In this document: piece by piece, positions 1 through 33,603 of the stretch
Layout of the letters: each line of letters begins with the position of its first letter
How positions within the stretch are numbered: position 1 is the first letter of the stretch
DNA from: an uncultured Acidobacteriia bacterium
GTDB taxonomy: Bacteria; Acidobacteriota; Terriglobia; Bryobacterales; Bryobacteraceae
Length of the DNA: 33,603 nt
Assembly: GCA_903923395.1 (NCBI GenBank)
Contig: CAIXXM010000091.1
Location: forward strand, 1 to 33,603
Reading direction: 5' to 3'
Position numbers and translations under genes: made by a program
The notes under the pieces: generated by a model
Databases searched by the model: none
What the model saw: only the letters and a program-made list of their open reading frames with translations
What the model was told of the DNA's origin: nothing

Positions 1-138
1 AGCACTTTTCCCGAACTATAACTCAGCCCCAACCCAACAAACGCACTTTATCCCGCAAAGCTGCTGTCGGGACTCACATACGGCCCTCGATCCCATGAAC
101 GCCTTTAAGCGCCAAGCACTGATTAAATCCACGGGCAG

Positions 139-543
139 CTAACCGTTTTCGACTCTTGCCTTGATATCTGCATAGGCTGCCTGAATCAGCCTGTGCAGCG
201 CATCACTATCCACCGGGCTCCCCGGCTTCACTTTGACGTGCCGCATGAACTTCCCCGTGCCCACTAGCAGTCGCGCCGGATCAGGCAACCCCGCACCCTG
301 GAAAAAGCCGACATTGACATGGGCTGTAAACACGTTCACATACCCGAAGGGAACGTCACCCAGGCAAGCCACCGGACAACCATCATGCATCAACTCCCGG
401 ACTTCATCCCCGCACTCACGCATGACCGCGAACCAGCGCGCTGCGATCAGACCTAAGTCCCGCGGACGCTCTTGCAGCCAGATATCGATCGCAGCGTCCC
501 GTTCCCTCGTGCCATCGAAGCGAAGTAATGCGTTATGTTCCAT
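139..543 (-). CDS. DUF1801 domain-containing protein
   Basis: A 134-residue cytoplasmic protein that I place in the DUF1801 (YdhG-like) family. The match rests on a central hydrophobic segment containing VNVGFFQGAGL, followed by the GTGKFMRHVKV block typical of this family, and on its small size. No signal peptide or membrane segment is visible. The biochemical role of the family is not established, although members adopt an iron-chaperone-like fold. The ATG lies four bases after the stop of the upstream esterase gene, so the two are probably co-transcribed as the last genes of the pnt transcript. The 138 bases beyond its stop hold no recognisable gene or terminator. Confidence 0.8.
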   Translation of the reverse strand: MEHNALLRFDGTRERDAAIDIWLQERPRDLGLIAARWFAVMRECGDEVRELMHDGCPVACLGDVPFGYVNVFTAHVNVGFFQGAGLPDPARLLVGTGKFMRHVKVKPGSPVDSDALHRLIQAAYADIKARVENG

Positions 544-547
544 GTGA

Positions 548-1672
<1,125 letters not shown>

Positions 1673-3052
1673 CTACCTGCCTGCGCCCACCGCGGTCAAT
1701 TCCTTCACGATGTTACCCACCACTGTCTTCGCATCACCGAATAACATCAGGGTCTTATCCATGTAATAGAGATCGTTCTCGATTCCAGCAAAGCCAGGAC
1801 TCATCCCGCGCTTCACCACCATAACCGTGCGCGCCTCAAAGGCGTGCAGAATCGGCATGCCGGCGATGGCGCTCGAAGGGTCATTCTTTGCAGCGGGGTT
1901 CACAACATCGTTGGCCCCCACCACAAGAGCCACGTCACACCGGGGAAATTCGGGATTGATGTCATCCATTTCGATCAGCTTGTCATAGGGGACGTCGGCC
2001 TCCGCCAGCAACACATTCATGTGGCCGGGCATCCTGCCGGCAACGGGGTGAATGGCGAACTTTACATCGATACCGCGCTTCGTCAACAGATCATGCATTT
2101 CCCGGAGCTTGTGTTGCGCCTGCGCCACGGCCATCCCATAACCGGGAATGATGGTAATCGTCCGCGCCACATCCAGAATCTCAGCGGCCTCTTCCGCGGA
2201 TGCCGAGCGGACCGGCCGGTCCGTAGTCTTGACAGCACTGGTCTGCAGCGTGCCAAACGCACCAAAGAGCACATTGCTGAAGGACCGGTTCATCGCTTTG
2301 CACATAATTACCGCCAGGATGAAGCCTGACGATCCATCCAGAGCGCCCGCAACAATCAACAACTTGTTATCCAGCGCAAAGCCCATTGCACTCGCAGAAA
2401 GGCCGGCGTAGGAGTTCAGCAGCGCGATGACCGTCGGCATATCTGCCCCGCCAATCGGGATAATCAGCAATACGCCAAACAGCAGGGATAATAGCGCAAA
2501 TACAGGAAACGGCCAGACCGTCTCTGGCGACGCAATCATCAGGCCGCCGGTTGCCACCGCCAGCCCGAGTACACCTAAGTTCAGATAGTTCTGGCCCGTG
2601 AAAGTAATAGGCCGCGTGGGTAAGATCTCCTGTAGCTTGCCGAACGCCATCAAGCTGGCAGTGCAAGTCAGGAAACCCAGCACCATCTCCAGCGCCAGCG
2701 CCACCATCACGAACCCGTGCGGTGTCTGCCGGAAATACTCCGCCGTCCCGATCAACGCCGAGGCCAGTGCCCCGCAGGCATGCGACACCGCCGTCCGCTG
2801 CGGCACCGCAGTCATCGGCATATAGTACGCAATAGGCACGCCAATAGCCGACCCAATCAAGAACGCCACAAAGATCCACTCATAGTGGACCACCTCAAAG
2901 CGCAGCAAGGTTCCCACCACGGCAAGTAACATGCCCAACTCGCCAACGATGACGCCCCGCCGTGCCGTCGCTGGTGAACTCATCCACTTAATCGCCAGAA
3001 TGAAGCCTGCCGCCGCCAGAATATAGAGAACTGGAAGTAAGATCTCCATCAC
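1673..3052 (-). CDS. pntB: NAD(P) transhydrogenase subunit beta
   Basis: The 459-residue beta subunit of the proton-translocating pyridine nucleotide transhydrogenase, which drives NADPH formation from NADH with the proton gradient. The first ~250 residues are strongly hydrophobic, with several membrane helices (domain II). Residues about 285-459 form the NADP(H)-binding domain III, visible as IPGYGMAVAQAQHKL, then HPVAGRMPGHMNVLLAEA, DVALVVGANDVVNPAA, and the C-terminal block ending in FGDAKTVVGNIV. Length matches the family. Its ATG overlaps the stop of the preceding pntAB gene by four bases (ATGA), so translation is coupled in a three-gene operon. Confidence 0.97.
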   Translation of the reverse strand: MMEILLPVLYILAAAGFILAIKWMSSPATARRGVIVGELGMLLAVVGTLLRFEVVHYEWIFVAFLIGSAIGVPIAYYMPMTAVPQRTAVSHACGALASALIGTAEYFRQTPHGFVMVALALEMVLGFLTCTASLMAFGKLQEILPTRPITFTGQNYLNLGVLGLAVATGGLMIASPETVWPFPVFALLSLLFGVLLIIPIGGADMPTVIALLNSYAGLSASAMGFALDNKLLIVAGALDGSSGFILAVIMCKAMNRSFSNVLFGAFGTLQTSAVKTTDRPVRSASAEEAAEILDVARTITIIPGYGMAVAQAQHKLREMHDLLTKRGIDVKFAIHPVAGRMPGHMNVLLAEADVPYDKLIEMDDINPEFPRCDVALVVGANDVVNPAAKNDPSSAIAGMPILHAFEARTVMVVKRGMSPGFAGIENDLYYMDKTLMLFGDAKTVVGNIVKELTAVGAGR

Positions 3053-3348
3053 CGTTTCTCCTCCGGCGCCCGCTTCTTGAACATCTTCAACATACGGTCA
3101 GTAATCAGGTAGCCGCTCACCACGTTGACTGTCGAAGCAACCACTGCAATGAAGCCGAGTGCCCGTGTGAGGAACGACGCATCATCCGCGCCCGTCACCA
3201 GAATTGCCCCCACCACAGCGATCGCGGAGATGGCATTGGTCAGAGACATCAGCGGCGTGTGCAACAGCGGCGAGACCCGCCGAATCAATTCGAACCCCAG
3301 AAATGCCGCCAGCATGAAAACCCACAGAGCCACTTCGTACTTATTCAT
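3049..3348 (-). CDS. pntAB: NAD(P) transhydrogenase subunit alpha part 2 (membrane part)
   Basis: A 99-residue membrane protein equal to the C-terminal membrane segment of fused PntA proteins such as that of E. coli. Visible features are hydrophobic helices (ALWVFMLAAFLGFELI, then a stretch around AISAIAVVGAILVTG) and the family signature HTPLMSLTNAISAI. The C-terminus is basic and cytoplasmic. It overlaps pntAA upstream and pntB downstream by four bases each. The split alpha subunit (PntAA plus PntAB) is the common three-gene arrangement in many non-enterobacterial genomes and is not a frameshift, because each part has its own start and coupled overlap. Confidence 0.95.
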   Translation of the reverse strand: MNKYEVALWVFMLAAFLGFELIRRVSPLLHTPLMSLTNAISAIAVVGAILVTGADDASFLTRALGFIAVVASTVNVVSGYLITDRMLKMFKKRAPEEKR

Positions 3349-4514
3349 CGTCCGCCTCCACTTACTGCGATCAGTTCCCTGACCTTGGCATGCACCACCT
3401 TCCCCGCATGTGTGACCAAAGATTCCCGGATTACTTCATCTTCCAGGTTCAGCGCCAGTTGCCCCTTCGGAAACAACAGCTTCACCAGTGCAGTAACATT
3501 GGAGCTGAACATCTGGCTTGCATGATAGGGAACATCACTGGGCAGGTTGACCGGACCCAGCACATGAATCCCCCGGTGTATCACCGTCTCCCCCGCAACA
3601 GTAAGTTCACAATTCCCCCCGCGTTCCGCCGCGATATCTACAATGACTGACCCCGGCTGCATCGCCTCAGCCATTTCCCGCGTTACTAATACCGGCGCTT
3701 TCCGCCCCGGCACCGCCGCCGTTGTAATCAGCACATCCTGCTCGCGGATCACCTCCGTCAGCAATTCCCTCTGCCTCCGGTAGAACGCTTCATCCATCGC
3801 CTTGGCATACCCGCCCTTATCTTCAGAGGACCGGGAATCCATATCGAGCACGATGAATTTCGCACCCACACTTTCTACTTGTTCCTTTACCGCCGGACGC
3901 AGATCATAGGCAGAAACCACCGCACCCAGGCGCCGCGCGGTTGCAATCGCCTGCAGCCCGGCCACTCCCGCACCCAGCACGAAAACCTTTGCCGGTGCAA
4001 TGGTGCCCGCTGCCGTCGTCATCAAGGGAAACAGTCTCGGCAGCGCGGTTGCCGCCAGTAGGACAGCGCGGTAGCCGGCGATGGTTGCCATCGCCGAAAG
4101 CACATCCATGCTCTGTGCGCGCGTGATGCGTGGAATCAATTCCAGCGCTAGAAACGAAGCCCCGGTTTGCGCAAGGTCCGCGCATTCCCGCAGCGCCGTT
4201 AGTGGTTCGCCGAAGCCGGTCAGCAACTGCCCCGGCCGCAGCAACGGAAGATCCGCGCGCCCCTCTTGTGGATTCGCCCCCAGCGCCCGCACCTGCGCAA
4301 TGATCTGTGACCGTGCGAAGACTTCTTCGCGGCCGGCGAGTCCGGCACCGCGCGCGGCATAGGCTTCATCCGTGTAGCCGGATTCCACCCCCGCGCCATG
4401 TTCCACCAGTACTTCGAGGCCCGCCTTGCGCAGCGACTCCACATACCGCGGTGTGATTGCCACGCGACGTTCTCCCGGGAACGTCTCACGTGGAGTTCCG
4501 AGAATTGCAGACAA
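3345..4514 (-). CDS. pntAA: NAD(P) transhydrogenase subunit alpha part 1
   Basis: The 389-residue soluble NAD(H)-binding domain I of transhydrogenase, related to alanine dehydrogenase. It begins with the conserved ILGTPRETFPGERRVAITP. The nucleotide-binding core shows VFVLGAGVAGLQAIATARRLGA with YDLRPAVKEQVESVGAKF following. The late block HVLGPVNLPSDVPYHASQMF is characteristic of PntA. The start codon is TTG at 4514. An SD-like GGAGG lies a few bases upstream, and no in-frame ATG lies before the conserved N-terminus. It is first in the operon pntAA-pntAB-pntB. No clear promoter was identified in the divergent region between it and the ilv leader. Confidence 0.95.
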   Translation of the reverse strand: MSAILGTPRETFPGERRVAITPRYVESLRKAGLEVLVEHGAGVESGYTDEAYAARGAGLAGREEVFARSQIIAQVRALGANPQEGRADLPLLRPGQLLTGFGEPLTALRECADLAQTGASFLALELIPRITRAQSMDVLSAMATIAGYRAVLLAATALPRLFPLMTTAAGTIAPAKVFVLGAGVAGLQAIATARRLGAVVSAYDLRPAVKEQVESVGAKFIVLDMDSRSSEDKGGYAKAMDEAFYRRQRELLTEVIREQDVLITTAAVPGRKAPVLVTREMAEAMQPGSVIVDIAAERGGNCELTVAGETVIHRGIHVLGPVNLPSDVPYHASQMFSSNVTALVKLLFPKGQLALNLEDEVIRESLVTHAGKVVHAKVRELIAVSGGGR

Positions 4515-4895
4515 GAGCCCTCCGGGGGAGAGAAGTTACACCTCCCATCCCTGCAGTTTTGTTGCCGCGCAAAACCCGCCTGGAAACCGCCAGGAAAGCG
4601 CCAAATCACTCAGCCTTTGGGGTTTGTCACGCACAAACGGCCTCTTCGGCACGGCCAAACCGCGGCCCATCACCCAGCAACACTTCTTTGTCCGATGGCC
4701 GCACCGCCTCTTGTTCCTCCCGCCAGTCCTTGGAATCCATGCTCTCCAGTTCCACCACTTCCCTCCAATAGAATCAACCGCTTACGAAATTCCCGCCTCT
4801 CTTCCATGTTATTTTTCCCCTGGGACTGCCCGGGCGACCATCCATCCCCCCGGCAACCCCGAAAATCCAAAACGAAACCACTTTGACTTTTCTTT

Positions 4896-4925
4896 ATCCG
4901 TGTCGATCCGTGTGAATCCGTGGCC
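4896..4925 (+). repeat. Half-copy of a dispersed ATCCGTGT repeat
   Basis: Three consecutive 10-base units begin ATCCGTG and end in a GGCC-like terminus. The 30-base stretch matches the right arm of the hairpin repeat at 8649-8717 at 25 of 30 positions. Here only one arm is present, so no hairpin can form. Near-identical ATCCGTGT-type repeats are widely dispersed in many environmental bacterial genomes. That statement comes from general knowledge and was not searched. Confidence 0.75.
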
Positions 4926-5069
4926 TGAAATCAACAACTTACACCTCATCCCTCAACCCGCTCCCCCTCACCCTCCCACCCCAAAAACGTCGGAACGAAA
5001 CCACCGTATGGAATCTTTATATCTCCTCCGCCCCTATCTTCATATAAAAATTACTAATACAAATCGCTG

Positions 5070-5098
5070 TTCTCATTTGGGAAACTTTGGTGTACACT
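5070..5098 (+). promoter_or_regulatory. Candidate promoter of the ilv leader transcript
   Basis: TTCTCA (5070-5075) and TACACT (5093-5098) are separated by 17 bases and each matches four of six sigma-70 consensus positions. A start site about seven bases downstream would leave only a few untranslated bases before the leader peptide ATG at 5112. The match is modest, and the call depends mainly on its position directly before the leader peptide. Confidence 0.35.
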
Positions 5099-5111
5099 GA
5101 AGTTTCTGAAG

Positions 5112-5201
5112 ATGCCCCTCCTTCTTACAGGACGAATTACCACCGTATCCCTCCCGGTACCCGTTACCGTAGGGATCGTAGTAGTTCCCAGCCCCGCCTG
5201 A
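5112..5201 (+). CDS. ilv operon leader peptide (branched-chain-rich attenuation peptide)
   Basis: A 29-residue open frame, ATG to TGA. It begins MPLLLTGRITTV and ends with VGIVVVPSPA. Thirteen residues are branched-chain amino acids (Leu3-5, Ile9, Val12, Leu14, Val16, Val18, Val20, Ile22, Val23-25), with four threonines. This is the composition of ilv leader peptides in enterobacteria, in which ribosome stalling at these codons reports shortage of charged tRNA. The frame sits between a candidate promoter and a strong intrinsic terminator (5227-5276), all upstream of ilvB. Its last codons contain CCCCGC (5192-5197), exactly complementary to GCGGGG in the terminator's 5' arm. No good SD is present; a short or leaderless 5' end would explain that. 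The name ilvL would be by analogy only. Confidence 0.8.
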   Translation: MPLLLTGRITTVSLPVPVTVGIVVVPSPA

Positions 5202-5239
5202 AGCAGAGGGATTCACAAGATCCAATGCCATCAGCGGGG
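5192..5239 (+). promoter_or_regulatory. Predicted antiterminator pairing of the ilv attenuator
   Basis: CCCCGC at 5192-5197, inside the last codons of the leader peptide, is the exact reverse complement of GCGGGG at 5234-5239, part of the terminator's 5' arm. If a ribosome stalls upstream at the Val/Ile codons, this pairing can form and disrupt the terminator, allowing ilvB transcription. If the ribosome reaches the stop codon at 5199-5201 it masks 5192-5197, and the terminator folds. This is inferred from complementarity and position. Confidence 0.6.
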
Positions 5240-5276
5240 TGCTCAACACACACCCTCCTGATGGCTTTTTTGTTTT
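5227..5276 (+). terminator. Intrinsic terminator acting as ilv attenuator
   Basis: GCCATCAG (5227-5234) pairs perfectly with CTGATGGC (5258-5265). The stem is extended inside by GGGTG (5237-5241) with CACCC (5251-5255) around a nine-base loop. Six T residues follow (5266-5271), then G and TTTT. It ends 21 bases before the ilvB start, so it can only be meaningful if it is conditional. That fits attenuation together with the leader peptide at 5112-5201. Confidence 0.92.
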
Positions 5277-5297
5277 ACGGAGTACACAAGGTCCACC

Positions 5298-7052
5298 ATG
5301 CTGAACGCAGAACACAAGCGCAATGAAGGCCGGTTGATGAACGGCGCCGAAATCCTCCTCGAATGCCTCGTCCGCGAAGGCGTCGATTGCTTCTTCGGCT
5401 ATCCCGGCGGCGTCACTCTTCCGTTCTATGACGCGGTCTATGATCACCAGATCCGCCACGTCCTCGTCCGCCACGAAGAAAACGCGGTCTTCGCCGCCCA
5501 GGGCTACTCCCGCGCCACCGGCAAGACCGGCGTTTGCTGCGCCACCTCCGGCCCCGGTGCCACCAACCTCGTCACCGGCCTCGTCGACGCCATGATGGAT
5601 TCCATCCCCCTCGTCGCCATCACCGGCCAGGTCCACTCCAAGCTCATCGGCTCAGACGCCTTCCAGGAAGCCGACACCTTCGGCATCACCCGGCCCGCCA
5701 CCAAGCACAACTTCATGGTCCGCAACGTCCATGAACTCCCCCAGATCATCCATGAGGCCTTCTACATCGCCTCCACCGGACGCCCCGGACCCGTTCTCGT
5801 CGATATCCCCAAAGACGTCTTCCAGGACCGCGCCCACTATGTTCCGGTCGATGCCATACATCTTCCCGGCTATAAAGTGTTCCTCGATGGTCACGCCGGC
5901 CAGATCCGCCGCGCCGCCCAGTTGATGCTCGAAGCCGAACGCCCGCTCATCTACGCCGGCGGCGGCATCATCCACTCCGGGGCTTCCGCTGAACTCACCG
6001 AACTGGCGGAACTGCTCGATGCACCCGCCGTCTGCACCCTGATGGGCCTCGGCGGACTCTCCTCCAGCCACCCGAATTTCATCTCCATGCCCGGCATGCA
6101 CGGTTCCTACGCGGCCAACCTGGCGCTCACGGAATCGGATCTGCTCATCGCCCTCGGCGTCCGCTTCGATGACCGCGTCACCGGCAAACTGCAGGCCTTC
6201 GCCCGCCACGCCCGCGTGATCCATGTGGACATTGATCCTGCCGAAATCGCCAAGAACCGCGTTCCCGATATCCCCATCGTCGGCGACGTCAAGCGCGTCC
6301 TGCAGAAGATGAACCGGGTCGTCGAAGAACTCAAGCCGGACATGCCGGCCAAGACCGCCAGCGCCCGCCAGGATTGGTGGAGCAAGGTCCGCGGCTGGAT
6401 GGACGAACGCCCCTTCGACCGTTCCCGCGCCGAAAACGAAATCAAGCCCCAGCACCTCATGGACGAGATCGACCGTCTCTCCGGCGGCCAGGCTATCGTC
6501 ACCAGTGACGTCGGTCAGCACCAGATGTGGGCCGCGCAGCTCATCCGCTTCAACGAACCCCGCCTCTGGATCAACTCCGGCGGACTCGGCTCCATGGGCT
6601 TCGGCGTTCCCTCCGCCGTTGGTGCCCAGATGGCCCGCCCCGATAAGCTCGTCTTCGCCATCTGCGGTGACGGCGGCTTCCAGATGGCCATTCCGGAACT
6701 CTCCACCATCGCGGCCAACAACCTGCCCATCAAGATCATCATTATGAATAACGGTGTGCTCGGCATGGTTCGCCAGTGGCAGACCCTCTTTTACAACAAC
6801 CGACTCAGTTCCGTGGCGCTCGAAGCCTTCCCGGATGCCGAAAAGCTCGCCGGTGCCTACGGCTTCACGGGCCGCACCATCGACAAGCCCTGGGAACTCA
6901 CTGAGGCCCTCATCACGGCCATCAACCACCCCGGACCCTACCTGCTCAACGTCAAGGTCTCTCCCATGGAGAACGTCTACCCGATGGTTCCCGCGGGCGG
7001 TGCCATCAATGAAATGGTCTTCGCGCCAGCCGAAGAACCGGCTCTCGTCTAA
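5298..7052 (+). CDS. ilvB: Acetolactate synthase large (catalytic) subunit
   Basis: The 584-residue ThDP- and FAD-dependent acetohydroxyacid synthase subunit, which condenses pyruvate with pyruvate or 2-oxobutyrate as the first common step of valine, leucine and isoleucine synthesis. It shows NGAEILLECLVREGVD, then FGYPGG, the ThDP-activating glutamate in VRHEENAVFAAQGY (about Glu60), a central FAD domain, and the ThDP-Mg motif GDGGFQM (457-463) continuing to MNNGVLGMVRQWQ. Length is normal. The ATG at 5298 has AAGG six bases upstream. An in-frame ATG at 5337, also with AAGG at good spacing, is an alternative start that would remove 13 residues. It is first in an operon with ilvN 13 bases downstream, and expression is probably controlled by the preceding attenuator. 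Confidence 0.97.
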   Translation: MLNAEHKRNEGRLMNGAEILLECLVREGVDCFFGYPGGVTLPFYDAVYDHQIRHVLVRHEENAVFAAQGYSRATGKTGVCCATSGPGATNLVTGLVDAMMDSIPLVAITGQVHSKLIGSDAFQEADTFGITRPATKHNFMVRNVHELPQIIHEAFYIASTGRPGPVLVDIPKDVFQDRAHYVPVDAIHLPGYKVFLDGHAGQIRRAAQLMLEAERPLIYAGGGIIHSGASAELTELAELLDAPAVCTLMGLGGLSSSHPNFISMPGMHGSYAANLALTESDLLIALGVRFDDRVTGKLQAFARHARVIHVDIDPAEIAKNRVPDIPIVGDVKRVLQKMNRVVEELKPDMPAKTASARQDWWSKVRGWMDERPFDRSRAENEIKPQHLMDEIDRLSGGQAIVTSDVGQHQMWAAQLIRFNEPRLWINSGGLGSMGFGVPSAVGAQMARPDKLVFAICGDGGFQMAIPELSTIAANNLPIKIIIMNNGVLGMVRQWQTLFYNNRLSSVALEAFPDAEKLAGAYGFTGRTIDKPWELTEALITAINHPGPYLLNVKVSPMENVYPMVPAGGAINEMVFAPAEEPALV

Positions 7053-7065
7053 CAAGGAAACTGCC

Positions 7066-7593
7066 ATGCAGCAAACCATTTCCGTTCTTCTCGAAAACAA
7101 ACCCGGCGCTCTGCTCCGGGTGACCGGCGTCCTCTCGGCGCGCGGCTATAACATCGAAAGCCTCACGGTGGCCAAGACTTTGGACCCCGATCTCTCCCGG
7201 ATGACCATCGTCGTCGACGTGGAAGACCGTCTCCGCAGCCAAGTCGTCAAGCAGATCAACAAGCTCATCAATGTGCTCCAGGCCACTGACCTGACGGACG
7301 CACCCGCCGTCATCCGCGAAATGGTGCTGCTCCGGCTGCGCTGCGAACAGCCCTCCCGCACTTCGGTCCTCAAGGAAGCCGAAATCTTCAATGCCAGAGT
7401 GGTCGACAGCTCCACCGAAGGCTACGCCATCGAAGCCACAGGTGACCCCGAAAAGCTCGATGAGTTCATCGAAGTCATGCGCACTTACGGCGAAATCGAG
7501 ATCTCCCGCGCGGGCGCTTGCGCCATGTCGCTGGAAGGCAAGAAACTGCGGCTCCAGCCGCCAATCCCCGCACCCGCCTTAGCGCAGGTGTAG
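7066..7593 (+). CDS. ilvN: Acetolactate synthase small (regulatory) subunit
   Basis: The 175-residue regulatory subunit, which stimulates the catalytic subunit and confers valine feedback inhibition in the family. The N-terminal ACT domain (residues 1-75) begins [20 protein letters not shown] and contains the family block [14 protein letters not shown] second ACT-like domain spans about 80-160 ([15 protein letters not shown], and [20 protein letters not shown]). The start is the ATG at 7066 with AAGGAA just upstream (7054-7059). The same frame stays open upstream into ilvB, but that extension is out of frame with ilvB and meaningless. It lies 13 bases after ilvB. Confidence 0.96.
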
Positions 7594-7618
7594 CTTAGCA
7601 ATTTCTACAAGGACTTAC

Positions 7619-8641
7619 ATGCCAAAACGCTTTTACGAGCAAGACGGGAACATCGCCCCCCTCCAGGGCAAGAAGATCGCCATCATCGGCTACGGCAGCC
7701 AGGGACATGCCCACGCCTTGAACCTCCGGGATTCCGGCCTGACCGTCTGCGTCGGCCTGCCCGAAGGCTCCAAGAGCCGTGCCAAGGCGCTCGCCGCGGG
7801 CCTCGAAGTGCTCACCCCCGCCGAAGCCACCAAGGTCTCTGACTTCATCATGATCCTCGTGCCGGATCACATCCAGGCAGATCTCTTCAACTCTGAGATC
7901 GCCCCGAATCTCGCCCCCGGCAAGACCCTCATGTTTGCCCATGGCTTCAACATCCATTTCGGCTTCATCGCCCCGCCCGCCGGTGTCGATGTGTCGATGA
8001 TCGCGCCCAAAGCCCCTGGCCACCGCGTCCGCGAAGTCTTCACCGAAGGTTCAGGCGTGCCCGCGCTCGTCGCTGTCTATCAGGATGCTTCCGGCAAGGC
8101 CCTCGAAAACGCTCTCGCATATGGCGCAGGCATCGGCAGCCTCCGCGCCGGCATCATCGAGACCACCTTTAAGGAAGAAACCGAAAGCGATCTTTTCGGC
8201 GAACAGGCCGTGCTCTGCGGCGGCGCTGCCGAACTCATCCGCGCCGGCTTCGAAACTCTGGTGAACGCTGGTTACGCGCCGGAAATCGCCTACTTCGAAT
8301 GCCTGCACGAACTCAAGCTCATCGTCGATCTCATCTATGAGGGCGGCCTCGGCTACATGCGCTTCTCCGTTTCCGACACTGCGGAATACGGCGACTACAC
8401 CCGCGGACCCCGCGTGGTCAATGACGCCACCCGCGAAGAAATGAAGAAGATCCTCGCGGAAATCCAGTCCGGCGAATTTGCCCGCCAGTGGATGAAGGAA
8501 AACAAAGACGGCCGCGCCGGCTTCCTCGCCATGCGGAAGTCGCAGGAAGACCAGCAGATCGAGACCGTCGGCAAGGAACTCCGTTCCATGATGACCTTCT
8601 TGAAACGTAACCGCGAAGCAGGCGTCCCCCAGGCTTCGTAA
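7619..8641 (+). CDS. ilvC: Ketol-acid reductoisomerase
   Basis: A 340-residue class I (short-form) ketol-acid reductoisomerase that converts acetolactate or acetohydroxybutyrate to dihydroxy acids using NAD(P)H and Mg2+. The Rossmann motif GYGSQG is at residues 24-29 (continuing [11 protein letters not shown]). The cofactor loop reads GLPEGSKSR, with serines typical of NADPH-preferring enzymes. Later blocks include [10 protein letters not shown], the [12 protein letters not shown] segment and the knotted C-terminal domain with [16 protein letters not shown] and [22 protein letters not shown] precedes the ATG. It is 25 bases after ilvN and followed by a large hairpin repeat before cimA. Confidence 0.98.
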
Positions 8642-8648
8642 CTAACAT

Positions 8649-8717
8649 AGCCACGGATGGACACAGATCAACACGGATAACCTTTTCATCCGTGTTCATC
8701 CGTGTCCATCCGTGGCT
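8649..8717. repeat. Hairpin-forming dispersed repeat between ilvC and cimA
   Basis: The left arm 8649-8680 and right arm 8685-8717 are near-perfect inverted copies with a four-base loop. Each arm is built from three ATCCGTGT-like units in its own orientation, bounded by AGCCACGG and CCGTGGCT. Only a few mismatches interrupt about 32 paired bases. A one-arm relative lies at 4896-4925. No T-run follows, so it is not a standard terminator. Within an operon it could slow exonucleases or tune cimA expression, which is inference. Confidence 0.9.
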
Positions 8718-8734
8718 TCTAAGGAATCCCCCAA

Positions 8735-10345
8735 ATGCGCATTCAAACGTTCGATACCACTCTCCGGGACGGCACCCAAGGCGAAGCCGTCTCCTTCACC
8801 GTCGAGGACAAGCTTGCCATTAGCATTAAGCTCGACGAACTGGGTATCGACTACATTGAAGGCGGCTGGCCTGGTTCCAATCCCAAAGACAAAGAGTTCT
8901 TCGCCCGCGCGAAAGACCTCAAACTCAAGCACGCCAAACTCACCGCGTTCGGTTCCACACGCTTCGCACGCAATCCCGTCGAGCAGGACCGCAACGTCAT
9001 CGCCCTGCTCGAAGCCGAAACCCCGGCTATTGCCATCTTCGGCAAGACCTGGGACTTCCATGTCACACAAGCCCTCGGCATCACTCTCGAAGAGAACCTC
9101 ACCCTTATCCGCGAAACTGTTTCTTACCTGAAGCAGCACGGCCGCGAGGTGATCTATGATGCCGAACACTTCTTCGATGGCTATATTCACAACCGTGATT
9201 ACGCCCTCGAAACCCTGCGCGCCGCCAAAGATGCGGGCGCGGACGTGCTCTGCCTCTGTGACACCAACGGCGGCACCATGACCACGCACCTGTCACACAT
9301 CGTGGCCGACGTGCGCGCGCAATTCGATGGCATCATCGGCATCCACGTCCACAACGATTCGGATGTGGCCGTCGCCAACACTCTCGCCGCAGTCGAAGGC
9401 GGTGCCACCCATGTGCAAGGCTGCATGAACGGCTATGGCGAACGCACCGGCAATGCCGCGCTAGCCTCTGTCATCGCGAATCTTGAACTCAAACTCGGCC
9501 ACACCACCATCGGCCCCGATAAGTTACAGGGCCTGACGCAGGTCTGCCGCTATATCGCCGAACTGGCCAACCTGCCGCTGCGCCGCGAACAGCCCTTCGT
9601 CGGCCAATCTGCCTTCGCGCACAAAGGTGGCATCCACGTCAGTGCGGTGATGAAGGATTCGTCCACTTATGAACACATCGCGCCGGAGTTAGTCGGTAAC
9701 CGCCAGCGTGTCTTAGTCAGTGACTTATCCGGCCGCAGCAATGTGGTCTATAAGTTGAAGCAGGCCGGACTCGCCGAGCGACTCAACGAAGAATCCCGCC
9801 GTGACTTACTCGAGCGCATCAAGGAATGCGAGTATCTCGGCTATGATCTCGAAGCCGCTGACGGGACCTTTGAGTTATTCGTCCGCGAAGCTCTCCGCCC
9901 CGGCTCGCACTTCTTCGATATCGAAGGCTACGAAGTGAACATCAAGGCCGGCCACGGTGGACAATCCCGCGCCACTGCCACCGTGAACATTAGCTCGAAC
10001 GATGGTGTCCACTCCGCCACAGCCACAGGCCACGGACCCGTCCATGCCCTCGACGTCTGCCTCCGCCAGTGCCTCGCCAAGCTCTACCCGCAGATCGCTG
10101 ACGTCCGCCTGACGGATTACAAGGTCCGCGTCTTGGACTCGAAGAAGGGCACGGCCGCAAAAGTCCGCGTCTTGGTGGAGTGGTCAGATCACCGCAAGAG
10201 CTGGGCCACCGTCGGCGTTTCAGACGACGTCATCGAAGCCAGCTGGAACGCCATGGTCGACGCACTCCGCCTCGAAATCATGCGCCTCACCGAAACCGAT
10301 TCGGACCTGGATAAAGCCGTCGTGGATTACTGCTGGGGCGTGTAG
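8735..10345 (+). CDS. cimA: (R)-citramalate synthase
   Basis: The 536-residue CimA-type enzyme, which condenses pyruvate and acetyl-CoA to citramalate as the entry to threonine-independent isoleucine synthesis. It starts with FDTTLRDGTQGE, the metal- and substrate-binding N-terminal block shared with isopropylmalate synthase. The sequence DYIEGGWPGSNPKD is typical of the CimA subfamily rather than LeuA. Further features are GIHVHNDSDVAVANT, GCMNGYGERTGNA and AHKGGIHVSAV. The C-terminal allosteric domain (about 395-536) is present. TAAGGA precedes the ATG. Placement after ilvBNC links 2-oxobutyrate supply to the shared pathway. Its last 19 bases overlap the converging doc remnant. Confidence 0.94.
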   Translation: MRIQTFDTTLRDGTQGEAVSFTVEDKLAISIKLDELGIDYIEGGWPGSNPKDKEFFARAKDLKLKHAKLTAFGSTRFARNPVEQDRNVIALLEAETPAIAIFGKTWDFHVTQALGITLEENLTLIRETVSYLKQHGREVIYDAEHFFDGYIHNRDYALETLRAAKDAGADVLCLCDTNGGTMTTHLSHIVADVRAQFDGIIGIHVHNDSDVAVANTLAAVEGGATHVQGCMNGYGERTGNAALASVIANLELKLGHTTIGPDKLQGLTQVCRYIAELANLPLRREQPFVGQSAFAHKGGIHVSAVMKDSSTYEHIAPELVGNRQRVLVSDLSGRSNVVYKLKQAGLAERLNEESRRDLLERIKECEYLGYDLEAADGTFELFVREALRPGSHFFDIEGYEVNIKAGHGGQSRATATVNISSNDGVHSATATGHGPVHALDVCLRQCLAKLYPQIADVRLTDYKVRVLDSKKGTAAKVRVLVEWSDHRKSWATVGVSDDVIEASWNAMVDALRLEIMRLTETDSDLDKAVVDYCWGV

Positions 10346-10709
10346 CGGACGTGGGCCCGCAGCCAGCGGTCGAGCTCTGAAAGCTTCATCGTGCCGGTCT
10401 CATAGAGGTTTGAAAGAAACGAGAAAGCTTCTCCGTCTTGAAATTCAATTTCAATGCCATTGATTTTCAAGAACGCAGCCGTCACGGTGATTGCTGTCCT
10501 CTTGTTGCCGTCGATGAATGGATGGTTTTGAGATAGGCTTTCCCAAAGCGCCGCGGCCTCTTGGACTAGATCTGAGTAGTAGCCGGACTGGGGTCGTGCC
10601 AGTGCAGACTCGAGAGCACCCCGTCGCGCAGTCCGAATTAGCCGCCAAACCTTTCGATGAGCATCGCATGGACGGCTAGTACTTCGTCGAGTAATGGATA
10701 TATCGTCAC
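10327..10709 (-). pseudogene. Fic/Doc-type toxin (death-on-curing), frameshifted
   Basis: The Doc family kinase toxin is recognisable but broken. From the GTG at 10709 the frame reads a Doc N-terminus (LLDEVLAVHAMLIERFGG), then hits a TAA at 10638-10640 where family members continue into FGLRD. FGLRD is present immediately after the stop. Near the run of four C at 10619-10622 the frame then shifts by one base, after which GALESALARPQSGYY and the catalytic motif HPFIDGNKRTA are intact to the end. A stop plus a single-base loss leaves no full-length toxin. The GTG overlaps the antitoxin stop by four bases (GTGA). The 3' end overlaps that of cimA in convergent orientation. A sequencing error would have to explain both lesions. 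Confidence 0.85.
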
Positions 10710-10888
10710 AGCGCGAGGTGTCGGAGAAGTTCGGGATGCTGTCTCGCAAAGTCCTCCGCTGCGCTAAGGAATGGCGATACAGCAGTCTTGTGACGATGCT
10801 CCAGATAGTCGATGAATTGATCCACGGAAGACTGCTCTGCCTCGGAAAGAGATTTCACCCGCTCAATCAATTCCGCTGTATTCCGCAT
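10706..10888 (-). CDS. Antitoxin partner of the Doc remnant
   Basis: A 60-residue small acidic/helical protein (starting MRNTAELIERVKSLSEAEQ) with a C-terminal segment FLSAAEDFARQHPELLRHLA. This resembles antitoxins found next to Doc or PIN toxins in soil bacteria, with an N-terminal DUF2281-like helix and a toxin-binding tail. Its stop overlaps the GTG of the doc remnant, the usual toxin-antitoxin arrangement. GAGG sits just before the ATG, and a TAGAAT -10-like hexamer lies six bases before the start. With the toxin broken, it is an orphan antitoxin. Family assignment is by resemblance and is moderate. Confidence 0.65.
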   Translation of the reverse strand: MRNTAELIERVKSLSEAEQSSVDQFIDYLEHRHKTAVSPFLSAAEDFARQHPELLRHLAL

Positions 10889-10908
10889 AACCTCATTCTA
10901 CCGCCAGA

Positions 10909-10918
10909 ATTCGCGAAT
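10909..10918. promoter_or_regulatory. Palindrome upstream of the antitoxin, possible operator
   Basis: ATTCGCGAAT is a perfect 10-base palindrome located about 20 bases upstream of the antitoxin start and next to a TAGAAT -10-like element. Toxin-antitoxin operons usually autoregulate through such sites. Binding is inferred only. Confidence 0.3.
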
Positions 10919-11080
10919 GGCACGTAGCATTCAGAAACGGCCCCCGGCAAACCCTGCGGCGACGCAAAAGCGCGCTCCCGGAATCGGCTGGTGACACAAT
11001 CTCCCAATGACCAGTCTGTTAATCAAAACTGATCGCTGTCTTTCTTAACGACCAAGCCGCCCTCAACCAAGTGTCATTTG

Positions 11081-11089
11081 TGTTACGAT
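11081..11089 (+). promoter_or_regulatory. Extended -10 element directly before the fusion gene
   Basis: TGTTACGAT matches an extended -10 (TGn followed by TACGAT) and ends nine bases before the ATG at 11099. No SD sequence lies between them, so transcription would begin at or just before the start codon and give a leaderless mRNA. A nearly identical element (TGCTACGAT) precedes the S9 peptidase start at 21843 at eight bases. The same sequence on two unrelated genes supports the call. Confidence 0.5.
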
Positions 11090-11098
11090 TCCCTCCAT

Positions 11099-12658
11099 AT
11101 GAAAAGCGGGTTGACCTTCAAGCAGGCTGATTCGCAGGCCGAATTCGAGCAGATTCACCAACTGAATTATCGGACCTTTGCTGAGGAAATCGGACAGTAC
11201 GCCGCGGATGGGAGCGGCCTGCTCATCGACCGTTTCCATGACCGCAACAAGTACTTCATCGCCCTCCAGTCCGGCCGTGTCATTGGCATGGTGGCCGCGA
11301 ATGACCAGCCTCCCTTCTCTGTCGAAAGCCGTCTCGCCGACCCAGCAATCCTCACATCGCTCGGCGGCCCGTTGCTCGAAGTCAGGCTGCTCGCCGTCGA
11401 ACCAGACTGCCGCAACCGGTTGCTCGTTCCCGGGCTTCTGCTGGAGTTATATCGCTATGCGCGCGCAAACCGCTACTCATACATGATCATCTCGGGCATC
11501 ACCACAAAGCTCCCGATGTACACGCGCCTCGGCTTTCGCGCGCTCGGCCCGGCGGTAGGTTGTGGCGCCGCTGCGTTTGTTCCCATGGCGATGTCACTCG
11601 GCCAGCCGCCCGCGCTCGCTGCCCCTTTGCTGGCAAGGCGTCAGCGCGTGCCCGATCAGCCGCTTCTTAGCTTGATGCCCGGCCCCGTCGAGGTTGCCCA
11701 GGAAGTGCGGGAAGCCTTTCTCCGCCCGCCCATTTCGCACCGTTCGCAAACCTTCTGCGTCGCCTGGCAGCGCGTCGTCAGTGCACTCCGAACTCTGGCC
11801 AGCGGTATGGAAACTGCCGTGATGACAGGCAGCGGCACAACCGGTAACGACGCCGTTGCCTTGCATCTGCAAACCGCCTTTTCTTGCAAACCCGGCCTGA
11901 TTCTCATCAATGGCGAATTCGGGGAACGCCTCGCCGGACAGGCCGCCCGCGCGGGACTTACCTATGAAGAGTTGCGCTGGCCCTGGGGACAGCCCTGGAA
12001 TCTCGAAGCCATCAGCCACGCACTAACCCGCCGGCCCGCCTGGATCTGGGCAGTTCATCTCGAAACCAGCACGGGTATTCTCAACCCGCTCGGCTGGCTG
12101 CGGAATCAAGCCGGCGACATCCCCCTCGCCGCCGATTGTGTGAGCAGTCTCGGGGCAGTGCCCATCCCCCGGGGGCTCTGGATGGCCTCCGGCGTCAGCG
12201 GAAAAGCCCTCGGCTCCTATAGTGGACTTAGTTTTGTCTTTGCGTCCGAGGATGCGCTCGACCGCACCGTGCACGGCTCCTTTCCAGCTACTTTCGATGT
12301 GCGCAGCGCGGTGCTCTGTTCCGGCCCGCGGTTCACCGTTCCTTCCCCCCTTCTCTTTGCCCTCGATGCCGCGCTCGGCAGGCTGGATCTTCCCGGCCAT
12401 AAGGAGAAAGGAACGCTGGTCCGCACTGGTCTTCGAAGCCTCGGGATTACTCCATTGGCGGATGAGCAGCACGCCGCGCCTTGCGTCACCACGTTCACTC
12501 CACCGGATGCGCAGTTTCTCGACCGCTGCCGTGCCCTGGGCTTTGAACCCGGCTGCGGCGGCAGTTATCTCCGGGGCAGGGGCTGGGCGCAGATCGCGAC
12601 CATGGGCAACATACAAACCGCTGATTTACAACGCCTGTTCACAGGATTAGCGCAATGA
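11099..12658 (+). CDS. GNAT/acyltransferase-like domain fused to class V aminotransferase
   Basis: A 519-residue two-domain enzyme. Residues about 1-170 form a GNAT-fold domain reminiscent of N-acyl amino acid synthases (YRTFAEEIGQY near the N-terminus, LLEVRLLAVEPDCRNR, and a late MYTRLGFRALGP). Residues about 185-519 form a PLP-dependent class V aminotransferase of the serine/alanine-glyoxylate type. It begins LLSLMPGPVEVAQEVREAF, with GSGTTGNDAV for phosphate binding, DCVSSLGAVP with the cofactor Asp, and the Schiff-base lysine in SGVSGKALGS (about Lys369). The ATG at 11099 is preferred. A TTG 21 bases upstream would add seven residues but overlaps the -10 element. The stop overlaps the start of the desaturase-like gene by four bases, implying one pathway. 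The substrate is unknown. Confidence 0.85.
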   Translation: MKSGLTFKQADSQAEFEQIHQLNYRTFAEEIGQYAADGSGLLIDRFHDRNKYFIALQSGRVIGMVAANDQPPFSVESRLADPAILTSLGGPLLEVRLLAVEPDCRNRLLVPGLLLELYRYARANRYSYMIISGITTKLPMYTRLGFRALGPAVGCGAAAFVPMAMSLGQPPALAAPLLARRQRVPDQPLLSLMPGPVEVAQEVREAFLRPPISHRSQTFCVAWQRVVSALRTLASGMETAVMTGSGTTGNDAVALHLQTAFSCKPGLILINGEFGERLAGQAARAGLTYEELRWPWGQPWNLEAISHALTRRPAWIWAVHLETSTGILNPLGWLRNQAGDIPLAADCVSSLGAVPIPRGLWMASGVSGKALGSYSGLSFVFASEDALDRTVHGSFPATFDVRSAVLCSGPRFTVPSPLLFALDAALGRLDLPGHKEKGTLVRTGLRSLGITPLADEQHAAPCVTTFTPPDAQFLDRCRALGFEPGCGGSYLRGRGWAQIATMGNIQTADLQRLFTGLAQ

Positions 12659-13479
12659 GTTCTCTCTGGCGCAGACTGATTCAGAGCAGATACGCAGCGG
12701 CGATCACCCCGGGTCTCTTGTTTACGCTTGCATGTATCTATGCCTGGCTGCTTTTCCGGGTGCCAATCCTGTACGCATTTATCCCGTGCGTGATTACAGC
12801 ACACCGGATTGGCATTCTACTGCACGAGTTCATCCATGGTATTCCGTTCCGCCGCTACCGCTGGAACCATAACATCGTGACGCTGTTTGACGGGCTCCTG
12901 CTGCTCTGGGGTGCCATGGAGGTCTTTCGCGGTACTCACCTGGCTCATCATAAGTGGCTGAACTCGCCATTGGACCCCGCGCGGGAGTCGGAAGGCCGTA
13001 CACGCGGCAAAGGTTTCTTCGCAACGCTCGCCGCGCTGGAAACGGTTCAGGCTCTGGTCTATCTCAGGGAAGCGCTGGGAGGCAGAAAGCCCTATGTGCG
13101 GCGAAAGCGGGTATTTGCGGCGATGCTCCTTTCCCTGCTGATAACAATTCTTCTTCTCAAAACCGGTCACGTGGATGTGGTCTGGAAGATGCTCGCTGTT
13201 ACTCTGTTCACGACCCTGGTTCCTATCTCCCTGCGCGGCGCTGTGGAACATTACAGTTATCCAGGCGACCCAGCCTCCACGAATGAATACCGGGTCAGAC
13301 TGCCTCTCTTCAATCTGAACCGGCATGTCCACCATCACGAGGCTCCATTCGTCCCGTGGTATCTATTGGAGTTCCGGACAGAAAGGCCGCTGCCCAACCG
13401 TTGCTATTACACACACTGGTTTCGCGTCTACATCACCCGGGAATTTACTCTGATGAAAGCGGACCCAGACCAATCGTGA
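12655..13479 (+). CDS. Membrane fatty-acid-desaturase-like di-iron enzyme
   Basis: A 274-residue integral membrane protein of the fatty acid desaturase/hydroxylase superfamily. The three histidine boxes are visible: HEFIHG (57-62), HLAHHKW (95-101) and HVHHHEAPF (224-232). Additional histidines at 199 (VEHY) and 254 are candidates for the eighth ligand. Hydrophobic segments lie at about 18-56, 72-92, 152-170 and 178-193. Members use a non-haem di-iron centre to desaturate or hydroxylate lipids, carotenoids or small amino compounds. The start overlaps the aminotransferase fusion gene by four bases, so it probably acts on that enzyme's product or on a lipid carrying it. It is shorter than typical acyl-CoA desaturases (~320-380). 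Confidence 0.85.
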   Translation: MSSLWRRLIQSRYAAAITPGLLFTLACIYAWLLFRVPILYAFIPCVITAHRIGILLHEFIHGIPFRRYRWNHNIVTLFDGLLLLWGAMEVFRGTHLAHHKWLNSPLDPARESEGRTRGKGFFATLAALETVQALVYLREALGGRKPYVRRKRVFAAMLLSLLITILLLKTGHVDVVWKMLAVTLFTTLVPISLRGAVEHYSYPGDPASTNEYRVRLPLFNLNRHVHHHEAPFVPWYLLEFRTERPLPNRCYYTHWFRVYITREFTLMKADPDQS

Positions 13480-13504
13480 AACTGCTTTTGGAGTTAGCCG
13501 AACC

Positions 13505-14428
13505 TTACGCCGCATTCCATCCGTAAAGCTTTCGCGTGTTTGCCCAGACCAGCTTCCGAAAGATTGCCGGTGTTGTGGAACGCTGCAGCAGTCCCAGTGT
13601 CTCGCGCGCCACACACTTTCCTGCCAGACGGCTCGCAGCAGGGTTGTTCGCCTGTGACGTCCCGCCGCCATGCCCGTCGGAGCAGGAGCAGTCACTCCCG
13701 AACATCAACTTATTCTGGTGCCGCCGCAGGAAATCGACCGTAAATGCCGGGGTGCGCGAAAGTCCATTGTTACCCGAATTCGCTGATAGATCGCCGTATA
13801 AGTTCGCATAGTCCGAAAGCAACTTATCCGTGATCCCGCCCGGCTTCACGGGTCCTGCGGGATACGCAGCCTCCTCCGCATAGTCCACTGAGATATTGGC
13901 CCAGAAGGCATCGCAATGTCCCACGAACTTAGTCTTTGGATTCGCCTTCAACACCGCTTCAAACCGCTTGAAGCCGGAACTCCACTTACCCTCTCCGGGG
14001 AAGTGATCCACCTCTTGAAAGTGAACCAGCACCGGCACATTCCGCTCCGCCGCGAAGGCATACATGCGCTTCAACTCTGGACCATCCGCCTCCACATGTG
14101 ACTTCAATTCCCCCAGCGCGATGGCCCCCAGATCCAGCGCCGCCGCCAGTTTCGCCTCGGCCCCCGGTTGCGTCAAATTCGCACTGGCTGACCACCGGAA
14201 CTTCCCCGGATATTTCTCGCAGGCATCCCTCGCACGGTCATAGGCATTCTCACCCGTGAGCAGAATGGCGTGCGTGATCCCGCTGCCGGCCATATGGGTC
14301 AGATTCGCATCAATGGTCTGCCGCATGTGGCAGTGGATATCAATGACCGGACTGCCCCACTCGTGCTTCTCCTGCGCGGGCAAAGAGGCGGAGGCGGCAC
14401 CGAACAGCAGACTTCTACGGGTGATCAT
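13505..14428 (-). CDS. Tat-exported amidohydrolase family protein
   Basis: A 307-residue TIM-barrel metal hydrolase of the amidohydrolase_2 group (PF04909-like). The N-terminus ITRRSLLFGAASASLPA is a twin-arginine signal. Metal-site candidates are His32 and His34 (DIHCH), His136 (PVLVHFQEV), His171 (KFVGHCD) and Asp246 (MFGSDCS). This group includes decarboxylases and lactonases such as ACMSD, so the reaction may be C-C cleavage rather than amide hydrolysis. It is the last of three closely spaced genes, 25 bases after the kynureninase-like enzyme. Periplasmic location separates it from its cytoplasmic neighbour, so their shared pathway is uncertain. Confidence 0.85.
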   Translation of the reverse strand: MITRRSLLFGAASASLPAQEKHEWGSPVIDIHCHMRQTIDANLTHMAGSGITHAILLTGENAYDRARDACEKYPGKFRWSASANLTQPGAEAKLAAALDLGAIALGELKSHVEADGPELKRMYAFAAERNVPVLVHFQEVDHFPGEGKWSSGFKRFEAVLKANPKTKFVGHCDAFWANISVDYAEEAAYPAGPVKPGGITDKLLSDYANLYGDLSANSGNNGLSRTPAFTVDFLRRHQNKLMFGSDCSCSDGHGGGTSQANNPAASRLAGKCVARETLGLLQRSTTPAIFRKLVWANTRKLYGWNAA

Positions 14429-14453
14429 GCCCGAGAGTTATATCAAATGCGCC

Positions 14454-15599
14454 CTAACCGCGCACAATTTCGGCGATGGCTTGAATCGTCTGATCCAGTT
14501 CTTCATCCGTCGTGTAGAAATGCGGTGCGATCCGCACTCCCGCGCCGGGACGGTAATCCACCAGGATTTCGCGGCGAGCCAGTTCCTTCACTACTGCCTT
14601 GCCCCCGGGAACCTTGAGAATCACCACACCGCCGCGCTGCTCTGGATCGCGGGGCGTATTGATTCCGAACCCCGCCGCTTCCGCCAGCAGGATCAGCAAC
14701 TGCGTCTGGCGCACCGATTTTTCACGGATCGCCTCCACCCCAATCTCATTCACAATCTGGTAGCCGCTGCGGGCCGAGTACAGCGCCGGAACACCAGGCG
14801 TACCGTTCAGAAAGCGGAAGGCATCATCCGCAAAATCAATCTCTCCGCCGGCAAACGCAAACGGCTCCCGGTGCGCCATCCAGCCAGTCGCCACCGGGTT
14901 CAGCTTCGGCCACAGATCGCGGCGCACATAGAGATAGCCCGCGCCGGGACCGCCGCAGAGCCACTTCACGGACCCGCCCGTGGCGAAGTCCACATTGAGT
15001 TCGCGGACGTTCAGCGGCACGCAACCGGCCGATTGATAGAGGTCCGCAATCACAATGGCACCAACGGCATGCGCTTTCTCCACAATCGCGCGCAGATCCT
15101 GTTTATAGGAACTGCGGAACGCCACGTGGGAGACGGAGACCAGCAGGGTATCGTCCTGGATGGCATCGAGCAGAATCTCCGTCGGCAGCGTCATGCCATC
15201 GGGTGATTCCGCCACTCGGATCTTCGCGCCCTGCCGCGTCAGCCCGTGATAGACGTAATCGTTCGAAGGGAAGTTCAATCCATCCGTCACCAGCACATTC
15301 CGCTTGCCGTTCCAATCCAGGCAGGACGTCACAATGGACTGGCAGATGGACACATTCTGGTGCATCACCACTTCCCCCTCACCCGCGCCGATGATGGTGC
15401 CGATGAGGTTGCCCGTGGTGACTGGAAGGTCCCACCAGCCCTCTTCCCAGGCCCGTATGCCGCGCGATGCCCAGGTGTCCGTAAACTCCTGCATAGCCGC
15501 CGCCGTTCGCTGTGGCATGGCCCCCAGCGAGTGGCTGATCATATACGTCGTGTGGCTGAGAATTGGGAATTCCTTGCGCCAGGCAAGCAGAGGGTCCAT
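14454..15599 (-). CDS. Kynureninase-like class V aminotransferase-fold PLP enzyme
   Basis: A 381-residue PLP enzyme of fold type I, class V. The Schiff-base lysine lies in GGSVKWLCGGPGAGYLYVR (Lys212), a pattern close to kynureninase and isopenicillin-N epimerase-like proteins. The cofactor aspartate is in VIADLYQSAG (Asp186). An aromatic-rich N-terminus (MISHSLGAMP) also fits kynureninase-like proteins. True kynureninase is usually near 400-420 residues. Without comparison I cannot say whether this cleaves kynurenine or another beta-substituted amino acid. It lies five bases after the permease gene, suggesting that the imported amino acid is its substrate. Confidence 0.8.
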   Translation of the reverse strand: MDPLLAWRKEFPILSHTTYMISHSLGAMPQRTAAAMQEFTDTWASRGIRAWEEGWWDLPVTTGNLIGTIIGAGEGEVVMHQNVSICQSIVTSCLDWNGKRNVLVTDGLNFPSNDYVYHGLTRQGAKIRVAESPDGMTLPTEILLDAIQDDTLLVSVSHVAFRSSYKQDLRAIVEKAHAVGAIVIADLYQSAGCVPLNVRELNVDFATGGSVKWLCGGPGAGYLYVRRDLWPKLNPVATGWMAHREPFAFAGGEIDFADDAFRFLNGTPGVPALYSARSGYQIVNEIGVEAIREKSVRQTQLLILLAEAAGFGINTPRDPEQRGGVVILKVPGGKAVVKELARREILVDYRPGAGVRIAPHFYTTDEELDQTIQAIAEIVRG

Positions 15600-15604
15600 T
15601 GCTT

Positions 15605-16966
15605 TTATCTTAGCGGGCGCTGCACGGGCCGGAGCTTCCAGACTGCCGCGAGCAACAGCACCAGAGGGATGCCGTAAACCAGCGTCATCCGGAACTCATT
15701 CGTAAATGCCGTGGTGATCAGAATCGCCAGCATCAAGCCCGCCCCCAGCAGGCTGGTGACCGGATAGCCCCACATACGGAAGACCAGCACGTCTGCTTGG
15801 TGGGCGCGGCGAAAGTAGAGATGCGTCACAAAGATCATGAGCCAGGTAAACATCGCGCCAAACATCGATATGGCCATCATCAGCGTGAAGGCCTGTGCCG
15901 GGAACAGCGCATTCAGCACGGTCGCGAGCCCAATCCCGATGGAGGAGAACAGCAAGGCCCAAACCGGCGTGCCGCGGGAACTCAAGACACCGAAACGCCG
16001 TGGCGCATCGCCTGCCCGGGCCAGGCTGAACATCATGCGTGTGGTGATGTACAACTGGCTGTTCATGGCGGAAAGTGCCGCCACCAGGATCACGAAATTC
16101 ACCACATCCGCCGCGTAAGGCACATGCGATTGCGCCATCACCGTTACGAACGGGCTCTCGCCTTTGCCGGATTCTGTCCACGGCACAATCGCGAGAATGA
16201 TCCCGAGGCTGAGCAGATAAAACACCACCAAACGCACCACCGTGGAGCGGAAAGCCTTCGTGATGGCCCGCTGCGGATCTTCCGCTTCGCCCGCGGCCAC
16301 GGCAATCATTTCAATACTCAGATAGCTGAAGATGGAGACAATCACGGCCAGCCACATCCCGCTGAAGCCCTTGGGAAAGAAGCCGCCATGCGCGCTGTAG
16401 TTATGGAAGCCAGTGCCTGCCACAGCCACGCCGCCGAGCACGATAAAGACCAGAATCGCCACCACCTTGAGTGTCGAAAAGGCATACTCCACCGTGCCGA
16501 AAACCTTCACATTCAGGGCATTCACCACAATGAGAATGTCTGAGAACAGCAGAATCCAGACCCAGCCCGGCACTCCCGCAAACCAGAAGCGCATATAAGA
16601 GGCGATCGCGGTCACTTCCGCGCCAACAGCGAAGACGATCGCACTCCAATAGGCATACCGGACCAGATACCCGGCCAGCGGATGGATATAAAACTCAGCC
16701 CAGGCCCCAAAGGAACCCGATGTGGGATGCACTACGGTCATCTCCGCCAGACAGCCCATCAGCAGCAGCGTGATGAACGCACCAATGGCATAACTGACAA
16801 TCACGGAAGGTCCGGCGAAACCAATGGCGAAGCTGCTGCCCAGGAACAGGCCTGTGCCAATCGCGCCGCCGATGGCGATCATGGTCAACTGTGCCGAAGT
16901 CAGCCCGCGGCTCAGCCCTTGTTCCCGGTCTGTGATGGTGTCGAAATCTGGTTGATGCCGGGTCAT
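15605..16966 (-). CDS. Amino acid permease (APC superfamily)
   Basis: A 453-residue inner-membrane transporter with about twelve hydrophobic segments. The substrate-binding first helix reads IGGAIGTGLFLGSSFAIG, typical of the AAT branch of APC permeases. The conserved loop SGSFGAWAEFYIHPLAGY follows. These proteins import amino acids with protons, and specificity cannot be read from sequence. It is the first gene of a probable minus-strand operon with the kynureninase-like enzyme five bases downstream and the amidohydrolase after it. It is separated from pckG upstream by a hairpin. Confidence 0.92.
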   Translation of the reverse strand: MTRHQPDFDTITDREQGLSRGLTSAQLTMIAIGGAIGTGLFLGSSFAIGFAGPSVIVSYAIGAFITLLLMGCLAEMTVVHPTSGSFGAWAEFYIHPLAGYLVRYAYWSAIVFAVGAEVTAIASYMRFWFAGVPGWVWILLFSDILIVVNALNVKVFGTVEYAFSTLKVVAILVFIVLGGVAVAGTGFHNYSAHGGFFPKGFSGMWLAVIVSIFSYLSIEMIAVAAGEAEDPQRAITKAFRSTVVRLVVFYLLSLGIILAIVPWTESGKGESPFVTVMAQSHVPYAADVVNFVILVAALSAMNSQLYITTRMMFSLARAGDAPRRFGVLSSRGTPVWALLFSSIGIGLATVLNALFPAQAFTLMMAISMFGAMFTWLMIFVTHLYFRRAHQADVLVFRMWGYPVTSLLGAGLMLAILITTAFTNEFRMTLVYGIPLVLLLAAVWKLRPVQRPLR

Positions 16967-16991
16967 AACGGGATCACACCCTTTCGGTTCC

Positions 16992-17020
16992 CGTCCGTGC
17001 GCCCTTTGAACGCACGGACG
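16992..17020. terminator. Perfect hairpin between pckG and the permease gene
   Basis: CGTCCGTGCG (16992-17001) and CGCACGGACG (17011-17020) form a perfect ten-base stem with a nine-base loop, 19 bases beyond the pckG stop. There is no T-run on either strand, so it may protect the pckG 3' end or give factor-assisted termination rather than act as a simple intrinsic terminator. Confidence 0.55.
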
Positions 17021-17038
17021 AAGCTATCCCCCTGTCCC

Positions 17039-18841
17039 TTACAACCGGCAGATCAGCAGTTCCCGCTCATAAATAATCTCTGACGGGATATGGTCATGCA
17101 GATCGATAAACAGCTCCTCGTGCTGGATGACTTCCGCGCGCCAGGCTTTGCGGTCGATTTTCTGTAGCTTTTCGAAGTCTGTTGCCGGGAAGTCGATGCC
17201 ATCCCAGGTGATGTCGTCATGCCGCGGCACCCAGCCGATGGGAGTTTCCTGTCCCAGGGCACGGCCGCGAACACGGTCAACAATCCATTTCAGTACCCGC
17301 ATGTTCTGGCTGAAGCCGGGCCATAGGAACTGCCCCTGTTCATCTTTGCGGAACCAGTTCACGTGGAACAGCTTGGGTGTCTCTTCCAAGCCCTTTTGCA
17401 TCTTGATCCAGTGGCGGAAGTAATCGCCCATGTGATAGCCGCAGAAGGGCAGCATCGCCATCGGGTCGCGGCGCACTTTGCCAACGGCACCCGCCGCTGC
17501 CGCGGTGGTTTCAGATCCCATGGTCGCCCCAATGTAGACACCGCTGGACCAGTTGAAGGACTGGTACACGAGCGGCATGGTGTCCGCGCGGCGTCCGCCG
17601 AAAACAAAGGCAGAAATCGGTACACCGTTGGGATCTTCCCAGGCCGGGTCAATTGACGGACACTGCGATGCCGGTGCCGTGAAGCGGGCGTTGGGATGCG
17701 CCGCCTTGGTCTTGCTTTCCGGAGTCCACTGGTTGCCCTGCCAGTCAAGGCATTCCGCCGGAGGAGTATCCGTCATGCCTTCCCACCAGACCCCGCCTTC
17801 CGGAGTCAGAGCCGTATTGGTGAAGATGGTGTTGCTCGCCAGCGTCTTCATGGCGTTGGGGTTGGTCTTTGCCGAAGTGCCGGGAGCCACGCCGAAGAAG
17901 CCGGCTTCCGGATTGATCGCACGCAGACGGCCCTTTTCATCGGGCTTGATCCAGGCGATATCATCGCCGACCGTCCAAACCTTCCAGCCCTCAAAACCCG
18001 CCGGTGGAATCAGCATCGCCAGGTTGGTCTTGCCGCAGGCCGAAGGGAAAGCCGCTGCGATGTAGGTCTTCTCACCCTGCGGATCTTCAATGCCGAGGAT
18101 CAGCATGTGTTCCGCCATCCAGCCTTCGTCCCGCGCGATGTTTGAGGCGATGCGCAGCGCGAAGCACTTCTTGCCCAGCAGTGCATTGCCGCCGTAACCG
18201 GAGCCATACGACCAGATTTCGCGGGTTTCCGGGAAATGGACGATGTACTTTTCTTTGTTGCAGGGCCATGGCACGTCGGCCTGGCCGGGCGCGAGCGGCA
18301 TGCCGACGGAATGCAGGCAGGGCACAACGCGCTTGTAGTCTTTGTCGATTTCCTGGAACACGGGCAGGCCAATGCGGGCCATGATGCGCATGTTCACCAC
18401 CACATAGGCGGAATCCGTAAGCTGCACGCCGATCTGCGACATCGGCGACCCGATCGGACCCATGCTGTACGGCAGCACATACATCGTGCGTCCCGCCATG
18501 CTGCCGCTGAACAGGCCCTTCAGCTTGCGCCGCATCTCGAACGGGTTTTCCCAGTTATTCGTGGGGCCGGCGTTGTCCTTGGAGAGCGAGCAGATGAAGG
18601 TACGGTCTTCCACGCGCGCCACGTCATTGGCGTCAGACTTCGCGTAGTAGCAGCCGGGCCACAGTTCCTGATTGAGGCGGGTGAAGGTTCCGCCATCGAC
18701 CAGCTGCTGACACAGCATGTCGTATTCTTCCTGTGATCCATCCACCCAGTGGATTTTGGCGGGCTGGGTCAGCTTCGCCATCTTGTCCACCCATTTGATG
18801 AGGGACGTATTATTGCTTAACGGAACAGCGTGGTTGCGCAT
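17039..18841 (-). CDS. pckG: Phosphoenolpyruvate carboxykinase (GTP)
   Basis: A 600-residue GTP-dependent PEP carboxykinase that interconverts oxaloacetate and PEP in gluconeogenesis. It shows the GTP-class signature [12 protein letters not shown] (kinase-1a/P-loop with its hyper-reactive cysteine). It also has [17 protein letters not shown] for PEP and metal binding, [13 protein letters not shown], and the guanine-binding [19 protein letters not shown] block. Length is typical. I prefer the ATG at 18841. A TTG at 18862 would add seven residues, but a GATAAT -10-like hexamer lies 23 bases before the ATG, so transcription may start close to that TTG. No SD is evident. It is separated from the upstream peptidase gene by a strong terminator and is thus its own unit. 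Confidence 0.96.
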
Positions 18842-18903
18842 AGTCGTTGAAAGTGAATTCAACCATTATCCGACGGCACTCCGCGCGGCAGCCGAAAAAT
18901 GCA

Positions 18904-18932
18904 AAAAGGGAGGCTCGCTACGCCTCCCTTTT
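18904..18932 (-). terminator. Intrinsic terminator of the S9 peptidase gene
   Basis: AAAAGGGAGGC (18904-18914) pairs perfectly with GCCTCCCTTTT (18922-18932) around a seven-base loop. On the minus strand it is followed by TTTTTGCATTTTT. It lies 16 bases beyond the peptidase stop and before pckG. The plus strand also has T-rich sequence after the stem, so it could work in both directions. Confidence 0.92.
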
Positions 18933-18948
18933 GGTTTTCCAGCCCCGG

Positions 18949-21843
18949 TTATTGGTTGGCCGCAGTCTCTTTTGTCCCGCCCTTCACCGGCGAACCGGTG
19001 ATCAGCTTCTCCCGCTCCTCCAGATGCTCCTGCATCTTCAGGCGTGGAATGCCTTCGAGCAGCCAGGCTGGCGCCGGTTTATCCATCAGGTAGTAATCGA
19101 AGAACTCCTTCATCCGGACCGTGTAGTCCTTCATGTTCTCCGGCTTACGCAGGCCGTGGTTCTCGCCCTTGTACTCCAGCATGACGACCTTCTTGCCCAG
19201 CCGCCGCAATGTGTTGTAGTACTCAATGCCCTGCGTATGATCCACGGCACCGTCCTTATCGTTGTGCAGGATCATCAGCGGCGTTTCCACCTTGTTTGCG
19301 AAGTAGACCGGTGAGTTCCGGATATAGGACTGCGTCTCCTCAATGTAGCCGCCGGTGAAACGTCCCTGGCTGCTTTCAAAGATGGGCTGGTTCGCGGAAC
19401 CTGTGTTCCAGTAGATGGAACTGTACATACTCACCATGTCCGTCAGCGGCGCTCCGGCGATGGCAGCCTTGAACATCTTTGTCTGCGTCACCGTAAAGGC
19501 CGTCTGGTAACCGCCCCAGGAATGCCCGTGGAGTGCGGCACGGTCGGGGTCCACAATGCCTGTCGCGATGGCTGCTTTCAGGGCATTGATGATTGCGGTG
19601 GCACCGGAAAGGCCGGGGTCATTCACGCGGTAAGTGATATCCGGTTCCAGCACGGCATAACCATTGCTGGTGTAAGCAGAGATCGAAAAACCGTTATAGC
19701 CGGGGAAGGGATAGGCGTAAGTGTTCTGGGTTAGTTTCTCGTAGATATAGACCAGCACAGGGTACTTCTTGCCCGCTTCATAATTGGCCGGCAGCCAGAG
19801 AGCGCCCTGCAGTTTGTCGCCCTTGATCCCGGAGTATTCCACCAGCTTCACCTGTGAGGGCCAGACAAACTTTTCCTGCTGGGGATTGGAATTCGAGACC
19901 TTCTCTTTGCCCGCCAAATCCGCGCCGCTTAGATAGAAATCCGGCGCATCGGTAGTGGTTTCCCGGGTGTAGAGATAAACATCGGACTTCTTCGCCTTCA
20001 GCAGGGAAGAGTACATGGCGTTATCCCAGTGCAGCATCTTCACGCCGCTGCCACCTGCCGCGATCATGCCGATTCCGCCCTGCTTGGTGTTCTCCTGCTG
20101 GGCGCTGACATAGAGCGGCTTGCTGAAATCGATGCCCTTGTCTTCCGTATCCAGGCGGAAGATGCTGCGGTAGCGGATCTTATCCTTCTTGCCATTGCCT
20201 GTGATGTTCACCGCCGCGGCGCTGCCATCCGTGGCGACCTTCCAGATATCCCAGCCGTCAGAAAGCAACACAAACTTGTTGTCTGTGGAGAAGCCCAGGC
20301 TGCGTGTTGGCGGCTTCACCACGTTTTGGTCATCTTCCACATCGATAAAGGAAGACGGCATGGCCTTGGTGATGTTCTTCGCTTCGCCCTTTGACATGTC
20401 ATAGGAGTAGAAGTTGCCGTCGTCGTAATAGAGGAAGCGGCTGCCATCCGGTGAAGCGCCCTCAAACCAGCGCACCTTGCGCAGGGCGAGCTTGCGTTCG
20501 CCGGTCTTGGGATTGACCACATAAATATCCTGATAGCGCTGCCCGTTGAGGTTGCTCATCCACTCGTATTCGCGGACATCCGTGCCGACACCGAACTTCG
20601 ATTCGGGCGTCATGTTGACGTTCTTGAGGGAAGCATCGGCCAACTGCACAAACTTCTTCTCCGCGGGCAGATATCCAGCTGCGTAGCCGAAGCTCTTATC
20701 GGCCTGCTCCTGCACCTGCTGCATCGGTTGCAGCCGCTCGTCTTTGTAATGCCAGATCACCATGTCCGGTTTGGGGTCACCGGCCTCCGCATCGTCGGCC
20801 TTCCTGGCCTTGGGCTTCACCTCATGAATGGTGAAAGTGAGTTCGGAAAGATCACTCATCCAGGAAGCGTTGCGGGCGGGGTTGATGGTTTGGCCTTTCG
20901 GGAAGGCCGGGTCCGCAGCCGGGTCGAAAATGGTCTTATCCGGCACCGCGCCGGAGCGGAAGTTCTTGAAGGCTACCAGCGAGTAGAGTTTGTCTTCCCA
21001 CACAGGCAGTTCCACGCCGCGCAGCGCCGCGAGGCCGTCGCCCTTTTCGGTCCAGGAGAGCCCCTTGTAGACTGCTTTCGAAGTATCGAGCGACAAGACC
21101 GCACCGGTAGTCAGGTCGCGCAGTTCCAAACCATTGCCGAGCTTGTCTTGCGCATCCACCAGCCAGGCCAGCCAGTTGCCCCTCTTGTCAAAAGCGAATT
21201 CCGAAACGTTGCCGACGTTGTAATCGGCACCCGTGGCAAGTTCGTGGATGAGCAGATCCGTGCCGGAAGGTTTCTCCTCCGGCTTCGGCGCGCCGGGGCC
21301 TGCCGGAGCCGCACCCGGACCGCCCGCGGCAGCCGCCGGAGCCCTGTGCAGCGCAATCACCTTCGAACTTTCGCCGGAAAAAGCAAACCGGCGGATGTTC
21401 TCAAACTCGGTCTTCTTGCCGGACGACAGTTCCAGGAGAATGGCCTTGGTGGTGGAAGGCTTGCGGAGCTTCTTGAGCAGCTTGCTTTCCTTCACGGTCG
21501 GGAAGGTCTGCATGGCGAGCCACTTGGAATCCTCTGAAAACACGAGATCCGCGCCGCCGCGACCGCCCCCGCCAGCGCCAGGACCCGGCGGCAGGTTGGG
21601 ATCCGGCCGGGGAATTTCCCCGAGAGAGTAGCGGCTCTCCTTGCCGTCCGTCAGACTGCGGACCACAATCTCAGAGTCGCCATCATTGGGGACAAGCTTG
21701 TAGGCAAACCATTTGCCATCATTCGAAATCACAGGGGACTGGATGCGTTTCCACGCCAGAATATCCTGCAGGGTGAGTGGAGCTTTCGGTGCAGCGGCTA
21801 AGGTGAGAGCGCTGAAGAGCAAGAAACAGATACTGCGTCGCAT
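18949..21843 (-). CDS. Secreted S9 family (prolyl oligopeptidase-like) peptidase
   Basis: A 964-residue exported serine peptidase. The start MRRSICFLLFSALTLAAA is a signal peptide. An upstream in-frame start at 21861 would overlap the extended -10 element and is rejected. Most of the first ~650 residues form a beta-propeller-like region with an inserted Gly/Pro/Ala-rich loop (GPGAGGGGRGG and a second around APAAAAGGPG). The catalytic alpha/beta hydrolase domain follows. GHSWGG holds the nucleophile, Asp lies in HNDKDGAVDH, and His in GENHGL, in the expected order. Such peptidases degrade short peptides in the periplasm or outside. Acidobacteria carry many paralogues (general knowledge). It ends at a strong terminator and appears monocistronic. 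Confidence 0.92.
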   Translation of the reverse strand: MRRSICFLLFSALTLAAAPKAPLTLQDILAWKRIQSPVISNDGKWFAYKLVPNDGDSEIVVRSLTDGKESRYSLGEIPRPDPNLPPGPGAGGGGRGGADLVFSEDSKWLAMQTFPTVKESKLLKKLRKPSTTKAILLELSSGKKTEFENIRRFAFSGESSKVIALHRAPAAAAGGPGAAPAGPGAPKPEEKPSGTDLLIHELATGADYNVGNVSEFAFDKRGNWLAWLVDAQDKLGNGLELRDLTTGAVLSLDTSKAVYKGLSWTEKGDGLAALRGVELPVWEDKLYSLVAFKNFRSGAVPDKTIFDPAADPAFPKGQTINPARNASWMSDLSELTFTIHEVKPKARKADDAEAGDPKPDMVIWHYKDERLQPMQQVQEQADKSFGYAAGYLPAEKKFVQLADASLKNVNMTPESKFGVGTDVREYEWMSNLNGQRYQDIYVVNPKTGERKLALRKVRWFEGASPDGSRFLYYDDGNFYSYDMSKGEAKNITKAMPSSFIDVEDDQNVVKPPTRSLGFSTDNKFVLLSDGWDIWKVATDGSAAAVNITGNGKKDKIRYRSIFRLDTEDKGIDFSKPLYVSAQQENTKQGGIGMIAAGGSGVKMLHWDNAMYSSLLKAKKSDVYLYTRETTTDAPDFYLSGADLAGKEKVSNSNPQQEKFVWPSQVKLVEYSGIKGDKLQGALWLPANYEAGKKYPVLVYIYEKLTQNTYAYPFPGYNGFSISAYTSNGYAVLEPDITYRVNDPGLSGATAIINALKAAIATGIVDPDRAALHGHSWGGYQTAFTVTQTKMFKAAIAGAPLTDMVSMYSSIYWNTGSANQPIFESSQGRFTGGYIEETQSYIRNSPVYFANKVETPLMILHNDKDGAVDHTQGIEYYNTLRRLGKKVVMLEYKGENHGLRKPENMKDYTVRMKEFFDYYLMDKPAPAWLLEGIPRLKMQEHLEEREKLITGSPVKGGTKETAANQ

Positions 21844-21851
21844 TGCCACGC

Positions 21852-21860
21852 ATCGTAGCA
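21852..21860 (-). promoter_or_regulatory. Extended -10 element before the S9 peptidase
   Basis: On the minus strand TGCTACGAT ends eight bases before the ATG at 21843, with no SD between. It matches the element at 11081-11089 at eight of nine positions and has nearly the same spacing, suggesting leaderless transcription. Confidence 0.5.
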
Positions 21861-21971
21861 CAAATTTGGGGGCCAGATGATTGCAGCCGGGCAGGGGACT
21901 CCGTGAACGTGGCCGCGATCAGTTCGTCCGCAGCGTTGTTATTGGAATACGAATGTCAACAGATACTCTGA

Positions 21972-22166
21972 TCAAAAGGTAGCATTCCATGTGGTTCCAG
22001 TGGAACCGACGTCGCCGGCCACTTGGATCTTGCCCTGCATGCTTCCGATCAGCGTTTCGCAGTTGGAGTCCGAGGGAGTTAGCAGGGCGACGGGTTTTCC
22101 GCGCTTCGTCACGACAATGCCCTCAGGACACTGTTGTTCCAACTTCGGTGCACTGATTTTGCCCAT
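21972..22166 (-). pseudogene. Orphan Phd/YefM-type antitoxin with internal deletion
   Basis: A 64-residue frame. Its core EGIVVTKRGKPVALLTP and tail LIGSMQGKIQVAGDVGSTG are characteristic of the Phd-like antitoxins paired with PIN toxins. In relatives roughly ten residues of a helix separate an N-terminal block like GKISAPKLEQQC from EGIVVTKRGKP. Here the two are almost adjacent (EQQCPEG), so a short in-frame deletion is likely. No toxin follows: the next minus-strand gene is the S9 peptidase, 110 bases further on. An ATG at 22232 in the same frame would add 22 residues of unconvincing sequence. It may still fold poorly or be silent. Confidence 0.6.
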
Positions 22167-22309
22167 GCACTCAGTGTAGTCAAATGTACTGACCACTTGG
22201 CTGCCGCCATTCCATAGCGGGAAAGTTTTCATAGAAGTTGCATCATGAGCAGGGCTTTGATAGCCTTCAAACGGTCGTATCCGGCTTGGCATAAGGAGAG
22301 CACTTAATC

Positions 22310-23185
22310 GTGGGCCTTCTGAATCTGAATTCCTCCTCCCCAGAGCCGACCAGCTCGGGCTTTTGGGGTGAATTGCAAGAGTCGGGCTGGTTTTCTTTTT
22401 ACGGTCGGATAGGTCGCAAGGAATATTGGATCGCATTCCTTGTAGCCCACATTTTCATGTGGTTGGGGCGGACCCTTGCGTTCTGGGGTTACTCCATTGT
22501 CTTCGTTCGGCACCCAGACTTGCTCACTAGAGGATTTAGTCTAGTCCTCCTCGTTATCTCATTGGCAATGCCTGTTTTGGCGCTCTGGCTCCTTTGTGCT
22601 GCAATTGTAAAGCGGCTACATGACTTGGATACTGACGGCGGACTAGCCCTCGTTTCCTTACCGTTGGGCTATCTCCTGCTATTCATACCCTTCATCGTGG
22701 TGGGTTCTCTGGGAGGTACTATTGGCAGTAACCGTTTCGGAGACGACCCCTCCCCCACCCGGGAACCGGCCACCGTGGACTCTTGGGGTAAACTTCTAGA
22801 TTCGCGATGGCTTTCATTTCATGGTCGAATAAGTAGAAAAGACTACTGGATCGCATTTTTTGTGGCGCACTTATCCATATGGTGGGCGACGATCCCCGCA
22901 TACTGGGCATATTCCAATGCCATTGATCGAAACCCAGATCCACAAACCACAGGGATTGGCCTGGCTCTCCTCGTTATCGCACTTGCAATGCTTGTTTTGG
23001 CGCTCTGGGTCTTTTGTGCCGCGGGCGTAAAGCGGCTACATGACTTGGATACTGATGGCGGACTAGCCCTCCTCTTCTTACCCTTGGGCTATCTCCTGCT
23101 ATTTTTACCCTTCATTGTGTTGGGCTCTCTCGGAGGTGCCCTTGGGAGCAACCAGTTCGGAGACAGCCCTGAGGAAGGTTGTTAG
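22310..23185 (+). CDS. Tandem-duplicated DUF805 membrane protein
   Basis: A 291-residue membrane protein made of two DUF805 domains (about residues 18-147 and 158-288). Each has GRIxRKxYWIAF near its start, three or four hydrophobic helices and the family motif [15 protein letters not shown], ending SLGG followed by GSN. The family is of unknown function, and single-domain members are usually 110-150 residues. The start is GTG at 22310 with AAGGAG at 22293-22298, a slightly long spacing. The repeats are also very similar in DNA (period 420 bases), indicating recent duplication. AT content is higher than in neighbours, consistent with acquired DNA. Confidence 0.85.
22361..23185 (+). repeat. 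Direct 420-base tandem repeat inside the DUF805 gene
   Basis: The unit beginning at 22361 recurs at 22781. Exact anchors are the 14-base GTAAAGCGGCTACA at 22607 and 23027, and GGCGCTCTGG at 22579 and 22999, all 420 bases (140 codons) apart. The 3' thirds of the units are nearly identical, and the first thirds have diverged more. The period keeps the reading frame. Confidence 0.9.
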
Positions 23186-23292
23186 CTTATAGGATTTCGT
23201 CACAAGTAGAAACTAGGTATTCGAAGGCGAAAACGCGTGGACCGCGTGTTGACGCCCGAACTGGAGCAGAAGATCGTCGACGCCATGATCAG

Positions 23293-23496
23293 GATGTGGT
23301 CGATCATTACCTGAACCAGCCGGAACGCGCGCTGTTGCTGTGCTTCGATAAGAAGAGTCAGATTCAGGCATTGGATCGAACAGCCTCAACTCTACCGTTG
23401 CGACCCGGCCTGCCGGAGCGTCAGACTCACGATTACAAACGCCATGGAACGACCACGCTCTTCGGGGCATTCAACATTCTCAATGGCAAAGTGAGG
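23293..23496 (+). mobile_element. IS630-family transposase fragment
   Basis: The frame reads [17 protein letters not shown], then [13 protein letters not shown] and [22 protein letters not shown]. This is the middle of IS630-type (DDE_3) transposases, including the first catalytic Asp in the FDKKSQ motif, where relatives have DEKSQ. Only about 65 codons remain. The 5' part is missing; the preceding bases contain a different-frame [12 protein letters not shown] segment of uncertain origin. The 3' part ends abruptly at the RhuM-like fragment. No terminal inverted repeats were found. Confidence 0.8.
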
Positions 23497-23660
23497 ACAG
23501 CCTGACAGCTGGGCAATACGAACAGTTTGCCGTTCGTCGCCGTGCATTTCTCGAATCTGAATCAGAACGTGACGATGTGGCGGCACTGGAAAAACAAGCG
23601 GATTAGCTGATCAAGAAGTCAGCGCGCCAGAAAACAAGCGGGAAGAAGCCCCAGTCATGA
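23490..23660 (+). pseudogene. C-terminal remnant of a RhuM-like protein
   Basis: From 23490 the frame reads [20 protein letters not shown], then a charged helix ending ALEKQAD and an in-frame TAG (23604-23606). Past that it continues LIKKSARQKTSGKK to a TGA at 23658-23660. The LTAGQYExFAxRRR block resembles the C-terminus of RhuM/virulence-associated proteins, which often sit beside restriction-modification genes. The final TGA overlaps the next ATG by four bases (ATGA), preserving an old operon junction. Family assignment is from memory of the motif and is tentative. Confidence 0.45.
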
Positions 23661-23734
23661 AAATCCATTTTGAGCCGGACTTGGACTATCTTCCGTCGCA
23701 ATCAAGGAAGGCGTTTACAAGAACCTCCAGATAG
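23657..23734 (+). pseudogene. N-terminal stub resembling a type III restriction helicase subunit
   Basis: A 25-codon frame starting MKIHFEPDLDY, which resembles the opening residues of Res-type DEAD/DEAH helicases of type III restriction systems. After about residue 11 it diverges and soon stops (TAG at 23732-23734). The start overlaps the RhuM-like stop. The stub is best read as the left edge of a deletion that removed the rest of the gene. The evidence is short, so confidence is low. Confidence 0.35.
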
Positions 23735-23960
23735 CGAAGAACTCAGCATCATTGAATCCAAGCTCAATTCGTTGTGTGAACAGTTCCGTGACGCCCGCGA
23801 AGCTGCCAGCCGCCTCCGGAACAACCTGGAAGGCGCGCTCGCCAGGCTTGATGCCGAAACCCGCCAGCAGTTGGAAGATCAACTCGCCGTCGCTCAGACA
23901 CTTTCTGCAATCGGTAAACTCACCAGCCGCAAATCCCCGTGCCGCCGACTGCTCCCGTAG
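23727..23960 (+). pseudogene. Coiled-coil fragment of unknown protein
   Basis: The frame encodes a charged, heptad-like helix (EELSIIESKLNSLCEQF through QLEDQLAVAQTLSAIGKL), which looks like the C-terminal coiled coil of a larger protein. Near 23930 the natural continuation appears to change frame, into a proline-rich stretch (VPPTAPVAPVPQPPPAQPPE) that runs up to the next antitoxin. No start codon or ribosome binding site of its own is convincing. I do not recognise the family. Confidence 0.4.
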
Positions 23961-24043
23961 CGCCCGTGCCGCAGCCACCGCCCGCACAGCCGCCGGAAGT
24001 AAATCAGATTGACCAACCACTAGAATTAGTCCACAATCCAGGG

Positions 24044-24280
24044 ATGACCGTCGAGGCCAACGTTCACGATGCGAAAACCCACCTCTCACGCCTGCTCGAC
24101 CAGGCGCTGGCAGGGGACGATGTGATTATCATGCGTTCCGGGCGCCCACTTGTCCGCCTGGTGCCGGTGGAACTGGCCCAGCACCGCCGGGAGCTTGGTA
24201 CTGCTGCAGGAGACTTCGTGGTTCCTCAAGACTTCGATGCCCCTCTTTCTGATGAAATCCTGGCGGAATTTGAACGGTGA
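24044..24280 (+). CDS. Phd/YefM-type antitoxin
   Basis: A 78-residue antitoxin starting MTVEANVHDAKTHLSRLLDQ with the family core DDVIIMRSGRPLVRLVP. The C-terminal segment FVVPQDFDAPLSDEILAEFE is the typical toxin-wrapping tail of antitoxins paired with VapC. It binds operator DNA through the N-terminal Phd fold and neutralises its toxin. The frame stays open upstream but carries unrelated proline-rich sequence, so the ATG at 24044 is chosen. Its stop overlaps the GTG of the truncated PIN gene by four bases. Confidence 0.85.
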   Translation: MTVEANVHDAKTHLSRLLDQALAGDDVIIMRSGRPLVRLVPVELAQHRRELGTAAGDFVVPQDFDAPLSDEILAEFER

Positions 24281-24396
24281 AGCTTCTGCTGGATACACAG
24301 ATATTTCTGTGGGCGATCACGCAAGCCCGGGCGGAACGCATGCCGGTTCTTTCCTCAGATCCCATGCTGGCAAAGTATGGCGCGAAAGTGCCCTGA
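24277..24396 (+). pseudogene. PIN-domain (VapC) toxin with large in-frame deletion
   Basis: A 39-codon frame that reads the first residues of a VapC toxin (MKLLLDTQIFLWAI, with the first catalytic Asp) directly into the last ones (QARAERMPVLSSDPMLAKYG). Full-length relatives have about 125-130 residues, so roughly 85-90 codons encoding the middle catalytic acidic residues have been lost without shifting the frame. The GTG start overlaps the antitoxin stop (GTGA). The product cannot form a complete active site. Whether the mini-protein is made or still binds the antitoxin is unknown. Confidence 0.85.
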
Positions 24397-24435
24397 CCCC
24401 AAACTTCCAGCACCCGCTGTATCATCATCGTTGAT

Positions 24436-25305
24436 ATGCGCCTGATTGCCTCAATCGCCCTGTTGTTCACCCTGCATGTTTCCGCCTTCGCCGCGGGACC
24501 GATGAAAGCCCTCCTCATCGACGGGCAGAATAACCACCAGTGGAAACTCACCTCCCCTGTCTTGAAGAAGATTCTGGAGGACTCAGGCTTGTTTACGGTC
24601 GAGATTGCCACCACTCCCGAAAAGGGCGGCGACATGTCCACCTTCCACCCGGACTTCAGCAAGTATGCCGTGGTGATCTCAAATTACAACGGCGAGCCGT
24701 GGTCCAAGGAAACCAACGACGCGTTTGAGGCTTACGTCCGCAAAGGTGGCGGTTTTGTGAGTTATCACGCGGCAGACAACGCCTTTCCGGAATGGAAGGA
24801 ATACAACCAGATGATCGCCGTGGGCGGCTGGGGTGCGCGGAAAGAAGAGACGGCGGGGGTCCGTTTGCGCTTCCGTGATGGCAAGACCGTGACCGATAAC
24901 ACGCCCGGCGGTTGTGGCCACCATGGCAACCGGCTGCCGTTCCAGGTCACGGTGCGCGATACCAAGAGCCCGATTGTCAAAGGCCTGCCCATGGTTTGGA
25001 TGCACGCGGGCGATGAGCTTTACGATTCGCTCTGCGGTCCCGCGCGTGAAGTGGATGTTGTGGCAACGGCGATGTCAGACCCTGCCAATAAAGGCACGGG
25101 CGAGAATGAGCCGATGCTGATGACGATTCAATACGGCAAGGGCCGTGTCTTCCACACCACGCTGGGCCACGATGTTCCCGCGATGCAGAGTGTGGATTTC
25201 ATTGTTACCCTGCAGCGCGGCGCCGAATGGGCAGCCACCGGCAAAGTGAAGCAGGCCGTACCCGCGGATTTCCCCAAGCCGGATGAAGTGAGCGTGCGGA
25301 AGTAA
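24436..25305 (+). CDS. Secreted ThuA-like domain protein
   Basis: A 289-residue protein with a signal peptide (residues 1-20, MRLIASIALLFTLHVSAFAA) and a ThuA-like glutamine-amidotransferase-fold domain. Typical blocks are MKALLIDGQNNHQWKLT, FEAYVRKGGGFVSYHAADN, FPEWKEYNQMIAVGGW and the late GRVFHTTLGHDVPAMQ. ThuA-like proteins are linked to sugar, often trehalose or related disaccharide, metabolism. Enzyme activity is not firmly known. A TATCAT hexamer lies ten bases before the ATG with no SD, again suggesting a leaderless start. It stands alone between decayed elements. Confidence 0.88.
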   Translation: MRLIASIALLFTLHVSAFAAGPMKALLIDGQNNHQWKLTSPVLKKILEDSGLFTVEIATTPEKGGDMSTFHPDFSKYAVVISNYNGEPWSKETNDAFEAYVRKGGGFVSYHAADNAFPEWKEYNQMIAVGGWGARKEETAGVRLRFRDGKTVTDNTPGGCGHHGNRLPFQVTVRDTKSPIVKGLPMVWMHAGDELYDSLCGPAREVDVVATAMSDPANKGTGENEPMLMTIQYGKGRVFHTTLGHDVPAMQSVDFIVTLQRGAEWAATGKVKQAVPADFPKPDEVSVRK

Positions 25306-25357
25306 GTTAGCGCAGGCCGCCGTTCGCCGGATCCATCCGGTCAGTAGTGGATGATTC

Positions 25358-25741
25358 AGGCCCGAAATGGGACACACTGGAATACGCTCATGTTCCCGGG
25401 TCCATCTGTATCTATCCCTTGATGTTCGTGCGTCATTCTGGCGCGCGTGCCCAGGCAAAGAACAACCTCCCGAAACAGGCGGTGTATTCATCCACTTCCG
25501 TGGCCGGCACGTGTCCAACAGCACAACTGATTCTTCAAGGGTTTGGCAGGCCTTGGCCTGCATCACCGCAAGCAAATGGACTATTTAGGCCGGAAATGGG
25601 ATACCCTCGAATGCGCTCAGGTTCCCGGGTCCATCTCTATCTATCGCCTGATGTTCGTGCGTCATTCTGGCGCGCGTGCCCAGGCAAAGACAACTTCCCG
25701 AAACAGGCGGTGTATTCATCCACTTCCGTGGCCGGCACGGC
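25358..25741. repeat. Duplicated ~155-base segment of unknown nature
   Basis: Bases about 25358-25512 recur at about 25587-25741 with an offset of 228-229. The near-identical core runs from GTTCCCGGGTCCATCT through ATGTTCGTGCGTCATTCTGG to GGTGTATTCATCCACTTCCG and GGCCGGCACG. The spacer between copies is unrelated. Several frames stay open through both copies, but the repeats lie in different frames and no product is recognisable, so I call no gene. This occupies most of the 472 bases between the ThuA gene and 25778. Confidence 0.85.
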
Positions 25742-25777
25742 CATCCCAACACGCGGCTGGCAGTCGCGAATTTCTCA

Positions 25778-26152
25778 TCAACTGCCCGCTTTCAGCAGGT
25801 CATGCAGCGGCTTTTCCGCTGGCCGGTTGATCAGTTGCCGCTTCCCGTATTTCACGTGATAGAGCTCGAAGGAGCCTTCGGTGGAGTAGTCCGGGATGCC
25901 TCCGGGCGGGGTGGGCTTCGCCGTCCCGATCACATTGAGAACGCCGAAGACAGCGGAAAATGCCGCCAGCCGCACGATGGCTGCGACGGCTTCGCGCTCA
26001 TCTTCCGGCAACTCGTGGAACCAGCCGGAAAGTACTGCCAGATTGCTGTTGGGCGATTTGCCGGGCGGCTTCTCCAGCATTTGCATGACGCTGATGGAGG
26101 CCGCGTCCATGGCGTTTGAGCGCACCGCTTCAATGAACTCTTCGCGTGTCAA
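25778..26152 (-). CDS. Hypothetical protein downstream of mutS2
   Basis: A 124-residue protein without a family I recognise. It is acidic and helical at the start (MTREEFIEAVRSNAMDAASI), has a moderately hydrophobic middle (LAAFSAVFGVLNVIGTA), and ends in a basic segment. It has no signal peptide. It begins 17 bases after the mutS2 stop on the same strand, so it is probably the last gene of that transcript. Coding character is good and the ATG is plausible. The 3' end abuts the duplicated segment. Confidence 0.65.
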   Translation of the reverse strand: MTREEFIEAVRSNAMDAASISVMQMLEKPPGKSPNSNLAVLSGWFHELPEDEREAVAAIVRLAAFSAVFGVLNVIGTAKPTPPGGIPDYSTEGSFELYHVKYGKRQLINRPAEKPLHDLLKAGS

Positions 26153-26169
26153 CTCTCTATCGTCTCACG

Positions 26170-28572
26170 TTAATCTTTTAGTTCCACTATAGTAGCTCCA
26201 TTACCACCCTCAAAGTTGGACGCCGGGTAGAACTTGTCCACGTGGGGATTGGCTTTGAGCACATCTGCCACAGCCCGCTTCAGCACTCCCATGCCGTGGC
26301 CATGCACGATGCGAACCCTCGCCGCAGTGGCCATAACGGCGGAATCGAGGAAGCGCTCCACCTGATCCACGGCATCAGCGGCATGCTGGCCGATCACGTT
26401 GATCTCTCTTGCCACGGGATGCAGCGCGGGTCCGGCGTGGAAGCGCACATTCTTCGGGAGCTTTGGTTTGGGGTCGTTGATGGGATCGAGAACTTCCTCG
26501 ATATCCTCCGCGCCCACCTGCATTTTCATGAAGCCAATCTCCACAGCGAAGCGCCCGCCTTCCAGCACTTTCCGCACGATGGCCGCGTCGCGGATGTTCT
26601 TCAACCGGAGCCGCGTCCCTACTTCCACCGGCTTCTGTTTGGCACCAGTGGGGTTGGCAGAAGACACCGCCGGAGAAGTGATCCGCTCCCAATCCTCCCG
26701 CATCTCCCGGCTGACACGCGCGGTCTGCCGTTGCGCCAGATCCAGAGCCTTCCGCTTGTCCAGCGACTCTTCCATCTTCGCCAGCGTGTCGTTCGAGACC
26801 TCCTGCCAGCGTAGTTGCATCTCTTCAAACCGGGCTTCCAGTTCCCGCAAACGGACGACTTCCCGGCGCTCCAATTCGAGCAACTTCTCGCGGTACCGGG
26901 CATTCTGTTCCAGCCGTTCCTTCTCCAACTGTGCCGTTTGCGCGGCGGCCTCCTCCCGCTGCCCGTGCAGCTTGGCGATCAGAGTGGAGAGCTCAATCTC
27001 ATGCGAAGTCAGAGAAGCCCGCGCCCGCTTCATGATGTCTTCCGGCATCCCGAGGCGTTCCGCGATATCCAGCCCGCAGGACTTGCCCGGCAGACCAACT
27101 CGCAGTTGATACGTCGGCTGCAGGGTCTGCTCATCAAAGCCCATGGAGGCATTCAAAACCGACTGCGTGTTTGTCCCATAAATCTTCAGCGCCGTTAAGT
27201 GCGTGGAGGCCAGCGTAAACGCTCCCGCGGCGCGGAAATGATCCACCAGGGCCACGCCCAGCGCACCGCCCTCCTCCGGGTCCGTGGCCGAGCCGATTTC
27301 ATCGAGAAGGACCAGTGAATCCGGCGTCACGTCGAGCGCCATCTCCCGCAACCGCGAAACATGGGCAGAGAAGGTGGAAAGGTTCTGCTCGATGGATTGG
27401 TTGTCGCCAATATCGGCCAGTACCTGCTCAAAGACGGGCAGTTCAGCAGAGGATGCAGGTACCGGCAGTGCCGCCTGCGCCATCAACGCAATCAAGCCCG
27501 TGGACTTCAGAGTCACCGTCTTGCCACCCGTGTTCGGGCCGGAGATGAGCAGCGTCCGGCAATCGTTGTCCAGCGTCAGCGTAAACGGCACCACGGACTT
27601 CCGTGCCCGCCGCAACACGTCCATCAGCAAAGGGTGCCGCCCGTTTTCAATGCGCAACGTGCGCGTGGAAAAGCGCGGAATACAACAGTCGAAATCCAGT
27701 GCGAACTTCGCTTTGGCGAAAGTCAGATCCAGAATGCCGATGGTGTCCAGGGCTTCCAGAATCGGCCCGGAGTATTCGCGCAGGCGTGCAGTCAATTCCC
27801 GCAGAATATGCAGGACTTCGGCGGCTTCCTCATCCTGCAGGCGAACCAGATCATTGTTCAGGTCGATGGTGTCCAGCGGTTCCAGAAACAGCGTCTGGCC
27901 TGTGTTCGAAGCACCGTGAATCACTCCCTGCATCTTGCGGCGGTGCTGCGCCAGCACCGGCACCACGAAGCGGTCATTGCGGAGGGTAATGTAATCCTCC
28001 TGCAGCGTGCCTTCATTGCGGTTGGCCCGCAGAAAGCGCTCGAGCGAATCCTGAATCGATTTCTTTTGCTTCTCGATATCGCGCCGCAGACGGTTCAACC
28101 GGGGACTCGCCGTATCCAGCACGGTTCCGTTCGGCGCGATTTTGCCATCCAGCATCTGCAGCAGCGGATTGAAATCCGCCAGCGTGCCGGCACGCGCCGC
28201 GAGGATGGGAAAGCGCTCGCCCGCCGCCGTCAGGAATGATCTGGCATCGCAAGCCCGGTTGAGGAAAGAGACGATATCGAAGAGTTCGACCGGTTCAAGT
28301 GCCGTGCCTTCGATGCGGGCCTTTTCGGCGCTCGCGGTGATATCGGGAAGACCGCTGAGATTGATGCGGATCGCGCCGCCCTGTGGCGAAGTGGCGGCCC
28401 GCAGATATGCGATTGCCTCTTCCGCTTCGGCCAGCGCGGCGGTCAGGGCTTCGCGGTCATCCGAGGGTTCGACCCCGGGCAGCAACCGCTCCCCCAGCGG
28501 ACAGGAAATATAGCGGCCCAGGAGCGTCTGCACATGACCCCACTCCAAGGCTTCAATGCCGGTAATTCTCAC
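26170..28572 (-). CDS. mutS2: Endonuclease MutS2
   Basis: An 800-residue MutS2 protein, which in the family binds branched DNA or stalled ribosomes and suppresses recombination. The clamp and lever regions (residues 1-320) are followed by Walker A GPNTGGKT (345-352), then DIGDNQSIEQNLSTFSAH and Walker B LLDEIGSATDP (423-432). A long charged coiled coil follows (about 520-640). The C-terminal Smr nuclease domain contains VHGHGMGVLKRAV and ends FYPASNFEGGNGATIVELKD. It lacks the mismatch-recognition domain of MutS, as expected. It starts 24 bases after the PIN toxin stop. Confidence 0.97.
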   Translation of the reverse strand: MRITGIEALEWGHVQTLLGRYISCPLGERLLPGVEPSDDREALTAALAEAEEAIAYLRAATSPQGGAIRINLSGLPDITASAEKARIEGTALEPVELFDIVSFLNRACDARSFLTAAGERFPILAARAGTLADFNPLLQMLDGKIAPNGTVLDTASPRLNRLRRDIEKQKKSIQDSLERFLRANRNEGTLQEDYITLRNDRFVVPVLAQHRRKMQGVIHGASNTGQTLFLEPLDTIDLNNDLVRLQDEEAAEVLHILRELTARLREYSGPILEALDTIGILDLTFAKAKFALDFDCCIPRFSTRTLRIENGRHPLLMDVLRRARKSVVPFTLTLDNDCRTLLISGPNTGGKTVTLKSTGLIALMAQAALPVPASSAELPVFEQVLADIGDNQSIEQNLSTFSAHVSRLREMALDVTPDSLVLLDEIGSATDPEEGGALGVALVDHFRAAGAFTLASTHLTALKIYGTNTQSVLNASMGFDEQTLQPTYQLRVGLPGKSCGLDIAERLGMPEDIMKRARASLTSHEIELSTLIAKLHGQREEAAAQTAQLEKERLEQNARYREKLLELERREVVRLRELEARFEEMQLRWQEVSNDTLAKMEESLDKRKALDLAQRQTARVSREMREDWERITSPAVSSANPTGAKQKPVEVGTRLRLKNIRDAAIVRKVLEGGRFAVEIGFMKMQVGAEDIEEVLDPINDPKPKLPKNVRFHAGPALHPVAREINVIGQHAADAVDQVERFLDSAVMATAARVRIVHGHGMGVLKRAVADVLKANPHVDKFYPASNFEGGNGATIVELKD

Positions 28573-28596
28573 TACTTCATTTTCCGCTATGGGAAG

Positions 28597-28968
28597 CTAT
28601 GCCAGCCGCAAACCTTCCACGCGCTCGAAGTGCCTCTTGTTCCTGGTGAGCAGAATCGCGTCGTTGGTGTAGACGATGCCGGCAATCAAGCTGTCCGCCA
28701 TGCCGAACACGTTGCCCTCTGCCTCCAGGGTCTTGCGAATCTCACTGGCAGCGTCCGCCGCCTCATCATCGAGTTCCAGGGATGGCACTGCAGCGAGGAG
28801 TTGGATGATCTTCGCGAACTGCCCCGGCGTCTTCGCCCCGGAGAGTAATTCGAAGCGGTTCACCACAGTGGTTCGAAGCGTGCCCTTGCGCAGATACTTC
28901 TCCACCGTGCGCGCCGCGCCCTTATCCGCGAGAAAGTCGATCAGGACATCACTGTCCGCGACAATCAT
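28597..28968 (-). CDS. PIN-domain toxin (VapC-like)
   Basis: A 123-residue PIN ribonuclease toxin that appears intact. Acidic active-site residues are Asp5 and Asp7 (IVADSDVLIDFL), Glu40 (NRFELLSG), Asp92 (MADSLIAG) and Asn110 in TRNKRHFERV, where such proteins carry Asp or Asn. Family members cleave tRNA or rRNA when the antitoxin is degraded. The start overlaps the antitoxin stop by four bases. It is the only one of the toxin genes in this window without an obvious lesion. Confidence 0.9.
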   Translation of the reverse strand: MIVADSDVLIDFLADKGAARTVEKYLRKGTLRTTVVNRFELLSGAKTPGQFAKIIQLLAAVPSLELDDEAADAASEIRKTLEAEGNVFGMADSLIAGIVYTNDAILLTRNKRHFERVEGLRLA

Positions 28969-29204
28969 CTCCAGGCCGCCCGGACTTTGCGCACTTCATT
29001 CATCATGGAATCACTCTCCGACGCGCTCATACTCCCCCGCAGACTCAGCGCCGCTTCGATCACCGCGGCCCGGCTGGATTCCCGCGCAAGATATAACTCC
29101 ACCGCTTCCGCGACCACATTCGAGAAGCCCTTTTCGCCCCGTGCGACAGCGATATCCATCATTCGCGCCCTGTGGTCCGGTTTCATCTCGATTGTTGTTC
29201 TCAT
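28965..29204 (-). CDS. Ribbon-helix-helix antitoxin
   Basis: A 79-residue antitoxin beginning MRTTIEMKPDHRARMMDIA, followed by GEKGFSNVVAEAVELYL, a ribbon-helix-helix pattern. The C-terminal half is the toxin-binding arm. I choose the ATG at 29204, with GGAG just upstream. A longer frame would run through the CATGCA repeat and give a meaningless His/Ala string. It is coupled to the PIN gene and likely autoregulates from the adjacent region. Confidence 0.82.
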   Translation of the reverse strand: MRTTIEMKPDHRARMMDIAVARGEKGFSNVVAEAVELYLARESSRAAVIEAALSLRGSMSASESDSMMNEVRKVRAAWR

Positions 29205-29216
29205 ATCTCCAGCTTG

Positions 29217-29245
29217 ACATGCATGCGCATGCACATGCACATGCA
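29217..29245. repeat. Alternating purine-pyrimidine tract with CATGCA repeats
   Basis: All 29 bases alternate purine and pyrimidine without exception, built from repeats of GCATGC and CATGCA. Such tracts favour left-handed Z-DNA under negative supercoiling. It lies in the 73-base gap between the divergent antitoxin and ABM genes, where both promoters must be, and the repeated GCATGC palindromes could also be operators for the RHH antitoxin. Confidence 0.8.
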
Positions 29246-29277
29246 ATCCCCTCATCGGGCGAAAATAAGATCTGCAC

Positions 29278-29592
29278 ATGAGCTACGCCGTCATCTTCTC
29301 CTCCCAACGCACCCCCGGCGACAACGGGTACGCCGAAACCGCTGACCGCATGGACGAACTCGCCCGCACCATGCCCGGTTACCTCGGCATGGAAAACGCC
29401 CGCAATCCCGATGGCTTCGGCATCACGGTCAGTTATTGGGCTGATGAGGCTTCCATCCTCCAGTGGAAACGCCAACTGGAACACCTCGAAGCCCAGGCCA
29501 GAGGACGCAAGGAATGGTACGCCAGCTACACCGTACGTGCAGCCAAAGTGGAACGGGAGTATTCATCTTCCACCCCCGGTATGTCAAAGTAA
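29278..29592 (+). CDS. Antibiotic biosynthesis monooxygenase (ABM) domain protein
   Basis: A 104-residue protein of the ABM/dimeric ferredoxin-like barrel family. The pattern YAVIFSSQRTPGDNGYAETA, then PGYLGMENARNPDGFGITVSYW and a final EWYASYTVRAAKVEREY fits the small stress-related ABM proteins. Members act as cofactor-free monooxygenases or haem-binding proteins, and the substrate here is unknown. No strong SD is seen, and a TAAGAT hexamer lies six bases before the ATG. Its TAA overlaps the ATG of the next gene by one base. Confidence 0.85.
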   Translation: MSYAVIFSSQRTPGDNGYAETADRMDELARTMPGYLGMENARNPDGFGITVSYWADEASILQWKRQLEHLEAQARGRKEWYASYTVRAAKVEREYSSSTPGMSK

Positions 29593-29972
29593 TGGGGATG
29601 AAAAAAGTACTGTTTCAGCCGTCTCTGCCTGTTTTCGCACTCCTTCTGACCGCCGCCGCTCTGCAGGCGCAGAACGCGCAAAACGCCACACTGGTCGTCC
29701 GGGCCGATGCCGAATGCAAGCTGAGCGTCGATGGCGAAGCCAAAGGCGTTCTCCGTCCCGATGACCGCATGCGGATCGTCCTCCAACTGGGCGAGCATCT
29801 TGTCGAGGCCGTGCCAACTGCCGGCGGCAAACGCTGGGAGCAGGTGGTCAATCTGAATGAGGCGAAGACCCAGGTCCTGACCATTACCCTGCCGAAAGCA
29901 CCCGCCGCCCCGCCCGCGGCACCCAAGACTGCCACCACCCCAGCGCCCCCGCCGCCCCCAAACCCTACATGA
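29592..29972 (+). pseudogene. N-terminal half of a split PEGA-like/DUF1566 secreted protein
   Basis: Encodes 126 residues: a signal peptide (MKKVLFQPSLPVFALLLTAA), then a PEGA-like beta domain (ATLVVRADAECKLSVDGEAKG to TQVLTITL) and a Pro/Ala-rich linker (KAPAAPPAAPKTATTPAPP). It ends at TGA 29970-29972 inside a C-rich tract. The other frame continues the linker as APAAPKPY and runs directly into the DUF1566 domain. The two frames therefore look like one protein broken by a one-base slip in the poly-C region near 29945-29960. A sequencing error or slippage is possible. Alternatively, two genes are coupled through the ATGA overlap. Confidence 0.6.
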
Positions 29973-30295
29973 CGGATTTCCAGACCCTGCTCATGTGGGC
30001 CATGAAGGACAACGGTCAGGACGTAACCTGGGCCCAGGCGAACGCCTATTGCCAGAACCTGCGGATCGAAAACCACTCCGATTGGCGGCTGCCCCGTCCT
30101 CAGGAACTGATGACCATCCAGGGTTCGGGCGCACCCAGAGGCAAAATCCAATCCACGGGAATCTCCTGGACCGCAGTCAAAGGGGACCAACCCGGCTCTG
30201 CCATCGCTTACAGCTTCGCCACCGGAAAAGACTTTTCTGTCGCCACGCAGACCTCGCAGTTCTACCGTGCGCTCTGCGTGCGCGGCGGCAAATAG
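29969..30295 (+). CDS. DUF1566 (Lcl C-terminal-like) domain, second half of split gene
   Basis: A 108-residue frame holding a DUF1566/Lcl_C domain: LLMWAMKDNGQDVTWAQANA, then YCQNLRIENHSDWRLPRPQEL, and a C-terminal FYRALCVRGGK. This carbohydrate-recognition-like domain normally sits in exported proteins behind a signal peptide and linker, which this frame lacks. The ATG overlaps the previous stop by four bases, but the frame is open upstream into the same proline-rich linker. It is most likely the separated C-terminus of the protein encoded from 29592. Its last 34 bases overlap the end of the NUDIX gene. Confidence 0.75.
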   Translation: MTDFQTLLMWAMKDNGQDVTWAQANAYCQNLRIENHSDWRLPRPQELMTIQGSGAPRGKIQSTGISWTAVKGDQPGSAIAYSFATGKDFSVATQTSQFYRALCVRGGK

Positions 30296-30744
30296 CTGCG
30301 GCTCTCCAACCACCGGAACGCCTTTGAGATCACCTCGGGCGTTCCTTCCGTGATCTTCTCCAGCGGCAACGCATCTTCGCGGAACCACTCCACCCGCGCC
30401 GCATCGTCCGCCGCGCACAGAGTCCCGCCGCAGGGCACGCAAACATAGTCGGCCAGTACGTAATGGTATTCGGGCTTGCCTTCGGCATCGGGCATGATCC
30501 GCTCGAACATCTCCAGCAGACACAGCACATCCACTTCGAGGCCCGTCTCTTCCCGCACCTCACGCCGGACCGCATCTTCCAGCCGCTCCCCCGCCTCCAG
30601 CACACCGCCGGGCAAACTCCACCAGCCCTTCAACGGCTCATGGCCGCGCTCCACCAGCAGAATGCGCCCCTGCTCGATAATCAGCGCACCCACCCCGAGA
30701 ATCGGCCTGGAAGGATATCGGCGGCTTTCCGTGGAATGGCTAAT
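30262..30744 (-). CDS. NUDIX hydrolase
   Basis: About 160 residues with a full Nudix box: GGVLEAGERLEDAVRREVRE followed by ETGLEV. It hydrolyses a nucleoside diphosphate linked to another group; the N-terminal RPILGVGALI and VERGHEPLKGWWSLPGG are typical of ADP-ribose or NADH-pyrophosphatase-like members. The start is uncertain. No ATG, GTG or TTG lies just before the conserved YPSRPILG. The listed start is an ATT (30744) that overlaps the TAG of the SMP-30 gene. A GTG at 30693 would cut into the first strand. Translation coupled to the upstream stop is therefore possible. Confidence 0.82.
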   Translation of the reverse strand: MSHSTESRRYPSRPILGVGALIIEQGRILLVERGHEPLKGWWSLPGGVLEAGERLEDAVRREVREETGLEVDVLCLLEMFERIMPDAEGKPEYHYVLADYVCVPCGGTLCAADDAARVEWFREDALPLEKITEGTPEVISKAFRWLESRSYLPPRTQSAR

Positions 30745-31618
30745 ACTGCACCGATCCCTTGACCCGGAGTTGCACCCGGTAGAGAGCCTTTCGCGTGGTG
30801 ATGAAGAGGGATTGCATGTCGTTCTGTCCAAAGGCGCAGTTGACGGCAGGTTCCGCAAGAAGAATGGTGTGGACGGGTTTACCGGCAGGCGAGTAGATTT
30901 CCAGATGCTGGGCTGCCACATAGAGCCTCCCCTGTACATCTATTCGGATGCCGCCCGGAACGCCGGAGATGCCTTTCACCAGCACTCTTTCATTCGAAGC
31001 CGCACCGTTCCTGTCCAGGTCGAAGGCCACCACGGCATGACGGTCGGAATCCGCCACATAGAGCACCTTGCCATCCGGCGAAAGCGCAATCCCATTCGGC
31101 CGCGTCTTCCACTGCGCCACCACATCCACTTCCCCTTTCGGCGTAACGTGGTAAACGCCGTGGAACGGAAGCTCCATCTGGTCCTGCCGCGAACCGAAGG
31201 CCGGGTCAGTAAAGTAAACCTGCCCGTCTTTCCGGACCGTTACATCGTTCGGCCCGTTGAACTTTTTCCCCTGATACTCCGCAGCCAGCACTTCCACTTT
31301 GCCGCCGGGCTTGTCCTGCCGTGTGACCCGCCGCGCGCCGGATTCCGCGAAGTACAGACGCTCCTTCGCATCCTGCGCCAGTCCTTGGATGCCGCCGTTA
31401 TTCTCTTCCACTACCCGCGATTTCTGCCCGGGGTCAAACTGCAGCAGACGCTTCCCCGGCACATCCGCCACCAGCAGATACCCGGCTTTGGCCCAGAGAA
31501 TACCGTCATAAAACGTGGAATTGCCCGTGACGCGTTCAATCTGAAGTTCTTCGAACGCTTTATCCGCGGACTGCGCCAGCAGAAGTGCCGGAAGGAAGAA
31601 CACTGCCGCGGCGCGCAT
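30740..31618 (-). CDS. Secreted SMP-30/gluconolactonase-like beta-propeller protein
   Basis: A 292-residue protein with a signal peptide (MRAAAVFFLPALLLAQS) and an SMP-30/strictosidine-synthase-like six-bladed propeller. Diagnostic blocks are FYDGILWAKAGYLLVADVPG, GGIQGLAQDAKERLYFAESG, NGPNDVTVRKDGQVYFTDP, RPNGIALSPDGKVLYVADSDR and GVPGGIRIDVQGRLYVAA. The Asn and Asp in GPNDV and VADSDR are metal-ligand candidates. Members hydrolyse sugar lactones with divalent metals. It is six bases after the BON gene and overlaps the NUDIX gene. Confidence 0.88.
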   Translation of the reverse strand: MRAAAVFFLPALLLAQSADKAFEELQIERVTGNSTFYDGILWAKAGYLLVADVPGKRLLQFDPGQKSRVVEENNGGIQGLAQDAKERLYFAESGARRVTRQDKPGGKVEVLAAEYQGKKFNGPNDVTVRKDGQVYFTDPAFGSRQDQMELPFHGVYHVTPKGEVDVVAQWKTRPNGIALSPDGKVLYVADSDRHAVVAFDLDRNGAASNERVLVKGISGVPGGIRIDVQGRLYVAAQHLEIYSPAGKPVHTILLAEPAVNCAFGQNDMQSLFITTRKALYRVQLRVKGSVQY

Positions 31619-31624
31619 GGCTCT

Positions 31625-31945
31625 CTAGTTGTGCGCGGCGACGGTGATCTTGTTGACCACACCCTTCACGCCAGCGGTCTTTTTGACCACCTTCTCGGTG
31701 CGCTCCCGCTGCTTCTCCGTCTCAATCGTACCGGAGAGCGTCACCACGCCATCCTTCACATCCACCTTGATCGCCCCGCCCTTGATAATGGCGTCTGAGG
31801 CGAGCTTCCGCATGATCGTGTCACTCAGGAAGTCGTCGGAAACAGGCTTGTTCTTGTCCGCGGCAGGCGCGGGCATTGCCGCCAGCGGCGCAACCGGAAC
31901 GCAGAGTGCAACAGCAGCGAAAAGTGCAGCGAATTTAGCTTTCAT
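31625..31945 (-). CDS. Secreted BON-domain protein
   Basis: A 106-residue protein with a signal peptide (residues about 1-23, AALFAAVALCVPVAPLAAMP) and one BON domain (about 37-104: DTIMRKLASDAIIKGGAIKV, then GVVTLSGTIETEKQRERTEK and VKGVVNKITV). BON domains bind phospholipid membranes in the periplasm. Its start lies inside the end of era with an 11-base overlap in a different frame, so translation is probably coupled. Confidence 0.9.
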   Translation of the reverse strand: MKAKFAALFAAVALCVPVAPLAAMPAPAADKNKPVSDDFLSDTIMRKLASDAIIKGGAIKVDVKDGVVTLSGTIETEKQRERTEKVVKKTAGVKGVVNKITVAAHN

Positions 31946-32846
31946 CCCTGCCGCTCATTGTACGCCAGTCAATCGAGTTCAGGTAGGCAGGCTTCTCCCG
32001 CCAGCCCTCTTCCACCTTCACATGTAGATCCAGAAAGATCTTGATCCCGAACAGATTCTCCATCTCCATCCGCGACTGCATCCCGATTTCTTTCAGCACA
32101 CTGGCCTGCTTGCCAATCACAATCGCCTTCTGCCCGTCCCGCTCCACCATCACCGTGGCGTAGATCCGCAGCAACTTCGGCGTCTCTTCCCACTTCTCGA
32201 TGAACACCGTCGTCGAATGCGGCACTTCCTGCCGCGTCAGCCGCAGCACCTGTTCGCGAATCAACTCCGCCGCCAGAAACCGCGCCGGCTGGTCCGTCAC
32301 ATGGTCTTCCGGGAAATACTCCGGACCCTCCGGCAGATACCCCGTCAACTGATCCATCAACAGCGCAATCCCCGTGCCCTTCGCCGCCGAAACCGGCAAA
32401 TACGCCGCGAAATCGTAATGCTTCTGATACTCCGTCAGCAGCGGCAACTGCGCCTCCCGGTTCGGCAGCAGATCTATCTTGTTCATCACCAGAATCACCG
32501 GCGGCCCACCCGCACGCAGCAGACTCAGCGCATGCGTGTCCTCTTCGGTGAACGGCTTCGAAGCATCCACCAAATACAGGAACGCATCCCGCTCATCCAT
32601 CGCCTCCCGCACCGCTGCCATCATCCGCTTGTTGATCGGACTGTCTGACTTGTGAATCCCCGGGGTATCGAGAAAAATCACCTGCGCCTCGGGCGACGTA
32701 TACACGCCCTGGATCGCCGTCCGCGTCGTCTGCGGTTTATCGGCAACAATCGCCACCTTCTGGCCAACCAGCGTGTTCAGCAAGGTCGACTTCCCGGCAT
32801 TCGGCCGGCCGAGGATGGATACAAATCCTGACTTATGTTCTTTCAA
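31935..32846 (-). CDS. era: GTPase Era
   Basis: The 303-residue essential GTPase for 16S rRNA maturation and 30S assembly. G1 is GRPNAGKS (13-20), G2 the QTTRT loop (39-43), G3 DTPG (60-63) and G4 NKID (122-125), with SAAKG as G5. The C-terminal KH domain contains VIGKQASVLKEIG, which binds the 3' end of 16S rRNA. Length is standard. The ATG overlaps the corC stop by four bases. The corC-era neighbourhood is common across bacteria. Confidence 0.97.
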   Translation of the reverse strand: MKEHKSGFVSILGRPNAGKSTLLNTLVGQKVAIVADKPQTTRTAIQGVYTSPEAQVIFLDTPGIHKSDSPINKRMMAAVREAMDERDAFLYLVDASKPFTEEDTHALSLLRAGGPPVILVMNKIDLLPNREAQLPLLTEYQKHYDFAAYLPVSAAKGTGIALLMDQLTGYLPEGPEYFPEDHVTDQPARFLAAELIREQVLRLTRQEVPHSTTVFIEKWEETPKLLRIYATVMVERDGQKAIVIGKQASVLKEIGMQSRMEMENLFGIKIFLDLHVKVEEGWREKPAYLNSIDWRTMSGRDES

Positions 32847-33603
32847 GCAACAACTTCCCGCGGCTTCGAGAGCCGCACCTGTTCTACACGCAATTCATCG
32901 CTCGCCAGCACTTCAATCCGCAGGCCGCCGCGCTCTTCCACTTCACCCGCCAGTGGCACGCGGCCAAGCCATTCCGTGATCAGGCCGCCAACCGTAGTGG
33001 CCTCCACATCTTCGCTGGGGCGAAACTCCAGTATCTCGCCCACACGGTCCAGATCGAAATTCCCGGAGACAACGTACCCGCCATTGCCATCCTCCGCCAC
33101 ATCTTCCGCCGGTTCATGCTCATCGCGGATCTCACCCAGAATTACTTCCACCAGGTCTTCCATCGTGACCAGCCCGGCCGTGGCACCGTACTCATCAATC
33201 ACAATCGCCATGTGCCCGCCCTCCTGCTGCATTTCCCGCATCAGGTCACTGGCACCCTTCGTCTCCGGCACCAGCTTCACCGGCCGCATCAGATCCCGCA
33301 CCTTCATCACCAGCCGCTGGCTTTCCGCGACTTCAAACATATCCCGCACATGCACGAACCCGATAATCTCGTCGAGCGACGCCTCATACACAGGAATCCG
33401 CGAATACTGCTCATTGACCACCAACTCCCGCAGTTCTTCGAGCGACCGTTCCGCCTGAATCGTCACCATCTGCGGCCGCGGCGTCATAATCTCCCGCACC
33501 ACCTTATCCCCGAACTCCACCACGGACTGGATCAATTCCCGGTCATCTTCCTCAATCAACCCCTCATCCCGGCCCGCTTCAATCAACGCCTGAATATTCT
33601 CCA
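32843..33603 (-). CDS. CNNM/CorC-HlyC family transporter or regulator, partial
   Basis: The C-terminal 252 residues of a CorC/HlyC-type protein that runs off the right edge. The frame stays open to the last base (ENIQALIEAGRDEGLIEE), so the start and any DUF21 membrane domain are outside. Two CBS motifs are visible: VREIMTPRPQMVTIQAE with SRIPVYEASLDEIIGFVHV, and VRDLMRPVKLVPETKGASD with GHMAIVIDEYGATAGLVTMEDL. The C-terminal CorC_HlyC domain (GNFDLDRVGEIL to GLRIEVLASDEL) follows. Homologues act in Mg2+/Co2+ efflux. It overlaps era by four bases. Confidence 0.93.
   Translation of the reverse strand, partial: ENIQALIEAGRDEGLIEEDDRELIQSVVEFGDKVVREIMTPRPQMVTIQAERSLEELRELVVNEQYSRIPVYEASLDEIIGFVHVRDMFEVAESQRLVMKVRDLMRPVKLVPETKGASDLMREMQQEGGHMAIVIDEYGATAGLVTMEDLVEVILGEIRDEHEPAEDVAEDGNGGYVVSGNFDLDRVGEILEFRPSEDVEATTVGGLITEWLGRVPLAGEVEERGGLRIEVLASDELRVEQVRLSKPREVVA

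Follow-up and report, generated by a model that had tools for sequence, protein, structure and literature searches.

In enterobacteria, the attenuators of ilvGMEDA, ilvB and leu follow one logic, in which codons for branched-chain amino acids (BCAAs), competing stems and a terminator precede the operon; their 5' UTR is an ordinary one that contains a ribosome binding site, and their leader has four segments, and in these two respects they differ from the locus described here. The regulatory codons of the leu leader are reported to be rare ones, as are those of the ilvB leaders examined below (PMC1183508). The ilvBNC operon of Corynebacterium glutamicum (ilvB-II motif) is similar by description, with an ilvBNC gene order, a VVV leader and a terminator/antiterminator switch, and its transcription is reported to start one nucleotide from the leader start codon (PMC11857589; PMC10272879). 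C. glutamicum belongs to another phylum, however, and a three-hairpin model with an anti-antiterminator has been argued for it (PMC11857589), whereas the antiterminator predicted here consists of the last codons of the leader and its stop codon, and a protector stem is unsupported. The ilvB1NC operon of Mycobacterium tuberculosis likewise carries a leader, with BCAA codons in a predicted peptide and a short RNA that ends within the leader, but this leader measures 166 nt and again belongs to another phylum (PMC13236596). For Sinorhizobium meliloti trpL (rnTrpL), the transcript is described as beginning at the leader ATG (PMC7298713), although this is a Trp operon and yet another phylum is concerned. 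Mycobacterial polycysteine short ORFs are reported as leaderless, amino-acid-responsive attenuators (PMC13236596), but they use Cys codons, and the cys operons are described as having no obvious upstream terminators (PMC1262725). Thus, the kind of element is already known from C. glutamicum, M. tuberculosis, S. meliloti and the mycobacterial polycysteine ORFs, three of these precedents being leaderless. The ilvB-OMG motif is also associated with ilvB, occurs in several phyla and has been re-read as a BCAA-rich uORF (PMC10272879); the region yielded no Rfam match for it, whether at the gathering level or with E relaxed to 5.

Here, we describe an ilvB leader in the 6.15 Mb genome of an uncultured member of the Bryobacteraceae, contained in a window (the whole stretch of DNA analysed) of 33,603 nt; coordinates within the window refer to the plus strand. 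The operon reads ilvB-ilvN-ilvC-cimA, with cimA inside the ilv operon: ilvB (acetolactate synthase large subunit, 5298-7052), ilvC (ketol-acid reductoisomerase, 7619-8641) and cimA (citramalate synthase, 8735-10345) score above the cut-offs of TIGR00118, NF004017 and TIGR00977, respectively, and ilvN (7066-7593) is predicted from its translation and position. The best named IlvB relatives come from Acidobacteria and Bryobacterales MAGs, at 72-73% identity. Folding of a 196-nt region around the leader gave z = -3.66, with none of 200 shuffles equally stable. A search of Rfam 15 returned 0 matches at the gathering level, in agreement with the first-pass annotation, which had held that T-box and other leader classes do not fit; two matches below that level (E 3.4 and 4.1), both on the other strand, were judged to be due to chance.

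IlvB was found in 17 of the 19 genus genomes, that of the window included, and all 17 loci carry a leader, promoter, short spacer and terminator before ilvB. A covariance model (R1) running from the last 30 leader nucleotides to the U tract was built from these 17 loci and matched 120 of the 150 genomes sampled from the family, including 5 that belong to the training genus; the matched genomes cover 68 of 76 sampled genera. The 30 genomes with no match may reflect incomplete assemblies or strict filters as well as true absence. Matches were obtained in 183 of 250 genomes of the order, six of them outside the family, and in 3 of 396 across the phylum, namely the window's genome and two weak ones. 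When R1 was run against 80 named ilvB loci (75 not titled Acidobacteria or Bryobacterales), the single match was L021, titled Acidobacteriia and one of the best named IlvB relatives mentioned above; L022, titled Bryobacterales, gave none, and L020 and L023 include hardly any upstream sequence. A subset of 142 R1 loci was examined, of which 124 lie at ilvB, 10 at cimA and 1 at leuA, the remaining 7 being located elsewhere. Five received no leader call (L147, L205, L209, L215 and L231) and eight were set aside, comprising the off-lineage L141 and L142, the non-leaders L145, L146, L152 and L229, and the ilvB loci L154 and L232, which were misread by the caller. Of the 129 rows kept, 127 entered the codon and start statistics after removal of L148 and L151 (no ilvB, cimA or leuA in reach); position and duplex statistics used 128 rows (the 127 plus L142), the family test of the protector stem used 108, and the family alignment for pairing used 58 of the 129, spread over genera. 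Lack of conservation had been considered a potential argument against the element, and reading of genus and family loci showed conservation of the frame, the codon class and the two competing stems.

The leader peptide ORF, MPLLLTGRITTVSLPVPVTVGIVVVPSPA, occupies 29 codons at 5112-5201 and, as noted at first reading, is rich in BCAAs (13 of its 29 residues are Ile, Leu or Val); it has counterparts at 17/17 genus loci, where leaders of 26-37 codons differ in length by whole-codon steps and all share an ending of at least three Val, two codons, Pro, one codon and the stop. In 118 ilvB leaders, Ile, Leu or Val occurs at frequencies of 94%, 93% and 87% at the fifth, seventh and ninth codons before the stop (-5, -7 and -9), and at no more than 15% at codons -1 to -4, such that the BCAA block ends at -5. 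Val23-25 (GTA GTA GTT, 5178-5186), seven to five codons before the stop, lies at this conserved position and shows the GTA bias, and these are likely the main regulatory codons. The first-pass annotation had singled out Leu3-5 together with Val23-25; the Val/Ile block is conserved, but the Leu3-5 run is not common to the genus leaders. Val and Ile account for 27.5% and 20%, respectively, of the last 15 codons of 117 ilvB leaders, and their synonyms are distinctive: GTA makes up 56% of Val codons in ilvB leaders versus 5% in ilvB genes, and for Ile the share of ATT is 61% versus 21%. The leader reading frame was picked partly by its Ile/Leu/Val count, which inflates the contrast between frames, and the case was therefore rested on synonyms, position, alignment and gene-matched codon identity. 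The comparison supports Val/Ile, rather than Leu, as the putative regulatory codons at ilvB.

Upstream of the leader, a -10 box (TACACT, 5093-5098) aligned with those of relatives lies 13 nt before the ATG, and a TAnAnT box is present in 17/17 genus loci at a spacing of 12-13 nt from the ATG. The -35 position (TCTCAT, 5071-5076), 16 nt before the -10 box in the 17-locus genus alignment, is degenerate in the window, the other 16 of the 17 genus loci having TTGCAT. As a point against the element, a consensus scan of the window reported neither promoter nor terminator; the -35 is degenerate, and the terminator loop of 9 exceeds the scan's loop limit of 8. A TTGCA promoter followed by an in-frame start within 45 nt was recognized for 93 of 127 leaders; in 89 of these 93 the start, taken as the first in-frame ATG, GTG or TTG past the -10 (some GTG and TTG may be chance), lies 6-19 nt past the -10, and in 32 of the 89 it lies at 6-7 nt, roughly the expected position of +1. 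Those cimA leaders that were inspected by eye begin at a greater distance from the -10 (~18-24 nt). Since starts mostly fall 6-19 nt past a recognized -10, a leaderless or near-leaderless ilvB leader is probable. The short or absent 5' UTR noted at first reading recurs in relatives, as judged by the -10-to-start spacing, from which the start of transcription is predicted. Leaderless genes have been predicted in 3/3 Acidobacteria genomes, with a mean of 13.3%, so a near-leaderless start suits the phylum (PMC3160421). An A/T-rich stretch at ~5040-5070, directly 5' of the -35, recurs at many of the family loci read and is a candidate UP element or regulator site.

The intrinsic terminator proposed before ilvB at 5227-5276 was confirmed in its parts, with arms at 5227-5241 and 5251-5265, a T-rich (U) tract at 5266-5276 and ilvB from 5298; in 128 rows, the 8 nt past the stem hold a mean of 5.9 T. 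Its 5' arm belongs to segment 3 (5226-5241), which by folding and alignment pairing also serves as the 3' arm of the predicted antiterminator, and its 3' arm is segment 4 (5251-5265). Across the 58 aligned sequences, 97.9% of 580 cells of the terminator stem are paired, and 54 cells are changed on both sides versus a shuffled mean of 14.7, with 0/500 shuffles as high. Segment 2 (5191-5205), the 5' arm of the antiterminator according to ribosome-masked folding and core-helix pairing, comprises the last leader codons, the stop codon and the first nucleotides beyond. The exact complementarity of the hexamer CCCCGC (5192-5197) to GCGGGG (5234-5239) was confirmed, but the predicted antiterminator extends further, pairing 5191-5197 with 5234-5240, the stop UGA (5199-5201) with UCA (5231-5233), and 5203-5205 with 5226-5228. 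Its core helix is paired in 91.4% of 406 cells (58 sequences) versus 45-67% when slid, a comparison that favours the unslid register because the columns were first chosen from the window's own pairing. The duplex reaches z < -1.5 in 120/128 rows, with 8/128 missing this threshold. Covariation, which had been proposed as a check on both stems, is strong for the terminator and only modest for the antiterminator: 3 pairs and 9 cells change on both sides (39 and 32 of 500 shuffles, respectively, as high), the 9 cells comparing with a shuffled mean of 5.7. Little room exists for covariation in the antiterminator, as its 5' arm encodes the end of the leader and its 3' arm is shared with the terminator.

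Based on conservation and folding, the element is in all likelihood a ribosome-mediated transcription attenuator of ilvB-ilvN-ilvC-cimA, and the valine-rich frame is very probably an amino-acid sensor that turns transcription on when valine or isoleucine is scarce. RNA polymerase would start a few bases 5' of the leader ATG, and translation would begin from the leaderless or near-leaderless 5' end. With ample charged Val and Ile tRNA, the ribosome would reach the UGA and cover segment 2, allowing segments 3 and 4 to form the terminator. With Val (or Ile) in short supply, it would instead stall in the Val/Ile block that ends five codons before the stop, and segment 2, left free, could pair with the emerging segment 3 (antiterminator 2:3), so that transcription would continue into ilvB. 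Assuming a ribosome footprint of typical size, on which this assignment depends, a ribosome at -7 or -9 would expose segment 2, which would be masked once the ribosome is at the stop. In masked folds calculated before segment 4 exists, the energies of the antiterminator are -24.4, -16.8 and -10.9 kcal/mol with Val23, Val24 and Val25 in the A site, respectively, and -4.7 kcal/mol with the stop there. Whatever the mask, the complete terminator is favoured at equilibrium; the antiterminator must therefore win by forming first, and the switch must be kinetic. We infer the start of transcription, the stalling, these kinetics and the direction of the response. Counting against an attenuator, a similar-looking ilvB leader of Streptomyces coelicolor is reported to be unresponsive to codon mutations (PMC1262725).

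The best-surviving alternative is a variant of this explanation, namely a classical four-segment attenuator in which a protector stem between segments 1 and 2 forms and an untranslated leader results in termination. We regard it as rather unlikely. RNAalifold pairs a leader GCUUC with a GAGGC beyond the stop in the 17 genus sequences, with 96.5% of cells paired, and the window's own leader start forms a duplex with segment 2 at z -2.2; in the genus, however, this 1:2 pairing shows no two-sided changes and no excess versus shuffles, and across the family its mean z is -0.23, with 14/108 rows below -1.5. A protector stem that lacks covariation in the genus and significance in the family is not supported, and the locus is for this reason not classed as a classical four-segment attenuator. 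The enterobacterial ilv logic invoked by the first-pass annotation is supported for the leader, the terminator and the competing stem, with the refinement that a protector stem as in the E. coli trp attenuator lacks support. If there is no such stem, a leader that is not translated would leave the operon ON. The opposite is reported for C. glutamicum, in which removing the leader ATG reduces expression by 80% (PMC11857589).

The attenuator module also occurs before other genes, and the codons of its leader follow the gene: Val/Ile at ilvB, Ile at cimA and Leu at leuA. In their last 15 codons, nine cimA leaders have 27% Ile and 4% Val, and the single leuA (2-isopropylmalate synthase) leader has 47% Leu; NCBIfam identifies the downstream gene as leuA for L149 and as cimA for L143. 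Copies before ilvB and cimA can reside in one genome, for example in G026 (L144 and L143) and G199 (L156 and L155), and a cimA-like match lies near ilvB on the same contig in 9 of 11 genus genomes. In L151 (G020:C18, ~3500), the module precedes a 103-aa ACT-domain protein resembling the acetolactate synthase small subunit, its leader ending in ...LLLNNIAIPVITIRGPA. The weak R1 match L141 (G487:C15, ~35500) has a Leu-rich frame and terminator before a short ORF and homoserine dehydrogenase, codons that do not fit the pathway well. At L145, L146, L152 and L229, R1 also picks a GGAGGCCGCC..GGCGGCC-type terminator past a conserved short ORF, where no leader peptide was seen. A search of the window's genome and the genus with model R2 (E up to 0.05) gave 9 extra forward-strand matches, all of which were read and none of which has a leader; they were rejected as gene-end terminators or as lying inside coding-like sequence, and the remaining matches as opposite-strand matches of the ilvB hairpin. 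No leader was recognized before trpE in the 4 genus loci read, and inspection of 330 nt by eye revealed neither a leader nor an obvious terminator at 10 genus leuA loci. Upstream of leuA in the genus (L319-L328; in the window's genome, G000:C45 ~29500-29826), a conserved AATAAATTTGCTT..CATAAT promoter was seen by eye, together with, in most loci, a GGAGTACCTTCC element near the start that may be a regulator site.

These observations bear on another explanation, in which a plain terminator happens to adjoin a chance ORF and the hairpin serves only to stop transcripts arriving from upstream or to fix a constant level of readthrough. The models do also pick up ordinary terminators at gene ends whose sequence is similar (L145, L146, L152, L229 and the 9 extra forward R2 matches), and equilibrium folding always favours the terminator. 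However, the nearest upstream gene identified, that for transhydrogenase alpha (3345-4514), lies on the strand opposite to ilvB, and conservation extends to the frame, the choice and position of codons, and the antiterminator, with codons that change with the gene; this explanation is accordingly very improbable. A metabolite- or protein-binding leader (riboswitch or RNA-binding regulator) in place of ribosome sensing is scarcely credible, for although the RNA fold is strong and the element conserved order-wide, and some ilvB leaders from elsewhere were once classed as weak riboswitch candidates (PMC8632094; PMC10272879), no Rfam family matches, nothing conserved and aptamer-like is visible in the genus and family alignments beyond the codons, the stems and the promoter, and such a model would not account for the re-specialised codons or the bias towards rare ones.

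A separate His version of such a leader was found in the window's genome before hisI-hisG (hisI by Pfam PRA-CH, hisG by TIGR00070), at G000:C85 18029-18185 on the minus strand (L350, L354). Its sequence reads as a putatively near-leaderless leader with a His5 run, MAVIAASPLHLHHHHHRANCVRAVLA, which begins 8 nt past TAAACT and is followed by a terminator. Six of seven genus his loci reach far enough upstream, and all six carry a His run of 4-6 residues. A covariance model built from these six loci (R3) matched 50 of 81 family genomes and 48 of 76 genera. Among the best 25 R3 loci, hisI is the next gene in 25/25, a His run of at least three residues is present in 22/25, and, among the 21 loci with an assigned start, 17 have it 8-9 nt past the -10; in L354-L356, the script preferred a later GTG as the start.

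A lineage-wide family, an antiterminator whose 5' arm is the end of the leader itself, codon-re-specialised versions and a parallel His system are new here. Judged by titles, abstract openings and passages, no description of a Bryobacteraceae ilvB attenuator was found among the literature matches listed, from a search whose scope excluded preprints and most subscription journals. Tentatively, we suggest that amino-acid attenuation in this lineage may operate mainly via leaderless mRNAs, with one module (last codons, stop and terminator) copied or reused at ilvB, cimA and leuA with re-specialised codons, a separate leaderless His version at the his operon, and a default of ON when translation does not occur. 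If this is correct, the lack of a protector and the default ON would be the reverse of the trp attenuator, and the operons would also sense the efficiency of leaderless-mRNA initiation. The ilvB attenuator is itself well supported and testable, being present in 68 of the 76 sampled family genera with a specificity that can be read from its codons. Should transcription start where we place it, leaderless attenuation would be a lineage-wide trait beyond isolated operons, and the naturally occurring versions, specific for Val/Ile, Ile, Leu or His, would offer material for studying how a ribosome recruited without a Shine-Dalgarno sequence keeps pace with RNA polymerase.

Elsewhere in the phylum, an ad hoc detector with no shuffled background was applied to 45 of 55 ilvB places in Acidobacteriota outside the window's genome and flagged 4, of which L297 is doubtful; we treat them as no more than leads. 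In L274, L276, L293, L296 and L142, from other Acidobacteriota families, unrelated-looking frames rich in Ile, Val and Leu were seen by eye before ilvB, with last codons that complement the 5' arm of a terminator. A -10-like box precedes the frame by 13 nt in L293 and by 10 nt in L142.
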